NCBI GenBank assembly: GCA_040183005.1
Contig: JAMPIW010000001.1
Location: forward strand, 186,001 to 250,000
DNA: 64,000 nucleotides
Reading direction: 5' to 3'
DNA from: Gammaproteobacteria bacterium
GTDB lineage: Bacteria; Pseudomonadota; Gammaproteobacteria; Ga0077554; Ga007554
Shown here: piece by piece, positions 1 through 64,000 of the stretch
How positions within the stretch are numbered: the stretch's first letter is position 1
How the letters are laid out: each line of letters opens with the position of its first letter
Translations under genes and position numbers: made by a program
Notes under the pieces: generated by a model
The model's database searches: none
Told to the model about the DNA's origin: nothing
What the model saw: only the letters and a program-made list of their open reading frames with translations

Positions 1-930
1 CCGCCTGCACAGGAACGCGTGGTCAGCGCCTCCCAAAGCGGGCTGGTGGAGGCGCTGCTGGCCGCAGTGGGTGACAAGGTAAGCAAGGGACAACCCCTGG
101 CCACCCTCCGCAGTACAGAGATTGTCACAGAACAAGGCAGCTATCTCCAGGCGTTGACCCAGGTGAGGCTGGCCAAGTCCGAGTTGACGCGCGACGAGCA
201 GTTGTTCAAGGACGGCATCATCGCCGAGCGCCGTTACCTGACCACCAAAAGCCGCCACGAGGAGTTGGCGTCGGCGCTCAATGAGCACCGTCAAACCTTG
301 CGCCTGGCAGGGATGGATGAAGCCGCGTTACGCCGCTTGGAGCAGACGCGGGCGCTGAGCGGTACGCTCACCATAACAGCGCCCATTGCCGGGATCGTGC
401 TGGAGCAAAAGGTGGTGGCCGGGCAGCGCGTGGACCGCCTCGAAGCGCTCTACCGCATGGCACGGCTGGACACGCTGTGGTTGGAGCTGCGCGTGCCGCA
501 GGAGCGGGTAAATGGCCTGGCAATCGGGCAGGGCGTGGAGGTGCCAACCGCATCGGCATCGGGCCGTCTGATCATGATCGGGCGTGACATGGACCCCGAA
601 AACCAGACCGTGCTGCTGCGCGCCGAGATCACGCGTGGCACGGATAGTCTGCGGCCGGGCCAGTTCATCGAGGCGCAACTGGTGGCCTCGGTGGCGGGGC
701 AGCGTTATAGCGTACCTGTCACTGCCGTGGCGCGTAGCGCGAAGCAGAGTGTGATTTTCGTTCAGACCGCACAGGGCTTCCGCGCCCTGCCAGTACAAAT
801 CGTCAGCGAACAGAATGGCCGTAGCGTGATCGCGGGCGAGCTGCGTGGCGATGAGCGCATCGCGGTGCGCGGTGTGGCGGCGGTGAAAGGCGCGTGGATG
901 GGATTGGGCGGTAGCGGAGGGCATGAGTGA
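1..930 (+). CDS. RND efflux periplasmic adaptor (CusB/CzcB type), 5' end missing
   Basis: The reading frame is open from base 1, so the start and any signal peptide lie outside the window. The product is a membrane-fusion (HlyD-type) adaptor that links an inner-membrane RND pump to an outer-membrane channel. The first residues form a lipoyl-like half (VSASQSGLVEALLAAVGDKV), followed by a helical hairpin (about 40-110) and the second barrel half (TITAPIAGIVLEQKVVAGQ). The stop overlaps the start of the pump gene (TGATG), indicating translational coupling. The metal cannot be told from the adaptor alone; a CusB/CzcB-like role follows from the neighbouring pump. Confidence 0.85.
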   Translation, partial: PPAQERVVSASQSGLVEALLAAVGDKVSKGQPLATLRSTEIVTEQGSYLQALTQVRLAKSELTRDEQLFKDGIIAERRYLTTKSRHEELASALNEHRQTLRLAGMDEAALRRLEQTRALSGTLTITAPIAGIVLEQKVVAGQRVDRLEALYRMARLDTLWLELRVPQERVNGLAIGQGVEVPTASASGRLIMIGRDMDPENQTVLLRAEITRGTDSLRPGQFIEAQLVASVAGQRYSVPVTAVARSAKQSVIFVQTAQGFRALPVQIVSEQNGRSVIAGELRGDERIAVRGVAAVKGAWMGLGGSGGHE

Positions 931-3900
931 TGTTGTCACGCCTGATCCAATTCGCACTGACCCAGCGCCTGCTGATGATGCTGGTGGTGGCTCTGCTGGT
1001 GGGCGGCGGGACGCTGGCCTTCAAAAACCTGCCCATCGACGCCTTCCCGGACGTGTCGTCCACCCAGGTCAAGATCATCATCAAAGCCCCCGGCATGACG
1101 CCCGAGGAAGTGGAGGCGCGTATCACCGCGCCCATCGAGGTGGAGATGCTGGGCATTCCCAACCAGACCATGCTGCGCTCCGTGACCAAATACGCGCTCA
1201 CCGATGTCACCGTAGACTTCGCTGACGGCACGGACATCTATTGGGCACGCCAGCAAGTGACCGAGCGTCTCAACAGTGTGCGCGGCGATCTGCCGCCCGG
1301 CATCAGCGGCGGCATAGCGCCGTTGACCACACCGCTGGGCGAGATGTTCATGTTCACCATCGAGGGCGGCGGCCTGTCATTGATGGAGCGGCGCAGCCTG
1401 CTCGACTGGGTGATACGCCCGGCGTTGCGTACCGTGCCGGGCGTGGCCGATGTGAACGTACTGGGCGGGCTGGCGCGCGCCTTCGAGGTGGCGCCGGACA
1501 ACGTGCGCATGACTGCACGCGGCGTTACCCTGCAAATGCTGCAACAGGCGCTGGAGATGAACAACCGCAACGACGGCGCGGGACGCATAAATGACGGCGA
1601 AGAGGCATTGCTGGTGCGTGCCGAGGGCCGCATCAAAACCCTCGACGACGCGCGCGCCATCGTGGTCAAAAACGACCGTGGCGTGCCGGTGCGCGTTGCG
1701 GATGTCGCCGAGGTGCGCATCGGCGCGCTTACGCGCTATGGCGCGGTGACGCGCAACGGCCAGGGCGAGGCGGTGGAGGGGCTGGTGTTGGGGCTGCGTG
1801 GTGCCAACGCCCGGCAGGTGGTGGCGGGGGTGCGCGCCAAGCTCGACGAGATCAAGCCCAGCCTGCCGCCAGGCGTCAGCCTCCAGGTCTTTTATGATCG
1901 CGGTCACCTGGTGGAACGCGCCGTCACTACTGTAGCGGAAGCGCTGCTTGAGGCCATCGCGCTGGTGGTGATCCTGCTGGTGCTGTTTCTCGGCAACCTG
2001 CGCGCCGCTGTGACGGTGGCCCTCGCGCTGCCCCTGGCCGCGCTGGTCACGTTTATCCTGATGAGCCAGTTCGGCATGTCCGCCAATCTGATGAGCCTGG
2101 GTGGACTGGCGATTGCCATCGGCATGCTGGTCGATGCTGCGGTGGTAGTGGTGGAAAACAGCGTCGCGCATCTCGCCCACGAACAGGCCGCGCGCCTGCC
2201 GCGCCTGCACGTGATCTACCGCTCGGTGCGCGAGGTCGCGGTGCCGGTTACCGCCGGCATCCTGATCATCATCACCGTGTTCCTGCCGTTGCTCACCCTG
2301 CAAGGGCTGGAGGGAAAGCTGTTCAGCCCGGTGGCGCTCACCATCGTGTTCGCGCTGAGCGCCTCGTTGCTGCTGTCGCTCACCGTGATCCCGGTAATTG
2401 CCTCGTACCTGCTCAAGAGCACGGGGCACGGCGACCCCTGGCTGGTGCGAACCATTGCCCGGCTATATACGCCACTGCTCGATTGGTCCCTGTCTCATAC
2501 GCGCACCATTGTCATCGTGGCGCTGGTCGCATTGGCGCTCACCGCAGTGGTTTATACCCAAATCGGCAAGACTTTCATGCCCACCATGGATGAAGGCGAC
2601 ATTATCATCGGCGTGGAAAAACTGCCGTCGATCACGCTCGAACAATCCGCCGCCCTCGACCTCAAGATCCAGCAGGAGATCATGAAGCGTGTGCCGGAGG
2701 TGACCGGCATTGTTGCGCGAGTGGGATCGGACGAGATAGGACTCGACCCGATGGGCCTCAATCAGACGGATACCTTTCTCGTGCTCAAACCGCGTGAGCA
2801 GTGGCGGATGCAGAGCAAGGAGGCGCTAATTGAGGAGCTGCGCAAAGTAATGGATGGCATTCCTGGCCTGGTCTACAACTTCACCCAGCCTATCGAGATG
2901 CGCGTCTCGGAGATGATTATCGGCGTGCGCGGCGACTTGGCCATCAAGCTGTTCGGCACCGACATTGATACACTCAACAAAAAGGCCGAAGAAATCGCCA
3001 TCGCGGTACGATCCATCAAAGGCAGCCAGGATGTCTACACCACCCGCAATGCAGGCATGCAGTTTCTCAAAATCGACATTGACCGCTTGGCGGCGGGCCG
3101 CCTCGGCCTCTCCGTCGACGAGCTGGAAAACACGCTACGCGCCCAGCTTGAAGGCAACCGGGTAGGCACCATCCACGAGGGTATGCGTCGCACCCCACTG
3201 ATTCTGCGCACTGGCGTGGATTCGCCCGCCACGTTCGCCAACCTGCTCATCACCTTGCCGGATGGTCACAATGTGCCGCTTGCCACCGTGGCAAAACTCA
3301 CGCGCGTGGAAGGCCCGGTGAAGGTGGATCGCCAGCGCGCCGCGCGTATGGTCATAGTAATCGCCAACGTGCAGGGCCGTGATCTGGTGGGCTTTGTCGA
3401 GGAGGCGCGGCGCATGGTCGCGCAACGGGTGCCATTGCCCAGCGGTTACCATCTGGAATGGGGCGGTCAATTCGAAAATCAGCAACGCGCCGCTACGCGC
3501 CTGTCCATCGTGGTGCCAGTTGCAATAGGCCTGATTTTCCTGCTGCTGTTTTCCACGTTTGGTTCGGTGCGCCAGTCGATACTGGTGCTGTCCAACATCC
3601 CTTTCGCCATGATCGGCGGCGTGTTCGCCCTGTGGCTGTCTGGCGAATATCTCTCGGTGCCCGCCTCGGTGGGCTTTATCGCCCTGCTCGGCATCGCCGT
3701 GCTCAACGGCGTGGTGCTGGTGAGCTACTTCAACCAGTTGCGCGCCCAGGGCATGGCGCTGGCCCAAGTAGTGGTGGAAGGCGCCAAGCGCCGCCTGCGG
3801 CCAGTGATGATGACCGCTTCGATCACCGCCTTCGGCCTCGCGCCGCTGCTATTCGCCACTGGCCCCGGCTCGGAAATCCAGCGACCGCTGGCGATAGTCG

Positions 3901-3983
3901 TGATCGGCGGGCTGATCACATCCACCCTTCTTACGCTGGTATTGCTGCCGATTTTGTACCGGCGTTTCGGAGAGCCACGTTGA
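930..3983 (+). CDS. Heavy-metal efflux RND pump (CusA/CzcA family)
   Basis: This 1017-residue inner-membrane proton-driven pump begins at the ATG overlapping the adaptor stop; a GTG three bases earlier is less likely. Features of the family include the N-terminal transmembrane helix (FALTQRLLMMLVVALLVGGG), a porter segment with the FPDVSSTQV motif, the helix block from about 335 to 500 with GMLVDAAVVVVENSV carrying the charged residues of proton relay, and the second block from about 855. Length matches the metal-transporting RND branch rather than the drug branch. It is the middle gene of an adaptor-pump-DUF3240 operon; no outer-membrane channel gene is visible and it is presumably upstream. 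Monovalent versus divalent metal specificity is unresolved. Confidence 0.92.
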   Translation: MLSRLIQFALTQRLLMMLVVALLVGGGTLAFKNLPIDAFPDVSSTQVKIIIKAPGMTPEEVEARITAPIEVEMLGIPNQTMLRSVTKYALTDVTVDFADGTDIYWARQQVTERLNSVRGDLPPGISGGIAPLTTPLGEMFMFTIEGGGLSLMERRSLLDWVIRPALRTVPGVADVNVLGGLARAFEVAPDNVRMTARGVTLQMLQQALEMNNRNDGAGRINDGEEALLVRAEGRIKTLDDARAIVVKNDRGVPVRVADVAEVRIGALTRYGAVTRNGQGEAVEGLVLGLRGANARQVVAGVRAKLDEIKPSLPPGVSLQVFYDRGHLVERAVTTVAEALLEAIALVVILLVLFLGNLRAAVTVALALPLAALVTFILMSQFGMSANLMSLGGLAIAIGMLVDAAVVVVENSVAHLAHEQAARLPRLHVIYRSVREVAVPVTAGILIIITVFLPLLTLQGLEGKLFSPVALTIVFALSASLLLSLTVIPVIASYLLKSTGHGDPWLVRTIARLYTPLLDWSLSHTRTIVIVALVALALTAVVYTQIGKTFMPTMDEGDIIIGVEKLPSITLEQSAALDLKIQQEIMKRVPEVTGIVARVGSDEIGLDPMGLNQTDTFLVLKPREQWRMQSKEALIEELRKVMDGIPGLVYNFTQPIEMRVSEMIIGVRGDLAIKLFGTDIDTLNKKAEEIAIAVRSIKGSQDVYTTRNAGMQFLKIDIDRLAAGRLGLSVDELENTLRAQLEGNRVGTIHEGMRRTPLILRTGVDSPATFANLLITLPDGHNVPLATVAKLTRVEGPVKVDRQRAARMVIVIANVQGRDLVGFVEEARRMVAQRVPLPSGYHLEWGGQFENQQRAATRLSIVVPVAIGLIFLLLFSTFGSVRQSILVLSNIPFAMIGGVFALWLSGEYLSVPASVGFIALLGIAVLNGVVLVSYFNQLRAQGMALAQVVVEGAKRRLRPVMMTASITAFGLAPLLFATGPGSEIQRPLAIVVIGGLITSTLLTLVLLPILYRRFGEPR

Positions 3984-4011
3984 ACCTGATTGATTGATTG
4001 AGGACAACATC

Positions 4012-4314
4012 ATGAATGAATGTCTGCTTGTGATTATCGCCACTCCGACAATCGAAGACGCGCTGGTGGACTGGCTACTTACCCGTGAGGGAATGAATGG
4101 TTTCACAAGCCTGAAGATAGACGGCCACGGCACCGGACACCAGTGTCTGAGCATAGCTGAACAGGTCACAGGCCGGAGCCGAAAACTGATGTTTCAATGT
4201 CACCTCCCCATCGAGGTGGCGCGGGACATAATCGAAGGGCTTAAACGTGACTTCGCCGGTAGCGGCTTGCACTACTGGATGGTGCCGGTGCTGGAGGCGG
4301 GACGGTTGGAGTGA
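4012..4314 (+). CDS. DUF3240 family small protein of the metal-efflux operon
   Basis: A 100-residue soluble protein 28 bases after the pump gene, with a GAGGA ribosome-binding site before the chosen ATG; an in-frame upstream ATG at 3994 is less well placed. The sequence (MNECLLVIIATP at the start, GLHYWMVPVLEAGRLE at the end) has the pattern of DUF3240, a PII-like ferredoxin-fold family found next to CusA/CzcA pumps. By family context it may be a regulator or metal sensor of the efflux complex, but no biochemical role is established from the sequence. Confidence 0.75.
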   Translation: MNECLLVIIATPTIEDALVDWLLTREGMNGFTSLKIDGHGTGHQCLSIAEQVTGRSRKLMFQCHLPIEVARDIIEGLKRDFAGSGLHYWMVPVLEAGRLE

Positions 4315-4376
4315 AGATGGAGGATGACGGCAAAGCTACGGCGTCATGTTGGTTCCAATGCAAAGGTGTATTTACC

Positions 4377-4418
4377 CCCCCTCTCCCGCAAGGCGGGAGA
4401 GGGTTGGGGAGAGGGTGG
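4377..4418. repeat. REP-like dispersed palindrome, copy 1
   Basis: A hairpin (CTCTCCCGC, loop AAGG, GCGGGAGAG) followed by GGTTGGGGAGAGGGTG, lying between convergent genes and abutting the rpoH stop. A near-identical copy is at 11367-11406. It may also help terminate transcription from either side. Confidence 0.75.
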
Positions 4419-4419
4419 A

Positions 4420-5277
4420 TTATGCTTCCAGCGCCTGCTTGAGCTTTTTCATGGCGCTCTTTTCCAGTTGGCGGATGCGCTCAGCCGAGACCTGGTATTT
4501 GTCGGCCAGGTCATGCAGGGTAGCCTTGTCCTCGGCCAGCCAGCGGCGCTGAAGGATGTCCTGGCTGCGCTTGTCCAGCGCGGTGAGGGCGTTACGCAAA
4601 CGTTCCGTTCCACGCGACTCCCAATCGCTGTTCTCCAGCACTAGCGAAGGATCCGCCTGCACGTCCGCCAGATAGGCCGCAGGGGCTATGTTGGTGGAGT
4701 CGGCATCTTCAGTCTCGCTATAGGGGTCGAAGGAAGCGTCGTAGCCGTTCATGCGCATTTCCATTTCCCGCACTACTTCCGAACTTACGTCCAATTTCTT
4801 GGCGAGAGCATCGACCTCCTCGCGGCTGAACCAGCCGAGGTGCGTCTTGGAGCTGCGCAGATTGAAGAACAGCTTGCGCTGTGCCTTGGTGGTCGCCACC
4901 CGCACGATGCGCCAGTTGCGCAGAATGAATTCGTGCATTTCGGCGCGCACCCAATGCACGGCGAACGACACCAGGCGCACATTCATGGTGGGGTCAAAAT
5001 GTTTGACCGCCTTCATCAGGCCGATGTTGCCTTCCTGGATGAGGTCCGCCTGCGCCAGGCCATAACCGCTATAGCCGCGCGCGACATGCACTACAAAGCG
5101 CAGGTGCGACATGACCAGATGCCGGGCGGCATCCAGATCATTATCATTGCGCAGGCGTAGGGCGAGTTCGTGCTCAACTTCCGCAGTCAATATAGGTATG
5201 CGTGCCACCGCTTGTGTGTAGGCCTCGATACTGCCTACTGGCGGCAACACTATATCCAATAGCATGGTTTTGTTCAT
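4420..5277 (-). CDS. rpoH: RNA polymerase heat-shock sigma factor (sigma-32)
   Basis: The 285-residue product directs RNA polymerase to heat-shock promoters. The diagnostic RpoH box QRKLFFNLR is intact at about residues 133-141, preceded by region 2 ([39 protein letters not shown]) and followed by region 4 with its helix-turn-helix ([19 protein letters not shown]). The ATG at 5277 has a strong purine-rich site (GAGAGGGG) upstream. It is downstream of ftsY-ftsE-ftsX as in many gammaproteobacteria, but separated from ftsX by a perfect palindrome and its own regulatory region, which includes a CIRCE operator, so it is probably transcribed independently. Confidence 0.96.
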
Positions 5278-5342
5278 TGCTGTACCCCCCTCTCCATTTT
5301 AGAGTTATGGTGTGTATATAGCAGTTTTTCCGGTCCCATGAT

Positions 5343-5356
5343 TTGATCTATCTCAA
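5343..5356. promoter_or_regulatory. FNR/ANR-like box upstream of rpoH (weak)
   Basis: TTGAT-CTAT-CTCAA matches nine of ten conserved positions of the FNR/ANR/DNR consensus TTGAT-N4-ATCAA. It lies between the CIRCE element and rpoH. One short match in an AT-rich control region can occur by chance, so this is only a candidate. Confidence 0.25.
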
Positions 5357-5380
5357 GAAATCACAAAGTAGGTGCCAATA

Positions 5381-5407
5381 TTAGCACTCACAGCGTTAGA
5401 GTGCTAA
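5381..5407. promoter_or_regulatory. CIRCE operator (HrcA binding site) upstream of rpoH
   Basis: The sequence TTAGCACTC, nine bases, GAGTGCTAA is a perfect match to the CIRCE inverted repeat bound by the heat-shock repressor HrcA. It is about 104 bases upstream of the rpoH start codon and oriented to control that gene, since ftsX on the other side is transcribed towards it. This suggests HrcA repression of sigma-32 synthesis, coupling the two heat-shock circuits. Confidence 0.88.
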
Positions 5408-5424
5408 CCCGGAAAAATGTTCCA

Positions 5425-5456
5425 TTGAACCTAAAAACGGCCGTTTTTAGGTTCAA
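5425..5456. terminator. Perfect 32-bp palindrome after ftsX
   Basis: A perfect inverted repeat without spacer: TTGAACCTAAAAACGG followed directly by its complement CCGTTTTTAGGTTCAA. It starts five bases after the ftsX stop and 18 bases before the CIRCE element. The A-tract, GC core, T-tract arrangement could work as a bidirectional intrinsic terminator for ftsX. A protein operator is an alternative reading. Confidence 0.5.
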
Positions 5457-5460
5457 ACCG

Positions 5461-6381
5461 TCAATCAGGTTCAACCGCCCGCAAATGCTTGCCCACCGCC
5501 AACCACGATCCAAGCAGGCCGAGCAGTGTGCCCGAGGTTAGCAGCAACAGGGTGGTCCAGACATCCAGCATACCCAAGGCGAAGGCGCTGTCATACAAGG
5601 CCGACACCTTCCTCACCGGCTCATCCAGCAGCAGCAGTGCGAGACTGACCAGCCCCCAGGCGATGATGCCGCCCAGCAATCCGTACCAGACCCCGGCATA
5701 TAAAAAGGGGCGGCGCACGAAGCCATCGGTGGCGCCGATCAGTTTGGTAATCGCGATTTCATCACGGTTGCTCTGGACTCCCAAACGGATGGTATTCCCC
5801 ACAATCAGCAGCACTGCCAGCCCCAGTAATACGGCGAGGATCTCCACGCCGCGTTTGGCGATTTCAAGCACCGCGTGCAGGCGCTGTACCCACTGGATAT
5901 CGAGTTGGACAAAATCCGCTTCCGGAAGTTTTCGCAGCGACGCCTGTAAATGTTCGACGGCCACCGGGTCAGCATACCCCGCAGCCGGCTGGATTACCAG
6001 TACGGAAGGTAGGGGATTTTCCTCCAGGGCGCGCAGGGTGTCGTCAAAACCGGAAAGTTTTCTGAATTCCTCCAGCGCCTGGGCCGCCGGGACAGGCGTA
6101 ATCATGGCGATATCCGGTCGGTCATGCAAACGCTTTGCCAGATCGGCCATGGCCTGGTCGCCCACTTCTTTTTTGAGAAACACCGAGATTTGCGCTACAT
6201 CATCCCAACCCGCGCTGAGTTGCTGGGCATTTTTCAGCACAGCATACAGACCGGCGGGGAAGGCCAAGGTGATGCCGATCACCACCATAGTCATGACGCT
6301 GGACAGCGGCGCGCGACTGATCTGGCCCAGGCTGTAAAAGAAGGCGTAGAGGTGGTTTAGGAAATAGTTTTTTATACGCAT
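5461..6381 (-). CDS. ftsX: Cell division ABC transporter permease FtsX
   Basis: The 306-residue inner-membrane partner of FtsE couples ATP hydrolysis at the septum to activation of peptidoglycan hydrolases. It has a cytoplasmic N-terminus, a first helix (VMTMVVIGITLAFPAGLYAVL, about 33-53), a large periplasmic domain (about 60-180), and three more helices, the last two near the C-terminus. Length and topology match gammaproteobacterial FtsX. It follows ftsE by 38 bases on the same strand, so co-transcription is expected, and it is followed by a perfect palindrome that probably ends the transcript. Confidence 0.94.
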   Translation of the reverse strand: MRIKNYFLNHLYAFFYSLGQISRAPLSSVMTMVVIGITLAFPAGLYAVLKNAQQLSAGWDDVAQISVFLKKEVGDQAMADLAKRLHDRPDIAMITPVPAAQALEEFRKLSGFDDTLRALEENPLPSVLVIQPAAGYADPVAVEHLQASLRKLPEADFVQLDIQWVQRLHAVLEIAKRGVEILAVLLGLAVLLIVGNTIRLGVQSNRDEIAITKLIGATDGFVRRPFLYAGVWYGLLGGIIAWGLVSLALLLLDEPVRKVSALYDSAFALGMLDVWTTLLLLTSGTLLGLLGSWLAVGKHLRAVEPD

Positions 6382-6419
6382 TAATACGTTACATATCTTT
6401 TTCGGTGATTGGACGCACC

Positions 6420-7085
6420 CTACACTTGCTGATTCACCAGACCGCCCTTTTCCAGGTGCAGAATACGTGAACGGAAGCGGGTGATGAGATCGACGTTATG
6501 GCTGACGATCAGTACGGTGACGCCAACCTGGTTGAATTGCCCGAATAACCCCATCACCTCCGCCGCCAGATCGGGGTCGAGGTTGCCGGTGGGTTCGTCG
6601 GCGAGTAGCAGCGCCGGTTTGTTGACGACGGCGCGGGCGATGCCGACGCGTTGCTGCTCGCCGCTAGAGAGCGTCACCGGATGTTGTTTCTCCTTGCCCA
6701 GCAGCCCCACTTTGTCGAGTGCAGCGCGCACCCGGCGGGCGATTTCCTGGTGGTTGTGCAGACCGGCGATCACCAGCGGCAGGGCCACGTTGTCGAACAC
6801 GGTGCGCTCATTGATGAGCTTGTGGTCCTGGAAGATCATGCCGATCTGGCGCCGTATCGCAGGGACATGGCGGCGGCCCAGCTTGCCGAGATTCTTGCCG
6901 TTGACCATCACCTGCCCAGTGGTGGGCCGCTCGATACAGGTGATGAGCTTGAGCAGGGTGCTTTTGCCCGCCCCGGAGTGCCCGGTGAGAAAGGCCATCT
7001 CCCCAGACTTTAGCTCGAAACTGACATTGTTCAGGGCCTGATGGCCGCCGGGGTAGCGCTTGGTGACATTGGTGAATTGGATCAT
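6420..7085 (-). CDS. ftsE: Cell division ATP-binding protein FtsE
   Basis: The 221-residue ABC ATPase works with FtsX at the division site. Walker A (GHSGAGKST, about 36-44), the signature LSSGEQQRVGIARA (about 138-151), Walker B (ALLLADEPTGNLD) and the switch histidine region (VSHNVDLI) are all present. The gene is about 320 bases downstream of ftsY, a longer gap than usual because a MITE-like element and a hairpin repeat are inserted between them, which may uncouple ftsEX transcription from ftsY. Confidence 0.96.
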   Translation of the reverse strand: MIQFTNVTKRYPGGHQALNNVSFELKSGEMAFLTGHSGAGKSTLLKLITCIERPTTGQVMVNGKNLGKLGRRHVPAIRRQIGMIFQDHKLINERTVFDNVALPLVIAGLHNHQEIARRVRAALDKVGLLGKEKQHPVTLSSGEQQRVGIARAVVNKPALLLADEPTGNLDPDLAAEVMGLFGQFNQVGVTVLIVSHNVDLITRFRSRILHLEKGGLVNQQV

Positions 7086-7168
7086 GTTTTATAAAGCAGC
7101 AGGTTGCAGGAGGGCTGTCAGTTCCGAAGGGTCCATTAAAAAATGGGTTGTGTTGCTACGCAACGCTT

Positions 7169-7198
7169 GGCGGGTTACGCAAAAAACGCTAACCCGCC
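7169..7198. repeat. Dispersed hairpin between ftsY and ftsE
   Basis: GGCGGGTTA and TAACCCGCC form a nine-base-pair stem with a 12-base A-rich loop (CGCAAAAAACGC). It lies in the 322-base gap between ftsE and ftsY and resembles the short REP-like palindromes scattered elsewhere in the window. Confidence 0.5.
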
Positions 7199-7210
7199 CT
7201 ACATTTTGAT

Positions 7211-7379
7211 TTAACCCGAATGTTTCATAAATTCGCGTGATGATCGCGCCGGATTTTGATTGATAGGGGGATTTTGTGAAGAAGCGTCGTAGTGATTCAT
7301 ACGGCCGACTGAACAAAATTCCCATAGCGATCAAAAGACCAGCGAGGGCGCGCGTTAATTTATGAAACATTCGGGTTAA
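7211..7379. mobile_element. MITE-like element with 23-bp terminal inverted repeats
   Basis: The ends TTAACCCGAATGTTTCATAA at 7211 and its reverse complement ending at 7379 (identical over about 23 bases) bound a 169-bp segment without a complete gene. On the minus strand the interior reads as a short peptide ([20 protein letters not shown] and onward) ending near the element border, which looks like the tail of a transposase. It is therefore probably a non-autonomous derivative of an insertion sequence. The family is not identified. Confidence 0.6.
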
Positions 7380-7407
7380 GTAAGCGCCATTCATGTCAGC
7401 TCCATCT

Positions 7408-8436
7408 TTATCTTCTTGCCACCCCTTCGTCCCCCAGCAGCGCGTCAACAAATTCCGCAGCATCGAATTCGCGCAGATCGTCGATGCCTTCACCGACGCC
7501 GATAAAGCGGATCGGCAGGCCCGTTTTTTGCGCGATGGCGAAGATGATGCCGCCCTTGGCGGTGCCGTCCAGCTTGGTAAGGGTGATGCCGGTCAGGCCT
7601 ACCGCCTGGCCGAATTGCTGGGCCTGGTTGAGCGCATTCTGGCCTATGCCTGCGTCAACCACCAGCATCACCTCATGCGGGGCGTCGGGGTCGAGTTTGG
7701 CGATGACGCGTTTGATCTTTTTCAGTTCTTCCATGAGGTTGGTCTGGGTGTGCAGCCGGCCCGCCGTGTCGGCGATCAGCACGTCCACGCCGCGCGCCTT
7801 GGCGGCCTGGAGGGCGTCGTAAGCCACCGAGGCGGGGTCGGCGCCCTGTTTCTGGGCGATCACCGGGATACCGTTGCGCTCGCCCCAGACCTGCAACTGC
7901 TCCACCGCCGCAGCGCGGAAGGTGTCGCCCGCAGCAAGCATGACGGAATGCCCTTGGCTCTGGAGGCGCTTGGCGAGTTTGCCGATGGTGGTGGTCTTGC
8001 CCGCGCCGTTAATCCCTACCATGAGCAGCACAAAGGGCGCTTTGCGGTCCTCGGGAATCACAAGGGGCTTGCCGCACGGTTGCAAAATCGCCAGCATATC
8101 CTCGCGCAACGCGGCAAACAGGGCATCGGCGTCGGCGAGCTGTTTGCGCGCCACCCGCGCTGTCAGATCACCGATGATCTTGCGCGTGGCGTCCACGCCG
8201 ACATCCGCGCTCAGCAACCGGGTTTCGAGGTCTTCCAGCACCTCCGCGTCGATCTGCTTTTTGCCCAGCACCAAGCTGGCCAGGCCTTCAGTCAGGCCCT
8301 GGCGGGTGCGCGTTAGGCGATTTTTCAGGCGATCGAATAGTCCTGCGGACTGCTCAACAGGCGTTGCAACGTCCGGGGCTGTAGTCGTATCGGGCGGAAT
8401 TTTATCGTCGCCCTTTTTTTTCAGGAAACCAAACAT
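7408..8436 (-). CDS. ftsY: Signal recognition particle receptor FtsY
   Basis: The SRP-receptor GTPase docks ribosome-SRP complexes at the membrane. The ATG at 8436 gives [12 protein letters not shown]; a TTG start five codons earlier is possible. After a short acidic A region the NG domain contains the P-loop [15 protein letters not shown] (about 145-159), DTAGR (about 227-231) and TKLDG (about 287-291). At about 342 residues it is a short-A-domain FtsY. It is the first gene of ftsY-ftsE-ftsX and is divergent from the M16 peptidase pair. Confidence 0.95.
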
Positions 8437-8566
8437 GCTATTCTCGGTCAATAAGCTCAGTGTCTGAGATCAGGCGTGATGATGCATGACATTCTAACAT
8501 CATTCAGGCCCCGGTTTCAGCCTGGAAAGCTGCCAGCTTCAAGACAACAACAAGGACCACATCTAT

Positions 8567-9949
8567 ATGCCGATACGCTTCCTGTTATTCACCGCCGTTC
8601 TCAGTCTGTCTCTCATGCCATCCGCCCAGGCGGAGAATGCCTTACGTGAAACCACGCTGGACAATGGTTTGCGAGTCATCGTCAAAGAGGATCATCGCGC
8701 CCCGGTGATGGTGTCGCAGGTCTGGTACAAGGTGGGCAGCAGCTACGAGCACGACGGCATCACCGGCGTCTCCCACGTGCTGGAGCACATGATGTTCAAG
8801 GGTACTACCACACGTCCGGCGGGGGAGTTTTCGCGCATCATCGCCGCCAACGGCGGGCGTGAGAACGCCTTTACCGGCCAGGACTACACCGCCTATTTCC
8901 AGCAAATGGAGAAAAGCCGCCTCAAGGTGAGCTTTGAGCTGGAGGCGGATCGCATGCGCAATCTGCTGCTGCAACCAGAGGAATTCGCCAAAGAGATCAA
9001 GGTGGTGATGGAGGAGCGCCGTCTGCGCACCGACGATGAGCCACAGTCTCTGACCCAGGAGCAGTTCACCGCCGCCGCCTTTGTCAACAGCCCCTATCGT
9101 CATCCCATTATTGGCTGGATGGATGACCTGGAAAATCTGCATGCTGAAGATCTGCGTGAGTGGTACCAGAAATGGTATGCCCCGAACAACGCCACGGTCG
9201 TGGTGGTGGGCGATGTGAAGGCCGACGAGGTATTCAAGCTGGCCAGGCAGTATTTCGGCCCGCTCAAATCCAGCAAGATCACCCCCGACAAGCCGCGCAA
9301 GGAAGTAGAACAAAAGGGCGTGCGCCGCGTCACCGTCAAGGCCCCGGCGGAGCTGCCTTATTTGCTGATGGGCTACAAGGTGCCGGTCATCAAGACCACC
9401 AAGGAAAGCTGGGAGCCGTATGCGCTGGAGATGCTGGCCGGTGTGCTGGATGGCGGTGACAGCGCGCGCTTCGCCAAAGAGTTGGTGCGCGGATCACAAA
9501 TCGCCGCCGAAGCGGGTGCGGGCTACAATATGTATAACCGCGGCGCGGATGTATTCAACTTCGCCGGCACGCCGTCCCAGGATCGCAGCGTAGCGGATCT
9601 GGAGCAGGCGATCCGCGGTCAGATCAAGCGTCTCCAGGACGAGCCGGTGAGCGCGCAGGAGCTTGCCCGCATCAAGGCGCAGGTTATCGCCAGCAAGGTC
9701 TACGAACTGGACTCGCCGTTTTACCAGGCCATGCAGATCGGCACACTGGTCACAGTGGGGCTGGACCCCAAGCTGCTCGATGAGTATGTCGACAAGCTCA
9801 GCGCCATCACCCCTGAACAGATCCAGCAGGTGGCGCGCAAATATCTTGTCGACGACGGCCTCACCGTGGCGGTGCTCGATCCGCAGCCGATGAGCGATAA
9901 ACCGGCGCATGGCGCAATGCCTGCCGGAGGAGGTCGCCATGGTCGTTAA
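8567..9949 (+). CDS. M16 family zinc peptidase (active-type subunit)
   Basis: A 460-residue exported peptidase of the pitrilysin/processing-peptidase family. The N-terminus is a signal peptide (RFLLFTAVLSLSLMPSAQA, cleaved about residue 22). The inverted zinc motif HVLEH is at about 68-72 and the downstream glutamate ligand lies in the EIKVVMEERRL segment, so this copy should be catalytic. It is followed by a second M16 gene lacking the zinc motif. Such pairs act as heterodimers in the periplasm. It diverges from ftsY. Confidence 0.92.
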   Translation: MPIRFLLFTAVLSLSLMPSAQAENALRETTLDNGLRVIVKEDHRAPVMVSQVWYKVGSSYEHDGITGVSHVLEHMMFKGTTTRPAGEFSRIIAANGGRENAFTGQDYTAYFQQMEKSRLKVSFELEADRMRNLLLQPEEFAKEIKVVMEERRLRTDDEPQSLTQEQFTAAAFVNSPYRHPIIGWMDDLENLHAEDLREWYQKWYAPNNATVVVVGDVKADEVFKLARQYFGPLKSSKITPDKPRKEVEQKGVRRVTVKAPAELPYLLMGYKVPVIKTTKESWEPYALEMLAGVLDGGDSARFAKELVRGSQIAAEAGAGYNMYNRGADVFNFAGTPSQDRSVADLEQAIRGQIKRLQDEPVSAQELARIKAQVIASKVYELDSPFYQAMQIGTLVTVGLDPKLLDEYVDKLSAITPEQIQQVARKYLVDDGLTVAVLDPQPMSDKPAHGAMPAGGGRHGR

Positions 9950-9998
9950 TCTCCATATGGCCAATTCCCCGACCATTCAGCCCAGGAAGCAATATCCT

Positions 9999-11330
9999 AT
10001 GTTCCAGAATGCAAAAAAAACGGTAGTGTTTACGGTTGTCGCAGTATTCAGCCTGTTATCCCCAACCTTTGCCGGCGCCGCCCCCGCGATCCAGCAATGG
10101 CAGACTGCCAACGGCGCGCGCGTCTATTTCGTGCCTGCGCCGGAGCTGCCGATAGTCGATGTGCGCGTCATGTTCGACGCGGGCGGTGCGCGCAACGAGG
10201 GCAAGGGTGGTCTGGCGCAACTTACCAGCGGCCTGCTTAACGATGGCGCGGGTGATTTGAACGCCGACCAGATTGCGGAGCGCTTCGGCGATCTGGGCGC
10301 GCAATTCGCCACCGCTGCCGAGCTGGACAGCGCCACGGTCAGCCTGCGCAGCCTGAGCAAACCGGAGGTGCTGCAACCGGCCCTCGACACCCTGGCGCTG
10401 ATCCTGCGTCAGCCCACCTTTCCGCAGGACGCCTTCGAGCGCGTGCGCAAGCGCATGCTGATTGGCCTGCGTCAGCAGCAGCAATCACCGGATGCCATTG
10501 CCGACAAGGCGTTCGACAAGGCCATGTATGGCGATCACCCCTATGGCGCGCCACCGCTGGGCACTGAGGAATCGCTCAATGCGCTCACCCGCGATGACGC
10601 CGTCAACCACCACAGCCGCTACTATGTGGCACGCAATGCCGTGGTGGCCATCGTTGGCGCGCTGGATCGCGCACAGGCACAAGCGCTGGCCGATGCACTG
10701 GTGGGCAAGCTGCCGGAGGGCGAGCCTGCGCCTGCCTTGCCCAAGGTGAACGATTTGACGGCATCCCAATCCGTCAACATCGAATACCCTTCAGCGCAAA
10801 CCCACATCCTCTCCGGCCAGCCGGGCATGAGCCGCAACGACCCCGATTATTTCGCGCTGTACGTGGGCAACCACACCCTGGGCGGCAGCGGGCTGGTGTC
10901 ACGTCTGAGTGAGGAAGTCCGCGAAAAGCGCGGCTTGTCATATAGCGCTTACAGCTATTTTATGCCGCTGCGCGACCGGGGGCCGTTCACCATGGGCTTG
11001 CAAACCCGTTCCGATCAGGCCGATGAAGCGCTCAAGGTGATGCGCGACACGCTGGCTACCTTCGTGGAAAAAGGCCCCACCGCCAAGGAACTCGAAGCCT
11101 CAAAGAAAAACATCACCGGCGGTTTCCCGCTGCGCATCGACACCAATAAAAAGATTGTCGATTACATCGGCATGATCGGTTTTTACAACATGCCGTTGAA
11201 CTACCTCGATGCCTTTATCGCTAAGGTGGACGCCGTCACCCTGCCGCAAATACAGGATGCCTTCAAGCGGCGCATCCAGCCTGACAAAATGGTGACGGTA
11301 GTCGTGGGCCGCTCGGCTGCGCAGAAGTAA
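9999..11330 (+). CDS. M16 family peptidase-like protein, non-catalytic partner
   Basis: The chosen ATG at 9999 begins MFQNAKKTVVFTVVAVFSL, a signal peptide ending near AGAAPA, with AGGAAG upstream; an ATG at 9939 inside the preceding gene has a good ribosome-binding site but would bury the signal peptide. Where the active partner has HVLEH, this protein reads GLAQLTSGLL, so zinc ligands are missing. It retains the C-terminal R/Y segment (EVREKRGLSYSAYSYF) that binds peptide in M16 partners. It is probably the structural half of a heterodimer with the product of 8567-9949. Confidence 0.9.
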   Translation: MFQNAKKTVVFTVVAVFSLLSPTFAGAAPAIQQWQTANGARVYFVPAPELPIVDVRVMFDAGGARNEGKGGLAQLTSGLLNDGAGDLNADQIAERFGDLGAQFATAAELDSATVSLRSLSKPEVLQPALDTLALILRQPTFPQDAFERVRKRMLIGLRQQQQSPDAIADKAFDKAMYGDHPYGAPPLGTEESLNALTRDDAVNHHSRYYVARNAVVAIVGALDRAQAQALADALVGKLPEGEPAPALPKVNDLTASQSVNIEYPSAQTHILSGQPGMSRNDPDYFALYVGNHTLGGSGLVSRLSEEVREKRGLSYSAYSYFMPLRDRGPFTMGLQTRSDQADEALKVMRDTLATFVEKGPTAKELEASKKNITGGFPLRIDTNKKIVDYIGMIGFYNMPLNYLDAFIAKVDAVTLPQIQDAFKRRIQPDKMVTVVVGRSAAQK

Positions 11331-11366
11331 GCGAGGAAAGTTTCTGATTTAATTCGGTGTATTTTT

Positions 11367-11406
11367 CCCCTCTCCCGCAAGGCGGGGGAGGGTTGGGGAG
11401 AGGGTG
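11367..11406. repeat. REP-like dispersed palindrome, copy 2
   Basis: CCCTCTCCCGCAAGGCGGG followed by GGAGGGTTGGGGAGAGGGTG repeats the element at 4377-4418 with one substitution. It lies again between convergent genes (M16 partner and PfkB kinase). Confidence 0.75.
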
Positions 11407-11454
11407 TATATAATTCTCTCGATTAAATCGCAATTAAACAGGTTCGCAGCGGCC

Positions 11455-12321
11455 TCACAACCCAATATCAAACCCCACCCGCCCGCATTTCTTCCCTGCA
11501 AGCTCGCAGGCAAATCGTAAGGCGTGCTCCCAGGTAAAGCCGTTCAAACGGGCGTGAATGATGCCCGCGTTGAATGTGTCGCCCGCGCCCAGGGTGTCAA
11601 TCACTACAGATGGAGGAAAGGCGGGGCTGTGGTGCGTTTTTCCGTCCCGCGTCAGGCCATACGCACCATCCTCACCCCAGGCGCACACTAGATTGGCGTG
11701 TGGTGCGAGGTTGCGCGCGTGGCGCAAAAAAGCGCCGGCATCTTCGATGCCGCACGACTGGGCGTAGTTGCGCGAGAACAACAGCACATCGGCGAGGGGA
11801 AACAGGTTCTCGATAGCGTCGCGCGGTTTTTCGATCTCGACCGAGCGCGGAGTGCAGGGCGTTACGGCGCGAGCCAGCTCCAACATGCGGCGTGTTTCGT
11901 CAACTGCGCGCCCTTCGAAGTGCAGCCAGTCAAAAGCGGACAAGTCGACGCGGCTGAAGTCGTCAAAGCTATATTCGGGGAGGTAACGGTAATGAATGAT
12001 AGTGCGTGAACCGTTGCGTCGGTTCAGCGCAATGTACGAGGTCGGCACCTTGCCCTGCGCCTCCTGGCGGCAGGCGCGTGTATCAATGCGGTGACGGGAG
12101 AGATCTTCCAGGATGCGCTTGCCGTCCGGCTCGTCCGCCAGCACTCCGCCCCAGGCGCAAGCATGTCCAAGCTGGCTCAGCACGACCAGGGTATTGGTGG
12201 CATTGCCGCCACGGCAAATACGCTGGGTTAATGCGCGGACCTCGCTATCTTCCGCGGGAAAGCCATCCACGGTATTGATGATGTCCAGGGTGGCGATGCC
12301 GACACCGAGTATTCGCGTCAT
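11455..12321 (-). CDS. PfkB family carbohydrate kinase (ketohexokinase-like)
   Basis: A 288-residue cytosolic sugar or nucleoside kinase. The N-terminal motif RGGNATNTLVVLSQLG (about 37-52) and the C-terminal catalytic signature DTLGAGDTFNAG (about 246-257, with the catalytic Asp) define the PfkB family. Overall similarity to animal-type ketohexokinase-like proteins suggests a ketose substrate, but substrate cannot be fixed from sequence. It is on the minus strand 14 bases from the small membrane protein gene upstream, possibly co-transcribed. Confidence 0.85.
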   Translation of the reverse strand: MTRILGVGIATLDIINTVDGFPAEDSEVRALTQRICRGGNATNTLVVLSQLGHACAWGGVLADEPDGKRILEDLSRHRIDTRACRQEAQGKVPTSYIALNRRNGSRTIIHYRYLPEYSFDDFSRVDLSAFDWLHFEGRAVDETRRMLELARAVTPCTPRSVEIEKPRDAIENLFPLADVLLFSRNYAQSCGIEDAGAFLRHARNLAPHANLVCAWGEDGAYGLTRDGKTHHSPAFPPSVVIDTLGAGDTFNAGIIHARLNGFTWEHALRFACELAGKKCGRVGFDIGL

Positions 12322-12335
12322 GGGCCGGGACGGGC

Positions 12336-12644
12336 TTATTCGCGAGGCGCGGCTCGCAATACGGCGAGCGGCATATACCAGATGCTTAGCAGTTCAAACA
12401 CTACCCACTCCACCATGACAATGGGGTACCACCACACGGTGAGATCGAACTTGTAGGTGGCATAAAGCCACAGAACGTTCCAAACATAAACACCGTGCAG
12501 CAGCGCAAGTAAAATTGGCAGCGCTGTCAATTTCGCTCCGCAATTGCTGCAAAAGATGGGTATCCATAAGTCGGCGCGGAACTTGTCTTTGAAGGTAATG
12601 CTGTGTGTTTGGCAGCGTGGGCAGGGGAAGTTGTGCATGGTCAT
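12336..12644 (-). CDS. Small zinc-ribbon membrane protein, unknown function
   Basis: A 102-residue protein with two cysteine pairs near the N-terminus (CPRCQT and CSNCGAK, about 8-37) that suggest a zinc ribbon, followed by two hydrophobic segments (ALPILLALLHGVYVWNVLWL and IVMVEWVVFELLSIWYMPLA). It looks like an inner-membrane protein with a cytoplasmic metal-binding knob. I do not recognise the family. It lies just upstream of the PfkB kinase on the same strand. Confidence 0.6.
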   Translation of the reverse strand: MTMHNFPCPRCQTHSITFKDKFRADLWIPIFCSNCGAKLTALPILLALLHGVYVWNVLWLYATYKFDLTVWWYPIVMVEWVVFELLSIWYMPLAVLRAAPRE

Positions 12645-12703
12645 CTCAATTTGCTGCGGGAGATAAAAGTTCTACCATAAAGTCAGCGGCCTCGTCCATT
12701 CAG

Positions 12704-12821
12704 CCCAGATTGTCCATTAGGCGAAATAGAGCGCACACCGCCGTTCGTGGTGAGCTGGTCGAACCATGAACGGCCCTTCGACAGGCTCAGGGCGAATGGT
12801 TTTTGGGTAATGGACAATCTG
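12704..12821. mobile_element. MITE-like palindromic element, copy 1
   Basis: The ends CAGATTGTCCATTA and TAATGGACAATCTG enclose about 116 bases, with an inner segment containing CCCTTCGACAGGCTCAGGGC. The same element occurs at 13898-14018 in the opposite orientation and almost identical in sequence. No coding capacity. Confidence 0.75.
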
Positions 12822-12837
12822 TGCTCGAGGCGGCTTG

Positions 12838-13215
12838 TCAGTGCAACACGCGCGGCGCGGCGAGCGTGAATGGAGAGATTTCCGCGTCAAAATGTCCGCC
12901 GTCATCGGCGACCATCTGATAACTACCCTCCATCGTGCCGACCGGGGTTTCGATAATCGCACCGCTGGTATACTGGAATTCATCGCCCGGCTTAAGATGT
13001 GGCTGCTCGCCGACCACCCCTTCGCCGCGTACTTCCTGCACCTTGCCATTGGCATCGGTGATAACCCAGTGACGGGTCATGAGTTTGGCCGCCACCTCCC
13101 CGGCATTGCGGATGGTGATGCGGTAGGCAAATACATACTGGTCCCGCTCCGGGATAGACTGATCCTCGATGTAAAAGGATTCCGCCTGGACCTGCACGTT
13201 GTAATCACTGTTCAT
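12838..13215 (-). CDS. apaG: ApaG domain protein
   Basis: A 125-residue FN3-like beta-sandwich protein. The pattern ERDQYVFAYRITIRN, followed by LMTRHWVITDANGK, EVRGEGVVGEQPHLKPG and YTSGAIIETPVGTMEG, is the ApaG signature over the full family length. The molecular role of ApaG is unclear; it has been tied to diadenosine tetraphosphate metabolism and cation resistance through its usual neighbourhood with apaH, which is not present here. It diverges from arsC, with a 67-base gap. Confidence 0.94.
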   Translation of the reverse strand: MNSDYNVQVQAESFYIEDQSIPERDQYVFAYRITIRNAGEVAAKLMTRHWVITDANGKVQEVRGEGVVGEQPHLKPGDEFQYTSGAIIETPVGTMEGSYQMVADDGGHFDAEISPFTLAAPRVLH

Positions 13216-13282
13216 AAACTTGTCTCATCTAAGGGCGGCGCACCTGATAAAATGACCCATCCAAACTTCCGGGATATCCGCC

Positions 13283-13636
13283 ATGCGCGCCGACGTCACC
13301 ATCTACCATAATCCGCATTGTAGCAAATCACGGCAAACGCTCCAGCTTTTGCGGGATAAGGGTATCGAACCGCTCGTCATCGAATACCTGAAAGATCCGC
13401 CCAGCAAGGCCGGGCTGAAAAAGATTCTCTCCCTCCTTGGCATGGCACCGCGCGATTTGATGCGCAAGCAGGAGGCGATATACAAGGAGGCGGGGCTGGA
13501 TGATCCAGCGTTGACACGTGATGAGCTGATCGCAGCTATGGTTGCGCATCCCATCCTGATTGAGCGGCCCATCGTGGTGGTTGATGGCAAGGCGGCGGTG
13601 GGACGTCCGCCGGAAGCTGTGCTGGATATTCTTTAA
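13283..13636 (+). CDS. arsC: Arsenate reductase, glutaredoxin-coupled ArsC family
   Basis: A 117-residue thioredoxin-fold protein of the ArsC family. The catalytic cysteine is in YHNPHCSKSRQTL (about residue 13), and the C-terminal HPILIERPIVVVDGKA segment carries the arginines used by the plasmid R773-type enzyme. No ars transporter or repressor is adjacent, so it may be a housekeeping ArsC or YffB/Spx-like reductase; arsenate activity is inferred from family resemblance. Confidence 0.85.
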   Translation: MRADVTIYHNPHCSKSRQTLQLLRDKGIEPLVIEYLKDPPSKAGLKKILSLLGMAPRDLMRKQEAIYKEAGLDDPALTRDELIAAMVAHPILIERPIVVVDGKAAVGRPPEAVLDIL

Positions 13637-13648
13637 TACCGAGGTGGG

Positions 13649-13840
13649 TCATGCCCCGCCCGGCTTTCCTTTCCAGCGAGCAGCCCGCATGAAGCGATAG
13701 CGCAATCCGGGACTCGCCACTCCGTCGCACCCCGGATTGCGTGTTACTCCATCCGGGCTACTTGCTCCATCCGGGCTACTTGCTGTGTCACTGGACGGTA
13801 ATTCAATCACACAATGAAGATGCTCGGGCAACACAACCAT
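13649..13840 (-). pseudogene. Remnant of a REP-associated tyrosine transposase (Y1 type)
   Basis: The minus-strand frame begins VVLPEHLHCVIELPSSD, which matches the active-site HxH segment of the IS200-like/RAYT (Y1_Tnp) transposases, but then runs into a repeat (13681-13776) and loses similarity. The catalytic tyrosine helix and upstream region are absent, so this is a short decayed fragment. Its coincidence with a REP-type palindrome fits the known link between RAYTs and REPs. Confidence 0.45.
13681..13776. repeat. BIME-like REP pair, copy A
   Basis: Two inverted arms (ATGAAGCGATAGCG with CAATCCGGG, and CCCCGGATTGCG to ACTCCATCCGGGCTAC) around a GTCGCA core, followed by a short duplication of CTCCATCCGGGCTACTTGCT. 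A closely similar copy in the same orientation is at 17807-17884. The two copies bracket the reverse transcriptase island. Confidence 0.7.
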
Positions 13841-13897
13841 GGATCAGAAATGGGTGACGTGTTTGCACTGATCTCACAACACTTCGTAAGGTATTAA

Positions 13898-14018
13898 CCC
13901 AGATTGTCCATTAGCCCCAAAACCGTTCGCCCTGAGCCTGTCGAAGGGCCGTTCATGGTTCGACCAGATCGCCACGAACGGCGTTGTGCGCTCTATTTCG
14001 CCTAATGGACAATCTGGG
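13898..14018. mobile_element. MITE-like palindromic element, copy 2, with target duplication
   Basis: Terminal inverted repeats CCCAGATTGTCCATTA and its complement bound about 121 bases. The element is flanked on both sides by ATTAA, a probable five-base target duplication. Its reverse complement is nearly identical to the copy at 12704-12821. Confidence 0.75.
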
Positions 14019-14127
14019 ATTAATGTGGCGGGCCAGCAGATTATTTCCATGTCTTTGCACAGCAGGTTGACAGACCGGCACCTAAAGCGTCGTGCGCAAA
14101 GCGCACCTACCCTATTGCCCGAAAGAT

Positions 14128-14393
14128 TTAGGCGAATTTTTGCACGATTTCATTTATCGCAGCTACCACTGCGGGCCGAACCTTGTAGAGGTCCTGGTGT
14201 TTCAGCCGACGAGATGGTTGCCCTGTAGCCTGCTGTACCGGATGCGCGGTCGATGACTGAATTCGTAAGTCATGCAGCGCCTTGAACCCTGCGCATACCA
14301 AGGGGTAAGCGATTTGGGCAGCGGCGTCCTTTAGTGCATGGCCGTACTTGGGGCGCTGAGCGTTGGGCTTCACCTGCCGATAGATTGAGGTGT
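14128..14393 (-). pseudogene. 3' fragment of the IS-interrupted reverse transcriptase gene
   Basis: The minus-strand frame here encodes the C-terminal tail separated from the main gene by the IS at 14403-15723. Joining base 15724 to base 14393 (removing the IS and one 9-base duplication) continues the frame from LCDLI into YTSIYRQVKPNAQRPKYGHA and onward, about 88 residues to a stop at 14128. The tail is helical and ends NEIVQKFA. Without a start or promoter of its own it is probably not expressed. Confidence 0.85.
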
Positions 14394-14402
14394 ATATAAG
14401 AT

Positions 14403-15723
14403 CAGAAGTGTCCGGTAATTTAATTGAATAGATTCAATTGGTTATTGTCTTTCTGCATGCTCATTTGCGTCTCCGCATTTTTAAGTAATTGATCGAGTGG
14501 CGTTTTCTCGAAAAGAGTCAGGCTCAAAATCTGTAGGATTGTGTAAAGCGAAGCCTCGGTATTGAGCCGCTTTTTCACGATGGCGACCAAGACGTAAACC
14601 GCGATGGCGATCCATATTTGCGTCTTGACTGCATTCTCGGTGGTGCCATAGAACCGCTTGATTCGAAGATGCTGTTTGATCCACTTGAAGAATAGCTCGA
14701 CCTGCCAGCGGCAACGATAAAGCTGAGCGATGGTCAGCGCAGGCAGGTCGAAGTTGTTGGTCAGAAAGACCAGAAACCTGTCGTGTTCGGCATCGTAGAA
14801 CTTGATGCGTCGCAGGTGCTGCGGGTAATCCTTGCTGGCCTTGCGAGCAGTCAATGCAATGGTCTGGTCGCAGCGCAGTCCAGTGGACTTGTCCACGGTG
14901 CGAGAGTAGACGCGACGAAAGAGCAGATTGGATTTGCCACGGATGACAAAGAACGCCTGTGCTTGATGCAGGGTGAACCAGCGAGCGAAGTCGGTGAAGC
15001 CACGATCCATGATGTAAAAGCTGCCGGCTTCGGGTATCAGGATATCGAGCACATTGACCTCGTGCATCTTGCCATCGCTGATGTGGATGAAGGTTGGAAT
15101 GTTGCCGCGCAGGTCGAGCAGCGTATGCATCTTGACGGCAGCTTTGGTGGAGCGGAAGCGTGCCCACGGAAAGACGCTCAAGCACAGGTCGATGGTCGTG
15201 GTATCGAGTGCGTAGACCGTCTGTTCCAGTTCGACCGCAAAGCTGTCGCTGGCGTAAAGCTTTCTGGCGGTCTGGATTAAGCTCATCGCGAAATCCGCGT
15301 AGATGCGACGGTCGCGTTGCTCGTTGGCATCGGCCAGCGTGCTCTTGGCGATGTTGCCTCGTATGCCCAAGTGATAGAGCTTGGCTTGGTGGGCGCGCAG
15401 ACAGGTTTCGATGTCGCGCAGGCTTTCGCGGTAAGTCAGCTGCGCGAACGCCATGCAGAGAAATTGATCGAGATGCGAAAAAGTCTTGGTGGGATATTTG
15501 GAAGGGTAGCGCTGCACGCAGCGACGGAATGTGTGAAGGGGCAAATGCTCCATGAGTTGTGCGAACACCAACTGGCCTGAATACATGACGGAAACTCCTG
15601 GGGGGAAAGCCCCAGTTTCCCAAAAAATTCACGTTCAAGTCGGTGACACCCCTAAACACACACTTTCCTATTCAACATCATCATGTTATATAGCCGTCTT
15701 TGCGAAATTGCCGGACACTTCTG
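14403..15723 (-). mobile_element. IS4-family insertion sequence, 1321 bp, complete
   Basis: The terminal inverted repeats are CAGAAGTGTCCGGTAATTT at the left end and CAGAAGTGTCCGGCAATTT as the complement of the right end. The flanks carry a perfect 9-base target duplication, ATATAAGAT, at 14394-14402 and 15724-15732. One transposase gene fills the element. The intact ends and duplication suggest a recent insertion. It lies in the 3' part of the reverse transcriptase gene. Confidence 0.95.
14420..15586 (-). CDS. IS4-family transposase with DUF4372 N-terminal domain
   Basis: A 388-residue DDE transposase. The N-terminal region (FAQLMEHLPLHTFRRCV, about 8-24) matches DUF4372. The acidic catalytic residues lie in YALDTTTID and YIMDRGFTDF, and the family-specific YREK signature is YRCRWQVELFFKWIKQHL (about 291-308). 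The frame is intact from ATG to stop within the IS ends, so the element is probably active or recently so. Confidence 0.95.
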   Translation of the reverse strand: MYSGQLVFAQLMEHLPLHTFRRCVQRYPSKYPTKTFSHLDQFLCMAFAQLTYRESLRDIETCLRAHQAKLYHLGIRGNIAKSTLADANEQRDRRIYADFAMSLIQTARKLYASDSFAVELEQTVYALDTTTIDLCLSVFPWARFRSTKAAVKMHTLLDLRGNIPTFIHISDGKMHEVNVLDILIPEAGSFYIMDRGFTDFARWFTLHQAQAFFVIRGKSNLLFRRVYSRTVDKSTGLRCDQTIALTARKASKDYPQHLRRIKFYDAEHDRFLVFLTNNFDLPALTIAQLYRCRWQVELFFKWIKQHLRIKRFYGTTENAVKTQIWIAIAVYVLVAIVKKRLNTEASLYTILQILSLTLFEKTPLDQLLKNAETQMSMQKDNNQLNLFN

Positions 15724-17554
15724 ATATAAGATCACAGAGGCTATCAAGGCTGAGAATGCACGAGTCGATGCTCGACTCAAAGTAGCTTCTGACCGCGAAA
15801 GCGATGTGTTCAGCTTGGACATGATGGCCCGGACCCAAGAATTTCTGCCAATTTAATGCCCCAAAATTTTGAGCCAAGACTTGAGAAAGGGCAATATGGA
15901 TGAGGCTTTCCGGCTGCCCGATGCGGCGTATCTTCGCAGCCGAGAACAGGATAGGCTTTGCTGATTCCGGTATCGTGCGTTCTTCGCCAGTGACCGCCAA
16001 TTTATCCTCCACTAAGCGCAACGCACTGCAACGGGAAACGTCCGGATGCTGTGACCGAAGCGAGATGTTGAGGAGTTCTTCGTGGGATGCTGGACCGAAG
16101 GCATCGACACGAAGGTGCATCACGATTTCCTTCACCACCCACGGGTCGTGTTCCTGCTCTAAGCCCTCTCGCGTGCGGGCGTAGGTTACTCGCCCTTCCT
16201 TCAGTATCCACGCCCAGAGGGCTGCTCTAAGCGAGCCCTGCAGTGGCTCGGACTTGGCTGGCGGATTGAATAGTCTTGTCTCGCAGTATGCGGCGCAGTC
16301 GATTCGTGGCTTACCGGCCAAGTTCATTAGGGACGCGCGTAGCAGGTCGGCGGCGACGGCGTGGTAGATGTGTTGTTCCTTGATGACCTGCACCAAGGTC
16401 GCGCCAAATTGCTGGGGTAGCTTTGGGTACTTGGCAATGTAGTTGCTGATGTTCGTCGATAGCGCGGGTTGGTGTTCAAGGACCTTCAGGAGCCGCAGGT
16501 TCAGCTGGGAATGCGGCTGGGCATTGCCCAGCAAGTACTTGAAGCGCGTCTTGGTGTCGTCGGATACTCGGCCACGCCGTGTCAGTTCCAGCAGTCTCTT
16601 GCGGAGCTTCTCCTGGTTCGCCTTGGGCCGCAGTGAAGGTTCTGGAGGGTGACTGACCGACTTGATTTGCTCGTACGGGTTTTTGACCTCGGAGATGGCG
16701 ACTTTCGAGCTTTGTGGGAACAGGCCCACCTCTTTCGATGCAAGGTCAAGACCCACCAACCGCTGACGGAGTTGATGTTCCGTCTTCGCAAAAATCTTGA
16801 TGTCGTCGACGTACCGCAGATAACGAGCGCCGGACTGGATGCCTTTGTCGTCGAGGTACTTAAGGAGAGCCTCGGCCAGAAGCCCAGACGGCAACGGACC
16901 TTGCGGTATGCCGTGACCGTGATAGATAGGTTCCTCACCATTCGGCCAGGTGCTGGAGGTCCAGACCACTAGGCCGGACATCAGGAAGTCGATGAGGTCT
17001 GCATCGACCTCGATGTCTTGCAGGAAGTGCCGAAGCACGCGATGGTCGATGGAGTCGTAGAACGCAGTGAGATCAAAATTGGCTACGAATCGGTGGCCGC
17101 TCTCTACGTGAGCAACGATCTGTTGGCCGAACGCGCGGTATCCGTCCTGCCACTTGAGATAGAAGAACAGGGAGGATTTGCCGGCGTACAAATGCCCGAA
17201 GATGGACTTGTTGTATCGGCTCTTTACGAGGGGTTTCAACTTATCCGCGATGATGTTCACACACGCTTGGTAGACGATTTGGTCGTCGACGCTGAGCAGC
17301 GAAAACGTTCGCAGCAGGCCAGATGGCTTCGGGAAGTAGAGCTTGGAGGCGTGAGAAGGCCGAAACGCCTTCCTTGCCAGAACCCGCCGAAGACGGGAAA
17401 GGTGGAGCTTCGAGGCGGCTGCATAAGCTGTGTACGTGTCCCGGAAATGGCCTTTGTAGAAGGCATCTGGGTTGGATTGCGTCCACCGATAAGCCCTTTG
17501 CAGGTTCGCAGATGAACACATCCGGTCATAGTCGTCGACCATGGTCTTGCCCAT
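15724..17554 (-). pseudogene. Reverse transcriptase (Abi/UG defence-type), C-terminus cut by IS
   Basis: The open frame continues from 17554 to a stop inside the IS at 15686 (622 codons, the last 12 from the IS). RT motifs are intact: a palm N-terminal segment (KLYFPKPSGLLRTFSLLSVD, about 71-90), motif A FVANFDLTAFYDSID (156-170), motif B GIPQGPLPSGLLAE (215-228), and the catalytic RYVDDIKIF (247-255). Residues from about 310 onward form a long helical region without known catalytic motifs, as in AbiA/AbiK/unknown-group RTs of phage defence. Intron maturase and retron features are absent. The native gene would have 698 codons. The truncated protein may retain polymerase activity but loses about 88 C-terminal residues. 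Confidence 0.85.
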
Positions 17555-17806
17555 TATTGTTCTTGTGCTCTGTTTGCTTGCCTATACCAGTGCGCAATAT
17601 CCGAAGGGCATTGCGCCGGATGTCAATCGGAATAACCCAACTCCGTTTTCTCACCACCCGCCCAATCCGGCGGATAAATGCCTTGCCCCCCAAACGATGA
17701 AACGCCGAATACGGCCATTTTGAAGCCCGCCACATCACGTGTTAAAGCTGGCCTCACCCCTTCCCCATCACCCCCTTATCCTGCAACAAATCCAGCGAGT
17801 AGCCCG
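17555..17806 (-). other. Reverse transcriptase leader region with hairpin; no gene
   Basis: No gene is supported in this stretch upstream of the reverse transcriptase. It holds a hairpin at 17592-17616 (GCGCAAT, 11-base loop, ATTGCGC) and a 31-codon minus-strand ORF at 17623-17718 beginning MAVFGVSSFGGQG, which lacks a ribosome-binding site. Several defence RTs use a structured RNA encoded upstream, so a template RNA here is possible, but nothing in the sequence proves it. Confidence 0.35.
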
Positions 17807-17884
17807 GATGAAGCGATAGCGTATTCCGGAGGTCGCCACTCCTTCGCAATCCCGGATTGCGTGTTACTCCATCCGGACTACTTA
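17807..17884. repeat. BIME-like REP pair, copy B
   Basis: GTAGCCCGGATGAAGCGATA opens the element and ATCCGGACTAC closes it, with the inner CGGATTGCGTGTTACTCC identical to copy A at 13681-13776 and in the same orientation. It sits at the 3' end of the FAD/Fe-S oxidoreductase gene and marks the other border of the reverse transcriptase island. Confidence 0.7.
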
Positions 17885-17900
17885 CTCGCTTTCCCCTTAC

Positions 17901-20900
17901 CTACAAAAGCACCCGCTCAATCCCACCCTGCTTCGTTTTCTCGACAAACACCTGCTGCCAGTTTTCGCCAAGCAGTCTATTGGCAAGCTCCACCACGATG
18001 TAATCGGTCTGCATGCCGGTGTCACCGGCGTAGCGCGACAGGCCTTGCTGGCAGGCGGGGCAGGAGGTGAGCATTTTAACTTCGTTGTGTTCCACGGTTT
18101 CCGCACCGGTGAGTGCCTTGATGCCCTTGTGCAGTTCTTCCTGCTTGCGGAAGCGCACCTGGGTGGCGATGTCGGGGCGGGCGACGGCGAAGGTGCCGGC
18201 TTCGCCGCAGCAGCGCTCGGAGAGTTGCACGCCCTGACCCATCAGGTTGGAGGCCACGCTGATTGGGTTGTGGGTTTTCATCGGCGTGTGGCAGGGGTCG
18301 TGATAGATGTATTTCACGCCGGGCACGCCATTCAGGCTTATGCCCTTTTCCATCAGGTATTCGTGGATATCGAGCAGGCGGCAGCCGGGAAAGATGGAAT
18401 CGAATTCGTATTTGAGAAGCTGGTCCATGCAGGTGCCGCAGGAGACGATCACGGTCTTGATGTCCAGATAGCTCAGGGTGTTGGCCATGCGATGGAACAG
18501 CACGCGGTTTTCGGTGCTGATCTGGCGGCCTTTGGCTTCGTCACCGCTGGAGGTCTGCGGATAGCCGCAGCACAAGTAACCCGGCGGCAGCACCGTCTGC
18601 GCGCCCACCTCATGGAGCATGGCGAGGGTGGCAAGCCCAACCTGGCTGAACAGCCGTTCCGAGCCGCAGCCGGGGAAATAAAATACCGCATCGGAATCGT
18701 CGTTGACCTTGGCGGGGTCGCGCAGGATGGGTATGACGCCTTTGTCTTCCACTCCGAGCTGGGCGCGGGTGGTCTTGGCGGGCAGGGCGCCGGGCAGCGG
18801 CTTTTTCACGAATTGAATCACTTGCGTCGTGATCTTGGGCTTGCCGGTGGTGGCGGCAGGGCGCTCCTGCTTTTTGCCGAGCAGCCCCATGCGTTTGGCG
18901 AGGTTATGCCCCAGGCGCTGGCCGGCATAGCCCCAGCCGATCATGGTCTTGCGCATCAGCTTGATGGTGGCTGGATCTGTGACGTTCAGGAAGGCCATCG
19001 AGACCGCCGTGCCAGGGCTTGCGTGACGCTGACCGCGCTGCTTCAGAATGCGGCGCATGCGCACGGTGACATCGCCGAAGTCGATGTTGACCGGGCAGGG
19101 ATTAAGGCATTTGTGGCAGACCGTGCAGTGATCGGCGACATCGTTCATCTCGTCGAAATGACGAATCGAGATACCGCGCCGGGTCTGTTCTTCGTAGAGA
19201 AAGGCCTCGATGATCAGGCCGGTGGCGAGGATTTTGTTGCGCGGCGAGTAGAACAGATTGGCGCGCGGCACATGGGTGTTGCACACTGGCTTGCACTTGC
19301 CGCAGCGCAGGCAGTGGCGAATGTCGTCGTTGAGCGCGCCGAGCTCGCTTTGTTCCAGGATCAACGCCTCCTGCTGCACCAGCCGCAGCGAGGGCGTATA
19401 GGCATTGTGCAGACCGGAACCGGCCAGCAGCTTGCCACGGTTGAAACGGCCATGGGGGTCGATCTTCTGTTTGTAGCCTGCAAAGGCCGCCACTACCTCG
19501 GGCTCCAGATAGTGCATCTTGGTGATGCCGATGCCGTGCTCGCCGGAAATCACCCCGCCCAGCGCCACGGCCAGAGCCATGACGCGATCAACGATGCGGT
19601 CGGCCTCTTGCAGCATTTCGTAATCGTTGGAGTTGACCGGGATGTTGGTGTGTACGTTACCGTCGCCGGCGTGCATGTGGGTCGCCACGAACAATCGGCT
19701 GGAGCGGATGCGGGTGTGGATTTCGTCGAAGCGCGTGTGGAATTTCTCCAGTTCGCGGCCGGCGAAGATAGCCTTCAGCGGTCGTTCCACCTCGTGGCGG
19801 TATGAGATGCGCAATTCACGGCGCTGCAGCAGATCGAACAGGGTATCGCCTACACGCACCTTGGCCCGTGTCTCGGTATCGAGCAAGGTTGGGGATAACG
19901 AAGCGGGGGCATCCAGATACTCCAGGATGGCCGTCCACTGTTGCTGGATCTTGAGCAAATAGTCACGGGCAGCGCTGATCTTGTTGGCGATGATCTCGTC
20001 GCTCTCTGTGCTGGTTTGATAATCGGCACTGCGGCGCAATTCTGTCAAATCACCACCCAGATACTCCAGCAGCGCTGCAACCAGAAGCAGCTTGTTGTGC
20101 ATCGACTGCTCGATGTTGATGCGCTCGATGCCCAGCGTGTAATCGGCGAGGCGTTCCAGCGGGATCACCACATCTTCGTTGATCTTGAAGGCGTTGGTAT
20201 GCGCGGCGATGGCGGCAGTGCGGGAACGGTCTGCCCAGAAGCGGCTGCGCGCCTCGGGGCTCACCGCGACGAAGCCCTCCGCCTCGCGGGCGTTGGCGAG
20301 ACGCACCACCTGGGAGACGGCTTGCGCCACCGCATTTTCCTCGTCACCCGCCACGTCGATGATCAACACCATCTTGGGCCGCTCGCGGCGCGGCGCCTTG
20401 GTGCTGTAATTCACCGCGCGCACATAACGCTCATCCAGATGTTCCATGCCCGCCAACAATACACCGGGCACGGTATCTATATAATTCTTGATCTCCACGA
20501 TGGCGGGCACGGCGTTGCACAGGTCGGCACCGAAGAACTCCAGACACACGGTGCGGGTAAAGCGCGGTTCGCGGTGCAGAATAAACACCCCAGAGGTGAT
20601 CAGCCCGTCACAGCCTTCCTTCTGAACACCGGGCAGCCCGCCCAGGAATTTGTTGGTGACATCCTTGCCCAAACCCTCTTTACGCAACTCCGGGCCGGGG
20701 ATGCGCAAAATCTCGGAGACGCCGGTCGGCGTCTTGCCATCGGCACGATAATGGGTGACGCGGAACTCGGCGAACGCCACCTCGTGGATCTTGCCCAGAT
20801 TGTGGTTGAGACGCTCCACCTCCAGCCATTGCGCATCGGGGGTAACCATGCGCCACGACACCAGGTTGTCCAGGCACGTGCCCCACAGCACGGCCTTTTT

Positions 20901-21752
20901 GCCGCCCGCATTCATGGCGATGTTGCCGCCGATGGTGGAGGCGTCCTGCGAGGTGGGATCGACGGCGAACACGTGACCGGCGGCATAGGCCAGCTCCGAG
21001 ACACGCTTGGTGATCACGCCCGCCTCGGCGCGCACTGTGGCGACCTGTTGTGGCACGCCGGGCAAGGTGCGGAACTCCACTGCTCCCAGCCCTTCCAGTT
21101 TTTCGGTATTGAGCACCGCGCTGTCCGGATGCAGCGGCACCGCGCCGCCGGTATAGCCAGTGCCGCCGCCACGCGGGATGATGGTCAGCCCCAGCTCGAT
21201 ACAGGCCTGCACCACACCCGCCATTTCCTCCTCGCTGTCGGGGGCCACCACTACGAACGGATATTCCACGCGCCAGTCAGTGGCGTCGGTGACATGAGAG
21301 ACGCGCGCCAAGCCGCTGAAATCAATGTTGTCACGCCGCGTGACCTTGGTGAGGCGCTTGAGCGTCTTTTTGCGCAAGTCATACTGGCTCGAAAACCAGG
21401 TTTGAAACTCCTGTACCGCTTTGTGCGCCGCCTGCTCCAGCTCCAGCGCCAAGGGATTTTCTCCGGCGCGGGTGCGGATCTGCTCCAGGCGTTGCAGCAA
21501 GGTATTAATCAGCGATGCGCGGCGCTTGGGGTTTTCCAGCAAATCGTCCTGGATATAGGGGTTGCGCGTCACGATCCACATATCCCCCAGCACTTCGAAC
21601 AATAGGCGCGCCGAATGCCCGGTGCGGCGCGTGCCACGCAGCTCGTTCAACACCTCCCACATGCGCTCGCCCAGAAAGCGGATCACGATCTCGCGGTCGG
21701 AGAACGAGGTATAGTTATACGGAATTTCACGGATGCGGGGGGTGCTGCTCAT
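17901..21752 (-). CDS. DUF3683 FAD-linked oxidase / Fe-S / CCG-domain oxidoreductase
   Basis: A 1283-residue fusion with the parts of glycolate/D-lactate oxidase. From the N-terminus: a DUF3683 region (about 1-150), an FAD-binding PCMH domain ([20 protein letters not shown] near 195), the FAD-oxidase C-terminal domain ([15 protein letters not shown] near 690), two [4Fe-4S] motifs ([16 protein letters not shown] and [17 protein letters not shown], about 815-900), and two cysteine-rich CCG-type domains ([29 protein letters not shown]). It is probably a membrane-associated 2-hydroxyacid dehydrogenase feeding electrons to quinone. In a CO2 fixer it could oxidise glycolate from photorespiration-like salvage, but substrate is inferred only. 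Confidence 0.9.
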
Positions 21753-21851
21753 GGGGGGATGGCCGGTACAGTGTATGAAAGAATCGGCATTTTAACACGC
21801 GCAGCGCGGATAATTGAGAAGCAGTTGCTAGGGGATTTAACGGGGAACGGA

Positions 21852-22463
21852 TTAGCTGTGACTGCGGTAACGGCTATGCAGGCTCAACACACGGCTGACG
21901 TAGTTGGTAGTCTCGGGATAAGGGGGGACGCCACCGAAGCGTAACACGGAGTTTTCGCCGGCATTATAGGCCGCCACCGCAAGGCGCGGGTTATTGCCAA
22001 ACATCTTGAGCAGGTCGCGCAGATAACGCACCCCGCCGGTGATGTTCTGGGAGGGGTCGAAAATATCGCGCACCCCATAGCGGCGCGCGGTAGCAGGCAT
22101 GAGCTGCATCAACCCCGACGCGCCCTTGGGCGACACGGCCTGCGGGTTGAAGCCGGATTCGGCATGAATCACCGCATGTACCAATGCAGGATCCACTTGA
22201 TAGGTCTGCGCCGCTCTGCTTACCATGCCGTCAAGCCCCGGCGGCCTCTTCGCCACACGCAGCGACCGTAACGATCCGGTGGAATAATCGCGGCGCGGCG
22301 CGCTTTTCGGCTCCCTGTGGATTACCTTGTAGCGCGCATCGTAGCTCGGCACATTGGTGATGTTGAGCACACCGTTCTCGTCGGTAAAGGCGTAGAGGTC
22401 CGCCCGGACGGGGCATATCCAGGCAGTGAGCATTAAGAGCAACAATGTGAGCCTGAATGTCAC
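21852..22463 (-). CDS. Lytic transglycosylase (SLT family) with DUF4124 N-terminal domain
   Basis: The GTG at 22463, preceded by GAGGA, gives a signal peptide (VTFRLTLLLLMLTAWICPVRA); an upstream ATG at 22541 would hide it. The mature protein starts with a DUF4124-like segment (DLYAFTDENGVLNITNVPSY) and then the lysozyme-like SLT domain with catalytic glutamate in VIHAESGFNPQAVSPKGASG, LMQLMPATARRYGV and AAYNAGENSV. It cleaves peptidoglycan in the periplasm. About 204 residues. Confidence 0.9.
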   Translation of the reverse strand: MTFRLTLLLLMLTAWICPVRADLYAFTDENGVLNITNVPSYDARYKVIHREPKSAPRRDYSTGSLRSLRVAKRPPGLDGMVSRAAQTYQVDPALVHAVIHAESGFNPQAVSPKGASGLMQLMPATARRYGVRDIFDPSQNITGGVRYLRDLLKMFGNNPRLAVAAYNAGENSVLRFGGVPPYPETTNYVSRVLSLHSRYRSHS

Positions 22464-22862
22464 GCGGTAATCCTCGACTTTGTTGTCATTTTGCGGATTA
22501 TCCACCAAATATTCTGTGGACAGGGTCACAGAAATCAGCAAATCATGGCGGCGGAAATATATTCCACCGCTCTCGTCTTTGTTTCGGCTCCCGGGATTAT
22601 ACCTTTAGTGCTGTGCCAGGCGCTGTGAAATAGCATGTCGATGTAGCTACTTTCTGGTAGCGAGCATCACAGCCTGGTAACATCCGCTACCGTCAAGAGC
22701 TATAAGCTGCTGGCTGGTTAGCTCAGACGCTGTGGCGATCACAGTACCTCGTAGGGCATGTCCAATTGGTCGAGCAGGTTTTTCGCTCTTGCGCGCGCCC
22801 CCGTTTCTCAAGCGATTTTGATAGTATTGGCGGGTGAATAGCCTCTAATCGACATTGCAACC
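22464..22862. other. 399-base intergenic region, nothing recognised
   Basis: Divergent spacer between the lytic transglycosylase and the JAMM peptidase. I looked for tRNA, small ORFs with ribosome-binding sites, and terminators and found none I can support. Promoters for both genes must lie here. Confidence 0.5.
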
Positions 22863-23270
22863 ATGCCAACTATCAAATTACCTCGCCCGCTGGTCAACCA
22901 ATTGCTGCACCAGGCCCAGCTTGGCGCAGACAGGGAGGTGTGCGGCCTGATCGGCGCGCGCGAGGGAAATCCGGTGCGCTGTTACCCGGTTGCCAATGTT
23001 GCACCCTCGCCCCAGGTGCGATATACCATGGACCCCAAGGCGCAGATCGGCGCCATGCGTCAGATGCGCGAGCGCGGCGAGGAATTGTTTGCCATTTATC
23101 ATTCGCACCCTGCTTCCCCGGCGCTGCCATCGGCCATGGATCTTGACGAGGCGGCTTATCCCGGCGTGCTTTACCTGATAACTTCGTTAAACACCAAGGG
23201 TGTGCTGGAGATGCGGGGTTTTCGTTTGACTGGCCAGGATGTTGCCGAAGTAATGCTCGAATTACAGTAA
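22863..23270 (+). CDS. JAMM/Mov34 (M67) metallopeptidase
   Basis: A 135-residue JAB1/MPN-fold zinc isopeptidase. The motif EVCGLIG supplies the catalytic glutamate and YHSHPASPALPSAMD (about 78-92) is the HxHx7SxxD zinc-binding signature. Stand-alone bacterial members process sulfur-carrier or ubiquitin-like proteins, or act with C40 peptidases; no such partner gene is adjacent here. It is convergent with the C39 peptidase gene, three bases apart. Confidence 0.88.
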   Translation: MPTIKLPRPLVNQLLHQAQLGADREVCGLIGAREGNPVRCYPVANVAPSPQVRYTMDPKAQIGAMRQMRERGEELFAIYHSHPASPALPSAMDLDEAAYPGVLYLITSLNTKGVLEMRGFRLTGQDVAEVMLELQ

Positions 23271-23273
23271 CCG

Positions 23274-24245
23274 TCAGTTCTGATTTTCCCGTGACTGGAG
23301 CACAAGTATTTGTTGCAGGGTTTCCTCATAGCTTGCCAGCAACGGGCCACCCAGGCTCACGGCGCGCCGTGCGGCTTGTTCGGCTTCTTGCAGGCGGCCC
23401 TGTTCGGCGAGCACCTGAGCCAGGTTATTGAAGGCGGGCGCGAGCGTGGGGTTGGCCAAAGTAACGTGCCGGTAGGCCTGTTCCGCGCCGGGCAGATCCT
23501 TCATCGCATACAGGCTGTTGCCCAACCCCATACGCGCCGCCGTGCTGTCCGGCCAGCGCGTCAGTGCGCTGGTATAGGCGGTTTTGACCTCTTGCCAGCG
23601 TTGCAGCCGCTCCAGCCCGGCAACACTCCGCAGGAAAGGCATTTCCTCCGCGCTTGCAGGCAGGCGGTCTGGGGGTAAGGCAACCACTGCCCAATAATCG
23701 CCGCGCCGCCAGGTGCGTTCGAACAGTTTGAACGGCAAAAGATGCCGCCGCTCGCGGCCCGAACGCAGGATCACCACGTCCTGGCGGAGGTCAAACCCCA
23801 CCACTACTGCGTAATGCCATTTGGTATACCAGCTTAACCCAAGATTCTGCAAAACCAGCACCGGATTGCCCGCCCGGACTTCGGCGAGCAGTGTCTCAAG
23901 CTTGGGCTGGATGAGATACGGGATGCGGCCAGCGCGGCGGGTAGCGGCGAGCAGCTCCACTTGCAGGCTGCCCTGCCGCTCCGGCAGATACACCAGGGGT
24001 GCCAATGCCTCGGGGGTGACGGCAGTGCCCGACCAGTTCAGCACCGTGGCCAGCGCAGCCGGGCCGCACTGAAAATCTTCCTGTGGAAAAAAGGGAACGG
24101 CGGTCAGCTCCACCGGCGGCCCGATGGCATCGGGCGATTTCAGCAGATGGTCGATTTGCAGGGGTGCGCCGCATCCCGTAACGAGCAGCGCCGCTATCAG
24201 CCAAAAAGCCGCCCGGAGTACGCCAGGCGGCCGTTTGATCAGCAT
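23274..24245 (-). CDS. PA2778-type C39 cysteine peptidase lipoprotein with TPR repeats
   Basis: The N-terminus is a lipoprotein signal (LIAALLVTGCGAP, lipid cysteine at about 25). The C39-like papain-fold domain has its catalytic Cys in FFPQEDFQCGPAALATVL (about 60) and His in WYTKWHYAVVVGFD (about 143). Residues from about 215 form tetratricopeptide repeats (LERLQRWQEVKTAYTSAL, AARMGLGNSLYAMKDLPGAE). It follows a PA2779-like gene by eight bases, as in the conserved pair of Pseudomonas. It probably processes or matures a periplasmic substrate; substrate unknown. Confidence 0.85.
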   Translation of the reverse strand: MLIKRPPGVLRAAFWLIAALLVTGCGAPLQIDHLLKSPDAIGPPVELTAVPFFPQEDFQCGPAALATVLNWSGTAVTPEALAPLVYLPERQGSLQVELLAATRRAGRIPYLIQPKLETLLAEVRAGNPVLVLQNLGLSWYTKWHYAVVVGFDLRQDVVILRSGRERRHLLPFKLFERTWRRGDYWAVVALPPDRLPASAEEMPFLRSVAGLERLQRWQEVKTAYTSALTRWPDSTAARMGLGNSLYAMKDLPGAEQAYRHVTLANPTLAPAFNNLAQVLAEQGRLQEAEQAARRAVSLGGPLLASYEETLQQILVLQSRENQN

Positions 24246-24253
24246 AGGGTAAA

Positions 24254-24658
24254 TTAACGTCTGTGTTTGACAAACGGGAAAATGTTGGTCAGGCCCAAAA
24301 TGTCTGTGATCAGCAGAATGATGAAGATAGCGAAAAGTATTCCCACCACGCTATCGCCGCCTGCCGGCAGTTGATCCAACTGGCCCGCCAGGCTGCGCAT
24401 CTCGGTATCGGTGAGACTATTCACGCGGGCCTTGGCCTGCTCCGCATCAACACCATAAGCCACCAACTGCTCCTGAACGTCCTTTCTTTCCAGCAGCTTC
24501 AGAATATGCGCACGATCCTGCTGTGCCTGTTCAGAACTTACCAGGGTTTCGGTGCCTACTATGCCCGCATGAGCGGCGGGAAGCTGAACGCCAAGCCAGA
24601 GAAAGGCGAGAATCACAAAGTGGCTGATGGGCTTGGCGATACGGCGAAGTTTTTCCAT
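24254..24658 (-). CDS. PA2779 family membrane protein
   Basis: A 134-residue protein with a signal peptide or first helix (HFVILAFLWLGVQLPAAHAG), a helical middle (about 40-100), and a C-terminal membrane helix (GILFAIFIILLITDILGLTN) ending FPFVKHRR. It has a strong AAGGAGA site. Its constant partnership with the downstream C39 peptidase lipoprotein suggests it is a substrate or anchor of that enzyme; the function is not known. Confidence 0.8.
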   Translation of the reverse strand: MEKLRRIAKPISHFVILAFLWLGVQLPAAHAGIVGTETLVSSEQAQQDRAHILKLLERKDVQEQLVAYGVDAEQAKARVNSLTDTEMRSLAGQLDQLPAGGDSVVGILFAIFIILLITDILGLTNIFPFVKHRR

Positions 24659-24781
24659 GATGGTTCTCCTTGGTTTGAGGGTTTGAGAATAAAAGCCTGT
24701 TTTTTTGATTCGGATTTATTGATAGTGTACCCCAAGAGGGTATCTTTTTACATGTGGCAGAATGGCGCTGCGCCCTTCTAT

Positions 24782-26260
24782 TTACGAAAGCGCCGCCGCA
24801 ATCTCCCGAAAGCTATTTAACCCCGCCTCAAGGTTGTCGATGATCTCCAGCGCCAGCTCATCTGGCTCGGGCAGATTATCCAGATCGGCGAGGCTCTTGT
24901 CCTTCAGCCAGAAAATATCCAGACTGGTTTTATCGCGCGCGATGATCTGCTCGTAGTTGAATTTGCGCCAGCGGCCTTCCTGGTTCGCAGCCTCGCTCCA
25001 GCTTTCCTTGCGCTCATGGCGATTGAGCGGGTTGTAGCAGGCGATGAACTCCTGCAAATCGTCGAAGCGCAGCGGCTTCTTTTTCAGCGTGTGGTGAATG
25101 TTGGTGCGGTAGTCGTAGTACCACACCTCCTTTGTCCACGGCTCTTTGCTGGCGGCGTGGTTGTCGAAGAACAGCACATTCGCCTTCACCCCGTTGGCGT
25201 AGAAGATACCGGTGGGCAGGCGCAGGATGGTGTGCAGCTCCGTCGTTTCCAGCAGCCTTCTGCGCACCGTTTCGCCCGCGCCGCCTTCAAACAATACATT
25301 ATCCGGCACCACCACTGCCGCGCGTCCGGTGGTCTTCAGCATGGTGCGTATATGCTGCACAAAGTTGAGCTGCTTGTTGGACGTGGTTGCCCAGAAATCC
25401 TGGCGGTTGTAGGTCAGGTCGTCCTTCTCCTGCTCGCCTTCCTCGTTGGTGAAGCTCATCGCGCTCTTCTTGCCGAACGGCGGATTCGCCAGCACATAGT
25501 CGTAGCGTTTGCCACTGTCGGCCACCAAAGCATCGTTGGGCGACACCATGCTCTCGCCATCGATCTCGCCGATGTTGTGCAAGAACATATTCATCAACGC
25601 CAGGCGACGTGTGCCCGCCACAATCTCGTTGCCGTGAAAGGTGTCGTGTTTGAGAAAGGCCTTCTGCGTCTTGTCCATCGGGTACTCCTTCACCAGAAAG
25701 TCGTAAGCCGTCAGAAAGAAGCCGCCCGTGCCGCAGGCCGGATCGGCAATGGTCTTGTTCGGCTCCGGCCGCACGCACTCCACCATCGCGCGGATCAAGG
25801 CGCGCGGCGTGAAGTATTGCCCCGCGCCAGACTTGGTGTCCTCGGCGTTGCGCTCCAACAGCCCCTCGTAGATGTCGCCCTTCACATCCGCCCCCATCGT
25901 CACCCAGCTCGTCTCGTTCACCATATCGATCAGGCGATAGAGCTTGGCCGGGTCCTGAATCTTGTTCTGCGCCTTGGTGAAAATCGTCCCCAGCATCCCC
26001 GGTTTGTTGCCCAGCTCGCGCAACAACGTCACGTAATGCACCTCCAGCTCCGCTCCGCGCTTCGCCTTCAGGCTCTGCCAGTTGTACTCGGCGGGGATGA
26101 CCACCTTGCGGTTATAGGGCGGCTGGCTGTACTCGTCCGCCATCTTCAAAAATATCAGATAGGTGAGCTGCTCCAGATAGTCGCCATAGCCCACCCCGTC
26201 GTCGCGCAACGTGGTGCAGAAACTCCAGACCTTGGAGACGATGGATGCGGTTGCGTTCAT
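24782..26260 (-). CDS. hsdM: Type I restriction-modification DNA methyltransferase subunit HsdM
   Basis: A 492-residue N6-adenine methyltransferase. An N-terminal HsdM helical domain (LEQLTYLIFLKMADEYSQPP) precedes the SAM-binding motif DPACGTGGFFLTAYDFL (about 173-189) and the catalytic NPPFG (about 259-263). The frame is complete. In this operon it is the last gene, separated from hsdS by Bro-N and GIY-YIG genes, rather than adjacent to hsdS as usual. With HsdS it methylates, and with HsdR it restricts, foreign DNA. Confidence 0.95.
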   Translation of the reverse strand: MNATASIVSKVWSFCTTLRDDGVGYGDYLEQLTYLIFLKMADEYSQPPYNRKVVIPAEYNWQSLKAKRGAELEVHYVTLLRELGNKPGMLGTIFTKAQNKIQDPAKLYRLIDMVNETSWVTMGADVKGDIYEGLLERNAEDTKSGAGQYFTPRALIRAMVECVRPEPNKTIADPACGTGGFFLTAYDFLVKEYPMDKTQKAFLKHDTFHGNEIVAGTRRLALMNMFLHNIGEIDGESMVSPNDALVADSGKRYDYVLANPPFGKKSAMSFTNEEGEQEKDDLTYNRQDFWATTSNKQLNFVQHIRTMLKTTGRAAVVVPDNVLFEGGAGETVRRRLLETTELHTILRLPTGIFYANGVKANVLFFDNHAASKEPWTKEVWYYDYRTNIHHTLKKKPLRFDDLQEFIACYNPLNRHERKESWSEAANQEGRWRKFNYEQIIARDKTSLDIFWLKDKSLADLDNLPEPDELALEIIDNLEAGLNSFREIAAALS

Positions 26261-26292
26261 GTGTTTACCTCAAATATGCCGTTATTCTGTGC

Positions 26293-26421
26293 TCCCGTCA
26301 TTCCCGAAACGGTCCTGACCGGGAATCCAGCTTTTAACTGGTTGCAATTCTGGATCCCCGATAAAAACATTCGGGGATGACGGCCCGATAAAAACATTCG
26401 GGGATGACGAGCTGGTTGCGA
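26293..26421. repeat. Dispersed repeat, left of the GIY-YIG gene
   Basis: Begins CCCGTCATTCCCGAAACGG, continues with GACCGGGAATCCAGCTT and GGATCCCCGATAAAAACATT, and then has a short tandem second copy of CCGATAAAAACATTCGGGGA. The hairpin CCCCGAT/ATTCGGGG type palindrome is repeated on the other side of the GIY-YIG gene in the same orientation. Confidence 0.7.
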
Positions 26422-26438
26422 AAGATTAGTGATCCTGT

Positions 26439-26729
26439 TCACACCAACTCATCCCACAAATCCTTCCACTCCGGGTTGGTCTTTTCGATCAAATCTATTT
26501 TCCATTTCCTGTTCCATTTCTTGAGTTGTTTCTCGCGCTGAATCGCTGAAAGCATTTCTTCATGCACCTCGTAGTACACCAGAGAGTGAACTGAATATTT
26601 TTTTGTAAATCCCTCAGCCAGATCATTCTTGTGTTGCCAAGTTCGCTGAATCAAATTGCTGGTTACACCGATATACAGCGTACCGTTATATCCGCTCGCC
26701 AGAATATAAACCGCAGGCTGTTTATCCAT
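26439..26729 (-). CDS. GIY-YIG nuclease domain protein (UvrC-N-like, stand-alone)
   Basis: A 96-residue single-domain nuclease. The pattern YILASGYNGTLYIGVTSNLI (about 8-27) supplies the GIY-YIG strands; the arginine in NLIQRTWQHK and the glutamate in YYEVHEEMLSAIQREKQLK are the expected catalytic residues. Such proteins are widely dispersed between bacterial genomes. It interrupts a type I restriction operon and lies between two direct copies of an intergenic repeat, so it may have arrived as a small cassette. Base composition is more AT-rich than hsdM. Confidence 0.88.
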   Translation of the reverse strand: MDKQPAVYILASGYNGTLYIGVTSNLIQRTWQHKNDLAEGFTKKYSVHSLVYYEVHEEMLSAIQREKQLKKWNRKWKIDLIEKTNPEWKDLWDELV

Positions 26730-26742
26730 TGCGCCACCTCTG

Positions 26743-26862
26743 TTATCCCGTCATTCCCGAAGCAATTCCAACCCCGTGATTCCCGAGACGCTTCTGATCG
26801 GGAATCCAGCTTGTAGCCGACCAACATCATGGATCCCCGATAAAAACATTCGGGGATGACGG
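26743..26862. repeat. Dispersed repeat, right of the GIY-YIG gene
   Basis: Same order of blocks as the copy at 26293-26421: CCCGTCATTCCCGAAGC, GATCGGGAATCCAGCTT, and GGATCCCCGATAAAAACATT with CGGGGATGACGG. The two copies are direct repeats bracketing the GIY-YIG gene. Confidence 0.7.
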
Positions 26863-26886
26863 CTTATACGCTATTCAACGCACCCA

Positions 26887-27723
26887 TTATTTCTGCGCTA
26901 ATTTCTTCTTGCTCGGCGGCAAATAGTTTTCTGCCGAAACCACCCTCTTGCCCGTTTTACCTTCCAGCTCAAACCGCGCCTTTTTGGCAATGCCACCGCC
27001 GGTTTTCGCCGCCGCCTCGTTCTCATTCATGCCGGTGGCATCCATGCTTTCGGCGATCTGGCGCGTGGAAAGCTCCGCCAGCGCGGTGAAGATCAGCTCG
27101 GCCTCGCTCATGTGGTCGCGCAGGTTTTGCGACTTCAAGCCCTTCATCGCCTTATGCGCCTTCACATCCACTTCGGCCCATTCCTGATGGATGATGTTGG
27201 TGAGGATCGCGTACTCCTCGCCCTCCTTGATGTCGTGCTCTTTCCAGTAATCGGTCAGCTTGTTGCGTGTCTCCTGGCCGGTCATGCGCTGCTGTATCCA
27301 CTTCTCGCTGCGTCCGTGTTTTTGCCAGGTCTCGCGGGCGCGATCCAGCGAACGGGCGGGATCGGCCATCTCCTGCATCCGCTCGAAGCCCACCTTCGCC
27401 AGCCACAGCTTGATCGGCTCGGCCTTGGGGCTGGGTACGGACTGCACCAAACGCAGCAATGTCTCTGCGGTCGCGACGTCGGTAAGGCGCTGCTTGCCGT
27501 CCTCGGCGGTCATTTTCAACTGGTGACAAATTGTCACCAGTTGGCTTCCTTCCTTGCCCAGCCGCTCTTTCAGCTTGTTCCAGTACTTACGCGCCGTCTG
27601 GTAATCGGGCTGCTGGGTCAACACCTGCACAATATCCACCACCGAAAACCACCAGGTTTCCATGGCCTCGTCGTATACGCGGCGGATTTCGTGTTCTTCA
27701 AAAATGGCTGGTTGAGGTTGCAT
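26887..27723 (-). CDS. Bro-N / DinD-like protein in the type I restriction operon
   Basis: A 278-residue protein whose N-terminal 110 residues (EEHEIRRVYDEAMETWWFSV, VDIVQVLTQQPDYQTARKYW) form a Bro-N domain as in baculovirus Bro proteins, phage antirepressors and DinD. The rest is charged and helical and ends in a lysine-rich tail (PPSKKKLAQK). It starts two bases after the hsdS stop and is surely co-transcribed. By context it may modulate restriction or act in the SOS response, but this is inference. Confidence 0.8.
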   Translation of the reverse strand: MQPQPAIFEEHEIRRVYDEAMETWWFSVVDIVQVLTQQPDYQTARKYWNKLKERLGKEGSQLVTICHQLKMTAEDGKQRLTDVATAETLLRLVQSVPSPKAEPIKLWLAKVGFERMQEMADPARSLDRARETWQKHGRSEKWIQQRMTGQETRNKLTDYWKEHDIKEGEEYAILTNIIHQEWAEVDVKAHKAMKGLKSQNLRDHMSEAELIFTALAELSTRQIAESMDATGMNENEAAAKTGGGIAKKARFELEGKTGKRVVSAENYLPPSKKKLAQK

Positions 27724-27725
27724 GG

Positions 27726-29291
27726 TCAGGTCTCCTTAATGAATTTTGTGCTTACATTCTTGCGCGGCTTGGCGGCGATATCAGTCCGTTCTGCCTTGAT
27801 GCGTGCCAGCAGCTTGGAGGCGGGTTCGTCGTGCGGGTCTTGCGGCACCAGCTGGCCGGAGAAGGCTTTTTTCAGGATGGACTGGCGCAGGGCTTCGGCT
27901 TGTTGCAGAGCGGTGGTGATGGTTTGGTCGAGTTGGTCGGCTTCAGACAGCTTTGCTTCCAATTCTTGAACAATTTGTTGTTGTTCCTCTTTGCCTGGAA
28001 TAACAAACCGAAAAGATTTGAATTCACGAATTGGCAACTGAGGTTGTGCAGTTCCAGATTGAAGCTTCTCAATTTGCCTCGTGATGATTGGTGCATTCAA
28101 ATGGTAGTAGAGAAAATCAGGAGTTAAAGAAACGTCGTAATTTCTGATGAGGAACATTCCTGAATTTATTCTGACATGTTCATATTTAATTGCATCGTTG
28201 TAATGTGCAATGTTGCCCAAGGTTCCACGGCTCGTAAAAACAATGTCGCCTCGTTTGAGCGTTCCCTTCCTCAGTGCCAAGTGTTTTTGCTCGGAGATAA
28301 AACTATTCTCTTGAAATGCGAAGCCTCGCTTCGTTACATTTTTCGCATTAAGAAATAGGCAATATCCGGAATCAGAAAAATCGCCTTTAGTTGGGTAATG
28401 TTCCCCTCTGTCTCCATCTTCGATATCGCAGAGATTTTCAACACAAAGCGCAATCCATCCTTCTGGCAATTCGGTCAGCTCTTCTTGGGTGAGCGGCGGC
28501 AGGGGTTTGAGGGCTTTGGGTTTACTGCCTTGTTTGCCGGTGGCTTCCCAGTCGGCGAGTTGTTGCTGGTGGCGTTGCGTGCGCTCTTGCTGGATGCGCT
28601 TGAGCAAGGTGTCGGCGGTTTCGAGTTTGTCCTGATTCTCCGCGCGCCACTGCGCGGTGAGCTTGCCCTCGAAGGCGTGTTTCAGCAGCGCTTGGCGATA
28701 CACCTTGAGCTGCGCGCGGGCGGTCTTCAGGTTTTCGATGCCCTTGTCCAGCTCGGAAAACAGCTCTTCGATTTTGGCGACGATGCGGTGTTGTTCATTG
28801 ATAGGTGGAAGAAGCATCTGAATTGCTGCCACATCTCCGCGACGAACAGATGGTACCGCCGTAGCAACCGAAAATTTCCCGAGGTCCTGCGTGTTTAGAA
28901 AATAGAAGAGAAAGTCTGCGCTGATGATTTTCGTGTTTGGGACTATTCCCATAACATTATTATCAAAGAGCATTTCCCGGCTTGTAACCAAGCGATAGTT
29001 GCCTTTTAGTGCTTCTCCAATTTTGGGAAAAACAATCGTGCCCTTCGGAAATATCTTTGCCTTAATTTCCTCCCGAACCTCTTCAGAGATAAAGTGGTTC
29101 GCGCTATCTATACATTTTTGTTTTGCGCGGAATGCTTTGGAAATATCGCCAACTTTTGCGAATGGAAATTCACCAGATGAGTCACCTTGATATTCCTTGG
29201 GAAACCCAGAGCCAGAGATTAATTCTGATGACACGACTTCAATATTTGCAGCCGTCCAGCCAAATGGAATTTCTTTCTCTTCTCCGTTCAC
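27726..29291 (-). CDS. hsdS: Type I restriction-modification specificity subunit HsdS
   Basis: A 521-residue DNA-recognition subunit with two target-recognition domains (about 1-180 and 280-440), each followed by a conserved helical spacer (LPPINEQHRIVAKIEELFSE and IPGKEEQQQIVQELEAKLSE). Its start overlaps the last four bases of hsdR. The recognition-domain stretches (about 28010-28440 and 28800-29280) are visibly AT-richer than the spacers, as expected for horizontally exchanged recognition domains. The DNA target cannot be predicted. Confidence 0.94.
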   Translation of the reverse strand: MNGEEKEIPFGWTAANIEVVSSELISGSGFPKEYQGDSSGEFPFAKVGDISKAFRAKQKCIDSANHFISEEVREEIKAKIFPKGTIVFPKIGEALKGNYRLVTSREMLFDNNVMGIVPNTKIISADFLFYFLNTQDLGKFSVATAVPSVRRGDVAAIQMLLPPINEQHRIVAKIEELFSELDKGIENLKTARAQLKVYRQALLKHAFEGKLTAQWRAENQDKLETADTLLKRIQQERTQRHQQQLADWEATGKQGSKPKALKPLPPLTQEELTELPEGWIALCVENLCDIEDGDRGEHYPTKGDFSDSGYCLFLNAKNVTKRGFAFQENSFISEQKHLALRKGTLKRGDIVFTSRGTLGNIAHYNDAIKYEHVRINSGMFLIRNYDVSLTPDFLYYHLNAPIITRQIEKLQSGTAQPQLPIREFKSFRFVIPGKEEQQQIVQELEAKLSEADQLDQTITTALQQAEALRQSILKKAFSGQLVPQDPHDEPASKLLARIKAERTDIAAKPRKNVSTKFIKET

Positions 29292-32071
29292 GCTACTAGA
29301 ACCTCATTCAATTCATCCAGCAACCTATCCATTCGCGCCCCGAACAACTGATACATTCTGCCCAGCCCACCTTGCCCGTCGAACGGTGACATTTCCAGAT
29401 CGTCGCGCTCGATGTGGAAGGAATTGGCGACGTGGTCGCGTACCATGCGCAGCCATTCCATTTGTTCTTCATTGAATTTTTCGCTTCCGCCGGAGTGGTG
29501 TTTCATGATCCAGTTCTGAAAGTTGCGGCGCACGGTGTCGTCGAAGGTGGAGAGCTTGGCATCCATGCCGCAGACGCGGCGGATGAGCGCGACCAGTGCG
29601 GTGAGTTCGCTGACGGGCTGCGCGCCTTTATAGTCGTCCAGCTGGCGGTAGGCTTGCCACACATACAGAGGAGCGAGCTTGGGTTTGTCGGCCTTGAGTT
29701 TGTCCAGCACCTGGCGGATGAGGTCATAACTGAGTTCGCGTCTTCTTTGCGGCTGGCTGAAGAAGATGGTGAGCGCTTCGATGTTGTCGCGGTTGGCTTT
29801 GAGATAATCGGCGAATTCAGCGGTGAGGGCTTGCGCATTGGTTGCGGCATTCTTGTCCCATTCGGCGCGTAATACGGTGTCGATGTTGTCGTGGTCGATG
29901 GTCTGTTCCTTGTCGCGGCGGATGGTGTCGATGAGTTCGATCAGTTCGCCGTTCAATACTTTCGCGGCTTCGCTTACCAGTTGCTCTTGTGCCTGCTGGC
30001 GTTTGTCGTCGCCGGGGTCGGTGCCGATGGGCTGACCTGCCAGCTCCAAGGCGCGGGCTTCGATGTTGTCGGCGTCGATTGCACCGAACAGTCTGCCGAT
30101 CAGTTGGGTGAGTTCCAGACCGTCGGCGGCTTCGCGGATGCGGCGCTGGTCGTCGGCATCGAGTTGTTTGTTGAGCCGCGCCAGGCGTCCGGCGAGTGAG
30201 CTGACGGTGTCATCGTCGGTTGCACCCATCATCACGCTCATGGCCAAATCCTTGAGCGGCACGCTGGGCTTGGTGATGAGCGGCTGGCTGGCGGTTTTGA
30301 GCGACCGGGTGACGCCAATGGCGTCGACGATGACGTAGTGGGTCTTGGCGCTGACGGCGGAGGGAGTGACTTTCTTCAGGTCGTCCATGTCCAGCGTGCG
30401 GGTACCGCGCCCCTTCATCTGCTCGAAGTAGTTGCGGCTTTTGACGTCGCGCATGAAGAGCAGGCACTCCAGCGGCTTCACGTCGGTGCCGGTGGCGATC
30501 ATGTCGACGGTGACGGCGATGCGCGGGTAGTAGGCGTTGCGAAAATCGGCCAGTACCGATTTGGGGTCTTCCTCGATCTTGTAGGTGAGCTTTTTGCAGA
30601 AGGCGTTGCCCTCGCCAAATTCCTCGCGCACGGTCTGGATGATGTCGTCGGCGTGGCTGTCGGTCTTGGCGAAGATCAGTGTCTTGGGCACTTCGGTGCG
30701 GCCGGGGAAGATCTCCGGCAGTTTGTCGCGGAAGGTGCGGATGACGGTGCGGATCTGGTCGGGGTTGACGATGTTGCGGTCGAGCTGCGTGGCGGAATAG
30801 GCCTCGTCTTCGTCCTGCTGTTCCCAGCGTTTTTTGCGCGTGAGTTTTTCGCGCCGCTCGATTTGCTGATGGGCGCTGATCTGCGCGCCTTGCTGGGTGA
30901 TCTGTGTTTCGATCACATAGACTTCATTGCCGACGTTCACGCCATCGGCCACCGCTTTTTCGTGGCTGTAGTCGCTGACAACGTTCTTCTTGAAAAAGCC
31001 GTAGGTGCGGTTGTCGGGGGTGGCGGTGAGGCCGATGAGGCTGGCATCGAAATAGTCGATCACCTGTTGCCAGAGGTTGTAGATGGAGCGGTGGCATTCG
31101 TCGATGAAGATGAAGTCGAAAAACTCCGGCGGGATTTTTTCGTTGTAGACGACGGGCATCGGCGTTTTGGGCTGCTTCAGTTCTGCGGGGTTGATCTCCT
31201 CGGCGGCATCGTCGAGTGGCGTATCCTTGAGGATGGAGTAGAGGCGCTGGATGGTGCTGATGCAGACCTGGCTGTCCTTGGCGACGAACGAGGATTTGAG
31301 CCGCTGCACGTTGTAGAGCTCGGTGAACTTGCGGTTATCGTCGAGCGGCACATAGGACATCATCTCCTGTTCGGCTTGTTCGCCGAGGTTTTTGGTGTCG
31401 ACCAGAAACAGGATGCGTTTGCCGTGGGCGTATTTGAGCAGGCGGTAAATAGATGTGATGGCGGTGTAGGTCTTGCCGGCGCCGGTGGCCATCTGGATCA
31501 GGGCGCGCGGTTTATCCAACTTGAAAGACGCTTCCAGGTTGGTGATGGCGATCTCCTGGCAATCGCGCAGGCGCAGCTCTTTGGCGGGCAGATGGTTCGG
31601 GTTGAGTGGTGGGATGTGGTGCAAGCGTTCGCGCAAGCTGGCGCTTTGGGATAGCCACTCCTTGAGCGTTTCCGGGCGATGAAAACTGAATACCTCGCGC
31701 GAACGCGGCTTGGGGTCGCGGCCATCGGTAAAGCGGGTGATGATGCCGGTGGTTTCGTACAGGAAGGGCAGCGGCTCCTTGTTGTTGACCCACTTCAGCC
31801 TAGCGCTGGCATAACCTTCAGTTTGCGTTTCATGGGCAGTGAGTCGCTGCCCTTCTTCTTCGCGCTTGGCCTCGATTATGCCCACCGCTTTTTTGTCCAC
31901 AAACAGCACGTAGTCAGCCGGACCGGCATCGGTATGATATTCGCGCACGGCCTGACCTGGCCCGATATTAAAGTCCATCTTCTTGGATGACTGAACGACC
32001 CAGCCGGCCTGCTTGAGCTGGGCGTCGATAGTGTCGCGGGCTTTCTGTTCGGGGTTTTGGTTTTCAGTCAT
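29288..32071 (-). CDS. hsdR: Type I restriction endonuclease/translocase subunit HsdR
   Basis: A 927-residue motor-nuclease. The N-terminal PD-(D/E)xK nuclease is visible in DYVLFVDKKAVGIIEAKRE (about 53-71). Helicase motifs are MATGAGKTYTAI (Walker A, about 194-205), IDECHRSIYN (motif II), GLTATPDNRTYG (motif III) and GRGTRTLDMDDL (motif VI). It is of the EcoEI/EcoKI-like group. All motifs are intact and the frame is uninterrupted. It is the first large gene of the hsdR-hsdS-bro-giy-hsdM operon. Confidence 0.95.
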   Translation of the reverse strand: MTENQNPEQKARDTIDAQLKQAGWVVQSSKKMDFNIGPGQAVREYHTDAGPADYVLFVDKKAVGIIEAKREEEGQRLTAHETQTEGYASARLKWVNNKEPLPFLYETTGIITRFTDGRDPKPRSREVFSFHRPETLKEWLSQSASLRERLHHIPPLNPNHLPAKELRLRDCQEIAITNLEASFKLDKPRALIQMATGAGKTYTAITSIYRLLKYAHGKRILFLVDTKNLGEQAEQEMMSYVPLDDNRKFTELYNVQRLKSSFVAKDSQVCISTIQRLYSILKDTPLDDAAEEINPAELKQPKTPMPVVYNEKIPPEFFDFIFIDECHRSIYNLWQQVIDYFDASLIGLTATPDNRTYGFFKKNVVSDYSHEKAVADGVNVGNEVYVIETQITQQGAQISAHQQIERREKLTRKKRWEQQDEDEAYSATQLDRNIVNPDQIRTVIRTFRDKLPEIFPGRTEVPKTLIFAKTDSHADDIIQTVREEFGEGNAFCKKLTYKIEEDPKSVLADFRNAYYPRIAVTVDMIATGTDVKPLECLLFMRDVKSRNYFEQMKGRGTRTLDMDDLKKVTPSAVSAKTHYVIVDAIGVTRSLKTASQPLITKPSVPLKDLAMSVMMGATDDDTVSSLAGRLARLNKQLDADDQRRIREAADGLELTQLIGRLFGAIDADNIEARALELAGQPIGTDPGDDKRQQAQEQLVSEAAKVLNGELIELIDTIRRDKEQTIDHDNIDTVLRAEWDKNAATNAQALTAEFADYLKANRDNIEALTIFFSQPQRRRELSYDLIRQVLDKLKADKPKLAPLYVWQAYRQLDDYKGAQPVSELTALVALIRRVCGMDAKLSTFDDTVRRNFQNWIMKHHSGGSEKFNEEQMEWLRMVRDHVANSFHIERDDLEMSPFDGQGGLGRMYQLFGARMDRLLDELNEVLVA

Positions 32072-32181
32072 GTCGCTTGCTGGCCCTGGGCGAAGAGTTC
32101 TCCGATGATATTTCGGGCATCAGCCCCTGCCGCAGCCAAACATACTTCCTTTTGCTCGCGATGCCATGTTGGAACATGCAC
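32068..32181 (-). CDS. Possible small ORF overlapping the hsdR start
   Basis: A GTG-started frame of 37 codons (VHVPTWHREQKEVCLAAAGA and onward, ending FAQGQQAT) terminates in an ATGA overlap with hsdR. The overlap suggests translational coupling, but there is no clear ribosome-binding site and I recognise no family. It could also be the remnant of a longer gene. Confidence 0.25.
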   Translation of the reverse strand: MHVPTWHREQKEVCLAAAGADARNIIGELFAQGQQAT

Positions 32182-32467
32182 CGTCCCTCGGTTTTTGGCG
32201 CGCCGCTCTCGACGCCGAATGCCGTAGTATTTCCAAGAAACGGGAATCTAATTGAGTTTCACAGTCAAACGAATACTACGCAACGCGCACAACTGATGCA
32301 ACGATGGCGAATAGCGCAGAGTGAGATTGCCCCCCGCTCGTTAGCTCCAGGGCGCGCGGTCACGAGAAGATCATGTCACGTTTGATGTTCTCACTGCCGA
32401 CCCGTTGATACCGTTGCTGACACATTGTCACCTCATTGTCACCTTCACGGTGATTACGGTGATGGCG
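32182..32467. other. Intergenic region between hsdR and cytochrome gene
   Basis: No gene is supported. The only pattern is a short series of imperfect repeats near 32420-32460 (CATTGTCACCT twice, then GGTGATTACGGTGATGG). The hsdR operon promoter should lie here. Confidence 0.4.
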
Positions 32468-33459
32468 TTAACGGAGGTCTTGCATGTTTTTCCCCTGCGT
32501 CGCCAACGGATAAAACGCCCGCGCCACATAAGCAATCACCGCATCAATCTGCTCGTCGGTGAGTACCGATTTCCATGCCGGCATGGTGGCGCCGGGCAGG
32601 CCGTCACGGATGACGTGTTTCAGGCGGGCGCGGGTCATGGCCGCCATGGTGGTACGGCTGGTGAGGTCGCGGGGATGCGGTTGCAGAAAGCTGCCTATCC
32701 AGTTGCGGCCGGTGCCGTCTGCGGCGTGGCAGAAGGCGCAATTTTGCTGAAACAGCGCTTCGCCCTGCCGTTCCTGAGGAGAAAGCCCTGTCAGTTTTGG
32801 GGCAACATCGTGTTTGGCGTAGACGCTCGCGCCTGACACGCTATCAACCGGTTTAGGTGGCGGCTGCCGGTGCGAATAGCCGTTGCGCGGATAGGACAGC
32901 GCGCGCGGATCCCACACTGCGGGGTCTTTGCCGCCCTTGGTGCGCGAACCCTCATGACAGGTGACGCACGAAGACATGAATAATTGCTTGCCGGTGCGTT
33001 GTTCGGCCGTCAGCGCCTCCCATGGTGTATCGAGCGGCATTTCGCCACTAGCGAAGGGATAGGCGGCCCTGTAGCGTTCGTGGTTGGGCCAGCCGTTTTC
33101 CGGCGTATGGTAGCGGGTGTTCTCGGCCTTGCGGGCCATGAATTCCTGGCGCACAAAGTCCACCACCGCTTCTATCTCACGCGGCTTCAACATCCCCTTG
33201 AAGGACATCATGGCGGTGCCGGAGCGTCCGTCCGTCACCGCTCTGATCATTTTCCGGCGGTCAATGGTACGGCTGGTAAAGTCGCGCGGTGGAGGGGAAA
33301 GATAGGTGGCGGCGACGGTCTTGGCGTCGCCGGAATAACCGTGGCAGAAATAGCAGCGGTAGTTATAGATGTCGCGCCCCAGTTCATGGGCGTTACTCGG
33401 CTTTGCCCGGCCGGCACCATAACCGGAAGTGGGGCTGGGATTACCTAGTTGCCGGGGAC
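32468..33459 (-). CDS. Multiheme cytochrome c modules, frame without its own start
   Basis: The first ATG in this frame is at 33250, but the frame is open upstream and contains another heme site: CYFCH (near 33345-33355), after which come CVTCH and CAFCH. Upstream of CYFCH there is no ATG, GTG or TTG and no signal peptide. The frame is entered by a -1 shift at the A9 tract (33460-33468) near the end of the preceding cytochrome gene. The modules (RRKMIRAVTDGRSGTAMMSF, EIEAVVDFVRQEFM) repeat those of that gene. Either frameshifting produces a six-heme fusion, or a one-base error or mutation split one gene. Confidence 0.75.
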
Positions 33460-34644
33460 TTTTTTTTTCTGCTCGTCCGCTTGGATAAATTCCCGGAAAA
33501 CGAACTCGGCGACGTTGGCGATTTCCTGGTCGTTCAATACCTTGCCCCAGGCGGGCATGACCGTGCCGGTCTTGCCGTTATGAATGGCCTTGAGCAGTGC
33601 CGGGCGATTGAGGGTGCGGCGCGCATCGGGATGCAGGAAGTTGCGCGGCTTGGGGCGGATGAACGTGGAGCGCGGCCCCTCGCCGTCGCCCGCCTTGCCG
33701 TGGCAGGTGAAGCAGTTGGACATGTAAAACGCCTGCCCCTTGGCCGGGTCGCCCTTCAAACCATTGGGGAAGGGCTGCGACATGTCGGCATCAACTATCG
33801 CGGCGGGCGGTGGTGGGGGCGACTGTCCTTGCCCGGCGCCCGCAGCGCCGTGGCCGTGCTGCGGAACGGTGGCGGGGGCGCTGGCTGCAGTGTCATCGCT
33901 GGGTACCGCACCGCTCATGAAAGTGGCACGGACATGATCCACCACTGCGGCAATTTCCGGGTCTGACAGGCGCGACTTGAATGACATCATGGCCGTGTCG
34001 GGGCGACCATAGGTCACGGAGTTGATCATGCGCTCCCGCGTCAGCTCCTGCCGCGCCTGTGCCGAGGTGAAATTGCGCGGTGACGGGTTGAGGGTAGTCT
34101 GCGTCCACATCGCCCCCGCACCTTTGTCGCCATGACACACCGCGCAATTGTTGATGTATATGCGCTCACCGAGGCTGGCGTTGGGCGGGATCACCCGCCG
34201 CGAGTTGGAGCCTGGCCCGCCGCGCGGGGCTGTGGCCGTATGGGCGTGCGGTGATGGCGCGGAAGGTGCCGTTACAGATGATGCAGGCGCGGCGGCGGCA
34301 GGTTGGGGCTGCATGAAGGTTGCGCGGATGTAATCTACGATACCCTCGATCTGCTGTGACGACAGGCGGTTACCCCAGCCGACCATGGCGGTGCCGGGAC
34401 GGCCGTGCGTTACCGAGGTGATCATGCGCTCCCGCGTCAGATCCTGACGCACGGCGGGCGCAGTGAAATCGCGCGGTGGGGGATTCAGCGCGCTCCCCGC
34501 CCGGCTCTGGCCGTTGCCTTTTTCGCCATGACAGGCCGAGCAGTATTTCTGGTATAACGCAGGCGCAGAGGGCGCAGACCACGCGCTTACCGGCACAGCG
34601 GCAATCATAGACACCCATACCATCCGCCGCAAAAACTTTGTCAT
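33445..34644 (-). CDS. Triheme cytochrome c with three tandem modules
   Basis: A 399-residue exported protein. The signal peptide (MVWVSMIAAVPVSAWSAP) is followed by three cytochrome c domains with heme sites CSACH (about 35), CAVCH (about 167) and CFTCH (about 309), each with a distal methionine segment of the form GRPGTAM or GKTGTVMPAW. Proline/alanine-rich linkers join them. It ends QKKKVPGN at a stop that overlaps the frame of the next cytochrome. Periplasmic electron carrier; it diverges from the pentaheme gene. Confidence 0.9.
   Translation of the reverse strand: MTKFLRRMVWVSMIAAVPVSAWSAPSAPALYQKYCSACHGEKGNGQSRAGSALNPPPRDFTAPAVRQDLTRERMITSVTHGRPGTAMVGWGNRLSSQQIEGIVDYIRATFMQPQPAAAAPASSVTAPSAPSPHAHTATAPRGGPGSNSRRVIPPNASLGERIYINNCAVCHGDKGAGAMWTQTTLNPSPRNFTSAQARQELTRERMINSVTYGRPDTAMMSFKSRLSDPEIAAVVDHVRATFMSGAVPSDDTAASAPATVPQHGHGAAGAGQGQSPPPPPAAIVDADMSQPFPNGLKGDPAKGQAFYMSNCFTCHGKAGDGEGPRSTFIRPKPRNFLHPDARRTLNRPALLKAIHNGKTGTVMPAWGKVLNDQEIANVAEFVFREFIQADEQKKKVPGN
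33460..33468 (-). other. A9 slippery tract at the junction of two cytochrome frames
   Basis: On the coding strand the codons CAG AAA AAA AAA GTC precede the stop of the triheme gene by four codons. A shift of -1 on the A tract leads into AGT CCC CGG CAA CTA GGT, the open frame of the downstream cytochrome modules. A-tracts of this kind are known sites of frameshifting, polymerase slippage and sequencing error. Confidence 0.55.
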
Positions 34645-34723
34645 GCAAAACCCGCCACTCTCAAATAAAAACGCTCACAGATCAGCGCCCAACATAACAA
34701 ACACACTGAAAGTTTGCGATATC

Positions 34724-34753
34724 TTGACACCGTGCGCTATATTTGACTACTGT
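34724..34753 (+). promoter_or_regulatory. Probable promoter of the pentaheme cytochrome operon
   Basis: A perfect -35 TTGACA at 34724-34729, 18 bases, and a weak -10 TACTGT at 34748-34753. It excludes a start codon at 34743 and fits translation from the GTG at 34836. Confidence 0.4.
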
Positions 34754-34835
34754 TAAACCAAAAATTCGCTGGCGCCATAACAAAACAACATGCATGCCCA
34801 TCACTACCTTGCAGAAAACCGGAACGAGGCGATGC

Positions 34836-35582
34836 GTGAACAAGCGTAAATGGTTTATTGCGGGTGGTGTGGCGTTGGCGCTGAATAGTGCGTGGATCGG
34901 CCCCACCCTGAGCGGCACGATCCTTGGCACCAAGCACGACTTCACCGGGCTGAATGCCCGCGTCGGTGTTACTGCGATGTCCGGCGTGGCGTTTTCGGAT
35001 TACGGTTCGCCCTGCGTGTATTGCCATATCCCACCGGACAAGAAGGGCGCCGATTCGGCAGAGACGGGCGGCAATCCGGGCTGGAATCGATTTGTCCCGA
35101 ATCCCGACAGCTACGCCCTGTATGACAGCCGCAGCCTTGAAAACAAGGTGCGCACCCCCAGCCCGATCAGCCTGCTGTGCCTGTCCTGCCACGACGGCAC
35201 CATGGCCCTGGACATGACGGTATTCAAACCCAACGGCTGGAACAGCAGCCAGGACGCCGCACTGCATGTCCGGCTCAATGGCGGCAATGACCTGATGAGC
35301 TGCGGCAAATGCCACAATGGAAACGTGGCGCACAGCATCGAAATCAAGCATCTGGGCACGGATCTGCGCAACGATCATCCCATCTCCATGCAATACGCCG
35401 GGCTGAACCAGAAAGATGTAGATTTCTGGAAGCCCGATGGGCCATATGGCTTCGACAATGGCGTGAAGCTGTACGATGGCAAGGTGGAATGCGCCACTTG
35501 CCATAATGTTCACAACCCGGACATCAACCTGCTGCTGCGTGCCACGTCCGACAGGTTGTGCGAGACATGCCACATCAAATAG
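34836..35582 (+). CDS. Pentaheme c-type cytochrome (paired CXXCH type)
   Basis: The GTG at 34836 is preceded by a purine-rich site and gives a signal peptide or anchor (VNKRKWFIAGGVALALNSAW). Five heme motifs follow: CVYCH, CLSCH, CGKCH, CATCH and CETCH, the last two with the paired-CXXCH spacing and the NVHNPDINLLLR segment. An alternative ATG is at 34794. Mature size is about 220 residues. The next gene, a beta-propeller lipoprotein, overlaps its end, so they are co-translated. Probably an exported electron carrier; the redox partner is unknown. Confidence 0.88.
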   Translation: MNKRKWFIAGGVALALNSAWIGPTLSGTILGTKHDFTGLNARVGVTAMSGVAFSDYGSPCVYCHIPPDKKGADSAETGGNPGWNRFVPNPDSYALYDSRSLENKVRTPSPISLLCLSCHDGTMALDMTVFKPNGWNSSQDAALHVRLNGGNDLMSCGKCHNGNVAHSIEIKHLGTDLRNDHPISMQYAGLNQKDVDFWKPDGPYGFDNGVKLYDGKVECATCHNVHNPDINLLLRATSDRLCETCHIK

Positions 35583-36676
35583 CTCGCCTGTGGCGCGGCA
35601 TGTTTCATGCGCTTTTCATCCTCGCCCTGGCGGGATGCGCCACCGCGCCCAAAGAGGCGGCATTTATTCCGCCGGTCTTCCCCGCCGCCCCTGATGCCCC
35701 GCGCTTCATTTATGAGCGCACCCTCAGCTTCAGCGACAACGTCGAACAGGCCAGCAGTGCCGCCGAACGCCTCAGACTCTTCGCCCTGGGCGAGAAAAAG
35801 GGGGCCAAGGCCCTTATCAAACCGTTCGGCGTCGCCGTTCACCGGGGCCGTGTCTATGTATCCGATACTGCGCAGCGGCTGGTTGTCATGTTTGACATCC
35901 CCGGCGGGCGTTACGTCGAAATCGGTACAGACAAGCCGGGCCAGCTCACCAAGCCGATGGGTATCGACGTCTCCAACCAGGGCGAGGTCTTCGTCTCCGA
36001 TATGACGCTCAAGCGCATCCTGGTCTACGACAGCGACGGCAAATTCCTGCGTTCCATCGGCGACAAAGACACCCTGCAGCGCCCTTCAAGCGTGGCCGTT
36101 AATCCCGACGGCACCCGCCTTTATGTGGCTGATACCGGCGGCGTGGACTCGGAATCGCACCATGTGTATGTGTATGACGCCAAGACGGGCGCACTGCTGC
36201 AAACCATCGGAAAACGCGGCATCAAGGACGGCGAGTTCAACCTGCCCTTGCAGGCTGCCGTCGGCCCCGATGGCACATTGTACGTGGTGGACAAGGGTAA
36301 CTTCCGCGTCCAGGCCTTCCGGCCCGATGGCAGCTTCGCGCTGGCTTTCGGCACGCCCGGACGTTTCCCTGGCCAGTTCGCCAGCCCCAAAGGCATCGCC
36401 ACCGACCCCCAGGGCAACATCTATGTGGTGGACACCGCCTTCGGTAATTTCCAGATCTTCAACAAGGATGGGCAATTGCTGATGTTCATCGGCGAGCGCG
36501 GGTCCTCCGGCGCCCCTGCCAAATACATGCTCCCCGCCGGGATCGATGTCGACGAAGACGGCCGCATCTACGTCGTCGACCAGTTCTTCCGCAAGGTGGA
36601 TGTGTTCAGGCCGGTGGGACTGCGGGCGGATGAGGGGTATGCGGGGAAGGGCTTTCAGGAGAAGGCGAAATTATGA
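35567..36676 (+). CDS. NHL-repeat beta-propeller lipoprotein
   Basis: The ATG at 35567 overlaps the pentaheme gene stop; one at 35600 is also possible. The signal ends in a lipobox (LFILALAGCATA). The body has six NHL-type blades: KPFGVAVHRGRVYVSDTAQ, KPMGIDVSNQGEVFVSDMTL, RPSSVAVNPDGTRLYVADTG, LPLQAAVGPDGTLYVVDKGN, SPKGIATDPQGNIYVVDTAF and LPAGIDVDEDGRIYVVDQFF. It is probably an outer-membrane-anchored scaffold for the neighbouring cytochrome and barrel. It ends in an ATGA overlap with the next gene. Confidence 0.88.
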   Translation: MPHQIARLWRGMFHALFILALAGCATAPKEAAFIPPVFPAAPDAPRFIYERTLSFSDNVEQASSAAERLRLFALGEKKGAKALIKPFGVAVHRGRVYVSDTAQRLVVMFDIPGGRYVEIGTDKPGQLTKPMGIDVSNQGEVFVSDMTLKRILVYDSDGKFLRSIGDKDTLQRPSSVAVNPDGTRLYVADTGGVDSESHHVYVYDAKTGALLQTIGKRGIKDGEFNLPLQAAVGPDGTLYVVDKGNFRVQAFRPDGSFALAFGTPGRFPGQFASPKGIATDPQGNIYVVDTAFGNFQIFNKDGQLLMFIGERGSSGAPAKYMLPAGIDVDEDGRIYVVDQFFRKVDVFRPVGLRADEGYAGKGFQEKAKL

Positions 36677-37224
36677 TCAACGGTACAGTTAAAAAATTAT
36701 TTTTAATTTGTCTGGCCCTCTTTTCCCTAAATGCCTGCGGAAGCGATGTTAAGCCCTTTATCGGGACTGAATTCATCACCTCAACGGTTGGTAGCGCGCG
36801 CGATAATCGAGCTGCATTACTCAATCTGGGGGTTGACTACAATCCGGCCAGTCTCGTGGGGGGCGGCATGAATGTTACGTTAGGTGATCAAAGCGGCAGC
36901 GAAAGAGTCAGCTTAAAATCCGACGTTTTTGTAAAATATAATATGCTTCCCGAGTCGCAGGTAAACCCATTTATCCTGACGGGCGTGACAGGCGCGATAC
37001 TGAATCGGCAGACATGCCCTGTGGAGCAGGCCGCTGGTGATAACGCCACACCTGGTAACGGGAACACCTGCGGATCAACACAGTTCAGCTCGACGGGCGC
37101 CACCTATGGTTTAGGCGCCACGATCAAAACCACGAGAACCTCGGCTGTCATCATAAAATATTCAAATACGATAGGCAGCAAGAACGTTAACATGAACATT
37201 ATCAGCGTCGGCGTCACTTTCTAA
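36673..37224 (+). CDS. Small exported beta-rich protein, possible outer-membrane barrel
   Basis: A 183-residue product translationally coupled to the propeller gene. The N-terminus is an export signal (KKLFLICLALFSLNACGS), with a borderline lipobox. The rest alternates polar and hydrophobic residues as beta strands (VNPFILTGVTGAIL, TYGLGATIKT, NMNIISVGVTF) and ends in phenylalanine, the usual outer-membrane barrel terminus. The size suggests about eight strands. One cysteine pair (CPVEQ and CGSTQ) may form a disulfide. The family is not recognised. Confidence 0.65.
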   Translation: MINGTVKKLFLICLALFSLNACGSDVKPFIGTEFITSTVGSARDNRAALLNLGVDYNPASLVGGGMNVTLGDQSGSERVSLKSDVFVKYNMLPESQVNPFILTGVTGAILNRQTCPVEQAAGDNATPGNGNTCGSTQFSSTGATYGLGATIKTTRTSAVIIKYSNTIGSKNVNMNIISVGVTF

Positions 37225-37240
37225 AGTTCCCCATGCGTGC

Positions 37241-37267
37241 AAAAGCAGCCAGCTTGGTTGCGCTTTT
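37241..37267 (+). terminator. Possible terminator after the cytochrome/propeller operon
   Basis: GCAAAAGCAGCC and GGTTGCGCTTTTA form an imperfect hairpin ending in a T-run directly before waaA. Confidence 0.35.
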
Positions 37268-38569
37268 ATGAGATTCATCTACTCGCTCATCTTATACCTG
37301 CTGACGCCTCTGGTGTTGCTGCGTCTGGCGTGGCGCGGAACGCGTGCGCCGGAGTATTGGAAGCGTTGGCCGGAGCGGTTTGGCTTTTTTTCCGCTCCAA
37401 GGTTGAACGAGACGATCTGGATACATGCCGTCTCGGTGGGCGAGTTTCAGGCGGCGTTGCCGCTCATCAAGGCGCTGCAAGCGCGTTATCCCAGCGTCCG
37501 TATGGTGGTGACGACCACGACGCCCACCGGTTCAGCGAGGGTGCGGGCGGCGTTGGGGGATACGGTGTTTCACGTCTACGCGCCCTATGACCTGCCCGGC
37601 GCGGTACGGCGTTTTCTGAGACGCATTCGCCCGCGCGTGGCGATCATCATGGAAACCGAACTGTGGCCCAATCTGTTCCACGGTTGCCACGCGCGCGGCA
37701 TACCCCTGATTTTGGCCAACGCCCGCCTCTCCGAACGCTCGGCGGCAGGCTACCGGCGCATCGCTGGACTGACCCACCAGACGCTGGGTAATATCACCGC
37801 CGTCGCCGCGCAAACCCAGGACGACGCACGACGCCTGATTTCACTGGGCGCAGATGACGCTCGTGTCCACGTCACCGGCAATATAAAGTTCGACATAAGC
37901 ATTCCGGCGAGTCTGCATGAACAGGCGGTTGCGCTACGCCAAGAGTGGGGCGCGGAACGCCCGGTATGGATAGCCGCCAGCACGCACGAGGGCGAGGATG
38001 AACAGGTGCTGGAAGCCTTCGCTGCCGTGCGTCAGGCGGTGCCCGATGCCTTGCTTGTGCTAGTGCCGCGTCACCCGGAACGCTTTCCCAGGGTAGCAGC
38101 GCTATGCCGCAAGCGGGGCTATGAGGTGGCGTTGCGCAGCGAGCAAAGCCTGCGCCTTGTGCCCTTTAGGGTAAATGCCACGACAGCGGTGTTTGTCGGC
38201 GACAGCATGGGCGAGCTGATGCTGTTTTATGCGGCGTCCGATGTCGCGTTTCTCGGCGGCAGTTTGGTTGCCACCGGCGGCCACAACATGCTGGAACCCG
38301 CAGCACTGGGAATCCCCGTCATTACCGGCCCGCACACCTTCAATTTCACGGAGATCAGCCGCATGCTGCTTAATGCAGGCGCGGCACGGCAGGTGAATGA
38401 CGCAACGCAGCTCGCTGAAGTGGTGACAGCGTATCTCAAGGGTAACGATCTGCGCCGGGCGGCGGGCGAAAAAGGCAGGCACTTGGTGGAACAGAATCGC
38501 GGCGCGTTAATGAAGCTTGTGGATATCGTTCAGGCTGGTTACTCGAGTCCTATTTCAACGCACCAATAA
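37268..38569 (+). CDS. waaA: 3-deoxy-D-manno-octulosonic acid transferase
   Basis: A 433-residue GT30 glycosyltransferase that adds Kdo to lipid A precursor at the inner membrane. Diagnostic segments include the N-terminal membrane anchor (IYSLILYLLTPLVLLRLAWR), WIHAVSVGEFQAALPLI (about 50-66), ETELWPN (about 125-131) and the C-terminal FVGDSMGELMLFYAASDVAF and GGHNMLEPAALGIPVITGP. Full length. It stands alone between the cytochrome cluster and speA, with a hairpin after the stop. Confidence 0.95.
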   Translation: MRFIYSLILYLLTPLVLLRLAWRGTRAPEYWKRWPERFGFFSAPRLNETIWIHAVSVGEFQAALPLIKALQARYPSVRMVVTTTTPTGSARVRAALGDTVFHVYAPYDLPGAVRRFLRRIRPRVAIIMETELWPNLFHGCHARGIPLILANARLSERSAAGYRRIAGLTHQTLGNITAVAAQTQDDARRLISLGADDARVHVTGNIKFDISIPASLHEQAVALRQEWGAERPVWIAASTHEGEDEQVLEAFAAVRQAVPDALLVLVPRHPERFPRVAALCRKRGYEVALRSEQSLRLVPFRVNATTAVFVGDSMGELMLFYAASDVAFLGGSLVATGGHNMLEPAALGIPVITGPHTFNFTEISRMLLNAGAARQVNDATQLAEVVTAYLKGNDLRRAAGEKGRHLVEQNRGALMKLVDIVQAGYSSPISTHQ

Positions 38570-38574
38570 TTATG

Positions 38575-38597
38575 CAGGGTGCGTCCCACGCACCCTG
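38575..38597. terminator. Bidirectional hairpin between waaA and speA
   Basis: CAGGGTGCGT, three bases, ACGCACCCTG form a ten-base-pair stem between two convergent genes. No strong T-run follows, so termination is a guess from placement. Confidence 0.5.
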
Positions 38598-38626
38598 TGA
38601 TTCTACTACTGACTTTAGAGTTGGGG

Positions 38627-40510
38627 TCACTCCTCCAGGTAAGTATATCCCTCCAGCCCCGCCGCCAGCTCCACCAGATATGCACTACGCTGCTCGCCGG
38701 TCAGTGGCACGTTGTTGATCTTGGTGCGGTAGGCTTCGAGCAGATCAGCGGCGTCGAAATTAACATAGCGCAGCACGGATTCCACGGTGTCGCCGCGTTG
38801 CGGCTGCGTGAGGCGGTAATTACCGTCGGGGGTGAGTTCGACGTTCACCGAGTCGGTGTCGCCGAACAAGTTGTGCATGTCGCCCAAAATCTCCTGGTAG
38901 GCGCCGACCAGGAAGATGCCCAGCAGGTAGAGTTGTCCCGGTTGCCAGTCGTGTACCGGCAGGGTACTTTCCACGCCTTCGCGGTCGACATACTGGCCGA
39001 TGCAGCCGTCGGAGTCACAGGTCAGGTCTTCGATCACGGCACGTCGGGTGGGCGCTTCGTCGAGCCGATGCAGCGGGACGACGGGGAAGATCTGGTCGAT
39101 GGCCCATACATCGGGCATCGACTGGAACAGCGAGAAGTTGCAGAAATATTTATCCGCCAGCTTCTCGTTGAGCTCGTCCAGCGCCTCCCGGTGCGATTTG
39201 GCGCCCGGTTGCAGCAGTGCGCGCACCTTGTGACAGGTGGCGAAATAGATCTGCTCGGCACGCGCACGCTGCTCCAGGGTCAATACGCCGTGGGTATACA
39301 TGGCCTGGGCCTCGGCCAGCCAGTGCTGCGCGTCGTGATAGGCTTCGAGCGCCGAGCGGCTGGAGAGGTTGGCCAGGCCATACCAAAGATCCTGGATGAT
39401 GAGCGGCTCGTCGCTGGTGGCTGGGGCGAGCGCGGCCCCGTCCGGGATGCGGTCGATATCGGTGACGTTCGTGATCAGCACCGCATGATGAGCGGTCATG
39501 GCGCGCCCTGATTCGGTGATGATATCGGGGTGCGGCAGATTTTGTTCGGCGCAAATCTCCCACAAGGCATGCACCACGTTGTTGGCGTATTCCTCCACGC
39601 TGTAATTCATGGAGCAGAAACTGCGCGAGCGTGTGCCCTCGTAATCAACGCCCAGGCCGCCGCCGACGTCGACACAGGCGATGGGGACGCCCATGCGGTG
39701 CAGCTCGGCGTAATAGCGCGCCGCTTCGCGCATGCCATTCTGGATGTCACGGATATTGGCAATCTGCGAGCCCAGGTGAAAATGCAGCAATTGCAGTGCA
39801 TCAAGCATGTCCGCTGCACCCAGGCGATCCACGACCTCCAGCACCTGGGATGCCGAGAGACCGAACTTGGACTTCTCGCCGCCGGTGTTCTGCCACTTGC
39901 CCGCGCCGATCGAGGCCAGACGCATACGCATTCCCAACAGAGGCTTGATGCCCATGTTCTGCGCCTCTTGCAGGATCAGCTCCAGTTCGGAGAGCTTTTC
40001 CACCACGATGTACACGCGGTGGCCGAGCTGCTTGCCGATCAGCGCCAGGCGGATATATTCGCGGTCTTTGTAGCCGTTGCAGATCACCGTGCCACCGTTG
40101 GGATGTACCTGCGCCAGCACCGCCAGCAGTTCCGGCTTGCTGCCCGCCTCCAGCCCCACCCGCTCGCCGCCGTGGCTGAGGATCTGCTCCACCACGCTGC
40201 GCTGCTGGTTGACCTTGATGGGGTAGACGGCGGTAAAGCGCGCTTGGTAGCCATCCGTGGCCATCGCCTGGCTAAAGGCGTTGCACAGGGTGTCGACGCG
40301 ATCGTGCAGGATGCCGGTGAACCGCACCAGCACCGGCAGTGCAAGGCCGGCCTGGCGGATCTCATCGGTCAGGCGATAGAGATCCACCCCGGCATGTTTG
40401 CGGTCAGGGCGGGCCAGCAGGTGCCCCTTGTCGTTGACATCAAAATAGCCGCCACTCCAGTGGGAGACGTTATAGGCGTCGCGGGCGTGCTGTATGTTCC
40501 AGTCGGTCAT
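38627..40510 (-). CDS. speA: Biosynthetic arginine decarboxylase
   Basis: The ATG at 40510 gives MTDWNIQHARDAYNVSHWS, the conserved SpeA N-terminus; an ATG at 40543 is less likely. The alanine-racemase-fold domain carries the PLP lysine in YPIKVNQQ (about 98-105) and the C-terminal beta domain has CDSDGCIGQYVDREGVEST with the catalytic cysteine. About 627 residues, as usual. It makes agmatine for putrescine synthesis and is divergent from speE, the next enzyme group of polyamine synthesis. Confidence 0.96.
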   Translation of the reverse strand: MTDWNIQHARDAYNVSHWSGGYFDVNDKGHLLARPDRKHAGVDLYRLTDEIRQAGLALPVLVRFTGILHDRVDTLCNAFSQAMATDGYQARFTAVYPIKVNQQRSVVEQILSHGGERVGLEAGSKPELLAVLAQVHPNGGTVICNGYKDREYIRLALIGKQLGHRVYIVVEKLSELELILQEAQNMGIKPLLGMRMRLASIGAGKWQNTGGEKSKFGLSASQVLEVVDRLGAADMLDALQLLHFHLGSQIANIRDIQNGMREAARYYAELHRMGVPIACVDVGGGLGVDYEGTRSRSFCSMNYSVEEYANNVVHALWEICAEQNLPHPDIITESGRAMTAHHAVLITNVTDIDRIPDGAALAPATSDEPLIIQDLWYGLANLSSRSALEAYHDAQHWLAEAQAMYTHGVLTLEQRARAEQIYFATCHKVRALLQPGAKSHREALDELNEKLADKYFCNFSLFQSMPDVWAIDQIFPVVPLHRLDEAPTRRAVIEDLTCDSDGCIGQYVDREGVESTLPVHDWQPGQLYLLGIFLVGAYQEILGDMHNLFGDTDSVNVELTPDGNYRLTQPQRGDTVESVLRYVNFDAADLLEAYRTKINNVPLTGEQRSAYLVELAAGLEGYTYLEE

Positions 40511-40624
40511 GGTAAAAGGGCTGATACAATGTGGAAGGTGCAAGAATTATAACGGGTTTGGTTTCATTCCGAGGACGAATCTTTCATAATCTTGTATCTT
40601 TACATCTTATCCTTGGAGTTTGGC

Positions 40625-41467
40625 ATGGCATTAGACACAAGCTGGTACACCGAAATCCATGCGTCGGAAGGCTCCGCCTTTTCCTTGAAAATCAAGGAAA
40701 AGCTGCACGACGTGCAGACCCCTTTCCAGCGCATCGAGGTCTATGAGACGGAAGGGTTCGGCACGCTGATGACTATCGACGGCCTGGTCATGGTCACCGA
40801 CCGCGACAACTTCATCTACCACGAGATGATCTCGCACCCGGTGCTGTTTACCCACCCCAACCCCAAGGATGTGCTGATCATCGGTGGTGGAGATTGCGGC
40901 ACGCTGCGCGAGGTGCTCAAGCATCCGGGCGTGACGCGGGCGCAGCAGGTGGATATCGACGAGGGCGTAACGCGCGCCGCCGAACTGTATTTTCCGGAGC
41001 TATGCGACTCCAACCATGATCCGCGCGCGGAGCTGTATTTCGATGACGGCATCAAGTGGGTGAAGGATGCCGCACCCGGCAGCTACGACATCATTATCGT
41101 CGATAGCACCGATCCGGTCGGCCCCGCCGAAGGTCTGTTTTCCGCCGCGTTTTTCCGCGATTGCCACCGTGCGCTGCGTGCGGGAGGCATTATCGTGCAG
41201 CAGAGCGAGTCGCCGCTGTATCACAAGAAGCTGATCAACGACATGTATACCGCGATGCGCAGTGCCGGCTTCGACAGCACGTTGACGCTGAATTTCCCGC
41301 AGTGCAGCTATCCCTCCGGCTGGTGGTCGGCGACCATGGCCGGCAAGGGGGGTGATTTGTCGCGTTTCCGCGAGCAGGATGCGTCCAACAATACCTTCAA
41401 AACCCTGTATTACAATGCCGCCATCCACCGCGCCGCGATGGCGCAGCCTGAGTTCATGACCACCTGA
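40625..41467 (+). CDS. speE: Polyamine aminopropyltransferase (spermidine synthase)
   Basis: A 280-residue enzyme that transfers aminopropyl from decarboxylated SAM to putrescine. Motifs include YHEMISHPVLFTHPNPKDVL, the nucleotide-binding loop (GGGDCGTLREVLKHPGV; most family members read GGGDGG), VDIDEGV, and the catalytic DSTDPVGPAEGLFSAAF. The ATG at 40625 has a TTGGAG site. It forms a divergent pair with speA. The Cys replacing Gly in the loop is a mild oddity. Confidence 0.95.
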   Translation: MALDTSWYTEIHASEGSAFSLKIKEKLHDVQTPFQRIEVYETEGFGTLMTIDGLVMVTDRDNFIYHEMISHPVLFTHPNPKDVLIIGGGDCGTLREVLKHPGVTRAQQVDIDEGVTRAAELYFPELCDSNHDPRAELYFDDGIKWVKDAAPGSYDIIIVDSTDPVGPAEGLFSAAFFRDCHRALRAGGIIVQQSESPLYHKKLINDMYTAMRSAGFDSTLTLNFPQCSYPSGWWSATMAGKGGDLSRFREQDASNNTFKTLYYNAAIHRAAMAQPEFMTT

Positions 41468-41487
41468 AGTGAGGAGTACCCCCCGCC

Positions 41488-44148
41488 ATGCGTAACCGGA
41501 AAAATCCGATTTTATGCCGTATTGGCCTGGTTTTTTGCGCCGTGGCGGGCTTTTTCTCCGTTCCGCAGGCGAGCGCGGAAAGCTACACCATCACCGATCT
41601 GGGCGCCAACGTGTTTCCCAACGGCATCAGCAACAATGGCATCATTGCTGGCGTTGACAAAAACAAGTCGCCATTTTCTGCCGTTGCGGGCAAGGCCGGT
41701 GCGCTTGCACCGATATCGCCGTCCACGTTTGAGGGTAGTGCCAGCGCCGTCAACAGCGCGGGGCTGGTGGTAGGTTACAACTTTCTTGATTCAACACAAA
41801 AGCGCGCGTTCCTGTGGCAGGAGGGAAAGGGCCTTAACAATTTTGACGCTAACGCCGTTGAGGCATTCGGCGTTAATGAGCTTGATCAACTAGTCGGGTC
41901 AATGTTGGTAAACGGGCAACGCCGCGGGTTTATTTATAACTACAAAACCGGGCGGATGCGCCAGATCACAACCCTGGTGAGTGAGCACTGGATCAGCGCT
42001 ATTAATAGTGCCGGGTCACTGGCGGGCAGCGCGTTTGATGATAATGGTATCCAGCTTGCCTTTTATACCAATGCAGCAGGAACGGATCGACGGAATTTCG
42101 GAACCCTCAAGGGATTGGGTTTCACCTCCAGCCATGCGGCTTCCATTAACGATGCCAATCAGGTGGTTGGCTGGGCGTTTTCAGTGCCGCTGCCTTCCAG
42201 CAGATGGCGCGCTTTCGTCTGGGCGCCCGGCAGTGGCGACATGCAGGATCTCGGTGTGATCGGTGGCGATAAAGGCAGCGCCGCCAATAGCATCAATAAC
42301 GCCGGCCATGTCGTGGGTTACTCCGCCCGCTCCGATACCGAGGGCGATACACGCGCCTTTTTCAATGACAGGAAGAGTGGCGGCGTCGCCGCGATTGCGG
42401 GCGCGCTTAATTCTCCCACCAACCCGACCACTGTCACCGCTCTTTATCTGGGTACCTCCAATGGTGTGTTCAAAAGCACGGATGGTGGTGAGAGCATCGT
42501 AGCGAAAAATAGCGGATTGACCAGCCTCAACGTGACCGCACTGGCCCTTGGCGCTACTGCTGATATTGTGTACGCAGGCACTTCAGGGGGCGTGTTCAAA
42601 AGCGACAATGGCGGCGAGAGCTGGGTTGCCCTCAGTAATGGCTTGTCTGCACCAAATACCCAGTCACCCCCTGTGCAGGTGATACAGGCAATAAATGCGT
42701 TAGCCATTGCGAACCCTTCGACCCTCTTTGCAGGAACGCCGAATGGCGTGTATGTAACCAGCGATGGCGGTGTGAGCTGGAGCGCCATCAACAATGGGTT
42801 TACCAATATACCCGCCATCAACGATCTGAAAGTCAGCGGCTCTACACTGTATGCCGCGACCTCCGCCGGTCTGTTCAAGGGCGACGGAAGCGCTGCCTGG
42901 ACACTAATCACCCTTGAAGGGTACACCGAAAACACCGTCGCCACGGTAGCCGTCGATCCCACTACCACGCCTGCCACCCTCTATGCGGGGACGCCCCTCA
43001 GAGGGGTTTTTAAAGGTGCTGTTGGCGGCACATCCTTAAGCGCTGCCAATTCCGGACTCACAAGCCTCAATATCCGAAAATTGGTCACTAATCCCACTGG
43101 AGGAGCTGTCTATGCCGCCACCACGGGTGGGGTCTTCAAAAGCACAGATAGCGGGGCGACGTGGGCAGCCATGCCTGACACTGGCCTGACCAACAAGGAT
43201 ATACCCTCGCTGGCAGTAGCACCGCTCTCACCGAATCCTGCGATCTACGCCGGCACCCAGAGCGGCATGTTCAGATTCACCGAAACCGGCACAAGCTGGT
43301 TATTAACCAACAACATGCAAGACCTCAACGGCCTCATCCCTGCTGCTGATAGTGCGAACTGGAAGCTGCACAACGCCACGGCCATCAACAATGCCGGGCA
43401 GATCGTGGGGTCGGGGGAGCTTAATGGGGTGCCCCACGGCTTTCTGCTCAACCCTGCCACGGGGGTGCCCACCGTGCGACTCTCCATCACAAAAACCATA
43501 TCCCCCGGCCCTTATCAGCAATATGTTCCGGTCACATACACCCTTACAGTAACCAACAACAGCACTACCACCAAAGCCACGGGTGTGGTGGTAACCGACT
43601 GGCTGCCGGACAACGTCATTTTCCGTTCCACGCAGGCCACGCCATGCGACGCGTCAAACGATAATATCCTGACCTGCCAATTAGGCGATCTGGATGCCGG
43701 CAAAAGCGTGTCCGTCAGGGTTGTTGTTAGTCCAAATGGCCCGGATGTCACGTTTAACAACACCGCCCGCGTTATCGCCAACGAAGCCAATCCCGAGTTT
43801 TCCAGTATCAGCAACTCGTCGGTTGGCGCCTCGACCAACAAATGCTTCATCGCCACCGCCGCCTATGGCTCATTCCTCGATCCGCATGTCCAGGTGTTGC
43901 GTGATTTCAGGGACAAATACTTGCTGACCAATGCGCTGGGTCGAGACTTCGTTGCGTGGTATTACCGGAACTCTCCGCCGCTCGCGGCGTTTATCGCAAA
44001 GCATGAAGGCTTGAAGATGGCCGCACGGGCGGTGTTGACGCCCGTGGTGTATGCGGTGAAGTATCCCTGGCCTGCCTTGGGACTGTTTTTAGTGGGGGCG
44101 TCGGGCCTGTTGGTGGGTTGGAAGCGGCGGACCCTGCTGGCGGCATGA
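41488..44148 (+). CDS. Large secreted repeat protein: HAF repeats, propeller, DUF11, [10 protein letters not shown] tail
   Basis: An 886-residue protein with a signal peptide ([16 protein letters not shown]). Residues 30-310 are HAF-type repeats ([52 protein letters not shown]). Residues about 315-610 are BNR-like propeller units ([31 protein letters not shown] and others). A DUF11 Ig-like domain spans about 663-770. The C-terminus has the motif [20 protein letters not shown], a helical region, a membrane helix ([16 protein letters not shown]) and KRR, the layout of a cell-surface sorting tail. Function unknown; the context gives no partner. Confidence 0.85.
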
Positions 44149-44200
44149 CCTTAGGAGCCTCTGATTTATTTGAGGTTCCGTGCGGCGCATGGATGCGTCT

Positions 44201-44228
44201 CTGAAAAATACACGGATGGATTTTTCAG
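44201..44228. terminator. Hairpin between convergent genes
   Basis: CTGAAAAAT, ten bases, ATTTTTCAG form a nine-base-pair stem between the large repeat protein and a DUF4124 gene on the opposite strand. It could terminate both. Confidence 0.45.
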
Positions 44229-44236
44229 GGTTTCCC

Positions 44237-44686
44237 TTATGGGGCGCACCACTTCTCAACCTCGCCGCGCGTCTCTTCAATTAATTTGCTGCGTTCATCC
44301 TCATTGAGCAGGCGCTGTTCGCCATCATTGCCCTTGTCAGAGAGCAGCGCGGCGGCTGCGTATTTGCCTAGGCGCTCCTTTGCTCGCTCGCAATTTTGGG
44401 TGATCTGTTCCCGCGCCTCTTTGGCGCTGCTGATGGTGTCATCCTGTTTTTTCTGTGCCTCCGGCTTGGCCTTGGGCTGCTTGCTCATGGCTTCTCGCCG
44501 TTGCCGCAGGCCTTCATCCACAGGTGGCGCAGACTGTATGTTGAGCGGCTGCGCCTTATTGCTCTGAGGTTGATCGCCATAGTGTACTCGGCCCTGGGCA
44601 TCGACCCATTTGTAAACACCATCAGCCTGCGCAGTTGCCCCACAAGCCAGCATCATCAGGCTTGCTGCTATCAAAGTGTATTTCAT
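44237..44686 (-). CDS. DUF4124 domain protein, first copy
   Basis: The ATG at 44686 gives an export signal (MKYTLIAASLMMLACGATAQ) and a DUF4124 domain (DGVYKWVDAQGRVHYGDQPQ), followed by a coiled, charged region and two cysteines (NCERAKERLG and EKWCAP). About 149 residues. It is the longer member of a tandem duplicated pair; the sister gene is at 44773-45045. Periplasmic; role unknown. Confidence 0.75.
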   Translation of the reverse strand: MKYTLIAASLMMLACGATAQADGVYKWVDAQGRVHYGDQPQSNKAQPLNIQSAPPVDEGLRQRREAMSKQPKAKPEAQKKQDDTISSAKEAREQITQNCERAKERLGKYAAAALLSDKGNDGEQRLLNEDERSKLIEETRGEVEKWCAP

Positions 44687-44772
44687 TGTGTTTCCCGGCA
44701 TTGCCATAACCCTTAACCGGTAGCGGCATTTTATGGCCCACACTTGAGAGTGCTGCAAATGCGTCGATACGA

Positions 44773-45045
44773 TCAGGTTCTTACCTTCTTGGCGTTGCTG
44801 ATGATACCTTCCGGTTTTATCTGTGCTTTCGGATCGGCTTCGGGGACGGCTTCCCTCTGTTGCCGCAGGCCTTCATCCACAGGTGGCGCGGGTCGTATAT
44901 TGAGCGGTTGCGCCGTATTGCTCTGAGGCCGATCACCATAGTGTATCCGGCCTTGCGCATCTGTCCATTTATAAACACCGTCAGCCTGCGCAGTCACCCC
45001 GCACGCCAGGATCATCATGCTTGCTGCTATCAAAGCGTGTTTCAT
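44773..45045 (-). CDS. DUF4124 domain protein, second copy (short)
   Basis: Starts at the ATG at 45045 with MKHALIAASMMILACGVTAQ and continues DGVYKWTDAQGRIHYGDRPQ, about 85 percent like its neighbour by eye, then ends early (NAKKVRT) without the coiled region. The upstream spacer is also duplicated (ACCCTTAACCGGTAGCGGCA in both), so the whole unit was copied with its promoter. Confidence 0.7.
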   Translation of the reverse strand: MKHALIAASMMILACGVTAQADGVYKWTDAQGRIHYGDRPQSNTAQPLNIRPAPPVDEGLRQQREAVPEADPKAQIKPEGIISNAKKVRT

Positions 45046-45139
45046 TGTGTTGTCCGGCGTTGCCATAACCCTTAACCGGTAGCGGCATGGTATGGTCTAC
45101 ACTTGAGGGCACCGCAAATACATCGACGCGAGCAGGCTC

Positions 45140-45607
45140 CTACCTTACAGTCATTCTCGCCCGGTTGTTGTCGATAGTCTTGCTGCCGATGCCCTTGACC
45201 TGATCCAGGCCGTCAACGGATTTGAAGGGGCCATGCTGTTTGCGATAGGCGACGATGGCCTCCGCCTTCTGGAGGCCGATACCCAGCAGTGTGTCATCCA
45301 GGGTTTTGGCGTCGGCGGTGTTGATGTTGACTGCTCTCTGCGCAGCACCCGCTGTTTTTTGAGTGCCATTTTTCTCGGGCGCGCGTTCATCCGTCAGCGG
45401 TGCAGGTTCGGTTTTAAGCGGCGGTGAAGTGCCAGATAAAGGCGGAACATTGAGTTCCCGTGCCTTTGCCTTTTTGCTGCTTTCAGGGTCGTCACTGTAA
45501 TGCGTCTGGCCTTGCGCATCGGTCCATTTATAAATGCCACTGCCCGCCCAGAGGGGAAGTGCCTGGGTGATTGTCAGCCAGAGGACCGCTGTTATAGCGT
45601 GTTTCAT
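45140..45607 (-). CDS. DUF4124 plus ComEA-like helix-hairpin-helix protein
   Basis: The ATG at 45607 gives a signal peptide (MKHAITAVLWLTITQALPLW), a DUF4124 domain (GIYKWTDAQGQTHYSDDPES), a linker and a C-terminal ComEA-type HhH domain (VNINTADAKTLDDTLLGIGL, KSVDGLDQVKGIGSKTID). About 155 residues. ComEA-like domains bind DNA in uptake; a periplasmic DNA-binding role is plausible, but there are no other competence genes here. Confidence 0.82.
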   Translation of the reverse strand: MKHAITAVLWLTITQALPLWAGSGIYKWTDAQGQTHYSDDPESSKKAKARELNVPPLSGTSPPLKTEPAPLTDERAPEKNGTQKTAGAAQRAVNINTADAKTLDDTLLGIGLQKAEAIVAYRKQHGPFKSVDGLDQVKGIGSKTIDNNRARMTVR

Positions 45608-45683
45608 GGTTGGTTTTCGGTTTGTAGAGGGGAAAAAACAATTATAACAAATCGCACGAGTTGGGTATTGCTCACCCCGCACC

Positions 45684-45711
45684 AAAAAAAGCGGGCGCAT
45701 TGCGCGCCCGC
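45684..45711 (-). terminator. Intrinsic terminator of the porin-glnK-amtB operon
   Basis: On the minus strand: GCGGGCGCG, short loop, GCGCCCGC then seven T residues. It lies 31 bases after the amtB stop and is a textbook intrinsic terminator. Confidence 0.85.
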
Positions 45712-45741
45712 AGACACTCACCTACACATCGGAAAAAACAT

Positions 45742-47082
45742 TTATAGGTTGTAGCCCCGCTCGTTGTGCTGGGTAAGATCCAGCCCTTCGGTTTCCTGTT
45801 CTTCACTTACGCGCAGCCCGATCACCGCATCCAGCACCTTGAGAATGATGAAGGTGACCACCGTGCAATACACTACGGTGATGGCGACGCCCTTGAATTG
45901 GATGAATAGCTGACTGGCGATATCCAGATCGGCTTTGGAGCCGCCCAAGCTGGCGGCGGCGAACACGCCGGTCAGCAGTGCGCCGACAATGCCACCGATA
46001 GCATGCACGCCGAAGGCATCCAGCGAATCGTCATAGCCGAAGGTGCGCTTGATCTTTGTGGAGGCGATGAAGCACAGCAAGCCTGCCGCCAAGCCAATCG
46101 CTAGCGCTCCGGTGGGGCCGACGAAGCCGGAGGCCGGGGTGATGGCGACCAGGCCTGCCACCGCGCCGGAGGCGATGCCCAGCACGCTGGGTTTGCCGTG
46201 TGTCAGCCACTCGCTCAGCATCCATGCCAGCGCGGCTGCGCCAGTGGCGATCTGGGTAACGAGCATGGCCATGCCCGCAGTACCATTGGCGCCGACCGCG
46301 CTGCCTGCGTTAAAGCCGAACCAACCCACCCACAGCAGTGAGGCGCCCACCAGGGTCATGGTGAGGTTGTGCGGGGGCATGGCAGTAGTCGGAAAGCCTT
46401 TACGCTTGCCCAGTACCAGCGCCGCTACCAGGCCTGCGATGCCGGCGTTGATGTGCACCACCGTACCGCCGGCGAAGTCCAGCACGCCCATATCCCAGAA
46501 GTAACCACCGTCGCCGCTCCATACCATATGGGCAATCGGCACATAAACGATGGTCACCCAGATGGCCATGAACCACAGCATGGCGGAAAATTTCATGCGC
46601 TCTGCAAACGCGCCTACGATCAGCGCGGGAGTAATGATGGCGAACGTCATCTGGAAGGTGATGAACACCGTTTCAGGCACGGTGAGGGTGAGGCTCTCCA
46701 GCGTTACGCCCGACAGGAACGCTTTGCTTAATCCTCCGATAAAGGAGTTGAGGTTAGTGACACCTTTTTCCATGCCGGTAACATCGAAGGCCATGCTGTA
46801 GCCATACATCATCCACAACACGGTGACCAGCGAGGTGATGGCGAAACATTGCATCATCACCGACAGCACGTTTTTGCTGCGCACCATGCCGGCATAGAAC
46901 AATGCCAGGCCGGGAATGGTCATCAGCAATACCAGTGCGGTAGAGGTTAGCATCCATGCAGTGTCGCCGGTATTGGCGACGGGAGGTGCGGCCGCATCGG
47001 CGGCGGCCAAGGCGGGCAAAAACGCCGCAAAAAGTAACAACAGAGCAGACGTTGCGGTTTTATTGTTTGTGGTGCATATCAT
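45742..47082 (-). CDS. amtB: Ammonium transporter Amt
   Basis: A 446-residue inner-membrane ammonium channel with a cleaved signal peptide (LLLLFAAFLPALAAADA), eleven predicted helices, the Phe/Trp recruitment region (MVRSKNVLSVMMQCFAITSL), the signature DFAGGTVVHINAGIAGLVAA and the pore histidine in FGVHAIGGIVGALLTG. It follows glnK by 23 bases, the classical arrangement for PII gating of ammonium uptake, and ends in a strong terminator. Confidence 0.96.
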   Translation of the reverse strand: MICTTNNKTATSALLLLFAAFLPALAAADAAAPPVANTGDTAWMLTSTALVLLMTIPGLALFYAGMVRSKNVLSVMMQCFAITSLVTVLWMMYGYSMAFDVTGMEKGVTNLNSFIGGLSKAFLSGVTLESLTLTVPETVFITFQMTFAIITPALIVGAFAERMKFSAMLWFMAIWVTIVYVPIAHMVWSGDGGYFWDMGVLDFAGGTVVHINAGIAGLVAALVLGKRKGFPTTAMPPHNLTMTLVGASLLWVGWFGFNAGSAVGANGTAGMAMLVTQIATGAAALAWMLSEWLTHGKPSVLGIASGAVAGLVAITPASGFVGPTGALAIGLAAGLLCFIASTKIKRTFGYDDSLDAFGVHAIGGIVGALLTGVFAAASLGGSKADLDIASQLFIQFKGVAITVVYCTVVTFIILKVLDAVIGLRVSEEQETEGLDLTQHNERGYNL

Positions 47083-47105
47083 TTACGTCATTCCTCCACT
47101 GCATA

Positions 47106-47453
<348 letters not shown>

Positions 47454-47463
47454 TCATTAAAAG

Positions 47464-47491
47464 GCAGGGGGCTACAAAGAACGCCCCCTGC
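47464..47491 (-). terminator. Attenuator-like hairpin between porin and glnK
   Basis: GCAGGGGGC, ten bases, GCCCCCTGC form a nine-base-pair stem in the 54-base gap, followed on the coding strand by CCTTTT. It may reduce glnK-amtB transcription relative to the porin or stabilise the porin message. Confidence 0.55.
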
Positions 47492-47498
47492 ATGGGAA

Positions 47499-48620
47499 TT
47501 AAAACTTGTAGATGGCCTGCAGTGCGACGGAGGTTTGATTGTCCGTGGCTGTGCCGTCGCTCTTCAGGAAGCTCTTTTTGTCGGACTTGTCGGCGCGCAC
47601 TTCTGCCCGCAGCTCCACGTTCTCTGTCGGAATGTGGGCCAGCGTCAGCGTGGCCTCGTCCCACTTCTGCGTGACGCCGGTGCGGTAGCCATTCTTATCG
47701 TCGAAGGTCTCGGCGCGCAGCGCCACGCGCCATGTATCGCTGAATTTATAATTGGCATAGCCGGCTACGCCCCACCATTTCGCCTTCTCGCCCAGTGTCA
47801 CGGCATTTTCCTGGGTGGCATAGTCATAGTTGAGGATGAAGCTCAGGGCGTCGGTGGCATTCCAGGTGGCGACCAGATCGACCAGGTTGCGCATGCCAAG
47901 ATCGCCCGTACCCATTGCGTTGTTGGCATATTCCCTGCCGCTGTGGAGCGAACCGGCCAGGAGTAATGGCTTGACGGGGGCTGCGGAAAAGCCGAGTTCC
48001 AGGGTCTTGTTCTGGTTATTGTCCTTCTGCGCATCCCAGCCGTTGTTGACGCCGGCCATCAGTGACAGCTTGTCGCTGACGGTGTAGGTCATCCGCGCGC
48101 CCGTGTGGGCGAAGGGGATGGCGTAGCCGAACAGGATGGAGCGCGAAAAGTTCAGATTGTTGGGGCTTTTGATTACCTCGGCACCCGCCATAGTGACAAA
48201 TTTACCGGCAATCACCATCAGCGGGCCGCTGGCGTAATGGACGTAGGCCTGCTGTACTTCCCTGGTGTTGCCAGGGCCGGCGGCGGCGACCACGTCGGCA
48301 TCTGGCCCGAAGTTGAGGTTGACCAATCCACCAAACCCGTTGGTAGGCAGCTTAGATACCGTCACATCGATCATTTGCAGGTTGAAGTTGTTGCGTGTGG
48401 TGTCGAAGACGCGATTGGCGACACCACTGTTAAATGCGCCCGTTCCCGACAGATAGGTATACGAAGTATCAATATACCCAGAGACATTGATCCCTGATGC
48501 CCCCATGATTTGCCCCAGACTAGGCACACCAGGCTTGTCCGGCATTTTTTCCTCTGCCGCAAATGCGGGAACGCTGGCGAGCAGGCTGATGGCGACGACA
48601 GTATTTTTAGCTTTGTTCAT
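47499..48620 (-). CDS. Outer-membrane beta-barrel porin
   Basis: The ATG at 48620 gives a signal peptide (MNKAKNTVVAISLLASVPAF). About 373 residues with repeated amphipathic strands (LMAGVNNGWDAQ, GVAGYANYKF, WRVALRAETF) and a C-terminal phenylalanine (SVALQAIYKF), typical of a 16-strand porin-like protein. It is the first gene of the nitrogen-regulated operon, so it probably admits ammonium or small nitrogen compounds; the specific substrate is inference. Confidence 0.85.
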   Translation of the reverse strand: MNKAKNTVVAISLLASVPAFAAEEKMPDKPGVPSLGQIMGASGINVSGYIDTSYTYLSGTGAFNSGVANRVFDTTRNNFNLQMIDVTVSKLPTNGFGGLVNLNFGPDADVVAAAGPGNTREVQQAYVHYASGPLMVIAGKFVTMAGAEVIKSPNNLNFSRSILFGYAIPFAHTGARMTYTVSDKLSLMAGVNNGWDAQKDNNQNKTLELGFSAAPVKPLLLAGSLHSGREYANNAMGTGDLGMRNLVDLVATWNATDALSFILNYDYATQENAVTLGEKAKWWGVAGYANYKFSDTWRVALRAETFDDKNGYRTGVTQKWDEATLTLAHIPTENVELRAEVRADKSDKKSFLKSDGTATDNQTSVALQAIYKF

Positions 48621-48723
48621 GATTTCTCCCCTCATTACTGACTGTTTCCGGGCAGGGCCGGGCTATGGTTTTTGTGAAAAATAACGGAAAAACTCCATTA
48701 CGATCTGTACCCGCCTGATTATT

Positions 48724-48739
48724 AGCAGATCCCATGCCA
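48724..48739 (-). promoter_or_regulatory. Sigma-54 (RpoN) promoter of porin-glnK-amtB
   Basis: On the minus strand TGGCATGGGATCTGCT has GG and GC separated by ten bases, matching the -24/-12 consensus TGGCACG-N4-TTGC(A/T). The predicted transcription start is about 90 bases upstream of the porin ATG. Confidence 0.75.
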
Positions 48740-48803
48740 TTGTAATATTATTTATAATAAACAGTATGTTGAGAAATAAGTGCGGAGGGTCAAAAAAGTG
48801 GAA

Positions 48804-48820
48804 TGCACCAATATGGGCGG
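48804..48820. promoter_or_regulatory. Candidate NtrC binding site
   Basis: TGCACCAATATGG matches the first 13 positions of the NtrC consensus TGCACCA-N3-TGGTGCA; the far end (GCGG) is degenerate. It is about 65 bases upstream of the sigma-54 promoter, a normal place for an enhancer. Confidence 0.45.
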
Positions 48821-48863
48821 TGCGGATGGGTGAATGCGCTAAAGTGGTGCGATTCAGGGCTGG

Positions 48864-49310
48864 TCAGTCGCCGCCAAGCAAGACATAGGCCGTGTCCCTG
48901 GCAAAGGGCGCCGCATTCTGCGCCCATTCCTCCTGCGGCACGTCCACGCCCAGCTCCACCACGTTGCCATCCGGGTCCTGGACATAAAACGAGCGCATTA
49001 TAGTGTGGTCTACCGTGCCTAAGAGGGTGGCGCCGCTGGCCTGGCAACGCTTGTAAAGCTGCGCCAGCGCCTGTTCGTCGCTGACATCCACACAAAAGTG
49101 GAATAGCCCCGTGTGCTGCGGTTGTGGTGACGCCGCGTTCGCACCAATTTCCATCAACGCCAGATCGTGGTGATGCCCTCCTGCGCGGTAAAACCACATC
49201 CTGCCCCGCTCGCCGACGCGCTCCATGCCGAGGACTTCCCGGTAAAAGTGATCGGATACGTGCAGATTGCGCACCTTTAGAACAATATGATTGATACCGC
49301 GTAGTGTCAT
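48864..49310 (-). CDS. VOC (glyoxalase/dioxygenase superfamily) protein
   Basis: A 148-residue two-module vicinal-oxygen-chelate protein. The segments GINHIVLKVRNLHVSDHFYR, HHHDLALMEIG, GLFHFCVDVSDEQALAQLY and YVQDPDGNVVELGV contain the usual metal ligands (His at 7, His in the LFHF segment, Glu near the end). Substrate unknown; glyoxalase, fosfomycin-type or ring-cleaving roles are all possible. It is divergent from the carboxysome operon. Confidence 0.85.
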   Translation of the reverse strand: MTLRGINHIVLKVRNLHVSDHFYREVLGMERVGERGRMWFYRAGGHHHDLALMEIGANAASPQPQHTGLFHFCVDVSDEQALAQLYKRCQASGATLLGTVDHTIMRSFYVQDPDGNVVELGVDVPQEEWAQNAAPFARDTAYVLLGGD

Positions 49311-49420
49311 GAATTATCCTGATAGGAAAAGTGCTTGCCGAAACCTGGATGTTGCAGGGGCGGAAGCCTTTGATAAAGTTCGCATAGTGAAAAACCTATA
49401 AAAATAATATTTATTACTGA

Positions 49421-49451
49421 TTGTTATTTATGTGTTCGCGGGCTGTATAGT
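49421..49451 (+). promoter_or_regulatory. Possible promoter of the cso operon
   Basis: TTGTTA at 49421-49426 and TATAGT at 49446-49451, 19 bases apart, in the 254-base spacer before csoS2. The spacing is long for sigma-70, so the call is tentative. No other gene lies in the spacer. Confidence 0.3.
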
Positions 49452-49564
49452 CGTGCCATAGGTAAGGATATTTTCGAGAGCTTCACCGTGTCAACGCTGA
49501 ACGGGGTGCGGAGATTGGTTTGATCTGCCGTGAGGTTAAATCCAGATTGGGTAGGTATGCAAGC

Positions 49565-52375
49565 ATGAATAACACGACACACAACACACCAGCATCCGCG
49601 CAGTCCGGGCGAGACATCGCTCTGCAGCGTCGCCGCGCGTTATCGAGCAACGGCAAGGCAGGGTTGCCGGCAAGCCAATCCCCGGCAGCGGCGCGCAGCG
49701 CGCCTGCAAGGCCCACGGAAAAACCTGCTGAAGCCGCAGTTACGGCCGCGCCAATTACACAGGCCCCGGCAGCCCAGGCTTCATCGGCAGGCAGCATGAG
49801 CGGCAGCGAGCGCGCCCGCGCACGGCGCCAGGCGCTTGCGCAAAACGGCAAGGCCGGATTAAAGACGGTGGTGCAGCAGGGCAGAACCCGGCCCGCTGCG
49901 GCTCAGTCTGTACAAGCCCCGGCGGCTGCCGTGGAGGTGTTCGCTGAACCTTCCTCTCCTAAAAAAGAGGGTTGCGGTTGCGGCTGCAAACCTGGAGAAG
50001 CTCCTGTTCAGGCAGAGGCTCAGCTTGACCAGATATGTGAAATTGTAGAGGCGGACACGAGCGGAAGTCCTGGCCTGTCAACGGTGCGTGCCTTGTGTCT
50101 AACGCGTCGGCAGGCGCTGTCTACCCGTGGCAAGGCGGCACTGGGTAAAACAACTGGCGTGACCAGGGCGGAAGTGGTCAAAGGGCGTGAAGGCGCATGG
50201 AAAACTGCTGCGGCAAATGGGTTGTCGGGGCGCGATGTTGCGCGCGCACGCCGGGAAGAATTATGCAAGCTTGGCCGCGGCAGTCAGGCCGTTTGCCGTC
50301 CCTCGGGGCGGGTGCGCCCAGCCGCAGAATCGGCCGGTGTTCCGCCAAAGGTCGAGGAGACTTCAACGCTGCGCGGTCAAGCCATCAGTGGCACACGCGT
50401 GGAGCGTAGCACTAAGGTGACAGGCAATGAGCCGGGCAGTTGCCGCGCCATTACCGGCACCGAATATATCTCTCTGGATCAATACGAAGGGTTCTGCGGC
50501 ACACGCCCGGCGGCGGGCGTCGCCAAGGTGGGCATGACCCGCACCGGGCGTGGCCAATCGGTCACGGGCGTGGAGGTGGGGCGCAGCATGAAGGTGACGG
50601 GCGATGAGCATGGTGCCTGCAAGTCAGTCACCGGCACGGAATACATCGGTGCCGAGCGCTTTGATGAATTTTGCGCTGAACGCCCGGCGGTTGGTCCCGC
50701 CAAGGTGAGTGCCGTGCAGACAGGGCGTGGACAGACTGTTACCGGTGCCGAGGTAGGCCGCAGTTTGAAGGTGACAGGAGACGAGACAGGTTCGTGCCGC
50801 GCCATTACGGGTGATGAATACCTGAATCCGAAGGCATCCGCAGTGCCGTGCGCGAGTGAAAGTGATGGCGGCGCCCCGAAGAAAGTAGGTGCTACGCGGA
50901 CATCCCATGGGCTGGCCGTCTCAGGAACACAGGTGGGGCGTTCGGTGAAGGTCACCGGCGATGAGCATGGTGCATGCACGTCGGTGACGGGCACCGAGTA
51001 TCTTGGAGTGGAGCAGTTCAAGTCTTTCTGTGCCGCCGAGCCTGTTGCTGGGCCGCGTAAGGTGCTGGAGATGGCGACGCTCGGCGGGCAGGCGCTTACG
51101 GGTGCAGCAGTCGGGCGCAGCGTAAGCGTGACGGGCGATGAGCCCGGCTCGTGCCGGCAGCTTACCGGCACTCAGTATTACACCCCCAATCAATCCGGGC
51201 GGTTATGTGCCGAGCCGGGCGCGCCTGCCAAAGTAGGATTGACGCACACCTTGAGCGAACGCGGGATAACAGGTACAGACGTGGATCGCAGCTCAAGAGT
51301 GACAGGTAACGAGTCCGGCGCATGCAAGCCCGTCACCGGTACGGAGTATGTTAGTGCAGAGCAGTATCAGACGTTGTGTGGCAGCAAGCCTGCTCCCAGC
51401 CCGGCAAAGGTGGGAGTTGCGCGCACCTGGCATCAGCAACAGGTGTCCGGCACTCAGGTGGGTCGCAGTGGCAGGGTGACGGGTGATGAGTATGGCGGTT
51501 GCAAGCCAATTACCGGCACGGAATATATTGGCCCCGACCAGTACGCCGCCTTTTGCCAGAGCGATGAAACGGCCGTCAGCCAGGAGCGTGTTCGGGCATT
51601 GCGCAGCACGCCGGGATCGGTGCTGACCGGCATCCAGCCGGGCATCAACGGCCGCATGACGGGCAGTGGGCGGGGCGTGTGCATGCCAGTGAGCGGCACC
51701 CCTTATGTGGGCGCGGATCAGTTTGCGGGGCAGTGCGATACGGCCGCTGCGTCTGTCATGGGCGCGCATCATCGGGTGTCCGGCCCGGCCGATGGCAGCG
51801 GTGCTCGTTCGCAGGTAACGCTCTCTGCCGCCAGGGCGAGCGCGTCAGCATCGTCACCGGTGCCGAGCACGGATTTTAGTGTCATTACCCCTGCGCGTAG
51901 CGCCCAGACGCGCCAAACCCAGCGCATTACCGGCACGGCCTATGCCAGCAGTGGGCGGGTCACCGGCCCGGTGACCCTGGCGGCGGGATTGATCTCCGGC
52001 ACGCCGGAGTTTCGTTACACCGCCGACGAGGGCGCGGTCACCGCGCAGACATACTCAGCAGCTGGGACTGTGCCCGCCGCTTCCGCATCTGAACCCGAGC
52101 GCAAGCGCGTTACTGGTGAGGGGCGCGAGAATGGGCGTGCCATTACTGGCGATGATTGGCAGCGTGGCAGCCGGGTGACCGGCACCGAGGGATCCTGGGC
52201 CGCGCGGCGCAACATGACTCAGCGTGGCGAGTCGCGCGACAGGCCGGTAGCGGTGGGTGCGCGTAACTTCAAGGGCATGGAAAAACCGGAAGTGGCGCCA
52301 AGCCGCGTCACCGGCAGCAGCGGCAATACAGGCAGCGGTGCAGCCATCACGATTTCGGGTGGTGCGCGTGGGTAA
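49565..52375 (+). CDS. csoS2: Carboxysome assembly scaffold CsoS2
   Basis: A 936-residue disordered repeat protein that bridges RuBisCO and shell in alpha-carboxysomes. The ATG at 49565 is chosen over an upstream TTG. Four N-repeats of the form RARRxxLxxxGKAGL occur near residues 14-34, 79-99, 176-194 and 221-240 and bind RuBisCO. From 260 there are seven M-repeats of about 57 residues (pattern GxxVTGTEVGRSxKVTGDExGxC, then TGTEYI), and an eighth, diverged unit near 670. The C-terminal region (about 720-936) ends in the shell-anchoring peptide (VTGSSGNTGSGAAITISGGA). It heads the cso operon, without cbbLS upstream. Confidence 0.97.
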   Translation: MNNTTHNTPASAQSGRDIALQRRRALSSNGKAGLPASQSPAAARSAPARPTEKPAEAAVTAAPITQAPAAQASSAGSMSGSERARARRQALAQNGKAGLKTVVQQGRTRPAAAQSVQAPAAAVEVFAEPSSPKKEGCGCGCKPGEAPVQAEAQLDQICEIVEADTSGSPGLSTVRALCLTRRQALSTRGKAALGKTTGVTRAEVVKGREGAWKTAAANGLSGRDVARARREELCKLGRGSQAVCRPSGRVRPAAESAGVPPKVEETSTLRGQAISGTRVERSTKVTGNEPGSCRAITGTEYISLDQYEGFCGTRPAAGVAKVGMTRTGRGQSVTGVEVGRSMKVTGDEHGACKSVTGTEYIGAERFDEFCAERPAVGPAKVSAVQTGRGQTVTGAEVGRSLKVTGDETGSCRAITGDEYLNPKASAVPCASESDGGAPKKVGATRTSHGLAVSGTQVGRSVKVTGDEHGACTSVTGTEYLGVEQFKSFCAAEPVAGPRKVLEMATLGGQALTGAAVGRSVSVTGDEPGSCRQLTGTQYYTPNQSGRLCAEPGAPAKVGLTHTLSERGITGTDVDRSSRVTGNESGACKPVTGTEYVSAEQYQTLCGSKPAPSPAKVGVARTWHQQQVSGTQVGRSGRVTGDEYGGCKPITGTEYIGPDQYAAFCQSDETAVSQERVRALRSTPGSVLTGIQPGINGRMTGSGRGVCMPVSGTPYVGADQFAGQCDTAAASVMGAHHRVSGPADGSGARSQVTLSAARASASASSPVPSTDFSVITPARSAQTRQTQRITGTAYASSGRVTGPVTLAAGLISGTPEFRYTADEGAVTAQTYSAAGTVPAASASEPERKRVTGEGRENGRAITGDDWQRGSRVTGTEGSWAARRNMTQRGESRDRPVAVGARNFKGMEKPEVAPSRVTGSSGNTGSGAAITISGGARG

Positions 52376-52399
52376 TTTGGATTGAATGGGTAAGTAGGA

Positions 52400-54019
52400 A
52401 TGAGCGCCAGAAATCGTACATCGCATGGTAGGGGTGCCCAGCGTTCCGGCCCGTATGGCCTGGGCACGCGCCATGCGGCGATGCCGTATCGGCGCGCCGC
52501 TGCCACTCAGCCCGCGCCTGCCGCTGCAATTGCACATCCGGCGGCTACGATGGCGGCCTCACCAGTTAATCTGGCCTATGATGAGGTTGCTGGCAGCGAA
52601 AGAGGGAATGCGCCTCACCCCTTGTCCAATGCGGAAGAAAACCGGCGGTTGTTTGATTACGAGCGTTCGGTGAAGGACAAGTTTGCCGCGATTATTCCAG
52701 TGCTCAAGGAAATCGCGGCAATCCAGCACGAACCGGGTTTTGTCGAGCAAGCCCAGAATGTCGCCCATGCCCGGCTGGGTTTTGCGCTGCCATCAAGCAC
52801 GCTTGAGGATGCTTGGGTAGAGCAACTGGACATGCGTTCCTTGTATGCGCACTGCGTGTTTCAGGCCTTTCATTGGGCGGCGGAACAGTTTTGCGATGAA
52901 CAGGCGCGGCAGCAGGTGACGATGGAGCAGACACTGTGTTCCCTTTTTGACTGCGGCTTTCACGAGGTAGATTTTTCGCCGTGCGCGGACGGGCGGCTGA
53001 AGGGGCTGGTGACATTTGTGTTGCGTCTGCCTTATGGCGCCGTGCGCAGAAAGTCCTATGCCGGCGCGATGTTCGATGTGGAAGATAACGTCAGGCACTG
53101 GATGCACACCGAGTTTTACCGCTATCACGAGGGCAAACCGAGCCTGCCGGATGCCGGAACGCGTTATCTGAAGATCGCTGTGTATCACTGGAGCAGTTCT
53201 GATCCGGCGCATGAGGGTTGTGCCGCGCACGGCAGCAACGAGCGTGATGCCGCCGAGGCAGCGCTGAACCGGTTGATCGCCTTCCGTCAGGCGATAGAGA
53301 ACAGTTTCTGCTGCGGCGCATCGGTTGATACCTTGCTGATCGGTGTTGACACCGACACCGACAGCATCAAGGTACACATCCCGGATGCGGATGGCGCGAT
53401 GAGCCTGTTTCGTTATGTCGATAGTGCGGAACTGTATCGTCAGAGTACGGGGCTGGATGTAGGAGATGCGCATTTGTATGTGCATCAGGCGATTCAGGAG
53501 GCGACGCGCGCAGAGGGTTGGGCGCAAGGCAACGGTGCACCGCACGAAGGCATGTTGCGGCTGATCGCATCATTTCTCATTAACAACCTGTCGCAGATCG
53601 AATATGTGCGCCAGAACTACGGTGGGCGCTATGCAGACATCGGCCACAACGAATTGTTTATTAGTGTAGGCGAAGGCTTCGATGAGATTCAGATACGCAA
53701 TCTTGCCTACTACGCTGCGACGTATACCGTTGAAGAGGGCGCCCCGGACCTTGATATCGGCGTGAAGATTTTCAAGAAATTGAACGTGACGCGTGGATTG
53801 CCCATCCCGATTATCATTCACTATCGCTATGACGGCCGGGTGCCGGGATCGAAACAGCGCATCATCGCGCAGTGCCGGCGGGTGAAGGCGGCGATTGAAG
53901 CGCGATACAGCGAGCTGAAGCAAAGAGGGCTGTTGGTATGCGCAATGGCGATGCAAGACAAGGTGCGAGGCAGCCGTATTGAGATGATCAATGATGAGGC
54001 GGCAGATAACGGTCATTAG
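52400..54019 (+). CDS. csoSCA: Carboxysomal carbonic anhydrase CsoSCA
   Basis: A 539-residue beta-type carbonic anhydrase of the epsilon/CsoS3 kind inside the carboxysome. Probable zinc ligands are Cys195, His263 and Cys274, with the Asp197-Arg199 dyad (CADGR) and the HWSSSDPAHEGCAAHGSN block; the 11-residue His-Cys spacing matches the structure known from Halothiobacillus. The first 60 residues are basic and disordered, as expected for docking to RuBisCO. It begins 24 bases after csoS2. Confidence 0.97.
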   Translation: MSARNRTSHGRGAQRSGPYGLGTRHAAMPYRRAAATQPAPAAAIAHPAATMAASPVNLAYDEVAGSERGNAPHPLSNAEENRRLFDYERSVKDKFAAIIPVLKEIAAIQHEPGFVEQAQNVAHARLGFALPSSTLEDAWVEQLDMRSLYAHCVFQAFHWAAEQFCDEQARQQVTMEQTLCSLFDCGFHEVDFSPCADGRLKGLVTFVLRLPYGAVRRKSYAGAMFDVEDNVRHWMHTEFYRYHEGKPSLPDAGTRYLKIAVYHWSSSDPAHEGCAAHGSNERDAAEAALNRLIAFRQAIENSFCCGASVDTLLIGVDTDTDSIKVHIPDADGAMSLFRYVDSAELYRQSTGLDVGDAHLYVHQAIQEATRAEGWAQGNGAPHEGMLRLIASFLINNLSQIEYVRQNYGGRYADIGHNELFISVGEGFDEIQIRNLAYYAATYTVEEGAPDLDIGVKIFKKLNVTRGLPIPIIIHYRYDGRVPGSKQRIIAQCRRVKAAIEARYSELKQRGLLVCAMAMQDKVRGSRIEMINDEAADNGH

Positions 54020-54036
54020 ATTTACTGGAGTGGAAC

Positions 54037-54285
54037 ATGAAGATTTGTCAGGTAGAAAAGACCTTGGTTTCCACAAATCGCATCAGAGAAATGGGGCACA
54101 AACCCCTGCTGGTGGTGAAAGAGAAGAGCGGTGGCCGCAGTGTCGCGGTAGATGCGGTAGGCTGCATTCCCGGTGATTGGGTGATTGTGGTGGGCAGTTC
54201 GGCGGCACGCGAGGCGGCGGGTAGCAAGGAGTATCCGAGCGACGCCACCATCGTCGGCATCATTGATCACTGGAAGGAAGAATGA
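54037..54285 (+). CDS. csoS4A: Carboxysome pentameric vertex protein CsoS4A
   Basis: An 82-residue EutN/CcmL-type protein capping shell vertices. The sequence (KICQVEKTLVSTNRIREMGH, GCIPGDWVIVVGSSAARE, ATIVGIIDHW) matches the bacterial-microcompartment vertex family throughout. Ribosome-binding site GGAGTGG precedes the ATG. Located between csoSCA and csoS4B, as in other cso operons. Confidence 0.96.
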   Translation: MKICQVEKTLVSTNRIREMGHKPLLVVKEKSGGRSVAVDAVGCIPGDWVIVVGSSAAREAAGSKEYPSDATIVGIIDHWKEE

Positions 54286-54288
54286 CCG

Positions 54289-54573
54289 ATGGAGATCTTG
54301 CAGGTGGTTGATGAGCTGGTTGTAACCCGCCGCATCCCCGGCTTATACGGCGCCTCGCTGCGCATCATGCGCGACGCCAAAGGCAAGCTCAGCGTGGCGA
54401 CTGATCCGGTTGGCGTGCCGCCAGGGAAATGGGTTTTCACCGCAAGCGGTTCGGCAGCGCGCTATGCCATGGGCAACTACAAGGTTCTTACTGATCTTGC
54501 GATTGGCGGGATTATAGACCAGTGGGATACGGAAGAAGCAGGTGACAGCCCGCCCGCGAAAAAGGTGGCATGA
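54289..54573 (+). CDS. csoS4B: Carboxysome pentameric vertex protein CsoS4B
   Basis: A 94-residue paralogue of CsoS4A (MEILQVVDELVVTRRIPGLY, GVPPGKWVFTASGSAARYAM, LAIGGIIDQW), with a short charged C-terminal tail (EEAGDSPPAKKVA). It starts three bases after csoS4A. Both vertex proteins are needed to seal the shell against CO2 leakage. Confidence 0.96.
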   Translation: MEILQVVDELVVTRRIPGLYGASLRIMRDAKGKLSVATDPVGVPPGKWVFTASGSAARYAMGNYKVLTDLAIGGIIDQWDTEEAGDSPPAKKVA

Positions 54574-54629
54574 GTCAAGATTTTTTATGGGCGTGATTTT
54601 TTATTTTACGAGAAAGAGAGGTGGTGCAA

Positions 54630-54929
54630 ATGGCAAATGAACGGTATGGAATTGCTTTGGGCATGATCGAAACGCGTGGCCTGGTGCCTGCCATTGAAGC
54701 GGCAGACGCCATGACCAAGGCAGCGGAAGTGCGTCTGATCGGGCGTCAGTTCGTCGGCGGCGGTTACGTCACCGTGCTGGTACGTGGTGAAACCGGCGCG
54801 GTCAACGCCGCTGTGCGAGCAGGTGCGGATGCCTGCGAGCGTGTTGGTGACGGCCTGGTGGCGGCGCACATCATCGCGCGCGTACACAGCGAGGTGGAAA
54901 ACATCCTGCCGATGCGTCCTGGCGAATAA
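54630..54929 (+). CDS. csoS1: Carboxysome hexameric shell protein CsoS1 (copy 1)
   Basis: A 99-residue BMC-domain protein that tiles the shell facets. The ATG at 54630 is preceded by GAGAGG; an in-frame GTG at 54621 would add three residues. The core AADAMTKAAEVRLIGRQFVG and the pore loop FVGGG are invariant among the three copies here. It differs mainly at the termini (MANERYG and PMRPGE). First of a tandem trio. Confidence 0.96.
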   Translation: MANERYGIALGMIETRGLVPAIEAADAMTKAAEVRLIGRQFVGGGYVTVLVRGETGAVNAAVRAGADACERVGDGLVAAHIIARVHSEVENILPMRPGE

Positions 54930-54967
54930 TAGTTTTTAACTTTTTATTACTATCAAGGAATACGAAA

Positions 54968-55270
54968 ATGGCTAACGAAGTGAATGGTATTGCATTGGGT
55001 ATGATTGAGACGCGTGGTTTGGTGCCCGCCATCGAAGCGGCGGATGCCATGACCAAGGCGGCGGAAGTGCGTCTGATTGGGCGTCAGTTCGTGGGCGGCG
55101 GTTATGTCACCGTGCTGGTGCGCGGTGAGACCGGTGCCGTGAATGCGGCGGTGCGTGCCGGTGCGGATGCCTGCGAACGTGTTGGCGACGGGCTGGTGGC
55201 GGCGCACATCATCGCGCGCGTGCACAATGAAGTGGAAAATATTCTGCCCAGCAAGCCTACCGCGGCTTAA
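54968..55270 (+). CDS. csoS1: Carboxysome hexameric shell protein CsoS1 (copy 2)
   Basis: A 100-residue BMC protein, identical to its neighbours across the central domain with different ends (MANEVNG and SKPTAA). CAAGGAA precedes the ATG. The spacer from copy 1 is 38 bases and AT-rich. Tandem near-identity suggests recent duplication or gene conversion. Confidence 0.96.
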   Translation: MANEVNGIALGMIETRGLVPAIEAADAMTKAAEVRLIGRQFVGGGYVTVLVRGETGAVNAAVRAGADACERVGDGLVAAHIIARVHNEVENILPSKPTAA

Positions 55271-55309
55271 TCTGAATTTTGGTATTTACTAAGTTAAGGG
55301 GTAAAAGAA

Positions 55310-55648
55310 ATGGCTAATACTTTTCATGGTATTGCATTGGGTATGATTGAGACGCGTGGTTTGGTGCCCGCCATCGAAGCGGCGGATGCCATGACCAAGG
55401 CGGCGGAAGTGCGTCTGATCGGGCGTCAATTCGTGGGCGGCGGTTATGTCACCGTACTGGTACGCGGCGAAACGGGTGCGGTGAATGCGGCGGTGCGCGC
55501 CGGTGCGGATGCTTGCGAACGCGTCGGTGACGGGCTGGTGGCGGCGCACATCATCGCGCGCGTGCATAGCGAAGTGGAAAATATCCTGCCACAAACGCCG
55601 GATGGCGAAGGCGGGCGCGACGCGGAAATCACTCAAGTTCGTAGCTGA
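55310..55648 (+). CDS. csoS1: Carboxysome hexameric shell protein CsoS1 (copy 3)
   Basis: A 112-residue BMC protein with the shared core and a longer C-terminal tail (PDGEGGRDAEITQVRS), like the extended CsoS1B form of other carboxysomes. AAGGGG precedes the ATG. It closes the shell-gene block; 126 bases follow before the ferritin-like gene. Confidence 0.96.
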   Translation: MANTFHGIALGMIETRGLVPAIEAADAMTKAAEVRLIGRQFVGGGYVTVLVRGETGAVNAAVRAGADACERVGDGLVAAHIIARVHSEVENILPQTPDGEGGRDAEITQVRS

Positions 55649-55774
55649 TGGTGAGAAAAAAACGCCATGAGAAGGCATAACGCAATGCGTGCCGCCAGTG
55701 TGGGCGCACGGCAGCGTGCCGGATCATGGCGGCTGTTTTTGGCATGACATCGATAGCGCAAAGAGGCTGATTCC

Positions 55775-56212
55775 ATGATGCCAAACCCGCGCCTGATAGG
55801 TTTTCTTAATCGTGCGCTAAACCATGAAATGGCGGCGGTGCAACAATATCTGATGCAGTCCAGGCTTGCCGCATTGTGGGGCATGGCTGATCTCAGTGAG
55901 CAATTCCGCCGCGATGTGGACGAGGAGCTGGCCCATGCCGAGCGTCTCATGGAGCGCATGCTGATTTACGGCGCCACCGCCAACGCCACCCAGCTCATCC
56001 CCGTCAGATTAGGCAGAACGCTGCCGGAGATATTCGATATCAATCGCGCCATCGAACTTGAGGCGGTGCGTTTGTACGAGGAAGCGGCAGGTTATTGCGA
56101 GCGCGCCCGTGATTTTGAAAATCATGATCTGTTTGCAGGTATACTGGAAGAAGAAATTGCACATCTCCGGCATATTGATAAACTGCAACAGTCATTGATG
56201 AAACAGGTGTAA
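55775..56212 (+). CDS. Carboxysome-associated bacterioferritin-like protein
   Basis: A 145-residue four-helix diiron protein. Glutamate/histidine ligands are visible in NHEMAAVQQYLMQ (Glu18), DEELAHAERLMERM (Glu51/His54), ELEAVRLYEEA (Glu94 region) and EEIAHLRHI, so a full ferroxidase centre seems present. Proteins of this type are common in extended cso operons; their role in the carboxysome is unproven, with iron or oxygen handling suggested. The next gene starts four bases after its stop. Confidence 0.9.
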   Translation: MMPNPRLIGFLNRALNHEMAAVQQYLMQSRLAALWGMADLSEQFRRDVDEELAHAERLMERMLIYGATANATQLIPVRLGRTLPEIFDINRAIELEAVRLYEEAAGYCERARDFENHDLFAGILEEEIAHLRHIDKLQQSLMKQV

Positions 56213-56216
56213 CGCC

Positions 56217-56504
56217 ATGCACGACGAACACGCTCAAAATCCACTTTCAGCAGGATGGGAGCAGCGCGACAAGCCTGCCTCGCTTAGCCGCCGCCTGGCT
56301 TTTCCTTCCTATGCCGAGACTCGCCGCTTTCTGGATCGGCTGGCCGCGTTGTCCGAGCGCGAGGGCTATTACCCAAGCAGTAGTTTCGGCACCACCTATG
56401 TCAATATAACCATTGATGCGCGCGACGGAAAGGCCATCAGTCCCGCCGATATCGCATTTGCGCACGAGATTGATGGCTTCTGCGAAAACTCAGGCACGGC
56501 GTAA
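56217..56504 (+). CDS. Alpha-carboxysome RuBisCO assembly factor (pterin dehydratase-like)
   Basis: A 95-residue protein of the pterin-4a-carbinolamine dehydratase fold (RLAFPSYAETRRFLDRLAAL, FGTTYVNITIDARDGKAISP, FAHEIDGFC). The catalytic histidine triad of true dehydratases is not preserved. In cso operons this protein, called acRAF, helps assemble form IA RuBisCO. Position after the ferritin-like gene and before parA/mcdA supports this. Confidence 0.9.
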   Translation: MHDEHAQNPLSAGWEQRDKPASLSRRLAFPSYAETRRFLDRLAALSEREGYYPSSSFGTTYVNITIDARDGKAISPADIAFAHEIDGFCENSGTA

Positions 56505-56513
56505 GGCTTGCAT

Positions 56514-57152
56514 ATGCCCACGCAGGTGTTTGCGATAGCGAATCAGAAGGGCGGCACGGGCAAGACCACGCTCACCATGAATCTGGCGGCCGGCCTGGCG
56601 CGCCGAGGCCGTACGCTAGTAGTGGACGCCGATCCGCAGGGGTCGGCCAGCCAGTGGGCGCGTCTGGCCCCGGATGAGCGTGCCTATCCTGCCACAGTGA
56701 TAGCAGTAGCGGGTAGTTTGAGCCGGGAAATCGGGCGTTTCCGGCAGGATTATCAATATATCGTGGTGGATTGCCCGCCGACACTGGAGAGCGATGCCGT
56801 GCGGCTGGCGATGGTGGCGGCGGACAGGGTGCTGATCCCGGTGTTGCCATCACCCATGGATTTATGGGCGAGTGTGCGCATGGCCAAGGCGGTTGAAAAC
56901 GCAAGGCAGGACAATCGCAATTTGCAGGCGAATTTGATCCTCAATCAACTTGAGGTGCGCAATGCGTTGTCGCGCTCCATGCGGCAGGCTCTCGCTGAAT
57001 TTGACATACCGGCGCTGAACAACGCCGTGCAGCGCCGCGCCATCTATCGCAGCGCGGCGCTGGAAGGGGTGAGTGTGTATGATCTTGCAAGTCGCGGCAA
57101 ACCCGCTGCCGCAGAAATTGACGCCATCATTGAGGAGATATTGGAGCTATGA
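56514..57152 (+). CDS. mcdA: Carboxysome-positioning ParA-type ATPase McdA
   Basis: A 212-residue ParA/MinD-family ATPase. The deviant Walker A is KGGTGKTT (about 12-19), with signature lysine, and the A' and B boxes are DADPQGSA and YIVVDCPPTLE. The ATG at 56514 is preferred to a TTG two codons earlier. It lies downstream of the shell genes and overlaps a small gene with McdB features, so it probably spaces carboxysomes on the nucleoid. Plasmid-type partition is unlikely in this context. Confidence 0.9.
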   Translation: MPTQVFAIANQKGGTGKTTLTMNLAAGLARRGRTLVVDADPQGSASQWARLAPDERAYPATVIAVAGSLSREIGRFRQDYQYIVVDCPPTLESDAVRLAMVAADRVLIPVLPSPMDLWASVRMAKAVENARQDNRNLQANLILNQLEVRNALSRSMRQALAEFDIPALNNAVQRRAIYRSAALEGVSVYDLASRGKPAAAEIDAIIEEILEL

Positions 57153-57337
57153 AAAAACTGGAAACCAAGCTGGCCGCCGGCGTGCGCCAAGCAAAAAAAA
57201 CACAGGAACCTGCCATGGCGCCTGCCTCGACTCCAGCTGCGGAACCACAGGCCAAACCTCAGAGCGGTCAGCCGCCTGTCCCGGTCCGGGATGATGCGAG
57301 ACAAAATCTCCACCCCGAGCGGGTATGGCCGGACTGA
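57149..57337 (+). CDS. mcdB: Small disordered McdB-like carboxysome-positioning protein
   Basis: A 62-residue protein translationally coupled to mcdA by an ATGA overlap. It is basic at the N-terminus (MKKLETKLAAGVRQAKKTQE), proline/alanine-rich in the middle and ends RVWPD. A near-terminal tryptophan is the conserved feature of alpha-carboxysome McdB proteins, which are otherwise poorly conserved. The call rests on size, disorder, position and that tryptophan. Confidence 0.75.
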   Translation: MKKLETKLAAGVRQAKKTQEPAMAPASTPAAEPQAKPQSGQPPVPVRDDARQNLHPERVWPD

Positions 57338-57347
57338 GCGTTGCGCA

Positions 57348-57507
57348 CCGTCCACGAAAGACACGAAAGGCACGAAAAAGCTTCATAGCACAATCCATTT
57401 GATTGTTACTTTCGGATGGCAACCGAATTTGACTGGTAAATCCAGGCGCATTCCAGCGCCAACGATCATCCTTATTTTTTCGTGCCTTTCGTGTCTTTCG
57501 TGGACGG
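57348..57507. repeat. MITE-like element with 32-bp inverted repeats, after the cso operon
   Basis: Left arm CCGTCCACGAAAGACACGAA (then AGGCACGAAAAA) at 57348-57379 and its exact complement at 57476-57507 enclose about 96 bases. It lies ten bases after the mcdB stop and just before the convergent LysR gene, where it can also fold into a terminator-like stem. Confidence 0.75.
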
Positions 57508-57515
57508 CACTTGGC

Positions 57516-58493
57516 TCAAGCCTTCGGTAATGGCGCTCTAATTGCCTTTAGTATCTTCTCCGGCCAAACGATCCGGGGATCATTGAAGGGCGCCTCGGCG
57601 ACCTGCCTTCCCTCGTTAAGCAGGTAATCATGGAATGCCTGCGCAACGACGGACAGCTTTTTATCGCCAGGATAAGCAATGTACCAATGGCGCAGGATGG
57701 GGAATCCCTCCACGTCGAGGATGGCGAACTCCCCGGAGATCCAGTCCAGTGCCAGGGTGTGTACCGACAGTGCCGCTATCCCAAGCCCGCCCGCGATGCC
57801 CTGCTTGATGGCCTCGTTGCTGCCCATCTCCATCCGTACCCTCAGCGATATGCCGTTTTCCTCGAAAAGTTTTTGCGTTGCCTGACGTATGCCCGAGCCG
57901 GGCTCACGCATGATAAACGGCTCCTCGGCAATGCGTTGCAAGGGAATGTTTTTCCTTTTTGCCAGGGGGTGGTCGGCACGTGCCACCACCACCAGCGGAT
58001 TTTCCATGAAGGGCTGGAAGTTTGTTCCGAGATTTTCCGGTGGTTGGCCCAAGATGTAGAGATCATCCATGTTTTCGCTCAAACGCTCCAGAACACGCTC
58101 GCGGTTGGTGACCTTGAGAGAAATATCAACGCCTGGGTAACGCTGACAGAAAGGACCGAGCACGCGTGGCGCAAAATATTTTGCCGTGGTGATGACGGCA
58201 AGGCGCAATCGGCCTTTCTTTAACCCCTTGTGGTCGGCTATCGTCATCTCGAAGCGTTCGAGGCTGCCGAAAATTTCCTGGCAAGTGGTGTAGAGTTCGC
58301 GTCCCGCATCGGTAAGGTGGATGCGCTTGCCGATCTGCTCAAACAAGGGCAAGCCCACGATGTCGGTGAGCTGTTTGATCTGCATGGAAACGGTCGGCTG
58401 CGTCAGAAAAAGCTCTTCTGCTGCACGGGTAAAGCTGAGGTGGCGCGCGATGGTCTCGAAAACCTTGAGCTGGCGGAAAGTGGCGTGTCTCAT
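57516..58493 (-). CDS. cbbR: LysR-type regulator, CbbR/CmpR-like (first)
   Basis: A 325-residue regulator. N-terminal winged helix (MRHATFRQLKVFETIARHLS, LTQPTVSMQIKQLTDIVGLP) and a C-terminal effector domain (about 90-300). It resembles CbbR and CmpR throughout, including the FMENPLVVVARADHPLA segment. It is divergent from the SulP transporter and convergent with the cso operon, so it probably controls inorganic-carbon uptake and perhaps carboxysome genes. Effectors in the family are Calvin-cycle metabolites. Confidence 0.9.
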   Translation of the reverse strand: MRHATFRQLKVFETIARHLSFTRAAEELFLTQPTVSMQIKQLTDIVGLPLFEQIGKRIHLTDAGRELYTTCQEIFGSLERFEMTIADHKGLKKGRLRLAVITTAKYFAPRVLGPFCQRYPGVDISLKVTNRERVLERLSENMDDLYILGQPPENLGTNFQPFMENPLVVVARADHPLAKRKNIPLQRIAEEPFIMREPGSGIRQATQKLFEENGISLRVRMEMGSNEAIKQGIAGGLGIAALSVHTLALDWISGEFAILDVEGFPILRHWYIAYPGDKKLSVVAQAFHDYLLNEGRQVAEAPFNDPRIVWPEKILKAIRAPLPKA

Positions 58494-58508
58494 TTAAGTT
58501 TGGCTCCT

Positions 58509-58605
58509 GAGAAAATACCTGCGTAATTATTATATGATAGACAAAATCCTATTAAGACAATCATAAAAATATAATTATATTTATCTATCCTTTGAAGGTA
58601 TTCTC
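58509..58605. promoter_or_regulatory. Divergent cbbR-sulP control region with nested inverted repeats
   Basis: An AT-rich region with inverted pairs: GAGAAAATACCT (58509-58520) with AGGTATTCTC (58596-58605), GATAGA (58536-58541) with TCTATC (58584-58589), and ATGAT (58534-58538) with ATCAT (58560-58564). LysR proteins bind such dyads between their own gene and a divergent target, so these are candidate CbbR sites. Confidence 0.4.
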
Positions 58606-58661
58606 AACGGTACATAATTAGAGCCGCGTGCTGTGCATGACATACATTAGAGTGAACGGAG

Positions 58662-60926
58662 ATGAGTGAGGCCGCGAACGAACCAACCGTCCAGCCACAA
58701 AACGGCATAAAAGGCTTGCGCCACTGGCGCTATGACATGCTTGCCGGCTTGCAAGTGGCCATGGTTTCGCTGCCTCTTTCCTTGGCCATTGCGATTGCGT
58801 CGGGCGCCCCGCCCGTCGCCGGGCTTATTTCCGCGATTATCGCAGGCTTGATCTTCCCGTTGCTGGGTGGCGCGTATGTGACGATCAGCGGGCCAGCGGC
58901 GGGTTTGGCCCCTGCATTATTGGCGGGTATGCTCACGCTGGGCAGTGGCGATCTGGCGGCGGGTTACCCGCTGTTGCTGGTCGCCATATGCCTGACGGGT
59001 ATGTTGCAGGTTATCCTGAGCGCACTGAAAGCGGGCAAGTATGCCATTTTTCTGCCCGCCACGGTAGTAGAAGGGATGCTCGCGGCAATCGGGGTGATGA
59101 TTATCATCAAGCAACTTCCCTTGCTGATCGGTGTCAAGGCCGCGCCGACCAAAAGCATCCTGGCGGCGATGGCCAATCTGCCCGGTTATTTTCTGCGTCT
59201 TGATGTGAAGGTGTTCCTGCTCGGCGGGATATGTCTGTTTTTGATGTTTTTCTTCAACCGCAGCAAAAGCCGTTGGCTTAAGCGGCTGCCCGCGCCGGTG
59301 CTGGTGGCGGGCGTTGGTATTGCCCTTGGCTATCTGTTTCAGTTCGAGCCAAATCAATTGATCAAGGTGCCAGACCAAATCCTCAATGGCGTCACCTTGC
59401 CGAATTTCGGCGGTGTCTGGGAGAGGCAGGAGCTGTGGTGGAGCGTCATCGTTATTGTGATTACGCTAACCCTTATTGATGGCATCGAGTCGCTTGCCAC
59501 CATTGCGGCGGTGGACAAAATCGACCCGTTCCAAAGAAAATCGAACCCCAATGTCACGCTGCGCGCGATGGGCGTCTCCAATATGCTGTCCAGCCTGGCG
59601 GGTGGGCTGACTATTATTCCCGGTGGAGTAAAAAGCCGGGCGAACATTGACGCCGGTGGGCGCACCTTGTGGGCTAATGCCTACAACGCGGTATTTTTGC
59701 TGGTGTTTACCCTGCTGGGCACAGGCTTGATTAACCGTATTCCTCTGGCCACCCTGGCAGCGATCATCATCTACGTTGGATGGCGCTTGTGTCAGCCGGG
59801 TGTGTTTAGCAAAACTTATGGTATAGGCAAAGATCAGTTTGTCATTTTTGTGGGCACGATAACGGCCATTCTCGTGACGGATCTCCTGATGGGGATATTG
59901 CTCGGGGTGCTGGCGGAGTTCCTGTTGTTGCTCTACCTGTTGATGCCTTCCTTCAGGTACGTGCTCCGGGGGCATTTTACCTTTGGGCGTTCGTTTGAGT
60001 TTTTACGGGCTCATCTGTCCGGGCTGCTGAAAAGTCCCGTGATCAAGGTAAAGACCATTGAGCAGGTAGGCAAGGAAACCTGTGAAGTATCGCTCTCGTC
60101 GGTGGTCTGCTTTAACCTGCTGCACCTGGACAAGGTGCTCACGCTGCTCCCCAGGCATGCCGACGTGGCGCTGTTGGTCACCGAGTCGGGCAAGATTATT
60201 GACCACACCGCAATGGAATACTTGCACCATTTCCGCGAAGAATGTCTGCGCGAAGGGAGGTCATGCACTATCCAGGGGATAGAGAATTATTATCCGTTCT
60301 CGCAGCACTCCCTGTCCGCGCGCATGCCCGATGTCCAACTTATGCGGCAAGAAGAGACGTTGTCAGAGCGTCAACAGCAGATGAGCGAGATCGCCGGGCA
60401 CTATGGCCTAGCGTTTTCGCCGGGCATTGAAACCACCTTGAATGCGCAAGATTTCGTCTACTTTCGGCGCGGCGACAACAAGCAAAAACGCAATGTCATG
60501 AGCGGCCTGTACAAAGGCCGCCAGGTCAAATTATTTGACTATAGCCATACCCGCGCGCCGGACTATTACTCGGAGCATCGCCACACGCTGATCATCGTCG
60601 GTCCGTTGGAGAAGGCGATGCCGGATTTCATCGTGGCGCCGGCGCACTACCTTGAACGCTATCTGGTCGGCTATCGGGAAGTGGCCGTTGATGAGCATCC
60701 GGAATTCTCCCAGATCTACCGTGTTTACACCAAGAATGACGCGGACATACGAGGCTGTCTGACTGATGAGGTGATTCAGTTCTTCATGGACAATCCGAAG
60801 TTTTACATGGAGGTGCGCGGCACGATGTGCTTGGCGTTCAGGCCCGATAAAGAGTTGGAGCAGGCCAGTACGATTCCGGTTTTATTCTCGTTTGCGGATT
60901 TATGCAATCCTAAAAACGGCGGTTGA
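58662..60926 (+). CDS. SulP-family bicarbonate/anion transporter with C-terminal extension
   Basis: A 754-residue protein. Residues 1-425 form the SulP membrane domain (ISGPAAGLAPALLAGML, FLPATVVEGMLAAIGVMIII, DGIESLATIAAVDKIDPF). A STAS-like domain follows (about 455-555, SSVVCFNLLHLDKVLTLLPR), and then an extra soluble domain of about 180 residues (GLYKGRQVKLFDYSHTRAPD, HTLIIVGPLEKAMPDF) resembling DUF3137-type modules. In chemoautotrophs, SulP proteins next to carboxysome genes act in bicarbonate uptake. The extension is not typical of SulP sulfate transporters and may regulate activity. Confidence 0.88.
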   Translation: MSEAANEPTVQPQNGIKGLRHWRYDMLAGLQVAMVSLPLSLAIAIASGAPPVAGLISAIIAGLIFPLLGGAYVTISGPAAGLAPALLAGMLTLGSGDLAAGYPLLLVAICLTGMLQVILSALKAGKYAIFLPATVVEGMLAAIGVMIIIKQLPLLIGVKAAPTKSILAAMANLPGYFLRLDVKVFLLGGICLFLMFFFNRSKSRWLKRLPAPVLVAGVGIALGYLFQFEPNQLIKVPDQILNGVTLPNFGGVWERQELWWSVIVIVITLTLIDGIESLATIAAVDKIDPFQRKSNPNVTLRAMGVSNMLSSLAGGLTIIPGGVKSRANIDAGGRTLWANAYNAVFLLVFTLLGTGLINRIPLATLAAIIIYVGWRLCQPGVFSKTYGIGKDQFVIFVGTITAILVTDLLMGILLGVLAEFLLLLYLLMPSFRYVLRGHFTFGRSFEFLRAHLSGLLKSPVIKVKTIEQVGKETCEVSLSSVVCFNLLHLDKVLTLLPRHADVALLVTESGKIIDHTAMEYLHHFREECLREGRSCTIQGIENYYPFSQHSLSARMPDVQLMRQEETLSERQQQMSEIAGHYGLAFSPGIETTLNAQDFVYFRRGDNKQKRNVMSGLYKGRQVKLFDYSHTRAPDYYSEHRHTLIIVGPLEKAMPDFIVAPAHYLERYLVGYREVAVDEHPEFSQIYRVYTKNDADIRGCLTDEVIQFFMDNPKFYMEVRGTMCLAFRPDKELEQASTIPVLFSFADLCNPKNGG

Positions 60927-61188
60927 CCGCTTCTTTAAGCCGTTCGCAAGATGTTTTGCAGGCTCACCTTTCTGGTGGGGCCGCTACAGGGTGAATTGCG
61001 TGATTTTCAGTGCGCGTGGCAGTGTTGCAATCCCTTTATATGGAATAACCTTTCCGCGTCGTCGCGCCTTGCCCTGCACCCCGAAAACCGCATACCCCGC
61101 CCAACGGCCGCCTCCAGAATGATAGATATAAATCTATGAAAAAGTAATTTAAATCTTATTTTTATTTATCATTATTTCCGTGCATCAT
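60927..61188. other. Intergenic region between sulP and sbtA, no gene recognised
   Basis: No frame here has a credible start and family. The last part is AT-rich (TTTAAATCTTATTTTTATTT) and probably holds the sbtA promoter; the dyad at 61189-61209 follows. Confidence 0.4.
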
Positions 61189-61209
61189 TAGCGTGACGCT
61201 TTCGCTAAC
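61189..61209. promoter_or_regulatory. Dyad upstream of sbtA, candidate LysR site
   Basis: TTAGCG, nine bases, CGCTAA, overlapping a second palindrome AGCGTGACGCT, 25-45 bases before the sbtA ATG. The T-N11-A spacing typical of LysR boxes can be placed within it. Confidence 0.35.
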
Positions 61210-61233
61210 GTATTAAAACTAGGCAGGTGTACG

Positions 61234-62226
61234 ATGCTTTCCAATCTTCTCATTCCAGCAGTGTTATTTTTTGCGCTCGGATTTCTCGCGCAGGTGGTCC
61301 GTTCCGACCTTAAATTTCCCGCAGAGCTGGCCAAGGCGTTGTCCATTTACTTGTTGCTGGGTATTGGGCTGCATGGTGGTATTGAGCTGGGCAAGGCGGA
61401 TTTCGGCGCGGCGGTCGATGCCGTGGTTGCCGCGCTTGCCTTGGGGTTTTTGCTGCCGTTGCTGGCCTACGCCATCCTGCGTTGGCTGGGGCGCATCGAC
61501 CCCCTGAATTCATCGGCGATCGCCGCCCATTACGGCTCGGTCAGCGCGGGTACGTTTCTGACCGCCCTGGCATTCCTGGAAGTGCAGAACGTCGCCCATG
61601 AAACCTACCCGATCATCATGCTTGCCATCATGGAGTCCCCGGCGATTATCATTGGTCTGTTGCTGGCCAAGTTTTCGCGCACGGGTACGGAGGTGCAGCC
61701 AAATGAGGTGCAGGGTAATGGCGGTGGTCACTCGGTGATGAGTGAGCTTCTCCGGGATGCCTTTACCAACGGTAGCGTGATCCTCCTTCTCGGTGCAATC
61801 GTGGTGGGGGTGGTCGCCACGCCACCCAGCCTGCAAAAGATCATGCCGTTTTATGATCAGATATTCATGGGCGTGCTGTCGCTGTTTCTGCTGGAAATGG
61901 GTATGGAAGCGGCAAAACGCATCGGCGAGTTCCGTAAGGTAGGTATGTTTCTGGTAGGTTTTGGGATAATCATGCCGTTGATCGGCGGGGCCATTGGCCT
62001 GCTGGTGGGGCACGCCATTCTGGGGTTCAGCGTGGGCGGCGTCACTCTCGTTGCCGTGCTGGCTGCGAGCGCCTCCTACATTGCGGTGCCGCCCGCCATG
62101 AGATTGGCAATCCCCGAGGCCAATCCGTCCTTTTATCTGACATTGTCGCTGGGGGTGACTTTCCCGTTTAATGTCATTTTCGGGATTCCACTGTATTATG
62201 AATTGGCTCAATGGCTTGCCCGCTAA
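61234..62226 (+). CDS. sbtA: SbtA-family sodium-dependent bicarbonate transporter
   Basis: A 330-residue inner-membrane protein with about ten helices in two inverted halves (LLLGIGLHGGIELGKADFGA, IAAHYGSVSAGTFLTALAFL; LFLLEMGMEAAKRIGEFRK, LAASASYIAVPPAMRLAIPE). These are the signatures of SbtA, a high-affinity sodium/bicarbonate symporter. It is followed within 26 bases by a PII-like gene, the counterpart of SbtB/CPII. Part of the inorganic-carbon uptake block. Confidence 0.93.
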   Translation: MLSNLLIPAVLFFALGFLAQVVRSDLKFPAELAKALSIYLLLGIGLHGGIELGKADFGAAVDAVVAALALGFLLPLLAYAILRWLGRIDPLNSSAIAAHYGSVSAGTFLTALAFLEVQNVAHETYPIIMLAIMESPAIIIGLLLAKFSRTGTEVQPNEVQGNGGGHSVMSELLRDAFTNGSVILLLGAIVVGVVATPPSLQKIMPFYDQIFMGVLSLFLLEMGMEAAKRIGEFRKVGMFLVGFGIIMPLIGGAIGLLVGHAILGFSVGGVTLVAVLAASASYIAVPPAMRLAIPEANPSFYLTLSLGVTFPFNVIFGIPLYYELAQWLAR

Positions 62227-62251
62227 CAGTATGGTACCCGGAGGTGTGAGT

Positions 62252-62575
62252 ATGGTGAAATTAGTAGCAGAAAAATTGGTCCGTATCATTGCGACGGCGG
62301 AGCTTGAGACGCAATTTATCGAGCTATCGAAGCGTCATTCGGTGAGCGGGTATACAGTGGTGGATGCCCGCGGCGCTGGGGCTTCCGGTATTCAGCACGG
62401 GTTGATGGACATCGACAGCAATATCCTGTTTCTGATGGTCGTGCCCCCGGAGCGGCTTGACGAGGTCATGGAGGACTTGGCCAAGATCATCCGTCGTGGC
62501 CATCACCTGTTGGTGCTGGTCTCCGATACCGAGGTAATGCGCAGGAAGAAGGACTTACCTCCGGCTCAGCCTTGA
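62252..62575 (+). CDS. Carboxysome-associated PII-like protein (CPII/SbtB type)
   Basis: A 107-residue PII-fold protein starting at an ATG with GGAGGTG upstream. Sequence elements (KLVRIIATAELETQFIELSK, GYTVVDARGAGASGIQHGLM, NILFLMVVPPERLDEVMEDL) fit PII-like proteins without the uridylylated tyrosine of GlnK. Its place after sbtA indicates that it binds adenine nucleotides or bicarbonate and gates SbtA, as known for SbtB and CPII. Confidence 0.88.
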   Translation: MVKLVAEKLVRIIATAELETQFIELSKRHSVSGYTVVDARGAGASGIQHGLMDIDSNILFLMVVPPERLDEVMEDLAKIIRRGHHLLVLVSDTEVMRRKKDLPPAQP

Positions 62576-62594
62576 TATGCTGCCGCTACGGCGG

Positions 62595-63566
62595 TTACTT
62601 CGCGCCTTTGGTCTGTTTGCTACTGCTCGACACCTGCGCCGGAATTCCCCCGCCACGTATGCCCTCCAGCAACCCCTTGGCCTCGTTCAGAATAAACTCC
62701 TTGAACGCCTGGGCGACCGGGGAGAGGCGTTTGTCGCGCGGGTGGACCAGGTACCACTGGCGGATGATGGGGAGCGAGGCGACATCGAGAATGGCAAGGC
62801 GTTTGACCTCTATCTCCAGATTGATAGTATGAATCGAAACGATCCCCAGCCCCAGCCCGGCCTGTACCCCCTGCTTGATGGCCTCGCTACTGTCCATTTC
62901 CATGCCGCCGATCAGGTGGATGTTGTGTTCCGCAAAGAACCGCTCCATGGCGATACGTGTGCCGGAACCTTGCTCGCGCATCAGGAAGGTCTCGTGTTGC
63001 AGCCGTTCCAGCGGGATGTTGCGCTCTTGGCGCAGAGGGTGATTGTAGGGCGCGATCACCACCAGCGGGTTTTCCATAAACGGCTCGGCGATGATATCGT
63101 CCTGCTTGGGGGGCATGCCCATGATCATCATGTCCCGCTCGTTGGATGCAAGCTGGCGCAGCAGCGTCTCGCGGTTGGTGACATTCAGGCTGACTGTCGC
63201 CCCGTCAAAACGCTTGCTGAAAATGGAAAGCAGATAAGGGGCAAAGTGTTTGGCAGTGCTGACCACCGAGATGTTGAGCCGGCCGCGTGTTACTCCTTTG
63301 AGTTCCGACAGCACCGCCTCGGCCTCGGCCAGTTGCTGCGTGATAAGGCGGCTGTAGTGATGAAGCTCGCGTCCCGCCTCGGTCAGAAAAATACGCTTGC
63401 CGATCTGTTCAAACAGCGGCAAGCCGACATTGTCTTCCAGTTGCTTGATTTGCATAGAGACCGCCGGTTGCGTCAAATGCAGATCCCCGGCGGCGCGCGT
63501 ATAGCTGGAATGGCGCGCGACGGCCTCGAATACCCTGAGCTGGCGAAGCGTGATATTCTTCATCAT
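62595..63566 (-). CDS. cbbR: LysR-type regulator CbbR (second)
   Basis: A 323-residue regulator divergent from cbbL, the classical CbbR arrangement. The start is taken at the first ATG of MMKNITLRQLRVFEAVARHS. The helix-turn-helix is LHLTQPAVSMQIKQLEDNVG, and the effector domain contains FMENPLVVIAPYNHPLR. It is similar to the first LysR in the window (57516-58493), suggesting paralogues for transporters and RuBisCO. Confidence 0.93.
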   Translation of the reverse strand: MMKNITLRQLRVFEAVARHSSYTRAAGDLHLTQPAVSMQIKQLEDNVGLPLFEQIGKRIFLTEAGRELHHYSRLITQQLAEAEAVLSELKGVTRGRLNISVVSTAKHFAPYLLSIFSKRFDGATVSLNVTNRETLLRQLASNERDMMIMGMPPKQDDIIAEPFMENPLVVIAPYNHPLRQERNIPLERLQHETFLMREQGSGTRIAMERFFAEHNIHLIGGMEMDSSEAIKQGVQAGLGLGIVSIHTINLEIEVKRLAILDVASLPIIRQWYLVHPRDKRLSPVAQAFKEFILNEAKGLLEGIRGGGIPAQVSSSSKQTKGAK

Positions 63567-63591
63567 AATAATGTCGTGCCTCAACATATAG

Positions 63592-63606
63592 ATAAGAATA
63601 TCTTAT
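63592..63606. promoter_or_regulatory. Candidate CbbR operator in the cbbR-cbbL spacer
   Basis: ATAAG-AATAT-CTTAT is a perfect-arm dyad 26 bases from the regulator start and about 180 bases from cbbL, with the T-N11-A form of LysR boxes. The remaining spacer holds no gene. Confidence 0.45.
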
Positions 63607-63752
63607 GCTGATAATAAAAAATACTGAATATTATTTATGATTAAAAGTAGGCATAGTAATGCCCACTAAGGTAGTGTTGATATCCCGGCTTGCCAGAGAT
63701 ACCTTACCGGCCCCGCTCTGGATAGTTTGCGTGCGGCCCTTTAACTGAATAA

Positions 63753-64000
<248 letters not shown>

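Follow-up and report, generated by a model that had tools for sequence, protein, structure and literature searches.

A conserved −1 shift at an A9 tract probably joins two triheme cytochrome frames into one recoded gene beside an OmcE-like cytochrome

We analysed a 64,000-nucleotide stretch of gammaproteobacterial DNA, referred to below as the window, in which two overlapping triheme cytochrome frames, A and B, very probably constitute one recoded gene whose conserved programmed frameshift yields both a three-heme protein (A) and a six-heme fusion (A-B). According to this model, normal decoding would end shortly after a run of nine adenines (A9) and release the exported triheme A, while a fraction of expression events would slip at A9, either through an extra A in the mRNA or through a −1 step of the ribosome, and read on into frame B to give an exported A-B fusion of six class-I heme modules. 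Frame B would reach the periplasm, the site of heme c attachment, solely as part of this fusion, and recoding would set the ratio of three-heme to six-heme carrier from a single signal peptide. The argument draws on the frame architecture, the conserved tract, B's missing signal peptide, the constant −1 relation, the replacement of the run by G_GGA_AAG and the OmcE-like/NHL neighbourhood, all read at the level of sequence, and from these we infer that both A and A-B are made. No published case of frameshifting in c-type cytochromes was found in the literature searched.

Table 1. Features of the A/B locus and its divergent neighbours (window coordinates).
Feature	Position	Strand	Description
Gene A	33445..34644	minus	Exported triheme class-I-type cytochrome c; 399-aa ORF
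Signal peptide of A	34573..34644	minus	MTKFLRRMVWVSMIAAVPVSAWSA; N-terminal, read from sequence
A9 slippery tract	33460..33468	minus (T9 on plus strand)	Zero frame AAA AAA AAA G
Zero-frame stop of A, TAG	33445..33447	minus	Four codons past A9
Frame B	32468..33577	minus	Triheme cytochrome domain, −1 frame; open from 33577, used from A9 onward
First heme site of B, CYFCH	33341..33355	minus	
Gene C, divergent neighbour	34743..35582	plus	Pentaheme cytochrome, OmcE family; probable true start GTG 34836
NHL-repeat beta-propeller, divergent neighbour	35558..36676	plus	Probable lipoprotein; PF01436 E=8.2e-27

Gene A carries three Cytochrome_CBB3/Cytochrom_C modules (PF13442, E=1.4e-43, in three stretches) with the heme sites CSACH, CAVCH and CFTCH, and frame B matches the same family (PF13442, E=4.5e-32) with the heme sites CYFCH, CVTCH and CAFCH. 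The 3' end of ORF A reads GAG CAG AAA AAA AAA GTC CCC GGC AAC TAG, and a −1 shift at A9 leads from ORF A into frame B. Between the stop upstream of B and CYFCH there was not a single ATG, GTG or TTG, the first ATG listed (33250) lying downstream of CYFCH, and the signal peptide of A is the sole export signal for both products, A and A-B. A sequence-only reading of this DNA had described three hemes in each frame, an A9 tract four codons before the stop of A, entry into B by a −1 shift at that tract, and the lack of a start codon or signal peptide ahead of CYFCH; its coordinates and frames proved right on each of these points.

Relatives were gathered by a scan with B, which gave 80 named loci, and by further genome searches, and every locus was classed by script. 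The final set held 128 non-redundant loci with gene A within reach in 115; since these were picked by similarity to B they are not an unbiased sample, and most come from metagenome-assembled genomes of uncultured bacteria that are not independent of one another, so that the counts below are not counts of independent events. In 67 of the 115 loci, hereafter the frameshift-type loci, B had no leader and lay in the −1 frame relative to A without exception (67/67), whereas in the other 48 B was a separate gene following directly on A, with a start of its own and a leader of hydrophobic or lipoprotein type, all leader calls being made by a hydrophobicity rule and not by a trained signal-peptide predictor. 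At the end of A, a run of A9 (52 loci) or A10 (8 loci) was present in 60 of the 67 frameshift-type loci; the remaining seven comprised five with an in-phase G_GGA_AAG and no run, one with A8 plus G_GGA_AAG (L133), and one with A8 (L146). Thus A9/A10 or G_GGA_AAG stood within the overlap in 66 of 67 loci, L146 being the exception. The 48 two-gene loci had no A-run of eight or more at the end of A (0/48), and their B showed no fixed frame with respect to A, all three being represented. One apparent exception, L077, was rejected when its B was seen to have its own lipoprotein-type leader. Among the frameshift-type loci, B retained three CxxCH sites in 66 of 67, A had a hydrophobic leader by the same rule in 57 of the 59 with a readable N-terminus, and the zero-frame stop ended 4-57 nt past the tract in the relatives.

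Since the tract, the −1 relation and B's missing signal peptide were kept together in 60 loci, we favour a conserved programmed frameshift. The pattern is that of a recoded gene, with overlapping frames, a second frame lacking its own start, and conservation in 67 loci that are all −1. The sequence-only reading had left two possibilities, programmed frameshifting or an indel that had split one gene, and had proposed that orthologues be inspected for a conserved A-tract or a single fused frame; the conserved tract was found in the 60 loci and a fused frame in none (0/67), which upholds the frameshift and discards the indel. It had also held that a shift would be contradicted by orthologues in which the second protein has its own signal peptide. 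Such orthologues exist (48 loci), yet they carry no such tract and make up a part of the family distinct from the recoded one, and hence they represent an alternative arrangement and not a refutation. In the maximum-likelihood tree built from B, loci of the recoded and of the two-gene state were strongly clustered, and when all recoded rows were constrained as one clade the likelihood was above that of the free-search tree (AU p=0.75), so a single origin of the recoded state, as judged from this tree, is not rejected. The recoded state spans at least 12 family-level groups of Gammaproteobacteria; the two-gene state occurs in Gallionellaceae, Rhodocyclales, Burkholderiales, Magnetococcales and some gammaproteobacteria.

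The same comparison bears on three other explanations of the split frames. That a homopolymer sequencing error or a recent mutation has broken one gene, leaving an artefact or a pseudogene, is contradicted by the relatives: no genome showed an in-frame fusion, elsewhere in the family A and B are two genes, and A9 or A10 with B out of frame recurs in 60 loci, which come from many assemblies made independently and represent at least 12 groups at family level. Although the assembly does contain one probable case of this kind (fabF, split at A9 and intact in seven relatives), an assembly artefact at A/B was ruled out by the orthologue comparison, and we give the error-or-mutation explanation as a whole next to no credence. 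Scarcely more credible is phase variation, in which replication slippage at the A-run would toggle the fusion between cells: mononucleotide runs are often phase-variation sites and lengths of 9 and 10 both occur, but the in-frame (ON) state was seen in none of the 67 frameshift-type loci, the A10 loci were still −1, and the −1 relation survives through G_GGA_AAG in a genus without the run. Finally, re-initiation or a non-canonical start might allow B to be translated alone, with export by some other route. We regard this as very unlikely, even though overlapping genes are often translationally coupled and in-frame starts do occur in the linker of some tract loci, because the window, like many relatives, has no start codon at all ahead of CYFCH, a leader-like hydrophobic stretch follows no start in the frameshift-type loci, B requires heme attachment in the periplasm, and the shift signals would be left without explanation.

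The slip-prone sequence within the overlap was conserved beyond coding need (A9/A10 in 60 loci and G_GGA_AAG in 7, one locus having both). In alignments of the junction only the A-run was constant, while the flanks varied, and the remaining coding sequence of the first 43 tract loci, 89,280 bases, held no A-run of nine or more. Lysine codons elsewhere in these genes were mixed (599 AAA to 507 AAG), and despite this the phase-0 tracts read AAA AAA AAA in 48 of 48 cases; at other loci the run occurred in codon phases 1 and 2, again with a length of 9 or 10. The exceptions to this length were the two A8 loci, L146 and L133. Within one genus (g73, of family f71), L132 had A9 only, L131 had A9 plus G_GGA_AAG, L133 had A8 plus G_GGA_AAG, and L126, L127, L136, L140 and L143 had G_GGA_AAG only; other genera of family f71 had A9. 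The heptamer was strictly conserved in seven genomes of genus g73, with GCCGGGAAAG as the constant core of an otherwise variable linker, and in E. coli it belongs to the three −1 motifs of highest efficiency when stimulators are present (PMC4066793). Since the A-run was swapped for G_GGA_AAG in one genus, the comparison shows that the feature kept is the shift itself and not the run.

Whether the polymerase or the ribosome slips was weighed from the form of the signals. At the A9 loci RNA-polymerase slippage is probably the main route, being favoured by runs of 9-10 in all codon phases, the lack of a Shine-Dalgarno excess and the lack of a conserved structure; at the loci with G_GGA_AAG only, the slippage is presumably ribosomal, if they shift at all. 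A run of at least nine regardless of codon phase is the mark expected of transcriptional slippage, and runs of 9 or 10 were found in phases 0, 1 and 2; in many bacterial genomes, selection against slippage becomes visible at a length of nine (PMC1088944), and T. thermophilus dnaX likewise has A9. The alternative, that the same A-B fusion arises in all lineages by −1 ribosomal frameshifting at A_AAA_AAA, is less likely but deserves weight. An in-phase A_AAA_AAA, which like G_GGA_AAG fits the X_XXY_YYZ heptamer, was present at every A9/A10 tract, and one genus had moved to G_GGA_AAG, a strong ribosomal motif in E. coli (PMC4066793). In addition, the direction was −1 in all 67 loci, and the authors of GeneTack took a constant direction as a sign of ribosomal and not transcriptional recoding (PMC3711429); orthologues shifted both ways, by which GeneTack recognizes transcriptional slippage, were not seen among the 67. 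This constancy could, however, also stem from insertion bias or common ancestry. Against ribosomal slippage, seven adenines would suffice, yet whatever the codon phase the runs were 9-10 long; conservation did not extend to the efficient A_AAA_AAG ending; and an upstream Shine-Dalgarno sequence was not enriched (3 of 60 loci against 2.1 expected). Strong hairpins did lie just downstream of the tract in some loci (L019, L025 and L141), but no downstream structure was common to the loci. The hairpin of L019, shortly past A9, had z = −4.9 and those of L025 and L141 were likewise very stable, none of this being family-wide. Folding downstream of the tract had a mean z of about −0.8, compared with −0.15 at two-gene junctions and −0.42 within B coding sequence, and this modest excess could act as a ribosomal stimulator.

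Tracts of A9/T9 are rare in the window's genome (15 sites in 3.33 Mb), and 60 related loci have the same tract in the corresponding position; the A-B tract is therefore far from chance. The other tracts were mostly intergenic or within intact genes. A CheR-type methyltransferase gene was split at A9 (CTGTTAAAAAAAAAG; L171, G000:C7:875132-879140, A-run mid-locus) and was split at exactly this position in two other species of the genus as well (L185/L192 in G004 and L186/L191 in G006), its downstream half continuing in the −1 frame; in another genus, a relative had the gene in a single frame. This gene is a second candidate for A9 recoding in the window's genus. The fabF gene was out of frame at A9 (L168, G000:C7:321010-325018, tract mid-locus) and intact in three other species of the genus, which have GTC plus A7, and in four more relatives; its split is either a homopolymer error in the assembly or a recent indel.

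The neighbourhood of the pair suggests a role in extracellular electron transfer. In a phmmer search of the PDB, the product of the divergent gene C matched the OmcE filament subunit (7tfs, E=1.4e-13) and 9yuq (E=1.5e-10); its AlphaFold model (mean pLDDT 36) was too poor for use. An NHL propeller gene lies alongside, the combination of an OmcE-like multiheme cytochrome with an NHL propeller being that expected of an OmcE-type nanowire cluster. Gene C and the NHL gene accompanied the pair at every one of the 18 tract loci whose flanks were long enough, and a peptidyl-prolyl isomerase adjoined in 22 of 32 two-gene loci with enough flank. By alignment (A1), the C proteins of the recoded group consistently had five CxxCH sites, the fifth being CGKCH in the window, and nearly all of those from two-gene loci had four, so that the subtype of C and recoding go together. 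Directly downstream of the pair, at 27726-32071 on the minus strand, the translations read as type I restriction-modification specificity/restriction-like genes. Judged by this neighbourhood, A and A-B would be periplasmic carriers that feed or drain the OmcE-like extracellular cytochrome. We tentatively suggest, without holding it to be the probable outcome, that in gammaproteobacteria whose OmcE-like cluster has five hemes a conserved recoding event sets the ratio of three-heme to six-heme periplasmic carrier coupling the cell to an extracellular cytochrome wire, and that in one genus slippage of the polymerase at A9 gave way to slippage of the ribosome at G_GGA_AAG by way of genomes carrying both signals.

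Conserved programmed frameshifting is found in only a few cellular genes, the standard ones being dnaX, prfB, cso2 and mxiE, and A/B would add a conserved recoded family in respiration and extracellular electron transfer, an area for which the literature searched yielded no published case. Automatic annotation will tend to label B a fragment or pseudogene or to assign it a false start, and with B misannotated the hexaheme carrier has probably been overlooked. The orthologues, with two genes, with A9, with A9 plus G_GGA_AAG or with G_GGA_AAG alone, amount to a natural experiment, and such a series makes the swap of one recoding signal for another directly testable.

The locus holds the same cast of parts as the Uet pathway of Tenderiales and Gallionella, which comprises an extracellular tetraheme cytochrome, NHL proteins, a peptidyl-prolyl isomerase and periplasmic triheme cytochromes (PMC10734462); with the Geobacter OmcE nanowire it shares an OmcE-like protein, the product of gene C. 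Unlike in Uet, however, the modules of A and B are class-I (CBB3-type) and not cytochrome c7, and the recoded group has a five-heme C with no isomerase detected beside it; neither a porin nor an undecaheme cytochrome was found within the flanks read. As for the recoding, Shigella mxiE and IS elements with A9 or T9 likewise have overlapping frames joined by one extra nucleotide at an A/T run (PMC1088944), but A-B is neither mobile nor a regulator, being a structural electron carrier conserved over many families. The lambda G/GT tail-chaperone and the carboxysome cso2 likewise use −1 recoding to make an extended form of a protein, and the G_GGA_AAG of genus g73 is of the efficient heptamer class demonstrated in E. 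coli (PMC4066793, PMC5009743); the function and protein of A-B are unrelated to these, and most A-B loci use an A-run. The closest parallel in design is dnaX, in which one gene also gives two products in a set ratio, by transcriptional slippage at an A9 run in Thermus thermophilus and by −1 ribosomal frameshifting in E. coli, so that members of one family differ in whether the polymerase or the ribosome slips (PMC1088944, PMC5009743). The proteins are unrelated, and whereas slippage in dnaX leads to the shorter product, in A/B it would give the longer one and provide the second half with its only export signal.
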